Assembly: GCA_002706445.1 (NCBI GenBank)
Contig: PALE01000034.1
Location: 16,026 to 80,025 of the forward strand
Source of the DNA: Erythrobacteraceae bacterium
GTDB lineage: Bacteria; Pseudomonadota; Alphaproteobacteria; Sphingomonadales; Sphingomonadaceae
DNA length: 64,000 nucleotides
Direction: 5' to 3'
This document shows positions 1 to 64,000 of this stretch, in pieces. A program made the translations under genes and the position numbers. The notes under the pieces were generated by a model that did no database searches, was not told the origin of the DNA, and saw only the letters and a list, made by a program, of their open reading frames with translations. Within the stretch, counting starts at the first letter, position 1. Each line of letters opens with the position of its first letter.

Positions 1-2
1 GC

Positions 3-1250
3 CTTTCGGGCGATATTCCGATCTCCGGGGCGAAGAACGCCGCGCTCACTCTTATTCCTTGCGCGCTGTTGACCGAGGAGCCGGTGACGCTGCGCAATTT
101 GCCGCGGCTTGCCGACATCGACGGGTTCCAGCACCTGATGAACCAGTTCGGCGTGATGACCGCGATCCAGGGCACAAGGCCGGAGGATTTCGGCCGCGTC
201 ATGACGATGGAGGCGACCCGCATTACCTCCAGCGTCGCGCCGTATGATCTGGTGCGCAAGATGCGCGCGTCGATTCTGGTGCTCGGCCCGATGCTGGCGC
301 GCATGGGTGAGGCGACCGTCTCGATGCCGGGCGGCTGTGCGATCGGCAACCGGCCTATCGATCTGCACCTGAAAGCGCTCGAAGCCTTCGGCGCGGAGAT
401 CGAACTGACGCAGGGCTACGTCAGAGCCATGGCACCCGACGGCGGCTTGCCGGGGGGCGATTTCGACTTCCCCGTCGTGTCTGTCGGCGCGACCGAGAAT
501 GCGCTGATGGCGGCGGTTCTCGCCAATGGCACAAGCCGTCTGTTCAACGCAGCGCGCGAGCCGGAAATCGTCGATCTGTGCAACCTCCTCGTTGCCATGG
601 GTGCAGAGATCGAAGGTATCGGTTCGAGCGATCTCACCATCCACGGCGCGAAGCGGCTCCACGGTGCGACTTATCGGGTCATGGCCGACCGTATCGAAGC
701 CGGCTCCTACGCTTGCGCTGCGGCGATTACCGGCGGCGAAGTGCGGCTTGTCGGCGCGAATGCGCACGATATGGCCTCGACCATCCACGCGCTGCAGAAG
801 ATCGGGCTCGATGTGACGCACGATGCCAAGAGCGTGACCGTCGCAGCCAACGGCCCGCTCAAGCCGACCGACCTCACCACGGCTCCGTTTCCGGGACTAG
901 CGACCGATATGCAGGCCCAGCTGATGAGCCTGCTGTGCAAGGCCGAGGGTACGAGCGTGCTCAAGGAAACGATTTTCGAAAACCGTTTCATGCACGTACC
1001 CGAACTCACTCGCATGGGGGCCGACATTTCGACCGAGGGCCGCACCGCCATCGTAAAGGGTCCTGTGCAGCTGACCGGCGCGGAAGTCATGGCGACCGAT
1101 CTGCGCGCATCGATGAGCCTGATCATCGCCGCGCTTGCTGCCGAGGGCGAGACGACGGTGCGGCGTATTTATCACCTCGACCGCGGCTACGAGCGGCTGG
1201 AGGAAAAGCTCCAGCTGGTCGGCGCCGATATCGAGCGGGTCGACGACTAG
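3..1250 (+). CDS. murA: UDP-N-acetylglucosamine 1-carboxyvinyltransferase, 5'-truncated by the window edge
   Basis: Frame open from base 3 ([39 protein letters not shown]...), typical MurA N-terminus and C-terminal [19 protein letters not shown]...[14 protein letters not shown]. Confidence 0.96.
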
Positions 1251-1377
1251 CTTCGCCTTATGCTGGCCTGCAAATTGCGACGGTCCGACCTTCCGGTGCT
1301 CACGACCATCAAGGTCGCTGCGCGCCGGGTGCCGGCCCCTCACAATTTTCGGCGAAGCCTAAGCCAAAGCTGAATTA

Positions 1378-1602
1378 CTACCGGGCGACCAGCCACACCC
1401 GGATTGCGCTGGCGAGACCGGGCGGCGTTTCGGCCCTGATCCGCTCCGCATCGATCCGCGCGACCAGCGCGCTCACCGGCAGTTCCTCCTGCTCGGCAGC
1501 GGATTTGAGCATGTCCCAGAACAGCGGTTCGAGGCTGATCGAGGTCTTGTGCCCGTCGATCGCGATCGAGCGTTTGACCGGCGGGTGATAGGGCGGTGTC
1601 AT
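1378..1602 (-). CDS. ribbon-helix-helix domain protein (RHH_4-like)
   Basis: 74 aa; SIAIDGHKTSISLEPLFWDMLKSAAEQEELPVSALVARID pattern. Confidence 0.8.
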   Translation of the reverse strand: MTPPYHPPVKRSIAIDGHKTSISLEPLFWDMLKSAAEQEELPVSALVARIDAERIRAETPPGLASAIRVWLVAR

Positions 1603-1658
1603 AACGCCGATCTAGCAGGCGAGAGAGCCGGCTGCGCGGTGTTTTTGCAATTGCGAAG

Positions 1659-1749
1659 AAAGTTGACAAAGTTGACACGGTGTCAAGCGCCCCTTTCGGC
1701 CTTAAGGCATTGATAAATAGGTGACAATGTATGAATATCGAAGTTGACA
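1659..1749. promoter_or_regulatory. AAGTTGACA repeat array: tandem copies 1660-1668 and 1669-1677, third copy 1741-1749, plus palindrome TTGACAC-G-GTGTCAA 1672-1686
   Basis: Read directly; intergenic between divergent RHH and HTH-DUF4019 genes. Confidence 0.7.
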
Positions 1750-1924
1750 CTTTGCCGTGCGAAAACAGTATGGGCATAGCGGCCGGGCAACCGAAAGCGA
1801 CGATGGGAAAGAGCAGACGGCACCCTATCGCGGGCCGGCCCTGTAGGAAAATCATGTGCTTCGCACCGCGCGCTACAAGAAATTTGGGGTGGCCGCAGGC
1901 GACCCAAAGCGCCAGATTGGGCGC

Positions 1925-2683
1925 ATGGATGCCGCGCTCGACACGCTGACCGACAAGGAAAAGGAAACGCTGCGGCTGATCGTGCGTGGGCACGATGCCA
2001 AGTCGGCGGCGAGCGCGCTCGACCTGTCGGTCCACACGATCAACGAACGCTTGCGATCTGCGCGCCGCAAGCTCGACGTGACGAGCAGCCGCGAAGCTGC
2101 CCGGCTCCTGCTCGAAAGCGAAGGCGCAGCCACCGACACAGACCCCGAAAATCTTGGGTACAAGCATTTGGGGGATGCCGAAACGCCCCCGAATGCCGAT
2201 CCTTCCTCCGTCACCGCACAGCCCGATCACCGTGCGGTATGGATAGGAGGAATTGCCATGATTACCGCACTTACCCTTGCTCTCGCCCTTGCTGCGCCGG
2301 GACCGTTCGGGGCTGTCGAACCCGACGACGATCAACGTGCCGCGGCGATTGCCGCAGCCGATGCCGAGCGCGAAGCCGCTGCGCGCCAATGGCTCGCGCT
2401 GGTGGACCGATCGGATTGGGAAGCCAGCCATGCTGCCACCGCAAGCAGTTTCCGCGCAGCCAATACCGTCGCGCTGTGGGAGGAGGCGTCGCAGCAGGTG
2501 CGCGCTCCGCTCGGCGCTGTGCTGTCGCGCCGACTGGTTTCGGTCCAGATCGTGCCGAGCGACGAAGGCTATGAAGCCGTGCGCTTCGAAACCGACTTCG
2601 AACATCGCAAAGGCGTGATCGAATCGCTCACATTGCGCCGCGAAGACGGTGTGCTCCGCGTGTCGGGATATTACATCGACTGA
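1925..2683 (+). CDS. LuxR-type HTH domain - transmembrane helix - DUF4019-like C-terminal domain protein
   Basis: TLTDKEKETLRLIVRGHDAKSAASALDLSVHTINERLRSARRKL HTH, one TM (IGGIAMITALTLALALAA), C-terminal ~110 aa DUF4019-like; start at internal Met of ORF 1856. Confidence 0.8.
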   Translation: MDAALDTLTDKEKETLRLIVRGHDAKSAASALDLSVHTINERLRSARRKLDVTSSREAARLLLESEGAATDTDPENLGYKHLGDAETPPNADPSSVTAQPDHRAVWIGGIAMITALTLALALAAPGPFGAVEPDDDQRAAAIAAADAEREAAARQWLALVDRSDWEASHAATASSFRAANTVALWEEASQQVRAPLGAVLSRRLVSVQIVPSDEGYEAVRFETDFEHRKGVIESLTLRREDGVLRVSGYYID

Positions 2684-2737
2684 AAACGGGCGGGTTCGGG
2701 CCGCGCTTTTCGGGTGGGCCGCTTCAGCTCGCCCAGA

Positions 2738-3397
2738 TCAGGCGGCGCGAGCTTTTGCCAGCAGGCGGGCAAAGCCGTTCGAGCGGCCCCGACCATAGGG
2801 CTGGAGGTGCAGCGCGCACAGCGCCAGTTCCTCGGTGCTCAGCGGGTGCTGGAAGCGCAGGCCGTGGCGCCCACCTTCAGACCAGCGCACCTGCGCCAGC
2901 TGCGGCGGCAGGCCTTCGAGGTTGAAACCAAGCAGGCGGCTGGGCCCGTAGTCGGCCTGGCTGGCGATCTTCGCGCCTTCGCAGGAAATGTCGAGCAGCC
3001 GAACATCGGTGCGCTTGCGTCCCTCGTCGATGCGCACGGTCCCCGGGATCGAGAGGCGCAGCGGGCGCACCTGATGCGGCGATTGTTCGCGCAGGAAGGC
3101 ATCGACGGTAATCTCGCCGCCGAAACGGTATCCGGCCTGACGTTTGCCGGTCCATATCCGTTCGACCGGATAGGTGAGGTCATTGGCAAGCTGCAGCAGC
3201 GTGCGTGGCTCCGGCGGCACATCATGCATGAAGCCGAGGCCGACGCCCAGTTCGGACACGTCACGGATGAGGCATAGATATTCGCCCGTCTCGCACACCA
3301 GCTTGGCGCGCCGAAGCATCAGCGCGGCCGCGCGCGAATAGTGCGTTTCGGTCCCGCCCGGAGCGGCCCCTGCATTTGCTGTCTTGCGTGTGTCCAT
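2738..3397 (-). CDS. PilZ-domain protein, probably two PilZ-like repeats
   Basis: RDVSELGVGL and LDISCEGAKI PilZ-like signatures; start at internal Met MDTRKTAN. Confidence 0.75.
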   Translation of the reverse strand: MDTRKTANAGAAPGGTETHYSRAAALMLRRAKLVCETGEYLCLIRDVSELGVGLGFMHDVPPEPRTLLQLANDLTYPVERIWTGKRQAGYRFGGEITVDAFLREQSPHQVRPLRLSIPGTVRIDEGRKRTDVRLLDISCEGAKIASQADYGPSRLLGFNLEGLPPQLAQVRWSEGGRHGLRFQHPLSTEELALCALHLQPYGRGRSNGFARLLAKARAA

Positions 3398-3539
3398 TGC
3401 TCTTCCCGCCATCTCCCGAGGGAGTCCCTTAGGCAAAAATAACCTTTGCTAAGCGAAGGTAGCCGAGCGTGCTTAATTTTCGGTAAAACGCAGGCTAGGC
3501 CTGCCGCGCAGGGAGTGCGGCTCGGCGCAGGAAAGCAGC

Positions 3540-4445
3540 CTATTTCTCGCGGAATCCCGCCAGTGCGACCAGCGCCAGCATGACCACTGCGACCGACATC
3601 GACACCGCATAATTCACCACGATGCTGAGCGAGGGGAATTCGACATTGCGCACCGCGTAATGGATGAAGGGAGCAATCGTTCCCGCGGTTGCTATCAAGA
3701 CTCCGGCCAAAGCGTATTTGCGGCGCGATGCCTCGATCATGGGGATGCAGATGAGGAACATCACCCCTGCCAGAATGATGCCGAAGAACTGCATCGCCGA
3801 TGCCAGCGGTGTATAGCCTGCAAGCCTGAGCGTCTCGGCCCCGTCAGCCCATTCAACCGCCGCCACGCTGAACTTCACTGTTGCAAAAAGGCTGAGCAGC
3901 GTCAGCCCGGCAAGGGCGATGGCGCGCATCAGATCGAGTTTGCTCTGCGTCACCGAGCCTTCGACGTCGATCGCCAGCACCTTGGCGAGCCTTTCGACAT
4001 CGAAGGCCCAGCGTTCGTCGCTGATCGTGATGGCGTTACGATTGGCAAGATCGGCAAGACGCGGCGGCAATTCCTCGCGGCGCGGCATGGTCGCCCCGCC
4101 GATCAGGACAGGTACGACGACGATGCCGCCTGCAAGCGCCGCTTCGATTTCGCGCACGACATAATCGTTCTCGTCCGAAAGACGCGCATTGCCCTGATCA
4201 TCGACCGCGTTCAGCCAACCGCCGCCGATGACCACGATTACCGCGCAGGCCTGTTCGATGCGCTCGACGATGACCTGTTCGAAATCCGCGCCATAGTCGA
4301 TGCCGGTGACATCGCGGAAAACGCGCTCGCTGCCGAAATGGCGGGTCAGCGAATCCGCAAGCCGCCCCGCGAAGCCCTGCGCATCGCTGCGCCGGTAATT
4401 GACGAAGACCTTGTCTTTCGCCGTCTTGCGCCACGGCAATTGCAT
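3540..4445 (-). CDS. TIR domain protein with C-terminal transmembrane helices
   Basis: VFVNYRRSDAQGFAGRLADSLTRHFG...VFRDVTGIDYGADF TIR N-half; C-half has about four hydrophobic segments. Confidence 0.85.
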   Translation of the reverse strand: MQLPWRKTAKDKVFVNYRRSDAQGFAGRLADSLTRHFGSERVFRDVTGIDYGADFEQVIVERIEQACAVIVVIGGGWLNAVDDQGNARLSDENDYVVREIEAALAGGIVVVPVLIGGATMPRREELPPRLADLANRNAITISDERWAFDVERLAKVLAIDVEGSVTQSKLDLMRAIALAGLTLLSLFATVKFSVAAVEWADGAETLRLAGYTPLASAMQFFGIILAGVMFLICIPMIEASRRKYALAGVLIATAGTIAPFIHYAVRNVEFPSLSIVVNYAVSMSVAVVMLALVALAGFREK

Positions 4446-4470
4446 CGTGAGCCCGCCCCCTCGCGCGCGA

Positions 4471-5193
4471 TCAGTACATGTGCTGGCCGCCGTTGATGCT
4501 CATGGTCGAGCCGGTCATGAATGCGCCGTTTTCGGACGTGAAGAAAGCGACACCGCGCGCGATTTCCTCGGCCTGTCCCAGACGGCCGACAGGGATTTTG
4601 GCTACGATCTTTTCGAGCACCGGCTCGGGCACGGCGGCGACCATGTCGGTGTCGATATAGCCCGGCGCGATGGCGTTCACGGTGATCCCGAATTTCGCGC
4701 CTTCTTGCGCCAGCGCTTTGGTAAAGCCGTGGATGCCTGATTTGGCGGCGGCGTAATTGACCTGCCCGTACTGGCCCGCCTGCCCGTTGATCGAGCCGAT
4801 ATTGACGATGCGGCCCCACCCGCGCTCGCGCATGCCGGGGAAGGTCGCTTTTGCCATGTTGAAGCACCCGCCGAGATTGATGCGCATGACGTCGTTCCAG
4901 TCGTCATAGGTCATCCGGTGGAGCGTGCCGTCGCGCGTGATCCCCGCGTTGTTGACGACGATGTCGATCGCGCCGTGCTTCTCGGCGACCATGGCGCAGC
5001 CTTCGATACAGGCTTCGTGATCGCCGACGTCCCATTTGTAGGAAGGGATGCCGGTTTTCTCGGTGAAGGCCTGTGCTGCGGCATCATTGCCGCCGTAATT
5101 GGCGATGACGGTATGGCCCTGACGCTGGAGGCGGTTGCAGATAGCCTCCCCGATCCCTCGCGTCCCTCCGGTGACGATGGCTACCCGGCTCAT
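4471..5193 (-). CDS. phbB: acetoacetyl-CoA reductase (SDR family)
   Basis: TGGTRGIGEAICNRL, YAAAKSGIHGFTKALAQEGA, GYIDTDMVAAVP. Confidence 0.9.
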   Translation of the reverse strand: MSRVAIVTGGTRGIGEAICNRLQRQGHTVIANYGGNDAAAQAFTEKTGIPSYKWDVGDHEACIEGCAMVAEKHGAIDIVVNNAGITRDGTLHRMTYDDWNDVMRINLGGCFNMAKATFPGMRERGWGRIVNIGSINGQAGQYGQVNYAAAKSGIHGFTKALAQEGAKFGITVNAIAPGYIDTDMVAAVPEPVLEKIVAKIPVGRLGQAEEIARGVAFFTSENGAFMTGSTMSINGGQHMY

Positions 5194-5252
5194 GCTCGAC
5201 TCTCCCTCATTGCGTTTGAGTCGAGATTAGCGGGGGCTTGCCGTCTGGCAAC

Positions 5253-5277
5253 AAAAAACCCCGCCGGTGGGCGGGGT
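5253..5277 (-). terminator. intrinsic terminator for the gene ending at 5316
   Basis: ACCCCGCC/GGCGGGGT hairpin followed on the - strand by TTTTTT. Confidence 0.85.
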
Positions 5278-5315
5278 GCTGTCCAGCCCGCTGGAGGCTG
5301 GGGAGAATGTGGAGA

Positions 5316-6122
5316 TCAGAAGCGGATTTGCGTCCCGACATAGACAGCCTGGCTGTCCTGCACCGAATTGGTTAGCGGGTCGAGGCGGTCGCGCTCTTGC
5401 GACAGGCGCACACCGGCGGTCACGTCAAGATTGGGCGACAGGCGGAATGCGCCGCCAACGTCCACGGTCTGCGATCCCAGCGCGTCGAGCGTGTTGGGCG
5501 AACGGCCTGCGATGGCTTCGTCCTCAAGCTCGATCCGCGGTTGGAGGCGGCTCGGCTTGTCTTCGCGCGTCGGCTGAGCGGGCGCGAATTCGGCAAGGTC
5601 GGGCATCGAGATGTCGCGCAGATTGTCTGCGACGGCTGCGCGACCCGATGCGGGTGTGCTGGCCTGCAGTCGGGCGAAGCTCTGATAACCGCGGGCCGTG
5701 CCGAGGTTGAAGCGGCTGGCCTGCAATCCGGCGATGCCGGTTCCGGTGCCGGGTGCCATATCGCCGGCCTTGCGAACCGAAATGGCGCGAGCCGTGTTGC
5801 CATCGACGCGAACGGCGACGGTAATAGTGCGTTCGCTATCGGCGGCGCTTGCACCAACCGGCGTGAAGCGGATGCCACGTTCGCGCGACTTTTCGGCGAC
5901 ACGGGCAGCAAGGTCGGGGTCGACCGATGCGGGGGTGAACAATTCGAAAGCGCCAGCGCCGTTCGCGCTGCCAGCCCCGTTCTCCGAACCCAGTCCGACC
6001 ACGGCCAGACCGGCGGACGGCAGAGCGAGCATGAGCGCCGCACTTGCACCCAGCACGGGCGCGGCAAGCCGCGACAGCTTGCGCTGCCTTCCCGTAGTCT
6101 GAATGTCAGTCCGTGCCATCAT
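5316..6122 (-). CDS. secreted/outer-membrane-associated protein of unknown function
   Basis: N-terminal signal-like hydrophobic segment; C-terminus ...AVYVGTQIRF, beta-signal-like. Confidence 0.7.
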   Translation of the reverse strand: MMARTDIQTTGRQRKLSRLAAPVLGASAALMLALPSAGLAVVGLGSENGAGSANGAGAFELFTPASVDPDLAARVAEKSRERGIRFTPVGASAADSERTITVAVRVDGNTARAISVRKAGDMAPGTGTGIAGLQASRFNLGTARGYQSFARLQASTPASGRAAVADNLRDISMPDLAEFAPAQPTREDKPSRLQPRIELEDEAIAGRSPNTLDALGSQTVDVGGAFRLSPNLDVTAGVRLSQERDRLDPLTNSVQDSQAVYVGTQIRF

Positions 6123-6558
6123 CAGCCCTGCTTCTATCCCGGCGTCTTGCGACTCGCCCTATTCAAATACGGCCATAATGACCGTTTCTTGCCTGAACCT
6201 TGGCTGAGTATTTCCCCCAAGGCCAGCGACTCGGTGCTTTACCGGTTAAAAAGGATAGGTTTGTGACAGCGCCGATGGCAATCTTTTCCACAAGAGCGCA
6301 GTGGCTTAGCTGATCAACTGTTGCGTCCAGCACACAGCAGCCGATGCGAATCGACCGGAATTGGCGCATTGCTTGTCACAACGAAATTGCGGGCGGTGCA
6401 GCAAAAGGCGAAGGCGACAGCGAAGAACGGGCGCTGCCCGGACAGGTTCAGCCGCGATACAGCCGCCGGGTTGTTAGCAGGGCATGCCTCTGCTTCGGGC
6501 CTTGCCGCATGGGGCAGGCCCGTTATAGAGCAGCGCAAGAGCCAAACGAAGGACACAG

Positions 6559-7017
6559 TTGTCAGTGACACGCGCAAAAACCGCCATTTCGCACTCAACC
6601 CGCATCATCGCTGCGCTCGGCGCGGTGGGCCTGCTGGCCGCATGCGGAGGCAATGACCGCCCGCGCACCGAGCTTGCAGCGGCGCAGGTCAACACGATCG
6701 GCGTCAACGCCTATCTCTGGCGCGGTGCGCTCGACACGCTCAGCTTTGCCCCGCTCGCATCGGCGGACAGCGCCGGCGGCGTGATCGTGACCGACTGGTA
6801 CACCAACCCTTCGAACCCCAATGAGCGGGTCAAGGTGATGGTGACGATCCTCGACCAGGACTTGCGCGCCGACGCGCTGCGCGTCTCGGCGAGCCGTCAG
6901 GTCGCACAGGGTGGCAGCTGGGTTGAAGCGCCGGTGCAGGCGGCAACGGTGCAGAAGCTCGAGGACATTATCCTCACCCGCGCCCGTGATCTGCGCCGCA
7001 AGGCCGTGCAGGGCTAA
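6559..7017 (+). CDS. DUF3576-like lipoprotein
   Basis: Lipobox [35 protein letters not shown]...GGVIVTDWY. Confidence 0.85.
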
Positions 7018-7076
7018 ACACCCCTTCTGCGCCAAAGTCCTTGCACAGTTGCGCAGGGGCATTAGCGAGCATTTCC

Positions 7077-9593
7077 ATGACCGATACAAGATTCGATCCG
7101 TCCTCCGCCGACGGGCGCTGGCAGCGCGCGTGGGAAGAGGCTGGCACTTTCACCGCTGATTCGTACAGCGAAAAGCCCAAGAGCTATGTGCTCGAGATGT
7201 TTCCCTATCCTTCGGGGCGCATCCACATGGGGCATGTGCGCAATTACACCATGGGTGACGTGCTCGCGCGCTACAAGAAGATGCGCGGCCATGAAGTGCT
7301 GCACCCGATGGGGTGGGACGCTTTCGGCATGCCGGCCGAAAACGCCGCGATGGAGAAGAAGGTCCATCCGGGGACATGGACCTATGCCAATATCGAGGCG
7401 ATGAAATCGCAGTTGAAGCGCATCGGCTTCGCGCTCGACTGGACCCGCGAATTCGCGACCTGCGACCCTGAATATTACGGCCACGAACAGGCGCTGTTCC
7501 TCGACATGTACGAAGGTGGCCTCGTCTATCGCCGCTCTTCGGAAGTGAACTGGGACCCGGTCGACATGACCGTGCTCGCCAATGAGCAGGTGATCGACGG
7601 CAAGGGCTGGCGCTCGGGCGCGGAAGTCGAAAAGCGCAAGCTCGACCAGTGGTTCCTCAAGATCACCGATTTCGCCGAGGACCTGCTCGACGGATTGGGC
7701 ACGCTCGACGACTGGCCCGAAAAGGTGAAGCTGATGCAGGAAAACTGGATCGGCAAATCGTCGGGTCTGGAATTCAGCTTCGGTCTCTCGAATGGTGAGA
7801 AACTGCCGGTTTACACCACGCGCCCCGACACGATCTTCGGCGCGAGTTTCTGCGCGATTGCAGCCGATCACCCGATTGCGCAGGGCCTGAAAGACGATCC
7901 CGAAGTCGCGGCCTTCATCGAGGAGTGCAAGAAGGGCGGCACCACCGCCGCCGCGCTCGAAACCGCTGAAAAGCTGGGTTACCGCACGGGGATTACGGCG
8001 AAGCACCCCTTCACGGGCGCTGACCTGCCGGTGTTCATCGCGAACTTCGTGCTGATGGATTACGGCACGGGCGCGGTGATGGGCGTGCCGGGTCACGACC
8101 AGCGCGACTTCGAATTTGCGACCAAATACGACCTGCCAATCGCGCGCGTGGTCGCCAAGGACGCGAGCCAAGCCGACGCGCCGATGGGCGATGAGGCCGA
8201 GAGCGGCGACGGGGTGATCGTCAACTCCGATTTCCTCGACGGGATGAGCGTCGAGGATGCCAAGGCCGAAGTTATTGCCCGCGCCGAAGACGGCGGCTGG
8301 GGCAAGGGCACGACCGTCTGGCGCCTGCGCGACTGGGGCATTTCGCGCCAGCGTTACTGGGGCACGCCGATCCCCTTCATCCACTGCGAGGCTTGCGGCA
8401 TCGTGCCGGTTCCCAAGGACCAGCTGCCGGTCACTCTGCCCGAGGATGTGGACTTCGAGACGCCGGGCAACCCGCTCGAACGCCACCCGACCTGGAAGCA
8501 TGTCGATTGTCCCTTGTGCGGCGCAAAAGCGCGGCGCGAGACCGATACGCTAGACACCTTCACCAACAGCTCGTGGTACTTCCTGCGCTTCGCCTCGCAG
8601 CCTGCGGACAAGCCGTTCGACGCGGACGAGATCGCCAAGTGGATGCCGGTGGAGCATTATATCGGCGGGATCGAACACGCGATCCTGCACTTGCTCTACG
8701 CCCGCTTCTGGACCCGCGCGCTTGCCTATCTGGGCAAGTTCGAGGTGAAGGAGCCCTTCGCCGCGCTGTTCACGCAAGGCATGGTGACGCACGAAACCTA
8801 TGGCCGCAGCGTGGACGAAAAGCCCGTGTGGTATTCACCCGAGGAAGTGGAGCGCACCTCTGACGGGGCGACATTGAAAGCCGATGGCGAGCCGGTGGAT
8901 ATCGGCCGCGTCATCAAGATGTCGAAGTCGAAGAAGAACACCGTCGCCCCCGACGCGATCATCGCCAATTACGGCGCCGACGCCGCGCGCTGGTTCATGC
9001 TGTCCGACAGCCCGCCCGAACGCGATCTGCCGTGGTCCGAAGCGGGCATTGAAGGTTGCTGGCGCTTCGTTCAGCGCCTGTGGCGACTGTTCGACCAGAT
9101 CGACGAGAGCGCGACCGGAGAAGACAAGGCGCTCGCTCGCAAGGCGCATCAGGCGATTGTCGCGGTGGCCGACGATATCGAGGCGTTGTCCTTCAACAAG
9201 GCCGTCGCCCGCATCTACGAACTCACCGGCGCTGCTGAGAAGGCCGCACCCAGCGAAGCCCGCAATTTCGCGATCCGAACCGTGCTGCACCTCATCGCGC
9301 CGATGATGCCGCACCTCGCCGAAGAGGCGAACGCCAAGCTCGGCAACACCGCCTTGATCGCCAATGCCGAATGGCCCTCACACGATCCGGCGATGCTGGT
9401 CGAGGACGAAGTGACCATCGCGGTGCAGCACATGGGCAAGCTGCGCGACACGCTCACCGCGCCCAAGGGAGCGTCGAAAGAAGACCTCGAAGCGCTTGCG
9501 CTGGCGAGCGAGAACGTCCAGCGTTCGATCAACGGAGCAGCAATCCGAAAGGTGATCGTGGTGCCCGACCGGCTGGTGAATATCGTAACCTGA
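7077..9593 (+). CDS. leuS: leucyl-tRNA synthetase
   Basis: [38 protein letters not shown]; start at internal Met MTDTRFDPS. Confidence 0.98.
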
Positions 9594-10108
9594 TGCGTAT
9601 GCGCGCCGCCTTGATGGCTGTCGCCCTCGTCGTGCCCCTTGCGGGGTGCGGGTTGCAGCCGATGTATGCGGGCGGTGCGTCGAGCTCGCTCGCACAGGGG
9701 CTGGCGGCGGTCGATGTTCCCGCGATCCCGGGCCGTGATGGCTGGCTGGTGCGCAATGCCTTGCAGGAACGGCTGGGCGTTGCGGGCGAGACGACGCCGC
9801 AATACCGGCTCGACGTGCGGCTCGACGATTCGCTCGAAGCGCTGGGCGTGCTCAACGACGACACGATCAGCCGCGAGCGTCGCATCCTGCGCGCGCGTTA
9901 CCAGCTGGTTGATCTGGCTACCGGCGAAATACTGCTCGACGCGACCTCGGGTTCGGATGCCGGTATCGACGTGGTTTCGTCCGAATATGCGACCATCGCC
10001 GCCGAACAGCGCGCGCTCGAAAATCTGGCCGAAGATGTTGCCGAGCGTATGACGCGCCGCATTGCCCTCGCATTGAGGGAAAACGGGCGCGGGCAGGGCA
10101 GCGAGTGA
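9593..10108 (+). CDS. lptE: LPS assembly lipoprotein LptE
   Basis: Lipobox PLAGCGLQPMYAGG; position between leuS and holA; overlaps the leuS stop. Confidence 0.9.
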   Translation: MRMRAALMAVALVVPLAGCGLQPMYAGGASSSLAQGLAAVDVPAIPGRDGWLVRNALQERLGVAGETTPQYRLDVRLDDSLEALGVLNDDTISRERRILRARYQLVDLATGEILLDATSGSDAGIDVVSSEYATIAAEQRALENLAEDVAERMTRRIALALRENGRGQGSE

Positions 10109-10129
10109 CGGCCCGATGAAGGCAATCCG

Positions 10130-11170
10130 ATGAAGGCAAAGGGTCAGGATTTTGCGCGCGGCCTGCCCAAATCGGTCACGCAGGCTTCAATCTTCTTCTT
10201 CTGCGGCCCCGATGAAGCGGGCGCCTCTGCCGCTGCCAACAAAATCGTCGAAGCGATGCCCGATGCAGGCGAGCGGGTCGAGCTGTCGGGAAGCGACCTC
10301 AAACGCGATCCAGCCATGCTCGGCGACGAAGCGCGCTCATCCTCGCTGTTCGGCGACAGCCGCCACATCTTCGTGCGTGCCAATGGCGACGAGGCGCATG
10401 ATGCATTGAAGGCGCTGATCGAAACCGGCGAGGTTGGCGGAGGCGATGCCGCGCCCGTGCTGGTGGTGGCGACTTCGGCGACCGACAAATCTCGCACCGC
10501 AAAGCTGCTCGAAAAGCGTCCCGATGCGCTGGTGGCGATGTTCTATCCGCCAGACCTGTCGAGCGTGGCCGTATCGGTGCGCGCTATGGCCGATGCGGCG
10601 GGGCTGCGATTGGGCGGCGATCTGGCCGAACGCATTGCCCGCGGGGCGAGCCTGGATGTGCGGCTGGCGCAGAGCGAGGTCGATAAGCTCGCGCTTTATC
10701 TCGACGCCTCCTCGCAATCGCCCAAGACCGCATCGATTGAGGATTACGCCGAAATTGGCGCGACCAATGAAGAAGACGGCTTCGGCCCCGTGGTCGGCGC
10801 GGTGCTGGGCGGAGAATTGGGCAAATTGCCTGCCGAATTGAAGCGCATGCGCGAGCTGGGACTGAACCCTGTCGGACTGTTGCTGGCAATCGAACGGCGG
10901 GCGGCCTTGCTGGCGCAGATCGCGGCAAGGATCGGCCCGCGCGGCTCGATCGACAATCTCGACCGCGGCGAAAAGGCGCGGCTCGGCATCTTCTGGAAGG
11001 AAGAGCGCGAGGTGCGCGGCCAGCTGGCGCGGTGGAACAGGGTTAAGCTCGACCGGCTGATTCCGCGCCTTGTTGCGCTGCACCAGAATCTGCTTTCAAA
11101 CAGCCAGACCGCCGAGTTGCTGCTGGCGCATGACCTGACCGAAATCGCGAGATTCGCCGCGAAACGGTAG
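10130..11170 (+). CDS. holA: DNA polymerase III subunit delta
   Basis: 346 aa HolA-like protein downstream of leuS-lptE, typical order in alphaproteobacteria. Confidence 0.93.
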   Translation: MKAKGQDFARGLPKSVTQASIFFFCGPDEAGASAAANKIVEAMPDAGERVELSGSDLKRDPAMLGDEARSSSLFGDSRHIFVRANGDEAHDALKALIETGEVGGGDAAPVLVVATSATDKSRTAKLLEKRPDALVAMFYPPDLSSVAVSVRAMADAAGLRLGGDLAERIARGASLDVRLAQSEVDKLALYLDASSQSPKTASIEDYAEIGATNEEDGFGPVVGAVLGGELGKLPAELKRMRELGLNPVGLLLAIERRAALLAQIAARIGPRGSIDNLDRGEKARLGIFWKEEREVRGQLARWNRVKLDRLIPRLVALHQNLLSNSQTAELLLAHDLTEIARFAAKR

Positions 11171-11296
11171 CATAATCGGACAGAAGCCGATTTCGCAGTC
11201 GCAAAAACTTATCATTTCCGTGTAACAGGGCTAAGAAGTCATAAGGGAAATTCCTTAAGGGGCTCCCCTGGGTGCTCTGAGGGGGGTGCGAAGCGA

Positions 11297-12700
11297 ATGA
11301 ACAAGCTGACAGGGCCGCTACTCAATGCGGCCCAGGCCAACAGGATAGACCATCCAGTCGCGCCGTCGCTCGAGCGTCGGCGGCTGCGCGCCTATGTGAT
11401 GATGATGCTGGCCGATGCGATCGTGCTGCATCTGGCCTTTGCCGGCGCGGGCCTCGTCTACGAAGGCGTCTGGTGGTATGCCCGCAACATGCTGGCGGTG
11501 CAGGTGTTGTTGCCGGTCTATTTCACCATCGCTCTCTACAACGAAACCTATGGCGGAAAGTCGCTCGATAGCTGGACTTTCGCCTCGAAGCGCGCGCTGA
11601 CCGCGCTGCTTATTTCGGTCGCGCTGCTCAACTTCCTGGCGTTCTACACCAAGTCCAACGCCGATTTCTCGCGTGTTTCGGTCACGCTGGGTCTCGCGGC
11701 CTCGGCGGTAGCGATTGTGCTTTTGCGGCGGTTCGCAGCGCTGGTGGTCGAGAAATTCTGGGGCGGACGCACCCGTAACCTGTTGGTCATCGACGATGGC
11801 GGTTCGCACTTCACGCTCGAAGATGCTGTGCATATCACCGCCAAAGACCATTCGCTCGATCCCACCAGCCACGATCCCTTTATGCTCGACCGGCTCGGCA
11901 AGCTTTTGCAGAATCAGGACAAGGTCGTGATTTCGACGCCCAAGGAGCGGCGCGAATATTGGGCGTTCTTGCTCAAATCGGCAGGCGTCTATGGCGAGAT
12001 CGTCAGCGAGCCCGCCAATTCGCTCGGTGCGATGGGGGTGCATCGCTACGAAGATCAGGACCGCACGACCCTGGTGGTGGCGACCGGACCGTTGGGGCTG
12101 CGTTCGCGTATTTCCAAGCGGCTGTTCGACGTGGTGGTCGCTGGCAGCGCGCTGGTCGCGCTCTCGCCGCTGCTGCTTTTCATTGCTCTGCGGATCAAGC
12201 TTGAGGACGGTGGTCCGGTTCTCTTCATCCAGCGCCGGCTCGGGCGCGGGAACCAGTTCTTCAACATGCTCAAATTCCGGTCGATGAAGGTCGAGCAGAA
12301 CGATGCCAATGGCGACCGTTCGACCGCGCGCGATGACGACCGGATTACGAAGACCGGCCACTTCATCCGTCGCACATCGATCGACGAGCTGCCGCAGTTG
12401 ATCAATGTGCTGCGCGGTGACATGTCGATTGTCGGCCCGCGTCCGCACGCGCTCGGCAGTCAGGCGGGGAACAAGTACTTCTGGGAAGTCGACGCGAAAT
12501 ACTGGCAGCGCCACTGCCTCAAACCGGGACTTACGGGTCTGGCCCAGGTGCGCGGTCATCGCGGCGCGACCGAAGAGGAAAAAGACCTCACCGACCGCCT
12601 GCAGTCGGACCTCGAATACATCTCCGGCTGGTCGCTGCGGCGCGATATCGAGATCGTGTTGCAGACGGTTCTCGTGCTGAAGCACGATAACGCGTTTTAG
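11297..12700 (+). CDS. undecaprenyl-phosphate sugar phosphotransferase (exopolysaccharide initiating transferase)
   Basis: N-terminal TM segments; KRLFDVVVAGSALVALSPLLL, KFRSMKVEQNDANGDRSTARDDDRITKTGHFIRRTSIDELPQLINVLRGDMSIVGPRPHA. Confidence 0.94.
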   Translation: MNKLTGPLLNAAQANRIDHPVAPSLERRRLRAYVMMMLADAIVLHLAFAGAGLVYEGVWWYARNMLAVQVLLPVYFTIALYNETYGGKSLDSWTFASKRALTALLISVALLNFLAFYTKSNADFSRVSVTLGLAASAVAIVLLRRFAALVVEKFWGGRTRNLLVIDDGGSHFTLEDAVHITAKDHSLDPTSHDPFMLDRLGKLLQNQDKVVISTPKERREYWAFLLKSAGVYGEIVSEPANSLGAMGVHRYEDQDRTTLVVATGPLGLRSRISKRLFDVVVAGSALVALSPLLLFIALRIKLEDGGPVLFIQRRLGRGNQFFNMLKFRSMKVEQNDANGDRSTARDDDRITKTGHFIRRTSIDELPQLINVLRGDMSIVGPRPHALGSQAGNKYFWEVDAKYWQRHCLKPGLTGLAQVRGHRGATEEEKDLTDRLQSDLEYISGWSLRRDIEIVLQTVLVLKHDNAF

Positions 12701-12748
12701 CTTTTCGCGCGCTCAATCGGGCACCTGCGACTCGGCCGCGTGACCTCG

Positions 12749-12769
12749 CGGTCCGCTGGGCGCGGACCG
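12749..12769. repeat. hairpin CGGTCCGC-TGGGC-GCGGACCG
   Basis: 8-bp perfect inverted repeat in the convergent intergenic region. Confidence 0.6.
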
Positions 12770-12801
12770 AGCGACTTCAAGCCATCGATAGATTGATAAT
12801 T

Positions 12802-12897
12802 CGGCCTGCAAGGCCGCAAGCGCGACTGCGCGCCCGCAACGGGTCCGTAGCGAAGCGGAGGCCGTCTAGTGAGGACGAAGGCGCGGATGCGCCTTCG
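12802..12897 (-). repeat. multi-hairpin element copy A (relative of 38138-38231)
   Basis: First hairpin CGAAGGCGC-ATCC-GCGCCTTCG, then TCCTCACTAGACG linker, CCCG-TTG-CGGG, GCGC-AGTC-GCGC, CGGCCT-TGC-AGGCCG; aligns with copy B. Confidence 0.75.
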
Positions 12898-12920
12898 GAA
12901 CAAAAAAGAAAAGCAAGACG

Positions 12921-13472
12921 TTAGTCTTGCGGCACGTTGAATGTGCCGCTGACCCGGCCCGTCGAGCCGTCGCTATTGGTCGCGCCGCCGCGGCCATCGA
13001 CTGTCGAGAGGCCGCTTGCGAGGTCAATCACCAGTCGGCCGCCGCGCAGCGTGTCGCTGCCGCGCTTCAATTCGACATTGCCCGACATGGTGATCACCCG
13101 CCGGTTGAAATCATAAACAGCGACATCGCCCGATGCGCGTTCGTTTCCGCGCGTGACTACAACCCCGCCATTTGCAGTGATCTGTTGCACTTCCAGCGAG
13201 CCGGCGTCGGTATAGTTCAGCAACATGCGGCTTGATCGCACGGTCAGCCCGGCCTGGTTCACCACCACGCCGCCGGTCAGCACCACGCGGTTGGCACGGT
13301 CGTCGAAATTGATGCTGCCTGCATCGAAAGAGACGGGTGCGCGGGTGTTGTGCGAGGCAAGGCCCTGCGCGTGCAGCGTCATTCCGCCCGCGAGCACCGC
13401 GCCCAGCGCGAGGCCGCCTGCCGCCCAACCCAGCGCAATCTTGCCCAATCCCGTCTTCATCGTCCTGTCCAT
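12921..13472 (-). CDS. lptA: LptA/OstA-family LPS transport periplasmic protein
   Basis: APVSFDAGSINFDDRANRVVLTGGVVVNQAGLTVRSSRMLLNYTD OstA pattern; next to lptC. Confidence 0.88.
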   Translation of the reverse strand: MDRTMKTGLGKIALGWAAGGLALGAVLAGGMTLHAQGLASHNTRAPVSFDAGSINFDDRANRVVLTGGVVVNQAGLTVRSSRMLLNYTDAGSLEVQQITANGGVVVTRGNERASGDVAVYDFNRRVITMSGNVELKRGSDTLRGGRLVIDLASGLSTVDGRGGATNSDGSTGRVSGTFNVPQD

Positions 13473-13475
13473 CCT

Positions 13476-14141
13476 TTAGGGCATCCGCAACTGGCCCGGA
13501 ACCATCCGCAGCTTTGCATTGCCGTCCAGAGTAATCGTGCGCGCGTCGAGATCGCCGCGCATGCTGTTAGCGGAGAAAGTCCCCGCCGGAACCGCACCTT
13601 CGACCCCGCCTTCGCCGACCATCGTGCGGCTTTCGAGGTCGAAGGAGACCCCCTTGGCGGTCATCGCATAGCCATCGGCGGTGCGCACGCGCAGTTCGCC
13701 GTCGACCGTGACCAGTTCTTCGTCAATGTCGTAAATCCCGCCGTCGGCGGACAGCCGCGCAGGACCGTCTTCGAGCAGCAATTGCGCCATCAGCTCGGTC
13801 ATGCGCACCTTGCCCTCGGCGCTCGAGCGCTGGACTGCTTCGCCTGCGGTGATCGAGAAGGGGCGCCCGTCATTGTCGCGCCCGCGATACATGGCGTTGT
13901 CGACGCTCAAACGCTCGTCGATAACCGCGACCGAATTGCGATCGAGCAGAAAGCTGACCTCGCCGCGCGGGCTCAGGGGCGTAATGATCATCAGCGCCGC
14001 GACAACACCCACACCCATCGGCAGGGCACGCGCAAGGAAAGCGACCAGTTTGTCATGGCTGCCACCGGGCGCAGCGAAGTGCTGGCGCTTGCTCCTCAGC
14101 GCCTTGGCTTCCTGCGTTTCGATGCGGCGTTTGATCACCAT
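13476..14141 (-). CDS. lptC: LptC family protein
   Basis: Single TM N-terminus and LptC-like repeats; adjacent to lptA. Confidence 0.85.
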   Translation of the reverse strand: MVIKRRIETQEAKALRSKRQHFAAPGGSHDKLVAFLARALPMGVGVVAALMIITPLSPRGEVSFLLDRNSVAVIDERLSVDNAMYRGRDNDGRPFSITAGEAVQRSSAEGKVRMTELMAQLLLEDGPARLSADGGIYDIDEELVTVDGELRVRTADGYAMTAKGVSFDLESRTMVGEGGVEGAVPAGTFSANSMRGDLDARTITLDGNAKLRMVPGQLRMP

Positions 14142-14168
14142 GGCGAATACCCGGGGGCACGAGGCCCT

Positions 14169-14804
14169 TTAGGCGTAGTGCCCTTCGTTATGGCTGAAGA
14201 TATCGCGTCCGTCCCAACCGGCGATATCGAGCACGGCGCGGGTTGGCAGGAAGTCGAAGCACGCCTGTGCAATCTCCATCCGGCCTTCGCGTTCGAGCCG
14301 CACCACCAGCTCGTCGCGCAGACGGTGGAGGTAACGCACGTCGCTCGCGGCGTAATCGCGTTGCGCTTCGGACAGTTCGGGTCCGCCCCAGTCGCTCAGC
14401 TGCTGCTGCTTCGAAATGTTTTCGCCCAGCAGTTCTTCGGTGAGATTCTTCAGCCCGTGACGGTCGGTATAAGTGCGCACCAGCTTGCTCGCGATCTTGG
14501 TGCAAAACACAGGCGCGGCCACCACGCCGAGGTAGAACTGGATCGCGGCAAGGTCGAAGCGGGCAAAGTGATACAGCTTCACGCGGTTCTCGTCGGCGAG
14601 GATGGCCGAGAGATTGGGCGCGTCATAGCTGCTGCCCGGGTTGAAGCGCACCAGATGCTCGTCCCCGCTGCCGTCGCTGATCTGCACAACGCAGAGGCGG
14701 TCGCGGTGGGTGATGAGGCCCATGGTCTCGGTGTCGACGGCCAGCGCCGACGTGCCTTGCAGCACGCCGTCGGGCAGGTCTTCTTCGTGGAAATGCACTG
14801 TCAT
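14169..14804 (-). CDS. rnd: ribonuclease D-like 3'-5' exonuclease
   Basis: LAVDTETMGLITHRDRLCVVQISDG...YHFARFDLAAI...DYAASDVRYLHRL DEDD exonuclease motifs; no HRDC-length extension. Confidence 0.9.
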   Translation of the reverse strand: MTVHFHEEDLPDGVLQGTSALAVDTETMGLITHRDRLCVVQISDGSGDEHLVRFNPGSSYDAPNLSAILADENRVKLYHFARFDLAAIQFYLGVVAAPVFCTKIASKLVRTYTDRHGLKNLTEELLGENISKQQQLSDWGGPELSEAQRDYAASDVRYLHRLRDELVVRLEREGRMEIAQACFDFLPTRAVLDIAGWDGRDIFSHNEGHYA

Positions 14805-14889
14805 ATCGCGTTCCGCTTACGCCAATGGGGGATAGAGGGGAAGGGGCCTCTCGCCTGCCTGGCGCGCAGCGGTGTAGCCCTGCCTTGTC

Positions 14890-15576
14890 ATGGCCGATGA
14901 TACGATCCCCGAAAGCTGGCGCGAAGCGCTCGAACCCGTGCTGCAAACGCCCGAGGCGCGCAAGCTGGGCGGCTGGCTGCGTGCCGAGGAAGAGGCGGGC
15001 AAGGTGATCTATCCGCCGCGCGGAAGCCGCCTTGCCGCGCTCGCTACAACCCCGCTTCCCGAAGTGCGCGTGGTGATATTGGGGCAAGACCCCTACCACG
15101 GCCCCGATCAGGCGCACGGCCTCAGCTTTTCGGTGCAGGACGAGGTGCGCGTGCCGCCGAGCCTGCGCAATATCTTCAAGGAACTGGAGAGCGATCTCGG
15201 CCTGCCGCGCCCCGAGACGGGCAATCTGACCCCGTGGGCTCAGCAGGGCGTGCTCCTGCTCAACAACACGCTGACGGTGGAGGCGGGCAAAGCGGGCAGT
15301 CACGCAGGGCGCGGCTGGGACGCGATCACCGATGCTGCGGTCGCTGCCGTGGCACAGCAGGGAAGCCCTTGCGTTTTCATCCTGTGGGGGAGCCACGCCA
15401 AGAAAAAGGCTGGCCGGGTAAAGGGGCTGGGCGCAGGCGCGCACCATCTGGTGCTGACATCGCCGCATCCTTCGCCGCTATCGGCACATTCGGGATTCTT
15501 CGGATCACGCCCCTTCAGTCAGGCCAACGCCTTTCTCGAGCGGCACGGGCGCGGAGCAATCGACTGGTCGCTCTAG
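14890..15576 (+). CDS. ung: uracil-DNA glycosylase family 1
   Basis: VVILGQDPYHGPDQAHGLSFSV, LVLTSPHPSPLSAHSGFFGSRPFSQAN. Confidence 0.98.
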   Translation: MADDTIPESWREALEPVLQTPEARKLGGWLRAEEEAGKVIYPPRGSRLAALATTPLPEVRVVILGQDPYHGPDQAHGLSFSVQDEVRVPPSLRNIFKELESDLGLPRPETGNLTPWAQQGVLLLNNTLTVEAGKAGSHAGRGWDAITDAAVAAVAQQGSPCVFILWGSHAKKKAGRVKGLGAGAHHLVLTSPHPSPLSAHSGFFGSRPFSQANAFLERHGRGAIDWSL

Positions 15577-15592
15577 ACAGAGCGCGTGCCGC

Positions 15593-16033
15593 TTAGCCGA
15601 CGACGAACACCGGGCGTTCGTAGGTCACCGTACCGCCGGGCAGATCGGAAATCGGCAGGAAGCTGTCGATCGTGTATCGCAGCTCCACATCCATCTCCGT
15701 CGTACCGGTCACGCGGGTGGTGAGCTTGCGATCGATCGTCACAGTCAGATTGTCTGACTTGAGGAAATAAGGTGCCGTCGTCGCGCGGGCGAGGACAACG
15801 CGGCGGATCTGTTCGTCCGACAGCGAGTTGTCCTTCTGGTATTCGATGAGAATCTGGCGCGAGGCGTCGAGCGTGGCCGAGCGCACGGCGTTATAATTCT
15901 GCAACCAGACGCCCGCCTGAAGCACACCGAACAGCAGCAGCATGAAAACGGGTGCGAGCAGGGCGGTCTCGATCACCATCGAGCCGCGCTTGTCCTCGCG
16001 CAAGCGGCGGAAGTGTTCGCGAACAATCCTCAT
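15593..16033 (-). CDS. TadE-like pilus assembly protein
   Basis: RLREDKRGSMVIETALLAPVFMLLLFGVLQAG; start at internal Met MRIVREHF. Confidence 0.88.
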   Translation of the reverse strand: MRIVREHFRRLREDKRGSMVIETALLAPVFMLLLFGVLQAGVWLQNYNAVRSATLDASRQILIEYQKDNSLSDEQIRRVVLARATTAPYFLKSDNLTVTIDRKLTTRVTGTTEMDVELRYTIDSFLPISDLPGGTVTYERPVFVVG

Positions 16034-17316
16034 GCCACCAGCCTTACGATTGCGGTTGAACCACCGACATTGGTCGAATCGTCGATCGGGCACAGCGTTT
16101 CGAGCGAGGCCGTTCCGATGAAGCGCATGCGGTAGGACGTCACTTTCAAGCACTGCGCGGCGATGTCGGCGGTACCGTTGATCTTCAGATCGCCGTCGGA
16201 GAGATAGATCAGCCCTTCGATCAGTGATTCCGAATTGCCGTTCATCACGTGTTCTTGTGTCGCGTTGTTGTCGCGGTGTTCGAACACGAGGATTCCGGCA
16301 AGTTCGTCAGCCTGCGATTCATAGGGCGTGCCGATGAAGTCCGCCGCAGTCGGCGGCGTCAGGTTAAGCGCATTGCTGTTGCCGCTCCCGCCGAATTTCA
16401 TATGCGCGCCGTTCTTGAGCACGAACATGACACCATTGCCGGTGAGCGAGGAATTGGCCGTGAGGTCGAGCGTGCCGCCGTCGATCACATAGATTCCCGG
16501 CGCGAACACCGTGTCGCGGGCCGATACGATGCTCGAATAAGTGCCCGGCATAAGCGAAGCCTGCTTGTTGCGGCCTTTACCTGAGCAATTGTAGCTGCGT
16601 GCGGTGTCGTTGGTGGGCGGCTCGATGTGCGAATAGATATCGACCAGTCCGTCGACATTTTCGTGTCTGACGCTTTCCAATTCTTCATTGTCGCCGATGT
16701 CGATCGTGCCGCAGGCCGCGATACTGTCGGTTTCAACGGTTGCATTGCTATCAATGGTAATCGCGTCCTCGGAGCACGAAAGCGCGGCAAGGCCGCAGCG
16801 CGCGCTCACAATGGAGGTGCCGCCAATGTCGGTACCCGTACCCGCATCGGCCAGCGACACGAGGCAGGCATTGTAGTTTGCACCTTCTTGGAAGGTCGCC
16901 TGCGCGGACACCCGAATGGTGACTGCCGAGTTCGTGAAGAAGCTGGTGAAGGGCAGTTCGCGTGTTGCGCTCGAAACGACAACCACCGAATTGTCCTCGC
17001 CATCGCCGAAATCGGCGATCGAGATCGTCGGCTCGGTGTCGTAAGCAGTGACCTTTTCCATGTTGGCGTCGTATTCCTGACGCGCGCGGATGGCATAGTC
17101 GTCTTCGGATTCGGAATCGGCCCGCGCCCATGCACCGGCATAAGCGGCCTGATCGACCGCATGCTGCATTTCGCGTTCCCACATGTACCACTGCGCGGTG
17201 TCGACTGCGAAACCTGCACCCCCGATCAGCAGCGGCGCGCCGGCCGCGACGATGATCATCGCGTTGCCTCGCGTGTTACTGCGCAGTTTCGAAACGAATT
17301 TTCCGAAAGCAACCAT
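16030..17316 (-). CDS. TadG-like pilus assembly protein
   Basis: NTRGNAMIIVAAGAPLLIGGAGFAVDTAQWYMWEREMQHAVDQAAYAGA. Confidence 0.88.
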   Translation of the reverse strand: MVAFGKFVSKLRSNTRGNAMIIVAAGAPLLIGGAGFAVDTAQWYMWEREMQHAVDQAAYAGAWARADSESEDDYAIRARQEYDANMEKVTAYDTEPTISIADFGDGEDNSVVVVSSATRELPFTSFFTNSAVTIRVSAQATFQEGANYNACLVSLADAGTGTDIGGTSIVSARCGLAALSCSEDAITIDSNATVETDSIAACGTIDIGDNEELESVRHENVDGLVDIYSHIEPPTNDTARSYNCSGKGRNKQASLMPGTYSSIVSARDTVFAPGIYVIDGGTLDLTANSSLTGNGVMFVLKNGAHMKFGGSGNSNALNLTPPTAADFIGTPYESQADELAGILVFEHRDNNATQEHVMNGNSESLIEGLIYLSDGDLKINGTADIAAQCLKVTSYRMRFIGTASLETLCPIDDSTNVGGSTAIVRLVA

Positions 17317-17434
17317 ATTGAAAGTGGGGGTATGCAGGGGCGTTTAAGCAAAAGTAACATGCGCCCGCCGCCGTTTACGAAATGGCGACGCGAAATCGCG
17401 TAATCGATTGCGTCTCAGGAGGATGACTTTGCCT

Positions 17435-18226
17435 ATGTCCAGCGACACTGTTCTGCTTGAAACCGCCGATGGCATCGCCACGGTCACGCTCAACCGCCCC
17501 GACGCGATGAATGCGATCAACCGCGAGTTGCGCGAACGACTTTACGAGGTGATGCAGGAGGTGGACGCTGACGAGAGCGTGCGCGTGGTCATCCTGACGG
17601 GCAGCGGCACGCGGGCTTTCACCGCCGGGCTGGATCTCAAGGAGCTGGGCAGCCAGGAAGGCGCGCTGGGTGCAGCGAACGACACCAACCCCGCGAACAA
17701 TCCTGTGAAGGCGATCGAAAGCTGCTCGAAGCCCGTGATCGGCGCGATCAACGGGGTGGCGATCACCGGCGGCTTCGAAGTCGCGCTGGCCTGCGATGTG
17801 CTGATCGCGGCATCAAACGCGCGCTTTGCTGATACCCATGCGCGGGTCGGGATCGTCCCCGGCTGGGGCCTGTCGCAAAAGCTTTCGCGCATGATCGGCA
17901 TCGGCCGGGCAAAGGAACTCGCCTTCACCGGCAATTTCCTCAACGCCGAAACCGCGCTCGAATGGGGGCTGGTCAATCACGTCGTCGCACCTGACGAGCT
18001 GCTGTTCCGTGCACGCACGCTGGCCGCCGATATGGCGAGCATCGACCCGGAGTTCCTGCTGCAATACAAGCGTCTGATCGACGATGGCTACGCGGTCGCT
18101 TTCGGCGAAGGCATGGCAATCGAGGCTGGCCGATCAAGCGCAGCGAACTCCGCCGTCAGCCCCGAAGAGGTCGAAGCGCGGCGCGAAGCCGTGCAGACCC
18201 GCGGACGCGCCCGCGGGCAGGGCTGA
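17435..18226 (+). CDS. enoyl-CoA hydratase/isomerase family protein
   Basis: GIATVTLNRPDAMNAINRELRERL, ITGGFEVALACDVLIAASNARFADTHARVGIVPGWG. Confidence 0.95.
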   Translation: MSSDTVLLETADGIATVTLNRPDAMNAINRELRERLYEVMQEVDADESVRVVILTGSGTRAFTAGLDLKELGSQEGALGAANDTNPANNPVKAIESCSKPVIGAINGVAITGGFEVALACDVLIAASNARFADTHARVGIVPGWGLSQKLSRMIGIGRAKELAFTGNFLNAETALEWGLVNHVVAPDELLFRARTLAADMASIDPEFLLQYKRLIDDGYAVAFGEGMAIEAGRSSAANSAVSPEEVEARREAVQTRGRARGQG

Positions 18227-18230
18227 TGCC

Positions 18231-19667
18231 TTAGCGCGGCAGTTCGCTCGTGCCCATCAGCGCCTCATCGACGCTGCGGGCACACTGGCGCCCTTCGCGG
18301 ATAGCCCACACGACAAGGCTCTGCCCGCGCCGCATGTCGCCGCAGGCGAACACGTTGTCGACGCTGGTACGATAGCTGTCGGTGTCCGCATCGACATTGC
18401 CGCGCCCGGTCAGTTCAACGCCCGATTGTTCGAGCAGCCCTGCCTTGAGCGGGCCGACAAAGCCCATGGCGAGCAGGATCAGATCGGCCTTCAGCGTGAA
18501 TTCGCTGCCGGCGATTTCCTGCATCTGGCCGTCCACCCACTCGACGCGGGCGCATTCGAGGCCGGTGATCTTCTCGCCGTCGCCGATCACGCGCTTGGTC
18601 AGCACGGCCCAGTCGCGCTCGACGCCTTCCTCATGGCTGGAAGAGGTGCGCAGCTTGAGCGGCCAGTCGGGCCAGGTCAGTGCCTTGTCTTCCTTTTCAG
18701 GCGGCTTGGGCATGATTTCGAGCTGGGTGACGCTGGCAGCGCCTTGACGGTTCGACGTGCCGACGCAGTCCGAGCCGGTGTCGCCGCCGCCGATCACGAC
18801 GACATGCTTGCCGGTCGCGGTCAGGCTGCCGCGCGGGGCTGCGCGCTGTTCGTCATCGCCCGCATTGCGCTTGTTCTGCTGGGTCAGGAATTCCATCGCG
18901 AGCCGCACGCCGGGCATTTCCGCACCGGGAATGGCGAGCGCACGCGCATCTTCCGCGCCGCCCGAAAGCACGACCGCATCGAAGTTTTCCTGCAACGACT
19001 TGAAGGAGATGTCGACGCCGACTTCCTTCGACGTTTTGAACGTCACACCTTCGGCTTCCATCTGCACGCAGCGGCGGTTGATGAGGTGCTTTTCCATCTT
19101 GAAGTCGGGAATGCCGTAACGCAGCAGCCCGCCGACGCGGTCGTTCTTTTCAAACAGCGTCACCGAATGGCCTGCGCGCGCGAGTTGCTGCGCTGCGGCC
19201 ATGCCTGCGGGGCCGGAACCGACCACAGCGACCGATTTGCCGGTCTTCTTTTCGGGAACCTGCGGCGTGATCCAGCCTTCTTCCCATCCGCGATCGACGA
19301 TGGCGCATTCGATCGATTTGATGGTGACGGGCTGGTCGACGATGTTGAGCGTGCAGCTTGCCTCGCACGGGGCGGGGCAGATGCGGCCGGTGAATTCGGG
19401 GAAATTGTTGGTCGAATGCAGCATGTCGAGCGCATTCTTCCAGTCGTTTTCATAGACGAGGTGGTTCCAGTCCGGGATCATGTTGTTCACCGGACAGCCG
19501 TTGTGACAATAGGGAATCCCGCAGTTCATGCAGCGCGAAGCCTGCGCGGCCAGCGTCGCATCGTCCGGCTGGACAACGAACTCGCGGTAATTGTTCAGCC
19601 GCTCTTTGGGATCGAGATAATCGCGCTCGCGACGATCCAGTTCGAGAAATCCGGTTTCCTTGCCCAT
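18231..19667 (-). CDS. gltD: glutamate synthase small subunit
   Basis: [55 protein letters not shown]. Confidence 0.97.
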
Positions 19668-19680
19668 TATTCTGTAACCC

Positions 19681-24321
<4,641 letters not shown>

Positions 24322-24581
24322 GGCAAAGTCCGTCCTGTCAGATGCCCCTGCCAGAGAAGACCGGCGTATGCGGTTCGCGGCAACGGCGTGAATGTCGAGC
24401 GCATACGGCGAGCAGCCGCGACCGCGCTTCGGTTCACCTCCTATTGCCGATGGAAAAGATATTTTGCAACCGCGAAGAGCGCAGGAAAATTACACCTACG
24501 CGAAGTTTGGCTTTATTTTGATTGCTCAAATAAGTTCGAACCGGTGCTTTTGCACGCTTTTGGGGGGATTCGGACAGATTG

Positions 24582-25727
24582 TCAGGCAGCGCCGCGCAGG
24601 GTCTGGAGTTTGGCCAGAGCATTGCGCAATTCGCGCTCGGTTTCGCTTAGCTGGCTGGCATTCGACTTTGCCTCGCCCGTGTCGAAACCCTGCTCGGTAA
24701 ACAGGGTCAGCGCTTTCAGCGCCTCGACCAGTGCTGCATCGCGGCCCACACCGCCGTCGGGACGGCGCGCGCGTTCGCTTTGCTGATGGTCGTGGAGAGC
24801 GCCGGCGAAGCGTTCGACCATTTCGACCATGCTGAGTTCGTCGGTGGGTTTCTGGCGCAGCTTTTCGAGTGCGTTGGCCGGAACCAAGGGGCGTACGGAT
24901 TTGGGTGCGGGGGCTTGCGTTGCGGGTTCGACCGCAGCAGCGGATTCTGCCTTGTGAGCGGGCGCTTCGTCTTCGACCCAAACGCCGTTGCGATTGGGCA
25001 GCTGGCCGAATTCCTCGAGATCGAGGACGCGCGGAGCCGCCGCCGCTGCTTCTGCATCGCTCGCTGACGAAGCCTCGCAACTTGCGCCTTCGCAGCTTTC
25101 GATCAGCGCGCTCTGGAAGTGGCGATGGGTAAAGGCGACCTCGTCCTTCGCTTTCTTCGCGGCTTTCTTCTGTTCCTTTTTCGAAAGGACCGCAGGCTCT
25201 TCGAGTTCCCAGTTGCGCTCTGCCAGCTCGCCCAGCGTGGGCTTGCGCGGCGCGTCTGCGGTTTCGTCGGTCAGTTCGAACACATCGTCATCTTCGACCT
25301 CGCCGCCGAACGGCATGCCTTCAAGCGGCGAATCGAGGCTGTCGCTGCCAAGGTCGTTGGCCGGATCGATCGGGCTGATGCGGCGTGCATTGACAACCGA
25401 GGTGATCGGGCGGCTGTTGTCTTCGCTCAGCGCCTTGCTGCGCCATGCGCCGCCGACGACAAAAGCAAACGCACCGCCGAGTAGAGCAGCAATCGCGGCA
25501 AAGACGAATCGCGCATTGGCGCCATCAATTGCCTCGTTCGAAAGCGCGATCATCCGGCCGATCATCTGTTCGGGCAGGACAATAACGGCCAGGCCGAGCA
25601 GCGCTGCACCCCAGAAGGTAAGGATCGGCAGAAACAGGCCATGCGTTGCGATAGAGGCCTTTTTGGACTTGGCCTTCCGCGCACGCTGCGGCTTGTGATC
25701 GCGTTCGATATACTGGCTCAGACGCAT
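24582..25727 (-). CDS. hypothetical membrane protein with long acidic cytoplasmic region
   Basis: Two N-terminal TM segments; no recognised family. Confidence 0.7.
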   Translation of the reverse strand: MRLSQYIERDHKPQRARKAKSKKASIATHGLFLPILTFWGAALLGLAVIVLPEQMIGRMIALSNEAIDGANARFVFAAIAALLGGAFAFVVGGAWRSKALSEDNSRPITSVVNARRISPIDPANDLGSDSLDSPLEGMPFGGEVEDDDVFELTDETADAPRKPTLGELAERNWELEEPAVLSKKEQKKAAKKAKDEVAFTHRHFQSALIESCEGASCEASSASDAEAAAAAPRVLDLEEFGQLPNRNGVWVEDEAPAHKAESAAAVEPATQAPAPKSVRPLVPANALEKLRQKPTDELSMVEMVERFAGALHDHQQSERARRPDGGVGRDAALVEALKALTLFTEQGFDTGEAKSNASQLSETERELRNALAKLQTLRGAA

Positions 25728-25770
25728 GACGCCCCTTGCTCCGCTGAGGGCTGCAGGTCGCGGATCGACC

Positions 25771-27048
25771 CTAGGCCCTTAAACCCTGTTGCTGGCGATG
25801 CGCCGGAGAAGCGCCCGCCTCGTTAAGACCGGCTAGCAAGAGTTGGTAAACGTCTAGATAACGACGTGCATTGTTATGCCAATCGTGGCGGGTGCGAACA
25901 TGCTCGACGCCGCGCGCGCGGATCGCGTCCCATTCCGCCCGGCGTTCGAGCAATTCGGCGAGCGTTTCTGCCGCCGCAGCCGGATTGTCGGGTGCAAACA
26001 GGAAGCCCGTTTCGCCATGAGTGATAAGCTCGCGGTGTCCGCCGACATTGGAGGCTGCGACAATGCGGCGCTGCGCCATCGCTTCCAGCGGCTTTAGCGG
26101 CGTGACCAGATCGGTGAGGCGCGAAGCCTTGCGCGGGTAGGCGAGTACGTCGATCAGTGAATAGTAGCGCTCCACCTCGCTGTGCGGCACGCGGCCTGCG
26201 AAAATCACCGCCTCGGGCTCGGGCAGCGCGGCTGCCGCTGCGCGCCATTCGCCTTCCATCTCCCCCGCCCCGACCAGCAACAGACGTGCGTCAGGGTGCG
26301 AGCGGCGCAGGATGGGCATGGCAGCGATCAAATCGTCGATGCCCTCATAGTCATAGAAGCTGCCGATATAACCGATCACAGGAGCGCCGGTCGCAAGGCC
26401 AAGCTGCGCGGCGAGCGCATCGTCGCGTGGCGGCGGATCGCCGAACATGGTGAGGTCGACGCCATTGGGCATCACCCCGATCTTGCCGCCCGCAATGCCG
26501 CGCGCGATCAGATCGTCGCGCAGACCGTTGCAGATCGTGAACAGCGCATCGGCGCGGGATGCGACCTGCGTTTCGAGGCTGCGGGTCAGGCGATATTTGG
26601 CGGAGCCTTCGGTGCCCGTGCGATTGCCGACCGAGGCATCTTCCCAGAAAGCGCGGATCTCGTAGACGAAAGGCACACCCAGCGCCCGCGCCGCCCGCAG
26701 CGCTCCGACACCGTTGAGTGCGGGCGAGTGGGCATGGATGACGTCGGGACGCCATTCCTTCGCCAATTCGAGAATCTCCGAGTGGGTGGCCGACATCTCG
26801 CGCAATTCGCGCACCAGCATCGGTCCGTCCGACATCCCCGGCGTGCGGTGGAAGGTCAGCCCGTCGAACTGTTCGCAGGCGCTGTCCCATTCCGCTTCGG
26901 CATTGTGCCGCTGCGAGGTCAGCCCGCGCACTTCGAGCCCCAGCGCCTCCTGCGCCTTCAGAATGGCGCGGGTGCGGAAAGTGTAGCCGCTGTGGAGCGG
27001 CAGCGAATGGTCGAGGACGTGGAGCACGCGGGTCATGGCGCTCGCCAA
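25771..27048 (-). CDS. group 1 glycosyltransferase, exosortase A system-associated type
   Basis: TRVLHVLDHSLPLHSGYTFRTRAILKAQEALGLEV N-terminus typical of TIGR04063-type proteins. Confidence 0.88.
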   Translation of the reverse strand: MASAMTRVLHVLDHSLPLHSGYTFRTRAILKAQEALGLEVRGLTSQRHNAEAEWDSACEQFDGLTFHRTPGMSDGPMLVRELREMSATHSEILELAKEWRPDVIHAHSPALNGVGALRAARALGVPFVYEIRAFWEDASVGNRTGTEGSAKYRLTRSLETQVASRADALFTICNGLRDDLIARGIAGGKIGVMPNGVDLTMFGDPPPRDDALAAQLGLATGAPVIGYIGSFYDYEGIDDLIAAMPILRRSHPDARLLLVGAGEMEGEWRAAAAALPEPEAVIFAGRVPHSEVERYYSLIDVLAYPRKASRLTDLVTPLKPLEAMAQRRIVAASNVGGHRELITHGETGFLFAPDNPAAAAETLAELLERRAEWDAIRARGVEHVRTRHDWHNNARRYLDVYQLLLAGLNEAGASPAHRQQQGLRA

Positions 27049-27102
27049 TACAAGATTGTGCTTAACGGGCCGTCAACCGCCTGCCGCTAAAGCAAGCGTG
27101 AC

Positions 27103-27348
27103 ATGATCGACTATATCTCCCTTGCCATCGGCCACGGCCTGCTCGCGTTCGCGCTGTTCAAGCTGGTGATGCGCGAGGATCTCGACGTCGATCCGGCGAT
27201 CCAGACCTTGAAGGAGAAAGCCGAAGCCGAGCGCGAGGCGAGCAGCGTCGCAGGCCGCAACGCACGGCGTCGCGCACAGTCGAGCAAGGGTGAACAAGCC
27301 CCCGGCGCTCAGGCAGCGGGACGCAGTCGGCCAGAGGCCAACGGGTAG
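27103..27348 (+). CDS. small single-TM hypothetical protein
   Basis: 81 aa ORF immediately upstream of the O-glycosylation ligase gene. Confidence 0.6.
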   Translation: MIDYISLAIGHGLLAFALFKLVMREDLDVDPAIQTLKEKAEAEREASSVAGRNARRRAQSSKGEQAPGAQAAGRSRPEANG

Positions 27349-27357
27349 CGCAGCCAG

Positions 27358-28788
27358 ATGCTCGATCTCGTCTTCATTGCCTTCATCGGCTACATCCTGC
27401 TGCTGGGGCTCAGGCGTCCGTTTCTCTGGGTGCTGCTCTATGTCTATATCGACATCCTTGCGCCGCAGCGGATCGGCTATTCGCTGATTACGCAGGTTCC
27501 CGTCTCGCTGATTGCCTTTGGTGCGGCCTTCTGCGGCTGGCTTTTGCTCGACCGCAAGGAGGGCGCGCGTTTCTCGCTGCGGCAAGGGCTGATGCTGGCA
27601 CTGCTGCTCTATTGCTGGTGGACGCTGCAAGGTGCGGTCTATGTCGAAGAGGCATCGACCAAATGGGATTGGGTGTGGAAGGCGTTTCTGTTCGCGATCT
27701 TCCTGCCGCTGACCGTCACCACCCGCGCGCGGATCGAGGCGCTCGCGCTGACGCTGGTGCTGTCGGTCGCGACGATCGTGATCGGCACAGGCATGAAGAC
27801 CGTGCTCGGCGGCGGCGGCTACGAGAACCTCAAATTCTTCGTCAACGACAACTCGGGCATTTATGAAAGCTCGACACTGGCGACGGTGGCGATTGCGCTG
27901 ATCCCGGTAATCTTGTGGTTCACCAGATACGGGACGATCTTCCGCCCCCACTGGATGGTGACGGCCTTTGCGTGCGCGCTGATCTTTGCCAGCCTTCTGA
28001 TCCCGGTCGGCACCGAGGCGCGCACGGGCCTGCTCTGTATCGCCGCGCTCGGCGTGCTGGCGCTGCGCTACACACAGCGGCGTATCCTGTTCATTGCGGG
28101 CGCCGGATTGCTCGGCCTCATCGCCCTGCCGTTCCTGCCGCAGAGCTATTACGACCGCATGGCCACCATCGCACAGCCGGGGGGCGACGAGAGCGCCTCG
28201 ACCCGGATGCAGGTATGGGAATGGACCATCGACTACGCCAGCGAGCATCCCTTCGGCGGCGGGTTCGACAGCTACCGCGCAAACTCCTTCACCTATGTCA
28301 TGCCGGTGCGCGAAGAAGCGGGGAACACCACCACGGTCGAATATCGCGAAGTCACCGACGAGGCGCGCGCTTTCCACTCGGCCATTTTCGAGCTGCTGGG
28401 CGAGCAGGGCTATCCCGGCCTTGTGATCTGGCTGCTCCTGCACGGTCTGGGCGTGTGGCAGATGGAGCGGCTCTACCGCCGTTGGCGTGGCCGGACCGAA
28501 GAGGGCGAGGCGTGGATTGCGCCGCTCGCTGGCGCGTTGCAGATCGCCAGCCTCATCTATCTTGTCGGCGCATGTTTTCAGGGGATCGCCTATCAGCCGG
28601 TGATGCTGATGATAGTCGGATTGCAGATCGGGCTTTACTCCTATGTGACAAGGCTCGAATCGGCGCGGCGTGAAATCGAGCAGGAGACGACACTCTCTCC
28701 GGGTGAAAAGCGCCGCCTTGCACTCGCTGCGAAAGCTGGCGGACAAACCGGCCCATCCGCGACAGACACCGATGCCGTAACGGCCTGA
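27358..28788 (+). CDS. putative O-glycosylation ligase, exosortase A system-associated (Wzy/O-antigen ligase superfamily)
   Basis: MLDLVFIAFIGYILLLGLRRPFLWVLLYVYIDILAPQ, multi-TM, FGGGFDSYRANS. Confidence 0.9.
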   Translation: MLDLVFIAFIGYILLLGLRRPFLWVLLYVYIDILAPQRIGYSLITQVPVSLIAFGAAFCGWLLLDRKEGARFSLRQGLMLALLLYCWWTLQGAVYVEEASTKWDWVWKAFLFAIFLPLTVTTRARIEALALTLVLSVATIVIGTGMKTVLGGGGYENLKFFVNDNSGIYESSTLATVAIALIPVILWFTRYGTIFRPHWMVTAFACALIFASLLIPVGTEARTGLLCIAALGVLALRYTQRRILFIAGAGLLGLIALPFLPQSYYDRMATIAQPGGDESASTRMQVWEWTIDYASEHPFGGGFDSYRANSFTYVMPVREEAGNTTTVEYREVTDEARAFHSAIFELLGEQGYPGLVIWLLLHGLGVWQMERLYRRWRGRTEEGEAWIAPLAGALQIASLIYLVGACFQGIAYQPVMLMIVGLQIGLYSYVTRLESARREIEQETTLSPGEKRRLALAAKAGGQTGPSATDTDAVTA

Positions 28789-28868
28789 CCCGCCCTGCCG
28801 AACCGCCGGACGTTTGCTGGCGGCTTTACCATTGCGTTTGCTTCCTGCCCCTGCCATGAGGGCCGCGA

Positions 28869-28886
28869 CTTAACGTAAACGTAAAG
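28869..28886. promoter_or_regulatory. CTTAACGTAAACGTAAAG imperfect palindrome (ACGT-N2-ACGT core), LiuR-like operator candidate
   Basis: 46 nt upstream of the MaoC start; 7 of 8 arm positions pair. Confidence 0.45.
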
Positions 28887-28932
28887 CGGCTGGGCCGTAT
28901 TTCCGGTCAGCCCAAGGCAGAGGAGAACGCAT

Positions 28933-29382
<450 letters not shown>

Positions 29383-29391
29383 ACGCATTGA

Positions 29392-29419
29392 CGCCCCGGA
29401 GGTGATCCGGGGCGCTTTT
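29392..29419 (+). terminator. intrinsic terminator downstream of the MaoC gene
   Basis: CGCCCCGGA-GGTGA-TCCGGGGCG hairpin followed by CTTTT. Confidence 0.75.
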
Positions 29420-29486
29420 GCACGCAAGACCAACCCTCTCCCGGCCCCGGACAATCCGGGGCGACGAACCATCAAAGGACCCCATT

Positions 29487-30668
29487 ATGTCACGTGACGC
29501 CGTAATCGTCTCCACCGCCCGCACCCCGATTGGCCGCGCCTACAAGGGCGGCTTCAACGCCACTCCGGGCGCGACTCTCGGTTCCTACTCCTTCGCTCCG
29601 GCAGTCGAGCGCGCCAAGATCGACCCCGCCGAAATCGACGATGTGGTGTGGGGCGCTGTGCTCACGCAGGGCACGCAGGCCGGCAATATCGGTCGTCAGG
29701 TCGCTCTTCGTGGCGGTGCGCCCGTCAGCGTCGCAGCCCAGACCATCGACCGCCAGTGCTCCTCGGGCCTGATGGCGATCGCAACCGCTGCCAAGCAGAT
29801 CATCGTCGACAATATGGACGTGGTGGTCGGCGGCGGTCAGGACTCGATCTCGATGGTCCAGACCCCCGAAATGCGCGTCGCTCCCGACAAGTCGCTGATC
29901 GCAATGCACAAGGACGTGTACATGCCGATGCTCGGCACCGCCGAAACGGTTGCCGCACGCTACAACATCAGCCGCGAAGCGCAGGACGAATACGCGCTGC
30001 AGTCGCAGATGCGCACCGCAGCCGCTCAGGAAGCCGGCAAGTTCGACGACGAAATCGTCCCCGTCACCACCACCATGGCGGTGAAGGACAAGGAAACCGG
30101 CGAAATCTCGATGGTCGAAGCCAACATCACCAAGGATGAAGGCAACCGCCCCTCGACCACGCTCGAAGGTCTGCAGTCGCTCCAGCCGGTCATGGGTCCG
30201 GGCAAGTGCATCACCGCCGGTAACGCCTCGCAGCTGTCGGACGGTTCCTCGGCCAGCGTGTTGATGGAAGCCAAGCTTGCCGAGCAGAAGGGCCTTGAGC
30301 CGCTCGGTCGCTATGTCGGCATGGCTGTCGCGGGCACCGAGCCTGACGAAATGGGCATCGGCCCGGTTTTCGCCATTCCCAAGCTTCTCAAGCAAACCGG
30401 CCTCAAGATGGACGACATCGGCCTGTGGGAACTGAACGAAGCCTTCGCCGTGCAGGTGCTTTACTGCCGCGACAAGCTCGGCATCGACAACGACATCCTC
30501 AACGTCAACGGCGGCTCGATCTCGATCGGCCACCCGTATGGCATGACCGGCGCACGCTGCACCGGCCACGCACTGATCGAAGGCAAGCGTCGCGGTGCGA
30601 AATATGTCGTCGTGACCATGTGCGTCGGCGGCGGCATGGGCGCAGCAGGCCTGTTCGAAGTCTTCTAA
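29487..30668 (+). CDS. acetyl-CoA C-acyltransferase (thiolase)
   Basis: [56 protein letters not shown]. Confidence 0.96.
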
Positions 30669-30754
30669 TTCGACCGCTTGATTGCCTTTCGGGGCACAAG
30701 GCATCACACTCCCGCTCATCGGCGACGATGGGCGGGAGTTTTGCTTTGGGCATT

Positions 30755-31357
30755 ATGGAAATCATCGGGGTCGCGGGAAGCGTCAGCCTGCTGGCAGGCT
30801 GGCGGCTTTACCTGTGTATCTTTGCGACCGGCCTTGCGATGCGGTTCGATGCCTTTCCCGTGCCCGAGCATCTGGCGAGCCTCGCCGTGCTCGAAAATCC
30901 GTGGGTGATGGGCATTGCGGCGCTGGGCGCTCTGGCAGAATTCTTCGCCGACAAGGTGATGTGGCTCGATACGATCTGGGACACGGTGCACACCTTCATT
31001 CGTCCCGTCGGCGGCGCACTGCTGGCCCTGGCGATTGTCGACCCTTCCGATCCCGCGACGCAGGTCATTGCCTTCCTGCTGGGCGGGGGCGCGAGCCTGC
31101 TTGCACATGGCGGCAAGGCAGGAGCGCGCGCGGTGGTCAACACCTCGCCTGAACCTGTGAGCAATGCAGTGGTTTCGACCGGCGAGGATATTGCGACCGT
31201 TGGCCTCTTGTGGCTCGCCTATGAATATCCAGCCGTCGCCGCAGGAGTGGCGGTGTTCCTGCTGCTGGTCACTGTCGTGCTGATCTGGATCGCGTGGCGG
31301 ATATTGGGAAGCATACGCGCGGCGTTGAGAGGCAAACCGCAGAGCGAGCCCGGCTAG
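30755..31357 (+). CDS. DUF4126-like integral membrane protein
   Basis: MEIIGVAGSVSLLAGWRLYLCIFATGLAMRFDAFPVPEHLASLAVLENPWVM. Confidence 0.85.
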   Translation: MEIIGVAGSVSLLAGWRLYLCIFATGLAMRFDAFPVPEHLASLAVLENPWVMGIAALGALAEFFADKVMWLDTIWDTVHTFIRPVGGALLALAIVDPSDPATQVIAFLLGGGASLLAHGGKAGARAVVNTSPEPVSNAVVSTGEDIATVGLLWLAYEYPAVAAGVAVFLLLVTVVLIWIAWRILGSIRAALRGKPQSEPG

Positions 31358-31392
31358 TCGCTGGCCCAGACCCGCTGCGCCAGGCGAGCCGC

Positions 31393-31590
31393 CTACGGAG
31401 CAATTGCGAGGGAAATGACCGGCACCAGTAGTCCCGTCAGGATGAAAGTGGTGGCGATCAGGCCGAATTGGGGCACAGCCGTTTGCAGTCCGATCAGTCC
31501 GAGGCTTACCAGTGGCCAGACGGTCAGCCACGTGAGCAGCAGCCGTGTGAGCAATATTCTCGTTGCGGGAGATCGCAAAGCGCGTCTCAT
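31393..31590 (-). CDS. DUF2798-like small membrane protein
   Basis: 65 aa, two TM segments, overlaps the downstream end of the MarR gene by 4 bp. Confidence 0.65.
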   Translation of the reverse strand: MRRALRSPATRILLTRLLLTWLTVWPLVSLGLIGLQTAVPQFGLIATTFILTGLLVPVISLAIAP

Positions 31591-32024
31591 TTCGACCGTT
31601 CAATTTCGTCTGCCAGGATCGCGAAATAGTCGGGAAGCAGGCGCTTCAGCAGCGCGTGCGCCTTCGGCGTGAGCCTCACTTGTTTGGTACGGGCGTCATC
31701 CTCGTCTTTCTGACTGGTCACGTATCCGTCGGCTTCAAGCACGCGCAGAGTCCTTGCCACAACCGGACCGGCTACATCGAGCCGGTCTGTAATTTCACCG
31801 ACGGTAAGCCTGTCGCGATCCGGCTCCCGATCTATCACGATCAGAAAGAGGAAGCGCAGCTGCGACAGCCCGTGACTTGAGAAAAAGCTTTCGAGCCGCC
31901 GGATCATCTGACTCGCCCGGCGCATAAGCGTGAGCGCGTCGATAATCGTTTCGGCCGAAACGTTATGCGCGCCTGCATATCCTTCGACCATTCGGGCGGA
32001 CGGAAGTGTTTTCAGGAAAAACAT
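31587..32024 (-). CDS. MarR family transcriptional regulator
   Basis: LSQLRFLFLIVIDREPDRDRLTVGEITDRLDVAGPVVARTLRVLEADGYVTSQKDEDDARTKQVRLTPKA. Confidence 0.92.
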   Translation of the reverse strand: MFFLKTLPSARMVEGYAGAHNVSAETIIDALTLMRRASQMIRRLESFFSSHGLSQLRFLFLIVIDREPDRDRLTVGEITDRLDVAGPVVARTLRVLEADGYVTSQKDEDDARTKQVRLTPKAHALLKRLLPDYFAILADEIERSK

Positions 32025-32317
32025 CAGGCTACTTCCACAGCCTGCATGAAGGTGATCGCAACCGGTTCAGCCAGCCAATCTTCGTATTGGGCAAACACCT
32101 CTTTGGTGTAATCCTTTGCATAATGCGCATCGAGAGCCGGGCGATCGGCCCAGTTTTCGCTAAGATGCAGAGTTCCCTGATCCCGGTTTTCGAGAAGGTT
32201 GAACGCCAGGCAGCCCGTCTCGTCACGGGTGCGCTGGACGATGTTGCAGATCGCCGCGCGGGCATCATCAAAGTGCGCGGGCTTCGGCGTGATGGTTGCA
32301 AAGGCATGCAAGGTCAT
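32024..32317 (-). CDS. putative quinol monooxygenase (ABM family)
   Basis: Start at second Met (MTLHAFATITPK), 6 nt after GGAG; LSENWADRPALDAHYAKD...; 1-bp TGATG overlap with the MarR gene. Confidence 0.85.
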   Translation of the reverse strand: MTLHAFATITPKPAHFDDARAAICNIVQRTRDETGCLAFNLLENRDQGTLHLSENWADRPALDAHYAKDYTKEVFAQYEDWLAEPVAITFMQAVEVA

Positions 32318-32328
32318 AAAAATCTCCA

Positions 32329-32362
32329 TTTATATATCATGCTATCTATCATGATATATAAA
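32329..32362. promoter_or_regulatory. operator candidate TTTATATATCATG-N8-CATGATATATAAA
   Basis: 13-bp perfect inverted repeat in the leader of the monooxygenase-MarR operon. Confidence 0.8.
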
Positions 32363-32416
32363 ATGATCAAGAGAAAGTTCGGCGGTCCAACCTACCCCGC
32401 TCGTTCGGTTCTCGGA

Positions 32417-33652
32417 TTATCCGTGTTCGGCGATGAACTCTTCAACGACCGGCGCGACCTTGGTGCGCCATTTGCTGCCGTTGAAAATGCCGTAGTGGCC
32501 TGCGCCCTCTGCCATGTAATAGCGCTTTTTCTTTGCACCGAGTCCGGTGGCAAGTTTCAGGGCAGCCTTGGTCTGGCCGAGCCCTGAAATATCGTCGCGC
32601 TCGCCTTCGACGGCGAGCAGGGCGGTGTCCTTGATCTGGGTCAGATCGACCACTTCACCCTTGTGCTCGAAAGTGCCGTTGGGGATCGAGTGCTTCTGGA
32701 ACACTTCCTCGACCGTCTGGAGGTAGAATTCAGCAGTCATGTCGCAGACCGCGCGATATTCGTCGTAGAAATCCTTAGTCGCCTGCGCGCTCGCATCATC
32801 GCCTACGGTGAGGTGTTTGAACATCTCGTAGTGGCTCATCATGTGGTTCTGCAGGTTCATGCTCATGAACGCCGAAAGCTGCATGAAGCCGGGGTAAACC
32901 TGCCGGCCCGCACCGCGATATTGCATCGGCACGCGCGCGATCACCGATTGGCGGAACCATTCGATCGGGCGGTTCATGGCGTGGTCGTTGACCGAAGTCG
33001 GGCTTTCACGGGTGTCGATGGGGCCGCCCATCATGGTGAGCGTGAGCGGCGTCGCGGGCGATTTGTGCTGGTTCATCAGCGCGGTCGCGGCATAGGCGGG
33101 GACGGAAGGCTGGCACACCGCCATCATATGCGGACGCTTGCCGCCACCCTCGACGCGGATCTGCTCAAGGAACTCCATCAGGTAATCGATGTAGTCGTCG
33201 AGATCGAAGCGCCCTTCGTGCAGCGGAACGGTCTTCGCATCGGCCCAATCGGTAATGTAGACGATGCAGCTTTCCAGCATCCGTTCCACCGTGCCGCGCA
33301 GCAGCGTGGCGTAGTGGCCGCTCATCGGAGCGACGATCAGCAGGCGCGGAGCGGTTTCGGGCAGGCCGGTGTGGCGGAAACGCTTGAGATCGCCGAACGC
33401 GCGGTTGACGACAGTGGCTTCCTCGACCGGATGCTTGGTCCCGTCGACTTCGATTTCGGTGATGCCGAAAGCGGGCTTGCCGTAATAGGCGGTCGCATGC
33501 GCCATCACGTCGAAGGCATTGGCTGCGATTCCGCCGATTCCGAAGTGGCTCAGCGGATTGGCGGGGCTGTTGAGAAATTCCGAGCTCATCGATGCGAGCG
33601 AGCTGACCGAGTTCAGCCAGTTGCGCTGAATTTCATAGACTTGATAGAGCAT
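32417..33652 (-). CDS. phaZ: intracellular polyhydroxyalkanoate depolymerase
   Basis: MLYQVYEIQRNWLNSVSSLASMSSEFLNSPANPLS..., TALLAVEGERDDISGLGQT. Confidence 0.95.
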   Translation of the reverse strand: MLYQVYEIQRNWLNSVSSLASMSSEFLNSPANPLSHFGIGGIAANAFDVMAHATAYYGKPAFGITEIEVDGTKHPVEEATVVNRAFGDLKRFRHTGLPETAPRLLIVAPMSGHYATLLRGTVERMLESCIVYITDWADAKTVPLHEGRFDLDDYIDYLMEFLEQIRVEGGGKRPHMMAVCQPSVPAYAATALMNQHKSPATPLTLTMMGGPIDTRESPTSVNDHAMNRPIEWFRQSVIARVPMQYRGAGRQVYPGFMQLSAFMSMNLQNHMMSHYEMFKHLTVGDDASAQATKDFYDEYRAVCDMTAEFYLQTVEEVFQKHSIPNGTFEHKGEVVDLTQIKDTALLAVEGERDDISGLGQTKAALKLATGLGAKKKRYYMAEGAGHYGIFNGSKWRTKVAPVVEEFIAEHG

Positions 33653-33760
33653 GATGCGAATCCGCTTTCTTGTCGCGCGCGGTTGCCAGCTGGAAGTCCA
33701 GAGGCACTTCCGCGCACAGATATGCCGCGACTCATGCCGCTTTACGGCTTATTGTGCAAT

Positions 33761-33777
33761 GCACAATTGACGGAGCC
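33761..33777. promoter_or_regulatory. palindrome ATTGTGC-AAT-GCACAAT, PhaR-type operator candidate
   Basis: Perfect 7-bp arms, TGC-N3-GCA core, 108 nt upstream of the phaZ start. Confidence 0.6.
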
Positions 33778-33850
33778 CCCCGCAATAGCCGTAGGAGAAC
33801 GGCACTTTTGCAGGTGAAATTTGCAGGCGCGGTGGCTAGATCGTGTCGCT

Positions 33851-35698
33851 ATGAACGGCCAGACCAGCGAAATCAGCGTGATCGAAGCAGACGAAAACGA
33901 TCAGCACGACGAAAACGTGACCGAAGAAAGCGAAAAGGCAAAGCCTTCGCGCTCGCTCGCGCCGCTTCGCATGGTCTATCGCGAGGCGGCCAAATATCCG
34001 CGCCAGGCGATGTTCGCGGCGCTCGCTCTGATCATCACCGCGACCGCGACACTGGCGATTCCGTGGCGCTTCAAGGTTATCGTCGACGATGCTTTTAGCG
34101 GCAACGCCACGCCCGAAACCATCGCCCACGCTTTCCAGTATCTGCTGATGATCGTCGTCGTGCTGGGGATCGGCACGGCGATGCGGTTCTATTTCGTCAG
34201 CTGGATCGGTGAGCGCGTGGTCGCCGATATCCGTCTGCGCGTGCAGGAAAACCTTCTGCGGCTGTCCCCTGGATTCTACGAAGAGAACAGCCCCAAGGAA
34301 ATCTCGAGCCGGATGACCTCGGATACCGCGATCATCGAAACGGTCGTGGGGACCACGGTTTCGGTCGCGCTTCGCAACACGCTCACCGCCATCGGCGGGG
34401 TTGCGCTGCTGCTCTATCTTGCTCCGACGCTGACCATCGGCTTGCTCGTAGGGATACCGCTGGTGATTTTGCCGATCGTTTTCTTCGGCCGCAAAATCCG
34501 TGCTGTCTCGCGCACCAGTCAGGACCGTGTTGCCGATGTCGGCGCTTATGTGACCGAAGTGCTGGCCGCGATGAAAGTGGTGCAGAGCTTCGGGCAGGAG
34601 AAGCGGGAAGGCAGCCGCTTTGCCGGAGTGGTGGAGCGCACCTTCGATACGGCGCGCAAGCGCATCCTGCTGCGCGCGGCCATGACCCCGATCGTCATCC
34701 TGCTCGTGTTCGGCGGGATCACCATGGTGATGTGGCGCGGCGCGCTTGCTGTGTCCGAAGGCGCGATCACCGGCGGCACGATCACCGCATTCGTCTTCAC
34801 CGGCGGTCTGGTCGCCGGCTCGTTCGGCTCGCTGACCGAGGGTTATGGCGATCTTCTGCGCGGTGCAGGCGCGGCTTCGCGGCTTGCCGAACTGCTCGAA
34901 GCCAAGCCGCAGATCGCGGCGCCTGCGCGGCCCGAAGCGCTGCCCGTGCCCGCGCGCGGTTCGCTGTCGTTCCGCAATGTCACCTTCCGCTATCCCGCAC
35001 GGCCCGAAACGCCCGCGCTCAAGGACTTCAGTCTTGAGATCGAACCGGGCGAAACGGTGGCCATCGTCGGCCCGTCGGGCGCGGGCAAATCGACGCTGTT
35101 CCAACTGGTCGAGCGGTTTTACGATCCACAAGGCGGCACAATCCGGCTCGACGGCGTCCCGCTGACCAAGGCGGACCCCGCCGAAATCCGCGAACGCATC
35201 GCCTTTGTCCCGCAGGACGGCGTGCTGTTCAGCGCCAATGCCCGCGACAATTTGCGCTATGGCCGGTGGGATGCGAGTGACGAGCAAATCTGGGACGCGG
35301 CTCGCGCGGCCAATGCCGAGGCTTTCCTGAAGGCGCTGCCCGATGGGCTCGATACGTCCCTGGGCGAAAGCGGCACGCAATTGTCGGGCGGCCAGCGCCA
35401 GCGCGTCGCGATTGCCCGCGCGCTGCTGCGTGATGCGCCGATCCTGCTGCTCGACGAGGCGACCAGCGCATTGGATGCCGAGAGCGAGCAACTGGTGCAA
35501 CAAGCGCTCGACGAGCTGATGAAAGAGCGCACCACGCTCGTGATCGCGCACCGCCTCGCCACCGTGCGCGCGGCGGACCGTATCATCGTGCTCGACAATG
35601 GTGCGATTGCCGAACAGGGAACCCACGCTGAACTGAGTGCGGCCGGCGGCCTCTATGCAAGGCTCGCCTCGCTGCAATTTGCAGCCGAAGCGGCTTAG
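33851..35698 (+). CDS. ABC transporter, fused permease/ATP-binding (MsbA/HlyB-like exporter)
   Basis: VAIVGPSGAGKSTLFQLVERFYDP, LSGGQRQRVAIARALLRDAPILLLDEATSALD. Confidence 0.95.
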   Translation: MNGQTSEISVIEADENDQHDENVTEESEKAKPSRSLAPLRMVYREAAKYPRQAMFAALALIITATATLAIPWRFKVIVDDAFSGNATPETIAHAFQYLLMIVVVLGIGTAMRFYFVSWIGERVVADIRLRVQENLLRLSPGFYEENSPKEISSRMTSDTAIIETVVGTTVSVALRNTLTAIGGVALLLYLAPTLTIGLLVGIPLVILPIVFFGRKIRAVSRTSQDRVADVGAYVTEVLAAMKVVQSFGQEKREGSRFAGVVERTFDTARKRILLRAAMTPIVILLVFGGITMVMWRGALAVSEGAITGGTITAFVFTGGLVAGSFGSLTEGYGDLLRGAGAASRLAELLEAKPQIAAPARPEALPVPARGSLSFRNVTFRYPARPETPALKDFSLEIEPGETVAIVGPSGAGKSTLFQLVERFYDPQGGTIRLDGVPLTKADPAEIRERIAFVPQDGVLFSANARDNLRYGRWDASDEQIWDAARAANAEAFLKALPDGLDTSLGESGTQLSGGQRQRVAIARALLRDAPILLLDEATSALDAESEQLVQQALDELMKERTTLVIAHRLATVRAADRIIVLDNGAIAEQGTHAELSAAGGLYARLASLQFAAEAA

Positions 35699-35710
35699 TT
35701 TGTTGCGTGC

Positions 35711-35736
35711 GGGACGCGCATCCGCGCGTCCCTTTT
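35711..35736 (+). terminator. intrinsic terminator of the ABC transporter
   Basis: GGGACGCGC-ATCC-GCGCGTCCC then TTTT. Confidence 0.85.
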
Positions 35737-35816
35737 GCCAAGCCACCCTCTCCCCCGCCCTTCCGCCCTTGAGGGTACAATTCCGGGTGGAAGGGCGGGG
35801 GAAAGGGTGGCTTGGC
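35737..35816. repeat. 80-bp hairpin repeat copy D1: 32-bp arms (2 mismatches), 16-nt spacer
   Basis: GCCAAGCCACCCTCTCCCCCGCCCTTCCGCCC...GGGTGGAAGGGCGGGGGAAAGGGTGGCTTGGC. Confidence 0.85.
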
Positions 35817-35956
35817 CCCCGAGCGTGAGCGAGCAAGAGCCCGCAAGATAATCGACAAAGCGCAGCGCCCGGGCGACCAGGGGCAACCTTGAAATCGGGG
35901 ATCGGCTAACCCACCCTCAAGGTAACAACAGTCGCAACATCAACGGGGACTCGCAT

Positions 35957-38134
35957 ATGATCCGCAAAGCCACATTCCTTCTCGCCAGCACCGCCGCGCT
36001 CGCGCTGGCTGGAGCCGCCCACGCGCAGAACGCGCAGGACCAGGTCCCTGCCGATATCGAACTGCTGCAAGAGCAGGATGACGCCGGAGCCGAAGCCTCC
36101 ACGCCGACGATGAGTTTCGGCACCTGGGGCGTCGATTCCGATCTGCTTTCGGACACGATCGAGCCGGGCGAGGACTTCTTCGGCTACGTCAATCAGGAAT
36201 GGCTCGACGCCAACCCGCTGCCTTCCGAATACAGCCGCTTCGGCGCGTTCAACCTGTTGCGCGAGAAATCGACCAATGATGTCGCCGCGCTGATGGACGA
36301 GCTGGTCGAAAAGCCGCACGACACGCTGAGCGATGACGAGCGCCGCATTGTCGACATGCACAATGCCTTCCTCGACACCGACGCTATCGATACCGCCGGC
36401 CTTGTTCCGGCCTATCCCTATCTGGGCGCGATTGCCGAGGCGACCAGCCTCGACAAGCTGGCAACGCTGTGGTCGACCTCCGGCTATCCCAGCCCGATCT
36501 CGGGCTATGTCAGCGTCGATGCCAAGCAGCCTGACCGCTATGTCGCCTATCTCGGCAGCGGCGGCCTCGGCATGCCCGACCGCGACTACTACCTCGACGA
36601 CAGCGAGAAGGGTCGGGAGATTCAGGCGAAGTATAAGGAATACCTCGCCATGCTGCTGGGCGAGGCAGGCTATGCCGATCCGGCAGCCGCCGCCGAAGCC
36701 GTCTATGCGATGGAAGACCGCATCGCGCGCACTATTGCATGGGATCGCACCGCGCGCCGCAACCGCGACCTCACCTACAACGCGCTGAGCATGGACGAGT
36801 TGAAGGCGATGTCGGGCGATTTCCCCGTCGCCAGCGCGCTTGCCACTATCGGCCTCGATGAATCGCCGATTTTCGTCGTGGGCAATATGCCGCCGACCGA
36901 CGAAGAGATCGAAGAGCTGGGCCTCACGCAAGAGCAGCTTGCCAATATCGGCAGCGGTATGCCGGGCATGATGCAGCTGCTGAACGATACGCCGGTTGCA
37001 ACGCTGCAGGCGTGGACGATCAAGGAATTCCTGTCCGATCATTCCGACGTCCTGCCGACGAAGTTCGACGAGGCGAATTTCGCCTTTTACGGCAAGCTGC
37101 TGCGCGGCCAGCCCGAACAGCGTCCGCGCTGGAAGCGTGCGATCGACCATGCCGAGGGCGGTCTGGGTGAACTGATCGGCGCATCCTATGTCGAGCGCTA
37201 CTTCCCGCCCGAAAACAAGGCGGCGATGGAAGAGCTGGTCGAAAACCTGCGCACCGCGCTCGGCCAGTCGATCGACGAGATCGCGTGGATGGGCGAGGAA
37301 ACCAAGGCGAAGGCGCATGAGAAGCTTTCGACCTTCGACCCCAAGATCGGCTATCGCGACAACCTCGAGACCTACGAAGGCCTCGAAGTGACCGCCGACA
37401 ACCCGCTTGCCAACAGCATTGCGGCAGGTACTTGGGCGCTGGAAGACAACGTCAGCAAGCTCGGCCAGCCGATCGACCGCACCGAGTGGTTCATGCTGCC
37501 GCAGACGGTCAACGCCTATTACAACTCGACCAAGAACGAGATCGTGTTTCCGGCTGCGATCCTGCAACAGCCGTTCTTTGCGCTGACCAATGATCCGGCG
37601 GTCAATTACGGCGCGATCGGCGGGGTTATCGGCCACGAAATGGGCCACGGCTTCGACGATCAGGGCTCCAAGTCCGACGCTTCGGGCGCGCTGCGCAATT
37701 GGTGGACCGACGAGGACCGCGCCAATTTCGACGCCCGCACCGATGCGCTGGTCGCCCAGTATGACGGTTTCTGCCCGCTCGACGACGGTGAAACCTGCGT
37801 CAACGGGCGCTTCACCCTTGGCGAGAACATCGGCGACCTCGGCGGGCTGAGTCTTGCCTATCGTGCCTACAAGATCGCAACCGAAGGGCAGGACGTGCCG
37901 GTGATCGACGGGCTGACAGGTGACCAGCGCTTCTTCATCGCCTGGGCGCAGGTGTGGCGTTCGCAGCAGCGCGAGGACAACTACCGCCAGCGTCTGCGCA
38001 CCGACCCGCACAGCCCCGAGGAATACCGCACCAACGGCGTCGTGCGGAACCTTGGCGAATGGTACGAAGCCTTCGGCATTACCGAGGACGATCCCATGTA
38101 TCTGCCGCCCGAAGAGCGCGTGCGTATCTGGTGA
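35957..38134 (+). CDS. M13 family metallopeptidase (neprilysin-like)
   Basis: Signal peptide; EPGEDFFGYVNQEWL, GGVIGHEMGHGFDDQG (HExxH), ENIGDLGG. Confidence 0.97.
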   Translation: MIRKATFLLASTAALALAGAAHAQNAQDQVPADIELLQEQDDAGAEASTPTMSFGTWGVDSDLLSDTIEPGEDFFGYVNQEWLDANPLPSEYSRFGAFNLLREKSTNDVAALMDELVEKPHDTLSDDERRIVDMHNAFLDTDAIDTAGLVPAYPYLGAIAEATSLDKLATLWSTSGYPSPISGYVSVDAKQPDRYVAYLGSGGLGMPDRDYYLDDSEKGREIQAKYKEYLAMLLGEAGYADPAAAAEAVYAMEDRIARTIAWDRTARRNRDLTYNALSMDELKAMSGDFPVASALATIGLDESPIFVVGNMPPTDEEIEELGLTQEQLANIGSGMPGMMQLLNDTPVATLQAWTIKEFLSDHSDVLPTKFDEANFAFYGKLLRGQPEQRPRWKRAIDHAEGGLGELIGASYVERYFPPENKAAMEELVENLRTALGQSIDEIAWMGEETKAKAHEKLSTFDPKIGYRDNLETYEGLEVTADNPLANSIAAGTWALEDNVSKLGQPIDRTEWFMLPQTVNAYYNSTKNEIVFPAAILQQPFFALTNDPAVNYGAIGGVIGHEMGHGFDDQGSKSDASGALRNWWTDEDRANFDARTDALVAQYDGFCPLDDGETCVNGRFTLGENIGDLGGLSLAYRAYKIATEGQDVPVIDGLTGDQRFFIAWAQVWRSQQREDNYRQRLRTDPHSPEEYRTNGVVRNLGEWYEAFGITEDDPMYLPPEERVRIW

Positions 38135-38137
38135 TTT

Positions 38138-38231
38138 CGCAGCCCCATCCGGGGCTGCGTCCTCGCAAGACGCGCAGCAAAGCTGCGCCCGCTGCGGGCG
38201 GGCGGTCGCCCTTGCGGCCTCTGCGAGACCG
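38138..38231 (+). repeat. multi-hairpin element copy B (relative of 12802-12897)
   Basis: CGCAGCCCC-ATCC-GGGGCTGCG, TCCTCGCAAGACG, GCGCAGC-AAA-GCTGCGC, CCCG-CTG-CGGG, GGGC-GGTC-GCCC, CGGCCTC-TGC-GAGACCG. Confidence 0.75.
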
Positions 38232-38248
38232 TTCAGGCTCGGTCATCT

Positions 38249-38270
38249 CCCCTCCCGCTTGCGGGAGGGG
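38249..38270. repeat. hairpin CCCCTCCCG-CTTG-CGGGAGGGG
   Basis: 9-bp perfect stem between the M13 peptidase and uppP. Confidence 0.7.
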
Positions 38271-38335
38271 GTAGGGGTGGGTAAAGCCTGTGTCGACGCC
38301 GATCATGGCGCATCGACAAGGCCGCCATTACCTCC

Positions 38336-39193
38336 ATGACATTTCTACAGCTGCTGATCATCGCGATCGTTCAGGGAATCACCGAGTTTCTGCCGATTTC
38401 ATCGTCAGGACATCTGATCCTCATTCCGACCTTCACCGATTTTACAGATCAGGGACCGCTGATCGATGTTGCGGTGCATGTCGGCTCGCTGCTCGCGATC
38501 ATCGTCTATTTCTTCAAGGATGTGGCAGTGCTCGCGCGGGGCGGCTTTGCGAGTATCGGAATCGGCGCCGACCGCCCCGAAGCGCCTGCCGAACGCCGGC
38601 TCTTGTGGTGGATCGTGCTCGGAACCATCCCCGCCGTCGCCTTCGGTCTCGCGATCAAGCTCGGTGCGTTCAATTCCATCGCTGAAACCTTTTTCAACAT
38701 CACGGTCGTCGATGACGATCTGATGGCGTCGATCCGCTTTACCGATCTGATTGCGACCAATCTGATCGTTTACGGCATATTGCTCGGCATCGCGGACTTC
38801 ATCGGCAAGAACGAAAAAGTGTTCGAGGACATGACTTGGCGTGACGGCCTGATCGTGGGTCTGGCGCAGGCGTTGGCGATCATTCCGGGCACATCGCGTT
38901 CGGGTGTCACGATGACGGCGGCACGCTTCCTCGGCTACAAGCGCGTGGAGGCCGCGCGCTTCTCCTTCCTTCTGTCGATACCGGCGGTGGCAGGGGCGGG
39001 CGTGCTGATCGTGCCCGAAATCTTCGAAGCGGGGGCAACGCTCGCATGGGATGCTTTGATTGCAGGCGTGCTGACTTTCATCGCTGCCTTTGCAACGATG
39101 GCGTTCCTGATGAACTTCCTGAAGCGCGCTTCAATGCTGGTTTTCGTCATCTACCGGGTGGCGATGGGCATCGCGCTGTTCTATTTCTTCTGA
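38336..39193 (+). CDS. uppP: undecaprenyl-diphosphatase
   Basis: IAIVQGITEFLPISSSGHLIL, GLAQALAIIPGTSRSGVTMTAARFLG. Confidence 0.98.
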   Translation: MTFLQLLIIAIVQGITEFLPISSSGHLILIPTFTDFTDQGPLIDVAVHVGSLLAIIVYFFKDVAVLARGGFASIGIGADRPEAPAERRLLWWIVLGTIPAVAFGLAIKLGAFNSIAETFFNITVVDDDLMASIRFTDLIATNLIVYGILLGIADFIGKNEKVFEDMTWRDGLIVGLAQALAIIPGTSRSGVTMTAARFLGYKRVEAARFSFLLSIPAVAGAGVLIVPEIFEAGATLAWDALIAGVLTFIAAFATMAFLMNFLKRASMLVFVIYRVAMGIALFYFF

Positions 39194-39208
39194 TCGAAGG
39201 AGCGACCC

Positions 39209-39466
39209 ATGGCGCTGATACTGCTGGTCATCATAGGCGTGCTTGCGGGCTGGTTCGGCTCGATCGTCACCCGCAATGAAGACAAATACGCGATCCGGCG
39301 GCTGATCCTCATTGCCCTCGCGGCAAGCCTCGTGGTGGGCCTGCTGGTCAATGGCGGGACATTCCTCGGCAGCCTCGACTGGATCGCGATGGGCGCAGCG
39401 GTGCTGGCCTGCGCGGTCGCGCTGGCGGGTTATCACTTCTACATGAAGCGCAAGGCCGAAGCCTAA
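39209..39466 (+). CDS. small two-to-three-TM hypothetical protein
   Basis: 85 aa hydrophobic ORF directly after uppP. Confidence 0.65.
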   Translation: MALILLVIIGVLAGWFGSIVTRNEDKYAIRRLILIALAASLVVGLLVNGGTFLGSLDWIAMGAAVLACAVALAGYHFYMKRKAEA

Positions 39467-40401
39467 ACCGCTTTTGCGCCGGACCCCCGGCCGCCGCGCA
39501 GCCAATATTCCTGCGTCCCCCGGCTCACCACATTATCGACATCGATGATCGCCGAATTGGCGTAGGTGAAGCTCGGCGCGAGATTGCGGTAGAGGCGGTC
39601 GAAATCGCGCTCGACCGTCTGGCGGTAGAGATCATCGAAGCTTTCGATCACGAAATAGGTCGGTTGCAGGTCGCTGATCACATAGTCGGTGCGCATCACC
39701 CGGTCGACATTGAGCATGATGCGATTGGGGCTCTTCGCCTCGACCGCAAAGCGCGCCTCGGTCGGGCCTGACAGGATGCCCGCCCCGTAGGCCTTGATGC
39801 CGTCCGCTTCCTCGATCAGGCCGAATTCGACCGTATACCAGTAGAGCGCGCCCAGCGCCTTCAGCCGGTTGTAGCGCATCGCCTTCCAACCGGCGCGGCC
39901 ATATTCCTGCATGTAATCGGCATAGACCGGATCGGTCAGCATAGGCACGTGGCCGAAGACATCGTGGAAGACGTCCGGCTCCTGAATGTAGTCGAATGTC
40001 TCGCGCGTGCGGATGAAATTGCCTGCCGGGAAACGGCGGTTGACGAGGTGCCAGAAGAACACGTGATCGGGGATCAGCATCGGCACGGGCACGACGCTCC
40101 ATCCCGTCAGCTTGTCGAGCTCCTCGCTAAGCGTCTCGAATTCGGGAATGCCGCCACGCGAGAGATCGAGCTTGTCGAGCCCTGCCATAAAGGCGCTTGC
40201 CGCACGGCCGGGCAGCACGTCCATCTGGCGCGTGAACAGCTCGTCCCAGATTGCGTGATCGTCGGCAGAATAATTGGTCTGTTCGGGCTCGATCCAGTCC
40301 TCGCCCAGATGCGCAGGGCGCCGCAGGGGAGCGGTAAAGACAGCCTCGTCCATATCGGGTAGGCGAGAGTAATCGATGTCTTGATCAGAGATCGTGGCCA
40401 T
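39463..40401 (-). CDS. phhA: phenylalanine 4-monooxygenase
   Basis: LIPDHVFFWHLVNRRFPAGNFIR, EPDVFHDVFGHVPMLTDPVYADYM. Confidence 0.97.
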   Translation of the reverse strand: MATISDQDIDYSRLPDMDEAVFTAPLRRPAHLGEDWIEPEQTNYSADDHAIWDELFTRQMDVLPGRAASAFMAGLDKLDLSRGGIPEFETLSEELDKLTGWSVVPVPMLIPDHVFFWHLVNRRFPAGNFIRTRETFDYIQEPDVFHDVFGHVPMLTDPVYADYMQEYGRAGWKAMRYNRLKALGALYWYTVEFGLIEEADGIKAYGAGILSGPTEARFAVEAKSPNRIMLNVDRVMRTDYVISDLQPTYFVIESFDDLYRQTVERDFDRLYRNLAPSFTYANSAIIDVDNVVSRGTQEYWLRGGRGSGAKAV

Positions 40402-40461
40402 AATGTTTCAATTGATACTACCTCGCGGGCCGAACGACAACACTCAACCGGGATTTGACCT

Positions 40462-41241
40462 ATGGGCCTCAAAGGCAAGGATTACCGCAAGTTTCTGGAA
40501 CCGATGACCGAGGAACTGGTCGCGATGGCGCGCTGGGCCAAGGCATCGGGCGCGCGGATCGTGGTGATCTTCGAAGGGCGCGACACGGCGGGCAAGGGCG
40601 GCGCGATCAGGGCGGTGCGCGATCAGTTGAACCCGCGCCAGTGCCGCACCGTAGCCCTTTCGAAGCCGAGCGAGGAAGAGCAGACGCAATGGTATTTCCA
40701 GCGCTATGCCAAACACCTGCCCCATGCCGGAGAAATCGTGCTGTTCGATCGCAGCTGGTACAACCGTGCAGGGGTCGAGCGGGTGATGGGCTATTGCACC
40801 GAGGCGCAGGCAGAAGCGTTTCTGGAGGCCGCGCCAGTGTTTGAAAAGCAGCTGGTGGATGACGGGATACTGCTGTTCAAATACTGGCTGACCAGCGATC
40901 AGGACAAGCAGGAAGAGCGGCTCAAGGAACGGCTCGAAGACCCGCTCAAGCGTTGGAAACTCTCGCCCGTCGATCTCGCCGCACGCGAGAAATACGAAGC
41001 CTATACCGAGGCGCGCGAGGCGATGCTGCGCGCCACGCACACCGCCTATGCGCCGTGGACGCTGGTCGATTTCAACGACCAGAAGCGCGGAAGGCTGACG
41101 CTGGTGCGCGACCTGCTCGACCGCTTGCCCGACACCCATGTCGCGCCAGCGCCAATCGATTTTCCCGAACTCGGCCACGAACCGCACGCCGAAAGCTATG
41201 CAGTCATGGGTCCGATTTCGTCCTTCCCGGTCGAGGATTGA
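40462..41241 (+). CDS. ppk2: polyphosphate kinase 2
   Basis: IFEGRDTAGKGGAIRAVRDQLNPR, EIVLFDRSWYNRAGVERVMGY. Confidence 0.96.
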   Translation: MGLKGKDYRKFLEPMTEELVAMARWAKASGARIVVIFEGRDTAGKGGAIRAVRDQLNPRQCRTVALSKPSEEEQTQWYFQRYAKHLPHAGEIVLFDRSWYNRAGVERVMGYCTEAQAEAFLEAAPVFEKQLVDDGILLFKYWLTSDQDKQEERLKERLEDPLKRWKLSPVDLAAREKYEAYTEAREAMLRATHTAYAPWTLVDFNDQKRGRLTLVRDLLDRLPDTHVAPAPIDFPELGHEPHAESYAVMGPISSFPVED

Positions 41242-41257
41242 CGCGAGCCTCGCTTCG

Positions 41258-41283
41258 ATATAAATATGATATCATAATTATAT
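41258..41283. promoter_or_regulatory. 26-bp near-perfect AT-rich palindrome ATATAAATATGATATCATAATTATAT
   Basis: 12 of 13 symmetric pairs complementary; sits just 5' of the SPFH Shine-Dalgarno (GGAGGAGG). Confidence 0.8.
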
Positions 41284-41300
41284 TGGAGGAGGTTCTTTCG

Positions 41301-42218
41301 ATGTCGGTTTCTATCACGGTCGCAGACCCCAGCAGCGAAAGCGCGGGCTCTGCCTTCAACGGCTATGCGATGCTGGCGCTGATCGCCGCATTCCTCGCGG
41401 TGATCCTGATCACGGTGATCAGCGGTGCACCGCCCAGCGATGCTCCGGGGCTTGCGGTTCTCGCTTTTCTCGGTCCGCTTGCGATCTGCGGCGTGGGGAT
41501 CATCTTCGTCGCGTCGGGCTTTTTCATGATCCAACCCAATCAGGCGGTCGTCCTCACCCTGTTCGGCGAATATCGCGGCACGGTGCGCAAGGACGGCCTG
41601 CACTGGACCTGGCCGTGGATTTCCAAGCAGAAGATCAGCGTGCGCGCGCACAATATCCATTCGGAAAAGGTCAAGATCAACGACCTGCGCGGCAATCCGA
41701 TCGAGGTTGCCTGCAACGTCGTGTGGCGCGTGGCCGACACGGCGCAGGCGGTGTTCGATGTCGACGATTTCAAGGAATTCGTGAACATCCAGATCGAGGC
41801 TGGCCTGCGCACGGTGGGCGCGCGCCATCCCTATGACGATATGTCCGACGAAGACAAAACGACGCTGCGTGGTAGTGCCGATGTGATCGCCAAGGAACTG
41901 CGTGACGAACTGAACGAGCGGTTGGCTGTCTCTGGTGTGAAGGTGGACGAGGCGGGCCTCACCCACCTCGCCTATGCCCCCGAGATTGCAGGCGCGATGC
42001 TGCGCCGCCAGCAGGCCGATGCGGTGATCGCCGCGCGCAAGAAGGTGGTGATTGGCGCGGTCGGGATGGTCGAGGATGCGCTCGAAAAACTGTCGCGGGA
42101 TGGCATCGTCGAACTCGATGACGAGCGGCGCGCGGCCATGGTGTCGAATCTGATGGTCGTCCTGTGCGGTGACCGCGAGGCGCAGCCGGTGGTCAACGCC
42201 GGTACGCTTTACCAGTAA
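41301..42218 (+). CDS. SPFH/band-7 domain protein
   Basis: TM segments then FFMIQPNQAVVLTLFGEYRGTVRKDGLHWTWPW, IQIEAGLRTVGARHPYDDM. Confidence 0.93.
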   Translation: MSVSITVADPSSESAGSAFNGYAMLALIAAFLAVILITVISGAPPSDAPGLAVLAFLGPLAICGVGIIFVASGFFMIQPNQAVVLTLFGEYRGTVRKDGLHWTWPWISKQKISVRAHNIHSEKVKINDLRGNPIEVACNVVWRVADTAQAVFDVDDFKEFVNIQIEAGLRTVGARHPYDDMSDEDKTTLRGSADVIAKELRDELNERLAVSGVKVDEAGLTHLAYAPEIAGAMLRRQQADAVIAARKKVVIGAVGMVEDALEKLSRDGIVELDDERRAAMVSNLMVVLCGDREAQPVVNAGTLYQ

Positions 42219-42240
42219 GACGACGTGCAAGGAGGCAGCT

Positions 42241-42444
42241 ATGGCTGCACCCCCTAAAAAGGCGTTTGCCTTGCGGCTCGACCCGGCGGTTCATGCCGCG
42301 GTCGAGCGGCTCGCGGGCGCGGAATTGCGATCGGCCAACGCCCAGATCGAAACCCTGCTGCGCGAGGCGCTCAAACAGCGCGGGATCGAGGTCGGACGCA
42401 CCAAGGCGCCGAGGCGCGGGCGGCCGCCAGCGAGCAGCGACTAA
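42241..42444 (+). CDS. Arc/HicB-like ribbon-helix-helix protein
   Basis: KKAFALRLDPAVHAAVERLAGAELRSANAQIETLLREALKQRG. Confidence 0.85.
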   Translation: MAAPPKKAFALRLDPAVHAAVERLAGAELRSANAQIETLLREALKQRGIEVGRTKAPRRGRPPASSD

Positions 42445-43292
42445 ACCGAAGCGCTGGCCTTGGTGACTTGCCGTCCGTCTGATGCAAAGGCGCCTAGCTC
42501 GTATTCGCCATGCGCGCCGCGCATCACGAGGTTCAATTCCTCTCCGGCGATAGCGGGCGAAACCCCGCGAAACTCGAAGCGTTGCAGCACGTTCTCGCCC
42601 AGCTCGCTCGCAGCCAGCCGCAGCAGCAGCGTGGCGATAAGCGGGCCATGCACCACCAGCCCCCGATAGCGCTCGACAGCTGTCGCATAAGGCGCGTCAT
42701 AGTGGATGCGGTGGGTGTTGAAGGTCAGCGCCGAATAGCGGAACAACAGGCGCGGATCGGGCGTGATGGTGCGGTGAGTGCTCCATTCCGAACTGTCGAA
42801 ATGAGCGTCGCCCGGTGGAGGCGGGGTCAGCGGTGCCTCTGGATCGGCTGCGTCGCGATAGACCAGCGTTTGTGTCTCTCGAATGGCTTCCTTGCCGTCC
42901 GCCCATAGCGAATGGCTGATGTCGGTGAAGGCCAGCGTGCCGCTGCGCCCTTCCTTGACGTTGACCGAGGCGATTTCGCTCTCGCGTTCCACTGTATCGG
43001 GAAAATTGAGCGGGCGCAGAAATTCGATCGCGCTTCCCGCCCACATCCGGCGCGGAAGAGGGAAGGGCGGATAGATATTGTCGGGGTCATTGTCGCGGAG
43101 CGGATGACCATCCTCTCCCAGCGCGTCGCTGCGCGCTTCGGGCAGGCACAGGCAGAAGTGGTACCCCTGCGGCACGGGGTTCTCGAAAGAAGGCGGCAGG
43201 TCCAGCGTCGCATACCAACGCTGGAGGTGTTCTGCTGTCACCATGTTGGTCTGAGCGGTCTTGCGCCCTACCCAGGAATCCCACTCGCTCAT
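42441..43292 (-). CDS. MaoC/FAS1-like dehydratase (mesaconyl-C4-CoA hydratase/HTD2-like)
   Basis: WVGRKTAQTNMVTAEHLQRWYATLDLPP..., SALTFNTHRIHYDAPYATAVERYRGLVVHGPL. Confidence 0.88.
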   Translation of the reverse strand: MSEWDSWVGRKTAQTNMVTAEHLQRWYATLDLPPSFENPVPQGYHFCLCLPEARSDALGEDGHPLRDNDPDNIYPPFPLPRRMWAGSAIEFLRPLNFPDTVERESEIASVNVKEGRSGTLAFTDISHSLWADGKEAIRETQTLVYRDAADPEAPLTPPPPGDAHFDSSEWSTHRTITPDPRLLFRYSALTFNTHRIHYDAPYATAVERYRGLVVHGPLIATLLLRLAASELGENVLQRFEFRGVSPAIAGEELNLVMRGAHGEYELGAFASDGRQVTKASASV

Positions 43293-43302
43293 CGCCGCCG
43301 AC

Positions 43303-44529
43303 TTACGCAGCGCGCTCGAACACGGCGGCGATACCCTGACCGCCGCCGATGCACATGGTTTCGAGGCCGTATTTCGCCCCGCGCCGGTGCATTTCGGCGG
43401 CCATATCGGCGAGGATCCGCCCGCCGGTCGCGCCGATGGGGTGGCCGAGCGAAATGCCCGAACCGTTGACGTTGAGGATATCGCGGCGGCTGTCGTCGGC
43501 GCTCCAGCCCCAGCCCTTGAGCACGGCGAGCACTTGCGGTGCGAAGGCTTCGTTCAGTTCGACAAGGTCGATGTCATCCCAGCTGTAGCCGCGCCGTTCG
43601 AACAGGCGCTGGGTTGCCGGGACCGGACCGATTCCCATGCGCGAGGGATCGCAGCCAGCAGCGGCCCAGCCGCCAAACCACAGGCTCGGCTCAAGGCCCA
43701 GTTCCTCAAGCTTGTCCTCGGCCACCACCAGACAGGCAGCGGCGGCATCGTTCTGCTGGCTGGCATTGCCTGCGGTCACGATGGCTTGCGGATCGCGCTT
43801 ACCGTCGATGGCGCGCAGCGCGCCGAGCGTCTCCATCGAGGCATCGGTACGATAGCCCTCGTCATGGTCGAAGATCACCGGATCGCCCTTGCGTTGCGGT
43901 ACCTCGACCTTGACCAGATGATCGTCGAACTTGCCCGCGGCCCATGCTGCGGCAGCGTTCTGGTGCGAGCGGACCGCATAGGCATCGGCCTCTTCGCGGG
44001 TGATTGCATAATCCTTGGCGAGATTGTCGGCGGTTTCGATCATGCCGGTGATGACCCCGAAACGCTCGATCGGCTGGCTCATGAGACGGCCTCGCGAAAG
44101 GCGATCATGCAGCGTCATATCGCCCATGCGCACACCGCTGCGCAGGTCGGTGGTGTAATGTTCGACCTGCGACATGCTCTCGCACCCGCCCGCAACGACG
44201 ACATCCGCCATGCCCGTTTCGACCATCATCGCCGCATTGGCGACCGCTTGCAGGCCCGAGCCGCAGCGGCGGTCCAGCTGGTAGCCGGGAACTTCGAGCG
44301 GTAGGCCTGCGGCGAGCCACGACCAGTGGCCGATAGCGGGCGCTTCGGCATTGCCGTAGCCCTGGCTGAAGACAACATCATCGACGCGTTCGGGGTCGAT
44401 GCCCGACCGTTCGACCAGCGCCTTGAGGATCACCGCGCCGAGCTGGCCAGCGTTGAGGCTCGACAGCCCGCCGAGAAACTTGCCGACGGGCGTGCGCAGG
44501 GGTGAAACGATGGCGGCTCTTCTGGTCAT
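43303..44529 (-). CDS. acetyl-CoA acetyltransferase family protein (thiolase)
   Basis: IVSPLRTPVGKFLGGLSSL, LDRRCGSGLQAVANAAMMV, NVNGSGISLGHPIGATGGRI. Confidence 0.95.
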   Translation of the reverse strand: MTRRAAIVSPLRTPVGKFLGGLSSLNAGQLGAVILKALVERSGIDPERVDDVVFSQGYGNAEAPAIGHWSWLAAGLPLEVPGYQLDRRCGSGLQAVANAAMMVETGMADVVVAGGCESMSQVEHYTTDLRSGVRMGDMTLHDRLSRGRLMSQPIERFGVITGMIETADNLAKDYAITREEADAYAVRSHQNAAAAWAAGKFDDHLVKVEVPQRKGDPVIFDHDEGYRTDASMETLGALRAIDGKRDPQAIVTAGNASQQNDAAAACLVVAEDKLEELGLEPSLWFGGWAAAGCDPSRMGIGPVPATQRLFERRGYSWDDIDLVELNEAFAPQVLAVLKGWGWSADDSRRDILNVNGSGISLGHPIGATGGRILADMAAEMHRRGAKYGLETMCIGGGQGIAAVFERAA

Positions 44530-44538
44530 GATCGGGTC

Positions 44539-45792
44539 CTAACGATTGTAGTGCTTGCCTTCGTCGCTGAGCGCGACGGTTCCGGCATCGATGAGTTTGC
44601 CAATGGCGCCGCTCGACAGGCCGAGCCGCTCGGCGAGCACTTCCTCGGAATGCTGGCCGAGGAAGGGGGCGGGCGCAGGGTCGCCAACCTCGCGGCCCGG
44701 CACATTGGCGAAGCTGCGGGTGGCGGGATAGTCGAGGCCCGAGGGATTGGCGGGCGAGGGGCCGAACAAAGGATTGTCGGTTACAAGCTGCGGATCGCGC
44801 GCGGCTTCGTAGGCGGTGCGGTATTTTTCGAAAGTGCAGCCGTTTGCGGTCATGCGGCTCGAAAGATCGGACCAGTTGCGATCGCCTGCGATGGTCTGGA
44901 ACACTTCGAACAGCGCGTGGCGATGCTCGAAACGCGGGCGGTCGCCGTCCTCGAAGCGCACGCCCAGCCGCGATTCAAGCTCGCTGATCGGTGCTGCGGC
45001 GTCGAAGGCTTCGACCAGTCCGCCCCATTGTTTGGGCGTGAGCGCCGCAACCATGAAACGCACGCCGTCTTTGCTGCGGAAATCGCGCCCGAATGCCCCC
45101 CAGATCGCATTGCCCAGCCGCTCGCGGTCGGCTCCGCGATAGAGCATTTCGGCCATGGTCCCCGAATTGGCGAGCGTGCCGATAGCTACATCGCCCAGCG
45201 GCACGCGGAGTTCGCTGCCTTCGCCGGTCGCATCGCGGTGGCGCAGCGCGGCCAGCAGGGCAAAGGCGCAGTATGCTCCGGTGATGAAGTCCCACGCAGG
45301 CAGCACCTGATTGACCGGCGGCGCTGTCGCCATATCCCACTCTTCCGGCCCGCACATCAGCGGATAACCGGCAGCGGCGTTGACGGTGAAGTCCATCGCC
45401 TGCCGCCCGTCATGCCAGCCCATGATCCGCACCGAAGTCATGTCGGGCGCGCCTTCCGGCTGGGCCGCCTTCATCGCCGCATGGCTTAGGAAGCTCTTTT
45501 CGGGCAGGTTGGTGATCGCATTGCCAGTCTTGGCGGCCAGCGCCACACACAGCTCGCGCCCTTCGCCGCTGCGCAGGTCCAGCGCGACCGATTTCTTGGC
45601 GCGGTTGAGGTTCTCCCAGCTGAGCGAACGCCCCTCTCCTGTCAGCATGTAGCGGTCGTAATCGAGCCCGCCTGCCGTGTGGTCGACGCGGATCACCTCC
45701 GCGCCCATCTGCGCGCAATAGAGGCCCGCAGTGGGGGAGGCGACGAAGCTGGAGACTTCGACGATCGAGAGGTCGTTCAGCAGCTTATACAA
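44539..45792 (-). CDS. CaiB/BaiF family CoA transferase
   Basis: LSIVEVSSFVASPTAGLYCAQMGAEVIRVDHTAGGLDYDR. Confidence 0.94.
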   Translation of the reverse strand: MYKLLNDLSIVEVSSFVASPTAGLYCAQMGAEVIRVDHTAGGLDYDRYMLTGEGRSLSWENLNRAKKSVALDLRSGEGRELCVALAAKTGNAITNLPEKSFLSHAAMKAAQPEGAPDMTSVRIMGWHDGRQAMDFTVNAAAGYPLMCGPEEWDMATAPPVNQVLPAWDFITGAYCAFALLAALRHRDATGEGSELRVPLGDVAIGTLANSGTMAEMLYRGADRERLGNAIWGAFGRDFRSKDGVRFMVAALTPKQWGGLVEAFDAAAPISELESRLGVRFEDGDRPRFEHRHALFEVFQTIAGDRNWSDLSSRMTANGCTFEKYRTAYEAARDPQLVTDNPLFGPSPANPSGLDYPATRSFANVPGREVGDPAPAPFLGQHSEEVLAERLGLSSGAIGKLIDAGTVALSDEGKHYNR

Positions 45793-45795
45793 GGC

Positions 45796-46989
45796 TCACC
45801 CGTGCTCCTTTTGCCATTCACGCAGCATGTGCTTGGCGATCTGGAGCTGGAGGATCTGCGTCGTTCCTTCGTAAATGCGGTAGATGCGCGCATCGCGATA
45901 GAACCGTTCGGCGTCATATTCGGCGAGGTAGCCCGCGCCGCCATAGACCTGCACCACGCGGTCAACCACGCGCCCGCACATTTCCGATGCGAAGACCTTG
46001 AACGCGGCGGCCTTGACGAGAATGTTCTCGCCGCGGTCGGCGCGGGCGGTGACGTCGCGCATCATCGCCTCGGCGGCGTAGATCTCGATTTCACTGTCGG
46101 CGAGCATGGACTGGATCAGCTGGAAATTCGCGATCGGTTCGCCGAAAGCCTTGCGCTCATTGGCATAGCGGATCGCGCTGTCGAGCGCGCGGCGGGCATA
46201 GCCGGCAGCGGTCGCGCCAACCGAAATGCGACCGTTGTCGAGGCTCTTCATCGCGAAGACGAAACCCTTGCCAGTCTCGCCGCCGAGCAGCGCATCGCCC
46301 GGCACTTTCACATCGTCGAGCATGATGTCCGAGATATGCGAGCCCGACTGGCCCATCTTATGATCGGGCGAGCCGGTCGAAACGCCCGGCGTGTCCATGG
46401 GCACGAGAAAGGCGCTGATATGCGCGTTCTTGGGCAGGGCTTCCTTGTTGGTTCGCGCCATGATCAGGGCGACATCGGCATGCGGCGCGTTGGTTATGTA
46501 GCGCTTGGTGCCGTTGAGTATCCATCCGTTCCCGTCAGGATCGGGCACAGCAGTGGTCGCAAGGCCTGCGCTGTCGCTGCCCGACCCCGGTTCGGTGAGG
46601 CCGAAACAGGCAATCTTGCCCTCGGCCACCTTGGGGAACCATTCTTCCTTTTGCGCCTCGGTCGCGCCGTTCTTGAGCGCGCTCGAAAACATGCCGACAT
46701 TGATCGAGAAGATCGAACGATAGGCGGGCGCGGCATAGGCTATGATATTGATAACCCGCGCATATTGGCTGATGTTCAGTCCTGCGCCGCCATATTCCTC
46801 GGGCACGGTCAGACCGAACAGGCCCATGTCGCGCATCTCGTCGATAATCTGGGGCGGGATCGCGTCATTGGCGATCACCTCGGCTTCTGCCGGGATCAGC
46901 CGTTCGCGCACATAGCGGGTCAGCTGCTCGGCGAATTGTTCGAAAACATCGGCATCCATGCCGGGATTGCCGCTCACTTCGTTACTCAT
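45796..46989 (-). CDS. acyl-CoA dehydrogenase
   Basis: CFGLTEPGSGSDSAGLATTA, QVYGGAGYLAEYDAERFYRDARIYRIYEGTTQI. Confidence 0.96.
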   Translation of the reverse strand: MSNEVSGNPGMDADVFEQFAEQLTRYVRERLIPAEAEVIANDAIPPQIIDEMRDMGLFGLTVPEEYGGAGLNISQYARVINIIAYAAPAYRSIFSINVGMFSSALKNGATEAQKEEWFPKVAEGKIACFGLTEPGSGSDSAGLATTAVPDPDGNGWILNGTKRYITNAPHADVALIMARTNKEALPKNAHISAFLVPMDTPGVSTGSPDHKMGQSGSHISDIMLDDVKVPGDALLGGETGKGFVFAMKSLDNGRISVGATAAGYARRALDSAIRYANERKAFGEPIANFQLIQSMLADSEIEIYAAEAMMRDVTARADRGENILVKAAAFKVFASEMCGRVVDRVVQVYGGAGYLAEYDAERFYRDARIYRIYEGTTQILQLQIAKHMLREWQKEHG

Positions 46990-47234
46990 TGTGCTGGTTC
47001 CGTCTGTTCGGTTTCGCCTTCCGCCGGCGCAGTTTCCGGTCCCGGAGAGGGCAGTACACCGTCCGGCAGCTGGCGCTCTTCGAGCATTTCGGCCGCTTCA
47101 TCGAGCGCACGCGCTTCGCCTTCGCTGACGCCGCCCGGCCCGCTGCTGCTGCCGGGGCCATCACCGCAGGCGGCGAGCAGGAATGCGGGCACGAGCAGGG
47201 CCGCGCCGAAAAGCGCCTTGCGCCGGATCGTCAT
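46986..47234 (-). CDS. small lipoprotein, unknown function
   Basis: Lipobox FLLAAC; ATGA overlap with the acyl-CoA dehydrogenase start. Confidence 0.7.
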   Translation of the reverse strand: MTIRRKALFGAALLVPAFLLAACGDGPGSSSGPGGVSEGEARALDEAAEMLEERQLPDGVLPSPGPETAPAEGETEQTEPAQ

Positions 47235-47237
47235 CGG

Positions 47238-47559
47238 TTACTCGACCTCGAGGTCGGCAGCAGCGGCAGCGGCTTCGGCAGCTTCTGCGGCAGCGGCGGC
47301 TTCGGCGGCTACGCTTTCAGCCGCATCGGCGGCTTCTTCGGCGGTCTGCATGCTGGGTGCACGCTCCGAAGCGTCCGCGGGCGGGCCGAGTGCCTCGCTA
47401 TCTTCGACAGGCTCTTCGGTGATCGGCTCAAGCGCTTCCTCGGCGGGCATTTCGACCGTGTCGGGCATGGCTTCGGTCGATGCGTCATCGCTGTTGCCGC
47501 ACGCGGCAAGGCCAAGCGCGAGGCTGCCGAGCATGGCACCTGCTACAAGCTTCTTCATG
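47238..47559 (-). CDS. small acidic Ala/Glu-rich lipoprotein
   Basis: MKKLVAGAMLGSLALGLAACGNSDD lipobox; C-terminal AAEAAAAAEAAEAAAAAADLEVE. Confidence 0.7.
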
Positions 47560-47704
47560 GGTACTCTCCTCGTTGATCCGGATATTTGCGGGCAGGGTGT
47601 AGCGAGGTAAGTCGGGTTAAGCCAAGCGCCTTTTGCTGCGCCGAAACGGCACAATCGAAAGAGAGGTACGCCGCAGCCTCGCGAATCGCGGTATACGTAG
47701 CGGC

Positions 47705-48727
47705 ATGGAAAAGACCTTTCGCGACATGCTCCCTTCGCTTCGACCCGGCCCGACCGCCGGACAGCGCCTCGCCGTCCGCATCGAGCTGCTGTTGGTGCTC
47801 GCAATCCTCGTGATCGGAGCCATCGGTCCGCTCAACACGGCGCGCGCGCAATCGTCGAGCCGTCCGTTCACCATTCTCGAAAACGGGCGCGCCTATGCGA
47901 CCTTGCAGGCGGCGGTCGATGTGATCGGCGACCAGCGCGGCACGATCGAGATTGCGCCGGGCACCTATCGCCAATGCGCCGTGCAGAGCGCGGGTGTGAT
48001 CATCTATGCCGCGAAGGAATTCGGCACGGTCACTTTCGATCGCACCACGTGCGAAGGCAAAGCCGCGCTGGTGTTGCGCGGGCTGGGTGCGGAAGTGCGC
48101 GGGATCACTTTTTCGAACATGGCGGTTGCCGACGGCAACGGTGCAGGGATCCGGCTCGAGCAGGGCGCGCTCAACATTGCCTATTCGCGCTTTCTCGACA
48201 GCCAGCAGGGCATCCTCACCGGCAATGACCCGCAGGGTCGCATCTACATCATGCGCTCGACCTTCAGCGGTCTGGGCACTTGCGAGAATTCGGCAGGCTG
48301 CGCCCATTCGATCTACATCGGAAATTATGGCGAGCTGACCGTGCGCGACAGCCGGTTCGAGCGCGGCAGCGGCGGACACTACGTCAAGGCGCGCGCCGCG
48401 ACGGTGCTGATCGAGAACAACAGCTTCGACGATTCCGCCGGCAAGGGCACGAATTACATGATCGACCTGCCCGCAGGCAGCCGCGGCGCGATCACCGGTA
48501 ATTGGTTCGTTCAGGGCCGCGACAAGGAGAATTACTCCGCCTTCATCGCGCTCGGCGCGGAGGAAGTGCTGCACCCGTCGGACGGGCTGCGCGTGACAGG
48601 CAATGAAGCGCGCTTCGTGCCCGGTTTGCAGCGTTCGAGCGTGTTTCTGGCCGACTGGACGGGGTCCAATGTGACCTTGACCAACAACAACCTTGCCAGC
48701 GGATTGGCCCGCTACGAGCGGCGTTAA
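47705..48727 (+). CDS. right-handed parallel beta-helix repeat protein
   Basis: RPFTILENGRAYATLQAAVDVIGDQRGTIEIAPGTYRQ, followed by beta-helix-like repeats. Confidence 0.85.
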   Translation: MEKTFRDMLPSLRPGPTAGQRLAVRIELLLVLAILVIGAIGPLNTARAQSSSRPFTILENGRAYATLQAAVDVIGDQRGTIEIAPGTYRQCAVQSAGVIIYAAKEFGTVTFDRTTCEGKAALVLRGLGAEVRGITFSNMAVADGNGAGIRLEQGALNIAYSRFLDSQQGILTGNDPQGRIYIMRSTFSGLGTCENSAGCAHSIYIGNYGELTVRDSRFERGSGGHYVKARAATVLIENNSFDDSAGKGTNYMIDLPAGSRGAITGNWFVQGRDKENYSAFIALGAEEVLHPSDGLRVTGNEARFVPGLQRSSVFLADWTGSNVTLTNNNLASGLARYERR

Positions 48728-49401
48728 GTCTCCAGCCCGAGCTCTTCGGCAATTTCCATGGCTCGCGCGTCGATTGCATCGAAGTCGCTGTCGGGCACGG
48801 ATTCAGCGACATAGTAAAAGGACTGCTCGGCATCCTCATTGCCCATCGCGGCAGCGACGAGGAACCATGCCAGCGCCTCTTGCGAATCCTGTTGGACCGC
48901 TTGGCCAAGGTGGAACATCACGCCCACCCCGCGCACGCCGCCACTGTCTCCCAGACGCGCGGCGCGCATGTAGCTCGACAGCGCGGCCACATCGTCTTGC
49001 GCAGTGCCGCGTCCCGTCGCCTGCATGACGGCGAGGCTGACGATAGCATCGGTGTAATCTTCGGCAGCGGCGGCACGGAACATGGCGACTGCCTCTTCGA
49101 GCGACCCTTCGGCTGTGCCGGTATCGATCATCACGCCGAGTCGCCAGCGGGCGTAGTTGTTGCCCTCCTTTGACGCGACGCGATAGTGGTAGGCTGCGAC
49201 CCGCGGATCGGCGCTCACGCCTTCGCCTGCCTCGTAGAACCGTCCAAGCCACGCATGCGCCACCGGATCGCCGCGCTCTGCCTCGGCCTCGGCGATGCGC
49301 GCCGCTTCGGTAAACTGGCCTTTGTCCACCAGCGCGTCGATCTGCTGCGAGCCGTTGCCCAGCGAAAAGACGAGAGCCAGTGCAAGAAACAGATAGCGCA
49401 T
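48724..49401 (-). CDS. Sel1-like/TPR repeat secreted protein
   Basis: AHAWLGRFYEAGEGVSADPRVAAYHYRVASKEGNNYARWRLGVMIDTG Sel1 repeats. Confidence 0.85.
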   Translation of the reverse strand: MRYLFLALALVFSLGNGSQQIDALVDKGQFTEAARIAEAEAERGDPVAHAWLGRFYEAGEGVSADPRVAAYHYRVASKEGNNYARWRLGVMIDTGTAEGSLEEAVAMFRAAAAEDYTDAIVSLAVMQATGRGTAQDDVAALSSYMRAARLGDSGGVRGVGVMFHLGQAVQQDSQEALAWFLVAAAMGNEDAEQSFYYVAESVPDSDFDAIDARAMEIAEELGLET

Positions 49402-49423
49402 GATAATCCCCCTTGGCCCCAGC

Positions 49424-49933
49424 CTAGCCGAAGGCGCGCGCGTATGTCACCTCGCCCGAAGGCAGGTCTCCGTCGAGCACCAGCGCCTGAAAATATTCGG
49501 GCGGCGGGCCGGGGAAGGTGACTTGCGGTTCGTGCGCAAAGCCGAAGCGGGCATAATAGTCGGGACTGCCGAGCAGCACCACGCCCTTGGCCCCTGTCTG
49601 GCGCAGGTCGGCGATGCCGCGCTTGATCAGCGCGCCGCCGATGTCCCGACCTTGCAGTTCGGGCCAGACCGACACCGGGCCGAGGCCGTACCAGTCCTGC
49701 GCTCCGTCGGAGATGGAAACGCGCGAGAAAGCGATGTGGCCGACAATCCGCTCCGCATCCTCGGCAACCAGCGAAAGTGCGAGATCGCCGTCTGCGCGCA
49801 GGCGCTCGACAAGGTGCTGCTCATCGCCATCGCTGAAAGGCATATTGGCAAATGCGGCCTCGGTGAGCGCGAAGATCGCGGATTCGTCGCCTGCGTCTTC
49901 GGGACGGATAGTAACGGGGACTGCGGGGCTCAT
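49424..49933 (-). CDS. GNAT N-acetyltransferase
   Basis: VRPEDAGDESAIF-type N-terminus, LGPVSVWPELQGRDIGGALIKRGIADLR. Confidence 0.92.
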   Translation of the reverse strand: MSPAVPVTIRPEDAGDESAIFALTEAAFANMPFSDGDEQHLVERLRADGDLALSLVAEDAERIVGHIAFSRVSISDGAQDWYGLGPVSVWPELQGRDIGGALIKRGIADLRQTGAKGVVLLGSPDYYARFGFAHEPQVTFPGPPPEYFQALVLDGDLPSGEVTYARAFG

Positions 49934-51003
49934 CCCAGCAAATGCCCGTGGCGGTCGCGCTTGGTGGCGAGATAGCGGGCGTTGTGCGGATTGTCGGGAA
50001 GCTGGTGCGGCACACGTTCGCTCACCGTAATGCCTGCCGCTTCGAGCGCCGCGACCTTGTTGGGATTGTTGGTCATCAGCCGGATGCTGCCCGCGCCGAG
50101 CAGATCGAGCATTCGCGCTGCTGTCGGAAAATCGCGCGCTTCATCGGGCAGGCCCAGCCGCGTATTGGCATCGACCGTGTCGAAACCTTGATCCTGCAAT
50201 CGATAGGCGCGCAGCTTGTTGATGAGCCCGATCCCGCGCCCTTCCTGCCGCAAATACAGAAGCGCGCCCCATCCGCCGCTTTCGCGCGCATGCTCGGCCA
50301 TGGCGTGCAGCGCCGCGTCGAGCTGCGGGCCGCAATCGCATTTGAGGCTACCCAGGATGTCGCCGGTCAGACACTCCGAATGGAGCCGCACCAGCGGTTC
50401 GCGGTCGCCCGACTGTTCGCCGATGATAAGCGCAACGTGCTCGCGCGTGTCTTCGGTGGAGCGGAAGGCGACGATCTGAGCATCACTGCTGGCGTTCACC
50501 GGCAGGCGCGCGCGGGTGACGATCCTGAGCGCGCCGCTGTCGGCATAGTCAGCCAGATCGCCGGCGGCGAGTGTGTGCGCTTCGCCCGCCCCTTCGGGAT
50601 TGACCAGAAAGGCCGGTAGGATGCCCGCAATCCGCGCCAGCTCCATTGCTGCGCGGGCGGCATCGTCCCACGCGAGCGCTTCGGCACGGAACGGTCCCTT
50701 GAACGGATTGCCGAGGTCGAGCGCGGGATCTGCAATCGGTCCGGCTTCGGCCAGCGTGAAATCCTCGCCGCCCCTGATGAGAACAGGAGAATGCGGCACG
50801 GCCGCCTCGCGCTGGTTGGCGAGCTTGAGCGTCGCCGCCCGCGCCGCCGAAATCAGCATTTGCGGCGCTGTCGCAGCGCTCGCAACGGCGGTTTCAACGG
50901 GTAGAAGTGTCGGCCCATCCTCGAATGCCAGCGGCCAGCCATGGCGCAGCGCGTCCACCGCCTGCGCCGCGCGCCGTGCAGGAGAAGGCGCTGGATGGCT
51001 CAA
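49930..51003 (-). CDS. ribA: GTP cyclohydrolase II, probable TTG start
   Basis: HSECLTGDILGSLKCDCGPQLDAAL, GRGIGLINKLRAYRLQDQGFDTVDAN; in-frame TTG at 51003-51001 overlaps the xth stop (TTGA). Confidence 0.92.
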   Translation of the reverse strand: MSHPAPSPARRAAQAVDALRHGWPLAFEDGPTLLPVETAVASAATAPQMLISAARAATLKLANQREAAVPHSPVLIRGGEDFTLAEAGPIADPALDLGNPFKGPFRAEALAWDDAARAAMELARIAGILPAFLVNPEGAGEAHTLAAGDLADYADSGALRIVTRARLPVNASSDAQIVAFRSTEDTREHVALIIGEQSGDREPLVRLHSECLTGDILGSLKCDCGPQLDAALHAMAEHARESGGWGALLYLRQEGRGIGLINKLRAYRLQDQGFDTVDANTRLGLPDEARDFPTAARMLDLLGAGSIRLMTNNPNKVAALEAAGITVSERVPHQLPDNPHNARYLATKRDRHGHLLG

Positions 51004-51788
51004 ATATCGAACTCGGTGATCAGCGGAACGTGGTCCGAGGGCTTTTCCCAGCTGCGCGCATCTTCGAGCACGCTGTGCGATTTTGCCTGTGCGGCCAGAT
51101 CGGGCGAGGCCCACATATGGTCAAGCCGCCGCCCGCGATCATTGGCGCGCCAATCCTTCGCGCGGTAGCTCCACCAGCTGAAATAGCGCTCCGGATCGCG
51201 GATAAATTCGCGCCCGATATCGACCCAGCCATGCGCATCCTTGAACCGCTGGAGCGTTTCGACCTCGAGCGGCGTGTGGCTGACGACCTTCAAGAGCTGC
51301 TTGTGGTTCCAGACATCGCTTTCGAGCGGGGCGATGTTGAAATCGCCGACGATCAAGGTGGGCTTGTCGAGCTTGTCTGCCCACAGCGTCATGCGTTCGA
51401 GGAAATCGAGCTTCTGCCCGAATTTCACGTTCACCTCGCGGTCGGGCTCATCGCCGCCTGCGGGAACATAGACATTGTCGACGATCATATCGCGCCCGAC
51501 CACTTCGACCGCGACATGGCGAGCCTCGCCATTGGCCTGCCAGTCGTGGCGGGCGACTTCGCGTATGGGCAAGCGGCTGACGGTGGCGACGCCGTGATAG
51601 CCCTTTTGCCCGCACACCGCCTGATGCTCGTAACCCAGCGCAGCGAGCGCTTCGGCAGGGAACTGGTGCTCCTGGCACTTGATCTCCTGCAGGCACAGCA
51701 CATCGGGTGCATGCTCGGTGAGGTATTTCTCGATAATCGGCAGGCGCAGGCGGGCCGAATTGATGTTCCAGGTAGCGACAGAAAGCAT
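51000..51788 (-). CDS. xthA: exodeoxyribonuclease III
   Basis: MLSVATWNINSARLRLPIIEKYLTEHAPDVLCLQEIKCQ. Confidence 0.97.
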   Translation of the reverse strand: MLSVATWNINSARLRLPIIEKYLTEHAPDVLCLQEIKCQEHQFPAEALAALGYEHQAVCGQKGYHGVATVSRLPIREVARHDWQANGEARHVAVEVVGRDMIVDNVYVPAGGDEPDREVNVKFGQKLDFLERMTLWADKLDKPTLIVGDFNIAPLESDVWNHKQLLKVVSHTPLEVETLQRFKDAHGWVDIGREFIRDPERYFSWWSYRAKDWRANDRGRRLDHMWASPDLAAQAKSHSVLEDARSWEKPSDHVPLITEFDI

Positions 51789-51869
51789 GGCGGCGATTTA
51801 GGCAGCCCCGCACAAAAACGCCACCTTTTGGTTCAAGGCGTGTGCTCAGGCATGCGCCTAAGCTGGCCG

Positions 51870-51949
51870 AGCCACCCGCGCCCTCCACCCTTCCACCCGG
51901 ATGATATCCCGGTAGGCTCCGGGTGGAAGGGTGGAGGGCGCGGGTGGCT
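51870..51949. repeat. 80-bp hairpin repeat copy D2: 32-bp perfect arms, 16-nt spacer
   Basis: AGCCACCCGCGCCCTCCACCCTTCCACCCGGA-N16-TCCGGGTGGAAGGGTGGAGGGCGCGGGTGGCT. Confidence 0.9.
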
Positions 51950-52033
51950 GTGGCATTCTAAAGAAATGCCACCATTAGCTTTCGTGTCACAATCGAACGC
52001 GATACGAACGGGCATCATTTCCGGAGGAAACAC

Positions 52034-53479
52034 ATGACCCGCTCGCTCACCGTCCTGCTCGCTTCGACCACACTCGCGCTCGGCGCCTGCACTATGGACG
52101 AAGGCAACGCGCCACTGGCCAGCGCTTCGACCGCTGCTCCGGCAGAAGCCCCGCAGGCCGAAGCAAGGGCCAAGAACGTCATCCTGTTCATCGGCGACGG
52201 TATGGGCATCTCCACCATCACCGCCGCGCGTATCTATGCAGGGCAGAAGCAGGGTCAGACCGGCGAGGAATATGTCCTGCCGTTCGAGACTTTCGACAAT
52301 GTCGCGCTGGTCAAAACCTACAACACCAATGCGCAGGTCCCCGACAGCGCCGGAACCGCGACGGCGATGCATTCGGGCGAGAAGACCAATATCGGCGTGC
52401 TCGGCATCGCGGCTGCGGGCGGCCATGGCGATTGTGCCGCAGCGCTTGCCAACCCGCTGCCGCTGCTGGGCGAAGAGGCCAAGGAACGCGGTCTGGCGCT
52501 CGGCATCGTCTCGACCGCGCGGCTGACTCACGCGACCCCCGCCAGCGTCTATGCCCGCAGCGCCAATCGCGACTGGGAGGCCGATGCCTGGGTTCCCGAG
52601 GACCAGCGCGGGCTCGGCTGCAAGGATATCGCCATGCAACTGGTCGAAACCGATTGGGATGTCGCGCTGGGTGGCGGATCGGTGGTCATGTACGGCAGCG
52701 AGCACGGCGGACGACGCATGGAAGCGGACGCCGATCTGCCCGCCGAATGGACTGCGCGCACCGGCGGCACTTATGTGACCACGCAGGCCGAGCTTGAGGC
52801 GGCGCCTCTCGATGCGCCGGTGCTCGGCGTCTTCTCGCCCAGCCACATGACCTACATGGTCGATCGCAAGCCCGATTCGACCGAGCCGACGCTCACCGAC
52901 ATGACCGCACAGGCGCTCGGGCGGCTGGGGCAGGACACCGATGGCTATTATCTGATGGTAGAAAGCGGGCGCATCGATCACGGCCACCACGCAGGGCAGG
53001 CGGGCTATGCTCTCGAAGAGGCGGTCGAGTTCGCGCGGGCGATCCAGTACGCGATCGACAACACCGACCCCGAAGAGACGCTGATCATGGTCACCGCCGA
53101 TCACAGCCACGTTTTCACCATCGCAGGCTATCCGCGGCGCGGGAACGACATCCTCGGTCTCGTGGTCCCGCCCACGGGCGGCGATGAGGACCATTCGGGC
53201 GAAGATATAAGCGAAGGCGCGCCCTCGCTTGCTGCTGATGGCAAGCCTTACACGACGCTCGGTTATGGCAACGGCCCCGGCGCGGTTTCGGGCGAACGTC
53301 CAATTCCCGAAACGGGCGTTCAGGCGCACCAGCAATCGGTGGTTCCGACCGAAAGCGAAACCCACGGCGGCGAAGATGTGGCCCTGTTCGCCCAAGGTCC
53401 GGGAGCCGAAGGCGCGCACGGCGTGATCGAGCAGAACGTGATCTACGACATTATTCGGAAAGCGTACGGTTGGGAGTGA
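52034..53479 (+). CDS. phoA: alkaline phosphatase
   Basis: Lipobox LGAC; NVILFIGDGMGISTITAARIY, VPDSAGTATAMHSGEKTN, MVTADHSHVFTIAGYP. Confidence 0.94.
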   Translation: MTRSLTVLLASTTLALGACTMDEGNAPLASASTAAPAEAPQAEARAKNVILFIGDGMGISTITAARIYAGQKQGQTGEEYVLPFETFDNVALVKTYNTNAQVPDSAGTATAMHSGEKTNIGVLGIAAAGGHGDCAAALANPLPLLGEEAKERGLALGIVSTARLTHATPASVYARSANRDWEADAWVPEDQRGLGCKDIAMQLVETDWDVALGGGSVVMYGSEHGGRRMEADADLPAEWTARTGGTYVTTQAELEAAPLDAPVLGVFSPSHMTYMVDRKPDSTEPTLTDMTAQALGRLGQDTDGYYLMVESGRIDHGHHAGQAGYALEEAVEFARAIQYAIDNTDPEETLIMVTADHSHVFTIAGYPRRGNDILGLVVPPTGGDEDHSGEDISEGAPSLAADGKPYTTLGYGNGPGAVSGERPIPETGVQAHQQSVVPTESETHGGEDVALFAQGPGAEGAHGVIEQNVIYDIIRKAYGWE

Positions 53480-53491
53480 TAGCCAGCCAAC

Positions 53492-53528
53492 AAAAAACCC
53501 TCGACCCGGGGGCGATGGGTCGAGGGTT
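53492..53528 (-). terminator. strong intrinsic terminator on the - strand
   Basis: AACCCTCGACCC / GGGTCGAGGGTT 12-bp stem, TTTTTT on the - strand. Confidence 0.8.
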
Positions 53529-53702
53529 CCATGTTAGCGTTCGTCACGCTTGCACAAAGCGGGGATTCTCGGGGAAGGGCAACAGGGGGGAAACCCTTCC
53601 TTCGTCCGCCTTGTTCAGAACAAATACCGTCAATCGGCTTTCCGCTATATGAACGCGCACCTAGTTTTGTCGCATTCATACAACTTATCGGGGCCGAGCC
53701 GT

Positions 53703-54371
53703 TCAGCCCGGGCGACGAGATGTGCGGCGCGGATCGCGGAAATTGAAGGTGCTGTCAGGAACCGAGATTCCATAACGGTGATTCGACAGCCGCACCGTGG
53801 TGCGGTGGTTCTGCGCATCGAGCGCAACCCAGTGCGTCAGCTGCAATCCGCCCGGTGCCGAGGCATTGCGCACGAAGATCAGATTGATCCGTCCGTACTC
53901 CGGCTTGTTCGGGTCGCGCACATCGACGCTTATGACGTCGGGGCTACCGGTCGGGACCAGTGTGCCGAACTGCTTCACATCGCGATTGGGGTCGAGCAGC
54001 GCGCCAAGCGGCGAGTTGCGGATCGGCCAGCGTTCGACCTGGTTGACCTCGTAATCGATCATGTAGAGCGAGCGCCCGTTCGACACCACGAGCAGGTCGG
54101 CATCGCTGCCATAATCGAACCGGATCTTGCCCGGCCGTTTCAGCGTCATCGTTCCGCGCGCGACATTGCCGGCGCGGTCTGTCTGCGAGAAATCCGCCTT
54201 CATCGTCGAAATCGCGCGCAGCGCGGCGACGGCGCGGTCGAGATCGGCGCTCGACGTCTGTGCGGTGGCGGGGGCGGCCAGCTCGCCCGTAGGCAGGCTG
54301 AGACCGAGAGCAAGCGTACCGGCGGCGGCAAGCGCGAGGCCGGTGCGGCGAAATAGAGCGAGTGTGTTCAT
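53703..54371 (-). CDS. lolA: LolA-family outer membrane lipoprotein carrier protein
   Basis: ALRAISTMKADFSQTDRAGNVARGTMTLKRPGKIRFDYG. Confidence 0.92.
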   Translation of the reverse strand: MNTLALFRRTGLALAAAGTLALGLSLPTGELAAPATAQTSSADLDRAVAALRAISTMKADFSQTDRAGNVARGTMTLKRPGKIRFDYGSDADLLVVSNGRSLYMIDYEVNQVERWPIRNSPLGALLDPNRDVKQFGTLVPTGSPDVISVDVRDPNKPEYGRINLIFVRNASAPGGLQLTHWVALDAQNHRTTVRLSNHRYGISVPDSTFNFRDPRRTSRRPG

Positions 54372-54446
54372 AGCCGCGCAGCTACGCCTGGCGGATTGAA
54401 CTGTCGATGAATTAAATGCAGTGGGCCGTTCAGGCGCACGAAGATC

Positions 54447-54614
54447 TTACTTGATCTTCGCTTCCTTGAATTCGACGTGCTTCTTCACAACCGGGTCGTA
54501 CTTGCGGAACGACATCTTCTCGGTGATGTTGCGCGGGTTCTTCTTCGTGACGTAGAAAAAGCCGGTGCCTTCGCTCGAAACGAGGCGGATTTTGACGGTT
54601 GCTGGCTTCGCCAT
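54447..54614 (-). CDS. rpmG: 50S ribosomal protein L33
   Basis: [55 protein letters not shown]; 55 aa, absent from the supplied ORF track. Confidence 0.97.
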
Positions 54615-54733
54615 GGCGGGTTCCTAAGACTGTCTGGTGAGGCCAACTGGCCCAAAATACAAAGGGCGACGCATTCGGCGCCGCCGTTTCAGCGCGCGCC
54701 AATGGGCGATTCACGGGGTAAAGTCAAGAAGAG

Positions 54734-55162
54734 TCACCAATCCGACCGGCTGGGCTTGCCGCGATTGGCCTTCACCTCGCCGCGCGCTTTCTTCGCCTTC
54801 AATCGCTGAACCTTGCCGACGCGATTGATGCGGCTTTTAGCGCGCTTCTTGGGCTGGCGATGTGCTTTTTCGAGAATCTCGGCCAGCTTGGCGCGTGCAT
54901 GGGTGCGATTCGCTTCCTGTGTGCGGTGCAGCCTGGAGGTGATCAGCAGATCGCCCGCGGCGGTCAGCTTCGACCCCGCCAGTGTGCGCAGCCGTGAAAA
55001 CACCGGAGGCGGCAGGCGCAGCGCATAGACATTCACGCGCAGCTGCACCTCGGTCGCGACCTTGTTGGCGTTCTGGCCGCCCGGGCCGGAGCCTGCGAGG
55101 AAGCTTTCCTCGGCCAGCGCGTGGGCGCGGTTGATAGTGGCTTCAAGTAACGCCGGGTCCAT
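54734..55162 (-). CDS. arfB: alternative ribosome-rescue peptidyl-tRNA hydrolase (ArfB/YaeJ)
   Basis: ESFLAGSGPGGQNANKVATEVQLR (GGQ) plus basic C-tail. Confidence 0.93.
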   Translation of the reverse strand: MDPALLEATINRAHALAEESFLAGSGPGGQNANKVATEVQLRVNVYALRLPPPVFSRLRTLAGSKLTAAGDLLITSRLHRTQEANRTHARAKLAEILEKAHRQPKKRAKSRINRVGKVQRLKAKKARGEVKANRGKPSRSDW

Positions 55163-55856
55163 CGGGCATCTCTGGCGGCGGCGGCGCGGTCAGGCCGGCG
55201 CGCACGAAATCTTCGGGGAAGGGCGCATAGGCGGTGATCGCGGTCTTGCCCTCGCGTGCCACGGTCAGCGTTTCGGCGTGCAGCATGGTGCGCGGTGCGC
55301 CCTTGTTCTGCCCACGCACCGGCCCGTAAACCGGGTCGCCGAGCAATGGCGCACCCAGCCCTTGCAGCGCATGAACGCGCAGCTGGTGGGTGCGGCCCGT
55401 TTCGGGGCGGAAACGAATCAGCGAGCGGCGCTTGTCCCCCTCTCCGATGGTTTCGATCAGTTCCCAATGCGACACCGCAGGCTTGCCCTTTTTCGCCGCG
55501 ATCATGCGCCAGCCTTTTTCGGCCGAGCTGATCTTCGACAGCGACAATTCGATCGTGCCCGATCGTTCGCTCGGCTCGAAGTCGATGATCGCCAGATAGG
55601 TCTTGCCCACCAGACGATCCTCGAAGGCCTTGTTGAAACGCTTCAACGCTTTGGGATTGCGCGCCAGCAGCAGGCAGCCCGAAGTGTCGGTGTCGAGCCG
55701 GTGGACCGCGACCGGGGGGCGCTGGAAGCCGAGTTTCAGCTCCTCGATATGATCCCACAGGGCAGGGCCGCCGCGCTTGGGACGATCGACGGGAAGACCC
55801 GCGGGCTTGTCGATGACGAGCGCTTCGCCGTCTTCGTAGAGAATGGGAATAGTCAT
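55143..55856 (-). CDS. RluA-family pseudouridine synthase
   Basis: VIDKPAGLPVDRPK, VHRLDTDTSGCLLLARN. Confidence 0.95.
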   Translation of the reverse strand: MTIPILYEDGEALVIDKPAGLPVDRPKRGGPALWDHIEELKLGFQRPPVAVHRLDTDTSGCLLLARNPKALKRFNKAFEDRLVGKTYLAIIDFEPSERSGTIELSLSKISSAEKGWRMIAAKKGKPAVSHWELIETIGEGDKRRSLIRFRPETGRTHQLRVHALQGLGAPLLGDPVYGPVRGQNKGAPRTMLHAETLTVAREGKTAITAYAPFPEDFVRAGLTAPPPPEMPDGPGVT

Positions 55857-55897
55857 GAAATCTTTCTAAGCGTGCCGGAGCCACCCGGCGCTCTACA

Positions 55898-57730
55898 TCA
55901 AATCAGTCGCGCCGCGAACAGTCCGCGCACTGCGTTGCCGAGCTGGAACCCGTCGCCGAGATGGTCGAGGGTCAATTCGGCCTCGCGCGCCTCGCCCTTT
56001 TCGATCAGATATTCGCGCAGCACGCCGGGCAGCAGGCCGAGCCTTGCAGGTGGGGTCAGCAGCACGCCGTCCTCGCCGCGAACGAAAACATTGGTGAAGC
56101 TGCCCTCTGTCACCAGCCCGTCGTCGCGCACGAGAATGGCCTCGCCCGCACCCATGCTTTTGGCAGCATCGAGTGCGTCCTCGTAGAAGCCACGGTCGGT
56201 GGTCTTGTGGGCCATCCGCCAGTCCGACGGATCGAGCGGATTGGGCAGGGCGACCACTTCTACCTCTGCATCATAGGGGGCGGGCATCGGCTGCACTTCG
56301 AGCGCGCTTGCCCCACTGCGCGCGCTCATCAGCCGCAGCTTGGCGGGTGTGTCGAGCTCAAAGCACAGCGCCTGAATTTGGTTGCGAGCCGCGTGGCGAT
56401 CAAACTGGAAGCCGAGCGTTGCCGCGCTGCGCTTCATCCGCGCAAGATGCAATTCGAGCAGTGCAATGCCGATCTCGGGATCGAAAGCCATGGTCTCGAT
56501 CAGGTCGAAAGCAGGCGCGCTGTGATCGGGCGAGGATGCCCGCGCAAAGCCTGCCTTCACTTCGCATTCGCGCCGTTCGGCCAGTGGCTCGCTATCCGCG
56601 ACAATGGCCGAGCCCACGCCGAGCACCGCATGACCCTGACCGTTTTCGATCGGGGTCAGGCGCAAGGTGCGGATTGCGACGTTGAAGGCCGCCGCGCCAT
56701 CGGCACCGATCCGGCCAATCGCGCCGCAATACGCCCCGCGTGCATCGCGTTCGACCTGCTGGATCAGCTCCATCGCGCGAATTTTGGGTGCGCCGGTGAT
56801 CGAGCCGCATGGGAACAGGGCGCGGACCAGATCCATCGCTCCCCTGCCGTCGGCCAGCCGCGCGCGGACGCTGGTCACCATCTGGTGCACCGTCGGATAG
56901 CTCTCGACCGCAAAGGGTGCATCGACCCGCACCGTACCCGGTTCGGCCACGCGCGACAGATCGTTGCGCATCAGATCGACGATCATCAAATTCTCGGCCT
57001 TGTCTTTGACCGAAGTCGCCAGTTCCTCCGCGAGCGCGACGTCGGCGGCCGGATCGTCCGAGCGTGGGCGCGTGCCCTTCATCGGCTTGGCCTTGGCGCT
57101 TCCGTCGGCACCCAGCGACACAAACAGTTCGGGCGAGAAGCTGAGGAGATAGTGCGCACCATCGTGGATCACCCCGCCATAGCCCGCGCTCGCCGCGCCG
57201 CGCAGCGAGGCATAGAGTGCCAGCGGGTCGCCGCGATAGCTTCCGGCGAGCGGGTAGGTGAGGTTTGCCTGATAGATGTCGCCTGCATGGATCGCCTCGC
57301 GCAGCACTTCGAAAGCGGCGTCGTAGCCACCTGTCGAAAGCTGCGGTTCGAGCGGGCCGAGGCTGGCAGGGCCTTCTGCATGCGCGGCGAGCCATGCCGG
57401 CACATCGGCGGCGGGAATGCGTTCGGGCGTATCGAACAGGCCAAGCCAAACCAGCGGGCCGTGCGCGCCGCTACGCTCGGCGGCGAGCGGCTGTAGCCTT
57501 GGTTCGAGTGCGAGGCCTGCTTCGTAAGCAATGTAGCCCGCCAGTTCGCCGCCTTGGTCGCGGGCCGTTTCGGCAGCGGCGAGGGCTGTTTCGACATCTT
57601 CGGGGCGATAGGCGACAAACACCTCGCGCGGCTCTGTATAATAGAGCGCGTCCGCCGCAACGCCCGTCCCCGGCGCGCGCGCGTCATCCAGCAATACGAA
57701 AGACTGAGGCTTGGTGGTCTGACCCATCAC
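55898..57730 (-). CDS. pabB: aminodeoxychorismate synthase component I fused to class IV aminotransferase (PabB-PabC)
   Basis: IYQANLTYPL, PMKGTRPRSDDPAAD, ALFPCGSITGAPKIRAMELI; C-terminal IETMAFDPEIGIALLELHLARMKRSAATLGF. Confidence 0.94.
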   Translation of the reverse strand: MMGQTTKPQSFVLLDDARAPGTGVAADALYYTEPREVFVAYRPEDVETALAAAETARDQGGELAGYIAYEAGLALEPRLQPLAAERSGAHGPLVWLGLFDTPERIPAADVPAWLAAHAEGPASLGPLEPQLSTGGYDAAFEVLREAIHAGDIYQANLTYPLAGSYRGDPLALYASLRGAASAGYGGVIHDGAHYLLSFSPELFVSLGADGSAKAKPMKGTRPRSDDPAADVALAEELATSVKDKAENLMIVDLMRNDLSRVAEPGTVRVDAPFAVESYPTVHQMVTSVRARLADGRGAMDLVRALFPCGSITGAPKIRAMELIQQVERDARGAYCGAIGRIGADGAAAFNVAIRTLRLTPIENGQGHAVLGVGSAIVADSEPLAERRECEVKAGFARASSPDHSAPAFDLIETMAFDPEIGIALLELHLARMKRSAATLGFQFDRHAARNQIQALCFELDTPAKLRLMSARSGASALEVQPMPAPYDAEVEVVALPNPLDPSDWRMAHKTTDRGFYEDALDAAKSMGAGEAILVRDDGLVTEGSFTNVFVRGEDGVLLTPPARLGLLPGVLREYLIEKGEAREAELTLDHLGDGFQLGNAVRGLFAARLI

Positions 57731-57832
57731 AACCGCCTTAGAGTCTGCTCCGCCCCAAGTCGATAGGTTGACCGCCCCGCTTCATCGCTCCAAACGCTGC
57801 GCAAAGGATTTTGCGAAGGGGTTCGGGCAGAA

Positions 57833-59359
57833 ATGGGTACAATTTTCCTTGGATTGGGCGGCAATGGCGAGAACCAGTACCTCGATCTCGGACTTGCCAA
57901 CCGTCACGGATTGATCGCGGGCGCAACCGGGACGGGTAAGACCGTCACGTTGCAGGGCCTTGCCGAAAGCTTCTCTGCCAATGGCGTGCCGGTGTTTGTC
58001 GCCGATGTGAAGGGCGATCTTTCGGGCATTGCCATGCCCGGTTCGCCGACTTTCAAACACGCCGACAAGCTGGAAGGCCGTGCCAAGGAACTGGGCATGG
58101 ATGACTATGCCTATTCGGACAATCCGGTGGTGTTCTGGGATCTTTACGGCAAGCAGGGCCATCCGATTCGCACCACGATCACCGAAATGGGCCCGCTGCT
58201 GCTCGCCCGCCTGCTCGATCTCAACGACACGCAGGAAGGCGTGCTGCAAATCGTCTTTCGCCATGCCGACGACAACGGCCTGCTGCTGCTCGATTTCGGC
58301 GATCTGCAGAACATGCTGCAATGGGCGAACGAGAACGCCAAGGAATTGTCGGGCGTTTACGGAAACGTCTCGAAAGCATCGGTCGGTGCAATCCAGCGCC
58401 AGCTTTTGAGCTTCGAAGCGCAGGGCGCAGACAATTTCTTCGGCGAGCCTGCGCTCGAGATCAACGACTTCATCCAATGCGACGAGCAAGGTCGCGGCCA
58501 CGTGAATGTCCTCGCCGCAGACCAGCTTATGCGCAGCCCGAAGCTTTATGCGACCTTCCTCTTGTGGCTGCTCGCCGAATTGTTCGAAAGCCTGCCCGAA
58601 GTGGGCGACCCCGAAAAGCCGAAGCTGGTGTTCTTCTTCGACGAGGCGCACCTGCTGTTCGACGATGCGCCCAAGGCGCTGCAGGAGAAGATCGAACAGG
58701 TTGTGCGCCTGATCCGTTCAAAGGGTGTCGGCGTCTATTTCTGCACGCAGAACCCGATCGACATTCCCGAGGAAGTGGCAGGGCAGCTCGGCAACCGCGT
58801 GCAGCACGCGCTGCGCGCGTTCACCCCGCGTGACCAGCGCGCGATCAAGGCGGCGGCGGAAACCTTCCGCATCAACCCTGATCTCGACGTCGAAGAGGCG
58901 ATTACCGAGTTGAAGGTGGGCGAGGCGCTGGTCTCGACGCTCGACGAGGATGGTGCGCCGACGATTGTCCAGCGCACGCTCATCAAGCCGCCGCGCTCGC
59001 GGCTCGGCCCGGTGACTGCGAAGGAGCGCATGATCATCCAGTCGATCAGCCCCTTTGACGGCAAGTATGACGAGGTGGTGGACCGCGAAAGCGCCGAGGA
59101 AGTGCTGGCGCAGAAGACCGCCGACGCCATCGAAACCGCCAAAGAGGTCGAGGAAAAAGGCGCAAAGGAAGTCGCCAAGCGCGCTCGCAAGACGCCTTCG
59201 CGATGGGAGAAGGCCGGTAAGAGCGCGCTCACCGCGGCGAGCGGTTCGATTGCCTCGATTGCGGTTGCAACCGTGCTCGGCAAGAAATCGAGCGCCGACC
59301 CGCTACGCACCGGAGCGACCGCGTTTGTGCGCAACATCCTTGGCAGCCTGATGCGTTAG
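57833..59359 (+). CDS. HerA-like ATPase (DUF853 family)
   Basis: [47 protein letters not shown]. Confidence 0.94.
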
Positions 59360-60837
59360 AGCGGGAGCCTGATTTCCGCTCTCAGACCGCCTTTCTCGCG
59401 GTTTGTCAGCACCAGTTCGCCGCCATGCTGTTCGGCAATCGCGCGGGCGAGAGTGAGACCCAAACCTGCGCCGCCGGTTGCACGGTTGCGCGAGGCTTCG
59501 CCGCGGGTGAAGGGTTCGAGCATTTCGGCAATGCGGTCTTCGGGGATGCCCGGGCCGCGATCCTCGACCCTGAGCACGGCGGTGTTGCCGGTGATTTCGA
59601 CAGACAGATCGGCTGCCTCGCCATAGCGCAGCGCGTTGGAGACGAGGTTGCGCAGCGCGCGCTTGATCCATGTCACCTGCACCCGTGCCACCACGCGCGG
59701 CGGATTGCCGATGGTCACAGACTCGCCCAGATCCTCGAACTCTTCGGTCACGCCGATTGCCAGCATGCCGAGATCGACCGTTTCGATTTCGAGCCCGCCT
59801 GACCTGCCTACGCGGGCCAGCGCGAGGATATCGTCGAGCGTTGCGGTGATATCCTCGATACTGTGCGCCATCTTGTCGCGCTGGGCATCGTCGGGGACGC
59901 TCTCGATCCGCACGCGCAAGGCCGCGAGGGGTGTCTTGAGGTCATGCCCGATCGCGCCGAGCATCACGTCCTTCTCATCGAGCAGCGCGGCAATGCGCGT
60001 TTCCATCGTGTTGTAGGCAGCGATCAGGTGGCGCATGTCGGCCGGCCCCGTTTCGGCCAGCTTCATCGTCTGATCGGGATTGCGTGAAAAGGTGCTCACC
60101 CGCTCGGTCAATTGCGCCAATGGCCGCGTGATACGGCGCAGCACGAAGAACAGCACGATCATCAGCAGGGCAAAGGTGATCAGCGTCTGGAACACGATAC
60201 CGCGCAGCGCATCCCTGGGACGCGGAGGTTCGATGCTGCGGACGGTTTCCCACTCGCCGCCCTCGCTGCGCTGGATCGCGGCGACAAACATCTGGCGGTC
60301 GCGCCATTCGGTGTTGTTGCGGAAGCGCGGGCGGGAGGCGACGAAGGCGGCCAGCGCCGGATCATCGCCCGCGCGCACGGCGGTGATGACGGCGGCATGC
60401 GGGACCACCCCTTCCTGCGCGAGAATAGCGCGCAATCGCTCTTCGTGCTCGCCTTCGGTTGGAAGTACGGCCATCGGGGGTTCGGCCGAAACGGTGTAGC
60501 GCAGCTGTCGCGGCAGGTTCATGACCGGATCGCCCCCGCCCGGGCCGCCCCTACCCTGACCGCCGCGATCGTCGCGCCGCCCGCGGCGTCCTTCTCTGCG
60601 GTCGCCCCCCTCGCGCTCTTCCCGTTCGGCGCGCCATGCAGCGCGGCGCTCCGCGCGTTCGGCACGCTCGCCGCCATTGATCAGGCGATAGGCGGCGGCA
60701 GTGATAGCGGCGTTCTCGCGGCGCTCCTCGCCCGCGCGGTAGAGCAGCGTCACCGAAACCACCTGCGCGAAAAGCAGCACGAGCGCGACGCTCGCGAGCA
60801 CTTGCCCGAGCAGGCTTTGCGGGAGCAGCCGCTTCAT
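59356..60837 (-). CDS. EnvZ-like sensor histidine kinase
   Basis: [21 protein letters not shown]-box, [32 protein letters not shown]. Confidence 0.95.
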
Positions 60838-61580
60838 GAAGGTTCGGGGCCCGGCGGCGTGCGCTTGACGCTTGCGGCAAAGCGATAGCCGCCGCCGCGC
60901 ACGGTCAGGATCAGTTGCGGGTCGGCGGTATCGACCTCGATCTTGCGGCGCAGGCGGCTCACCTGGTTATCGACCGCGCGGTCGAACAGATGCGCCGTGC
61001 GGCCTTGCACCAGATCAAGCAGCAGGTCGCGGTCCATCACCTTGCGCGGATTGTCGAGCAGGGCGCGCAGCAGGCGGAACTCGGCAGTCGAGATCGGGAC
61101 GGTCACGCCCTCGGGATCGGTCAGCTTGCGCTTGAGCGGATCGAGCACCCAGCCTTCGAAGTGGTAGTGCCAGTCCTCCGCCTCTGCCTGCGGGCCGTTC
61201 CCGCGTCCCACGCGGCGCAGCACGGTGCGAATGCGCGCAACCAGTTCGCGCGGTTCGAAGGGTTTGACGATGTAGTCATCCGCCCCCAGTTCGAGCCCGA
61301 CGATGCGATCGGTCGGCTCTCCGCGGGCGGTAAGGAAAATTACCGGCAGCTGGCGGGTCTCGACCAGATGGCGGCACAGCGAAAGCCCGTCCTCGCCCGG
61401 CATCATGATGTCGAGCAGAACGATATCGGGGGTCGCTTCGGTAAGCGCCGAGCGCGCGGCGGCGGCGCTGTTTGCTTCGGTCACGGCGAAACCCTGACGC
61501 TCGAGATATTCGGCGAGCGGTTCGCGCAGGGTCGGTTCGTCATCGACCAGCAGGATCGTGGTAGGGGTCGCGGTTTCCAT
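60834..61580 (-). CDS. OmpR-family response regulator
   Basis: METATPTTILLVDDEPTLREPLAEYLE, DIVLLDIMMPGEDGL; winged-helix C-terminus; ATGA overlap with the HK. Confidence 0.95.
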   Translation of the reverse strand: METATPTTILLVDDEPTLREPLAEYLERQGFAVTEANSAAAARSALTEATPDIVLLDIMMPGEDGLSLCRHLVETRQLPVIFLTARGEPTDRIVGLELGADDYIVKPFEPRELVARIRTVLRRVGRGNGPQAEAEDWHYHFEGWVLDPLKRKLTDPEGVTVPISTAEFRLLRALLDNPRKVMDRDLLLDLVQGRTAHLFDRAVDNQVSRLRRKIEVDTADPQLILTVRGGGYRFAASVKRTPPGPEPS

Positions 61581-61713
61581 CAGCTGTGTTCCATGAAAGC
61601 TGGCGGCCCGGCGCGCAAGCCACGAAGGTGGCAGCGTGCCGGGCCGGCGCGGGGCGATGCGGCTTTCAGTCGGGGGAGGGGAGCGCCGCACCACCTCATT
61701 GGCTGTTCAGGCC

Positions 61714-62433
61714 TTACTGCGAGGCGCCCTGCTGGCGCGCAGCGCGGCGCTGTTCGCGGCGTTCCTGCATCGCTTCACGGGCTGCTTCGCGTTCTGCGGC
61801 AGTGATCGTGCCTGAACCGTCGGTATCGACCTTGGCGAAGCGGGCTTCGACAGCAGCGTCATATTCGGCTTTCGACACGGCATTGTCGCCATTGGTGTCG
61901 GCACGCCGCAGCATGGCCATGCCGCGCTCGCCGCGATGTCCGCCGCGTCGGCCACGGTGTTCACCGCGCTCGCCACGTCGACCTTGGCGTGCCTCGCCTC
62001 CACGTTCGGCGCGGCGTTCTGCCATGGCTTCACGGCCAGCGGCCATTTCCGCCTGCGAGAGGGCACCATTGCCGTCGGTGTCGAGTCGTTCGAACATGCG
62101 GGCCTGCCGTTCGGCGCGGCGCTCTGCGCGCTGTTCGTCGCGGGCTTCGCGGGCAGCGGTCATTTCGGCGGGAGTGATTTGACCGTCGCCATTGGCATCG
62201 GCCTTGGCAAAGCGTTCGGCTCCGCGCGCACCGCGGTCTGCGGCGTCGAGCTTGCCGTCGTCATTGGCGTCCATACGCTCGAAGCGTTCGTCGGCCTTGG
62301 CCTTAGCTTCGGCGAGCGAGACAACGCCATCGCCATTGGTGTCGGCATTGCGGTCGGCCTGGTTGGCATAGGCGATACCTGCGCCGCCAAGGGCAAGCGC
62401 GGTGGTCGAGAGAATGAGAGTCAGTTTACGCAT
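61714..62433 (-). CDS. secreted EF-hand protein (six EF-hand-like loops)
   Basis: Signal peptide; DTNGDGVVSLAE, DANDDGKLDAAD, DANGDGQITPAE, DTDGNGALSQAE, DTNGDNAVSKAE, DTDGSGTITAAE. Confidence 0.9.
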   Translation of the reverse strand: MRKLTLILSTTALALGGAGIAYANQADRNADTNGDGVVSLAEAKAKADERFERMDANDDGKLDAADRGARGAERFAKADANGDGQITPAEMTAAREARDEQRAERRAERQARMFERLDTDGNGALSQAEMAAGREAMAERRAERGGEARQGRRGERGEHRGRRGGHRGERGMAMLRRADTNGDNAVSKAEYDAAVEARFAKVDTDGSGTITAAEREAAREAMQERREQRRAARQQGASQ

Positions 62434-62711
62434 CAGAAAATCCTTCCAGCATTGTTGTTATAGCTGGAGTTGCGGCAATGCGCCTCGGTGAAAGCGGCCC
62501 GGGAGGGGGGAGGGGCTGTTTCTCCCGTTGAATGGCCGCTTTGTCAGGGGGAGGAACCAATTGGCGCATCCACCGCAACTCACAATCGCTGTTCTAGCGC
62601 CGTGTTGTCGCAGGATTATCCCCGAAACCGCCAACATTGTCGCGGTTTGTATCGGTTTCGCAGGCGTGTTCACCTGAGCGCAAACTGTAGCTGTCTGACG
62701 GCATGATCCAC

Positions 62712-63107
62712 TCAACGCGGACGGTGCTGCGTTCCCTCGCCCGCAGTGATGAAAACCGCTGTTGCGCTCTCGGCCACGTCGGCCGTGTGCCACACGCCCG
62801 GCGGATTGACAGCATATTCACCCGCCGACAGCGCGACGGTTTCGGTCCGGCCATCAGGAAATTCCTGCGTCAGTACCATCGCCCCATGGGTGCAGATTAC
62901 CACTTCGGCACCCTTGGGGTGGACTTCCCAGCTGTCCCAGTCCTCGGTGAAGATGTATTGCGAGACAAGCCGCCCTTCGGCCCCGTCATCGCCGTGGCGC
63001 ATCCCGTAGCCTTCGTACCACTCCATCCCGGTGAACGGCGGTTGAGGCACCGCCGTCGCACCGGGACCGAGGTGCAGGAAGCTCTCGGAGAGCTTGCGCG
63101 CGCCCAT
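62712..63107 (-). CDS. cupin-domain protein
   Basis: WEVHPKGAEVVICTHGAMVLTQEF...LSAGEYAVNPPGVWHTADV. Confidence 0.88.
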   Translation of the reverse strand: MGARKLSESFLHLGPGATAVPQPPFTGMEWYEGYGMRHGDDGAEGRLVSQYIFTEDWDSWEVHPKGAEVVICTHGAMVLTQEFPDGRTETVALSAGEYAVNPPGVWHTADVAESATAVFITAGEGTQHRPR

Positions 63108-63493
63108 TACGAAGCGGGCGGAGTCATGCAGAAGACGTTGAGCTTGTTCCCGTCGAGATCGCGGAAGTAACCTGCGTAGAAGCCTTCGTCGCCGCGCGGT
63201 CCGGGCGCACCTTCATCGCTCGCGCCATTGGCGATGGCGACGTCATAGACCGCCTTGACCTTCTCCTCGCTATCGACCTGCAACGCGACCATCGTGCCGT
63301 TGCCGACCGTCGCTTCCTGCTCGTCGAAAGGCTTGGTTGCAGCAAGGCCAGCCGTGCCGTCTTCGAAATTGCCCCAGGCGATGAACTGGCCCTCTTCCAT
63401 CATCCGGCCATAGCCCATCGCGCCTGCCACAGCGTCGTAGAACGCCGCCGCGCGCGGCAAATCATTGGTACCCAGAGTAACGTAGCCGATCAT
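63107..63493 (-). CDS. VOC family protein (glyoxalase-like)
   Basis: MIGYVTLGTNDLPRAAAFYDAVAGAMGYGRMMEEGQFIAWG...GYFRDLDGNKLNVFC. Confidence 0.93.
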   Translation of the reverse strand: MIGYVTLGTNDLPRAAAFYDAVAGAMGYGRMMEEGQFIAWGNFEDGTAGLAATKPFDEQEATVGNGTMVALQVDSEEKVKAVYDVAIANGASDEGAPGPRGDEGFYAGYFRDLDGNKLNVFCMTPPAS

Positions 63494-63631
63494 GGATATT
63501 CTCCCTCAAGCCGCGCCGCACATTGCGACTCGGAACATGAGAACATTACTAGAACATCCGATCTGGCGCAATTCCCGTGTGAGACGCCAGACCAACCGCG
63601 CCCTCGCTCCGCGAGCTTTGGCGCGCCGCGA

Positions 63632-64000
63632 TCAAAGCGGGGCCGTCTGGGCCTCCAGCCACGCCAGATCATCGCCTTCAAGCTGCGGCGCGACGATGTC
63701 GCGGACCTTGGCGTGATAGGCATCGAGCCATGCGATCTCCGTCTCTGTCAGGAGCGATTTTTCGATCAGGCGGCGGTCGATAGGCACAAAGGTGAGGCAA
63801 TCGAAGCCGAGATAACGCCCTTCTGCGCCGTCGATATCCTGTTCGACCGTGAGCACGAGGTTCTCGATCCGGATGCCGAAAGCGCCCGCCTTGTAATAGC
63901 CCGGCTCGTTCGAAAGGATCATGCCTGCGAACAGTTCCTGGCTCGTTCCGGCCTGCCCGCCGCCCGGCTTGGCGATACGCTGCGGGCCTTCGTGCACGCC
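63632..64000 (-). CDS. Xaa-Pro aminopeptidase (M24B), 5' portion beyond the window
   Basis: HEGPQRI...GMILSNEPGYYKAGAFGIRIENLVLT, C-terminal metallopeptidase motifs. Confidence 0.93.
   Translation of the reverse strand, partial: GVHEGPQRIAKPGGGQAGTSQELFAGMILSNEPGYYKAGAFGIRIENLVLTVEQDIDGAEGRYLGFDCLTFVPIDRRLIEKSLLTETEIAWLDAYHAKVRDIVAPQLEGDDLAWLEAQTAPL

What the first reader, a model, noticed from the sequence alone, without database searches (positions are those of the whole stretch)
12802..12897. Multi-hairpin 3'-flanking element A: same architecture as 38138-38231, with compensatory stem changes
Seen directly. Reading the - strand from 12897 gives CGAAGGCGC-ATCC-GCGCCTTCG, TCCTCACTAGACG, a variable arm, CCGTTGCGGGCGCGCAGTCGCGCTTGCGGCCT and a TGC-loop hairpin. 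Copy B at 38138 (+) aligns end to end (96 vs 94 nt): linker 11/13 identical, core 28/32 identical. In the first hairpin three of nine base pairs differ and all three are compensated, with the ATCC loop unchanged. In the core stem GCGC-AGTC-GCGC vs GGGC-GGTC-GCCC, a C:G pair becomes G:C. Both copies lie in the sense direction just after a stop codon (24 nt after lptA, 4 nt after the M13 peptidase). Inference: a dispersed structured element acting as RNA (3'UTR stability/termination) or a structured mobile repeat.
Basis: partly seen in the sequence, partly recalled or inferred. Interest (0 to 1): 0.72.

Follow-up and report, generated by a model that had tools for sequence, protein, structure and literature searches.

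The report
Hairpin repeat found behind gene ends
A roughly 95-base, multi-hairpin repeat is scattered through one family of alphaproteobacteria, usually sitting a few bases behind the end of a gene, and its stems keep changing sequence while staying paired; it looks like an undescribed relative of REP/ERIC-type repeats whose job is not yet known.

Summary
Copies A (12802-12897, -) and B (38138-38231, +) belong to a dispersed family: 29 covariance-model matches in the window's own 2.25 Mb assembly and at least one match in 100 of 100 sampled genomes of its genus; in an order-wide sample all listed matches were in the same family. Five helices are paired in 94.6% of cells, with massive two-sided covariation. 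No Rfam family matches. Copies sit behind gene ends: hairpin 1 starts at most 15 nt after a stop codon in 115 of 216 intergenic copies. Sense copies also follow tRNA genes and, in about 23 of 30 genomes, 6S RNA. A T/G-rich leader comes with the element. Sites are present or absent between species.

Imperfect stems hold more A-C than G-U mispairs in the sense strand (38 vs 17), the reverse of intrinsic terminators from the same genomes (3 vs 12), and compensated changes are mostly transversions. That points to DNA-level or opposite-strand maintenance. I file it as an undescribed REP/ERIC/BOX-like composite repeat, not a member of the tagged REP superfamilies. Means of spread and function remain inferred.

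The parts
12802..12897 (-). copy A, whole structured element (behind lptA, in the convergent gap with a sugar-transferase gene)
   Evidence: R1 match 85.0 bits; sequence
12898..12920 (-). T-rich leader between the lptA stop codon and hairpin 1 of copy A
   Evidence: sequence; family leader is 61% T, 4% A against 19% T after other stops
12876..12897 (-). copy A hairpin 1 (9 bp, loop ATCC)
   Evidence: covariation helix 1
12863..12875 (-). copy A constant linker TCCTCACTAGACG
12842..12862 (-). copy A variable hairpin-2 arm
12820..12831 (-). copy A hairpin 3 GCGC-AGTC-GCGC
12802..12816 (-). copy A hairpin 4 CGGCCT-TGC-AGGCCG
12921..13472 (-). lptA-like gene whose stop precedes copy A
11297..12700 (+). 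sugar-transferase-like gene converging on copy A
   Evidence: function by reading of the protein, not searched
38138..38231 (+). copy B, whole structured element (between M13 peptidase and uppP-like genes)
   Evidence: R1 match 94.4 bits; sequence
38138..38159 (+). copy B hairpin 1 (9 bp, loop ATCC)
38160..38172 (+). copy B constant linker TCCTCGCAAGACG
38173..38187 (+). copy B hairpin 2 CGCAGC-AAA-GCTGCG
38200..38211 (+). copy B hairpin 3 GGGC-GGTC-GCCC
38215..38231 (+). copy B hairpin 4; one C-A mispair in the sense strand, a G-U pair in the opposite strand
35957..38134 (+). M13 peptidase gene whose stop is 4 nt before copy B
   Evidence: annotated M13 relatives in plasmids

Best explanation
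It is a non-autonomous, dispersed composite palindromic repeat (REP/ERIC/BOX-like in kind): a T/G-rich leader, hairpin 1 with loop NTCC, the constant linker TCCTCGCTAGACG, a variable hairpin 2, hairpin 3 (loop RGTC) and hairpin 4. Shown: dispersal, paired and covarying stems, strong preference for the few bases behind the end of a transcription unit with hairpin 1 facing the gene, turnover between species. Inferred: copies spread and are renewed as DNA. The hairpins form in one single strand (the strand opposite to the upstream gene) and are read there by an unknown recombination or replication-coupled process, which places or keeps the element behind gene ends and lets the stems change while staying complementary. 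Once in place the hairpins are probably transcribed as part of 3' trailers, where they may slow 3'-5' decay as a side effect or a secondary benefit.
For: 29 matches in the own assembly; all 100 genus genomes; all listed matches in an order-wide draw of 301 genomes are in the same family. 94.6% of cells paired, covariation score 0.512 against 0.03-0.11 for slid structures and 0.121 for shuffles. Hairpin-1 side within 30 nt of a sense stop in 121 of 216 copies, 59.8 +/- 4.6 expected for random placement in the same gaps; within 10 nt 94 against 13 for the hairpin-4 side. Only 11 of 216 lie between two gene starts, while 93 of 323 background gaps are divergent. Filled and empty orthologous sites. 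Sense-strand mispairs 38 A-C vs 17 G-U (36 vs 17 after collapsing one lineage, p = 0.013), against 3 vs 12 in intrinsic terminators (Fisher p = 0.002). Compensated changes at orthologous sites 255 transversion-type vs 133 transition-type, so change does not run mainly through G-U intermediates.
Against: No transposase or other enzyme was tied to it: RAYT (PF01797) is absent from element-rich complete genomes. Persistence at orthologous sites (6S RNA in about 23 of 30 genomes, nearly always sense) and the fixed orientation look like host function rather than free spread. Hairpin 4 alone shows no clear polarity (30 vs 23). The outer helix 2 has an almost invariant U-G pair in the sense strand, if that helix is real. 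At the cleanest empty site the filled copy is degraded, so loss is as possible as gain.
Confidence: 0.48

Rival explanations
1. A functional 3'-trailer RNA element in the sense strand: the leader and hairpin array just behind stop codons, tRNAs and 6S RNA define or protect RNA 3' ends (decay barrier, backup termination, processing signal), and selection on RNA pairing causes the covariation.
For: Tight, oriented placement behind stops, behind tRNA-Trp, tRNA-Gln and tRNA-Ala by 10-28 nt, and behind 6S RNA in most genomes although subtypes differ. Convergent copies facing each other are frequent. Sense folding z-scores are slightly better than antisense.
Against: A-C mispairs exceed G-U in the sense strand, unlike terminators. 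No U-tract behind hairpin 4. Ordinary terminators remain beside the element at some sites (L279 against L281; L031, L051, L117). Many species lack the element at the same gene.
Confidence: 0.33
2. The stems stay perfect because of mutation, not selection: replication template switching within imperfect palindromes copies one arm onto the other, so covariation says nothing about function; the element is repeat DNA without a role.
For: The mechanism is reported to create and maintain hairpins with compensatory changes (PMC8794818, abstract start seen, paper not read further). GC-to-CG flips are very common and intermediates rare. Decayed and partly deleted copies exist.
Against: Loops and linkers stay constant across many genera, which decay does not explain. 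The mispair polarity is not expected from a strand-symmetric process. Placement behind gene ends is not explained.
Confidence: 0.14
3. Coincidental resemblance of two ordinary GC-rich terminators.
For: GC-rich genomes have many hairpins, and short parts of the core do match by chance.
Against: Family-wide recurrence, specific linkers and covariation; the full core has no chance match.
Confidence: 0.01

Closest known systems
CGTC- and GTAG-tagged REP superfamilies (Di Nocera et al. 2013, PMC3733652)
   Same: Palindromic, dispersed, mostly extragenic, close behind ORF 3' ends in tandem and convergent gaps, heterogeneous stems; CGTC REPs also lack a known transposase.
   Different: Those are single 20-40 bp palindromes with an unpaired tag, 8-9 bp stems starting with A-T pairs and mostly a CCA tail; this is a ~95-nt array of four hairpins plus an outer helix with other constant parts. 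A CGTC-like repeat (CGTCATCCCGGACTTGATCCGGGATCCAG) occurs separately in flanks of some copies.
BIME / REPIN composites with RAYT
   Same: Several hairpins per unit, found at 3' ends.
   Different: No GTAG tag, no inverted REP pair inside the unit, no RAYT gene in element-rich genomes.
ERIC, BOX and RIME-type intergenic repeats (general knowledge, not tested)
   Same: About 100 nt, modular, intergenic, structure-forming, means of spread unknown.
   Different: Sequence relation not tested; here the element is anchored a few nt behind stops, tRNAs and 6S RNA with a fixed orientation.
Intrinsic terminators
   Same: GC-rich hairpin and T-rich stretch behind genes.
   Different: The T-rich stretch precedes the hairpin; terminators from the same genomes prefer G-U over A-C, this element does not.

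Membership tests
CGTC/GTAG-tagged REP | 20-40 bp single palindrome | tested here: not met
   unit is about 90-100 nt with five helices
CGTC/GTAG-tagged REP | unpaired CGTC or GTAG tag, A-T as first stem pairs, CCA tail | tested here: not met
   hairpin 1 starts with G-C/C-G pairs and is flanked by a T/G-rich leader and TCCTCGC
CGTC/GTAG-tagged REP | location close to ORF 3' ends | tested here: met
   same trend reported for REPs
RAYT-mobilised REPIN | RAYT (Y1 transposase) gene in the genome | tested here: not met
   PF01797 absent in G001, G021, G028, G029, G031 and others rich in copies
any Rfam 15 family | match at gathering score | tested here: not met
   no match in the window; none at E up to 1 around copy A
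intrinsic terminator | U-tract directly after a GC hairpin | tested here: not met
   T-rich stretch is before hairpin 1; no T-run in the 16 nt after hairpin 4
mobile element | filled and empty orthologous sites | tested here: met
   direction (gain or loss) not resolved
mobile element | target-site duplication or known transposase | tested here: inconclusive
   no clear duplication at the one clean site; only RAYT was searched
structured RNA | covariation beyond controls | tested here: met
   (alignment fitted to the model, so it leans that way); repeat it for hairpin 1 without the model
structured RNA | G-U tolerated over A-C in the RNA strand | tested here: not met
   not corrected for relatedness beyond collapsing identical stems and one lineage
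structured RNA | expressed transcript with mapped ends | not testable with these tools
   no RNA data available

The most novel reading that the evidence does not exclude
A lineage-specific class of structured element that marks the ends of transcription units, including 6S RNA and tRNA genes, and is kept in shape as a single-stranded DNA (or opposite-strand RNA) hairpin array by an unknown enzyme, so that its stems are continually rewritten yet stay paired.
Probability: 0.25. Interest if true: 0.75.

Novelty: new variant of a known kind. Interest (0 to 1): 0.56.

Why it matters
Covariation is usually taken as proof of a functional RNA. Here the covariation is overwhelming, but the leftover mispairs point to the wrong strand for a sense RNA, so the family is a natural test of whether hairpin covariation can be made at the DNA level. 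It also gives a tractable case for how a repeat comes to sit within about 10 nt of stop codons, tRNA ends and 6S RNA across a bacterial family.

Tried and rejected
Rfam search of the window and of copy A at E up to 1: nothing. RAYT as driver: absent. Plasmid and phage collections with copy B: no match. Literature by sequence strings and by taxon/repeat words: nothing describing this family (most subscription papers are not held). Naming hosts through genome contigs failed three times because the machine gave no answer. A first codon-based gene caller mis-called an antisense frame and was replaced by a dicodon model that recovered lptA and the M13 gene. Target = any stop triplet: copies away from gene stops have stop triplets in the last 15 nt about as often as shuffles (21 of 65 vs 17.5). 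The idea that the stop codon is supplied by the element is weak: TAG is enriched next to copies (52 of 124 vs 130 of 535, p = 1e-4), but empty sites have the stop already. A first unrestricted hairpin-1 scan contained coding palindromes and gave no significant polarity (54 vs 40); restricting it to the family's loops gave 38 vs 17.

Full report
Observation. The three compensated pairs in hairpin 1, the unchanged ATCC loop, the linker (11/13) and the core (28/32) were recounted from the sequence and hold. Copy A begins 24 nt behind the lptA stop, copy B 4 nt behind the M13 peptidase stop.

Family. Exact searches with 14 core bases found five copies in the window's own assembly and copies in most genus members. 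Fifteen copies were aligned and made into a covariance model, R1. It finds 29 matches at E up to 1 in the 2.25 Mb, 70% complete own assembly, at least one at E up to 0.001 in 100 of 100 genomes of the genus, up to 37 per genome (lower bounds, since at most 43 candidates were scored per genome), and matches in 69 of 301 genomes of the order, all listed ones in the same family, 17 of 80 genera. A second draw within the family gave 27 of 201 genomes at E up to 1e-6, 16 of 96 genera.

Anatomy. Leader rich in T and G (61% T, 4% A; near TTTTTGTTTTG), hairpin 1 of 8-10 bp with loop mostly ATCC, CTCC or GTCC, linker TCCTCGCTAGACG, hairpin 2 of variable length, GCGGGC, hairpin 3 of 4 bp with loop mostly GGTC or AGTC, TTG, hairpin 4 of 5-9 bp. 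Variants replace the first or middle module (for example CCTCAAGCGCCGG... or TCCTCCGGGG...) while hairpins 3 and 4 stay. Hairpin 1 alone occurs in 130 different arm pairs among 286 detected copies.

Covariation. On 91 distinct sequences, 94.6% of cells in 29 pairs are standard pairs, 506 cells carry changes on both sides, and the covariation score is 0.512; shuffles give 70.9%, 146 and 0.121, slid structures 33-55% paired and 0.03-0.11. That alignment was fitted to the model, so I repeated the count for hairpin 1 with a plain script that scores G-U and A-C alike; the stems are still almost all Watson-Crick (964 of 1040 pairs in distinct arms).

Place. Gene calls were made with a dicodon model of my own, which recovered the known genes of the window. 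Of 216 intergenic copies, 92 are in convergent gaps, 73 in tandem gaps in sense, 40 in tandem gaps in antisense, 11 in divergent gaps; background gaps of at least 60 nt in two genomes are 47 convergent, 183 tandem, 93 divergent. The distance from stop to hairpin 1 has a median of 9 nt. The hairpin-1 side lies within 30 nt of a stop 121 times against 59.8 +/- 4.6 for random placement and orientation in the same gaps; the hairpin-4 side 54 times. Within 10 nt it is 94 against 13. Copies also follow tRNA-Trp, tRNA-Gln and tRNA-Ala by 10-28 nt and 6S RNA. Of 30 genomes in which 6S was fetched, 20 have the sense core by a strict pattern within 330 nt and by eye about 23 carry some version, against 16 of 682 gene ends in two genomes.

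Turnover. Behind lptA most of 30 relatives have no element; one has another subtype in sense and two have a copy in the opposite direction, behind the converging gene. Behind the M13 gene two relatives have a sense copy. In one of them (L279) the ordinary intrinsic terminator seen in element-free relatives lies beyond the element. In 400 kb of synteny between two genomes, two of the sites aligned are conserved, one copy is present in only one genome and starts directly behind TGA, one has lost everything but hairpin 1 and part of the linker in the other genome, and at one site the other genome keeps only a matching stem. The filled copy at the clean site is degraded, so gain and loss cannot be told apart there.

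Which strand. If the sense RNA were selected for pairing, leftover imperfections should be G-U rather than A-C. Hairpin 1 shows the reverse: 38 A-C to 17 G-U in distinct arms (36 to 17 after collapsing one lineage, p = 0.013), while 20 intrinsic terminators from tandem gaps of the same loci show 12 G-U to 3 A-C; the difference has Fisher p = 0.002. Hairpin 3 agrees (6 to 1), hairpin 4 is neutral (30 to 23). Copy B itself has a C-A mispair in hairpin 4 that is a G-U pair in the opposite strand. At orthologous sites 255 compensated changes are transversion-type and 133 transition-type (the pairs of loci are not independent). Together this argues for maintenance in the opposite strand or at the DNA level. 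The sample is modest and not corrected for relatedness, so I hold it at moderate strength.

Interpretation. The kind is that of REP, BIME, ERIC and BOX repeats. Di Nocera et al. (PMC3733652) report that REPs lie close behind ORF 3' ends and that CGTC REPs lack a dedicated transposase, so the location alone is not new. This family fails the defining features of both tagged REP superfamilies and of RAYT-driven REPINs. A compensatory pattern without selection, through template switching, is a serious rival for part of the data (PMC8794818, abstract start seen). My best estimate is a non-autonomous composite repeat renewed at the DNA level and housed behind transcription-unit ends, with a possible secondary role in 3' trailers. 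A primary sense-RNA role remains possible, chiefly because of the 6S and tRNA sites.

Limits. No expression data, no named hosts, own gene caller, model seeds from the same genus, orthology by flank similarity only.

Noticed in passing
L404, L409, L420, L424, L427 (behind 6S RNA); L053 (behind a tRNA): A second short palindrome, GCCCTACCGCTTCGCTGCTTGAGGGC, also sits behind 6S RNA and tRNA genes, in one genome in about four tandem copies, between the gene and the element described here.
   Followed up: no
flanks of L044, L135, L142, L154: A CGTC-type REP-like palindrome (CGTCATCCCGGACTTGATCCGGGATCCAG) lies just downstream of several copies; a related pattern has no match in the window.
   Followed up: partly
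window 38246-38282 (+): A G-rich inverted stretch, CCCTCCCGCTTGCGGGAGGGGGTAGGGGTGGG, lies directly behind copy B and looks like another intergenic repeat.
   Followed up: no
L246 and L249, gap behind lptA: Relatives carry the element in the same gap but in the opposite direction, behind the converging sugar-transferase gene.
   Followed up: partly
gene ends with an element within 30 nt: TAG stop codons are nearly twice as common next to the element as elsewhere in the same loci (52 of 124 vs 130 of 535); reason unknown.
   Followed up: partly
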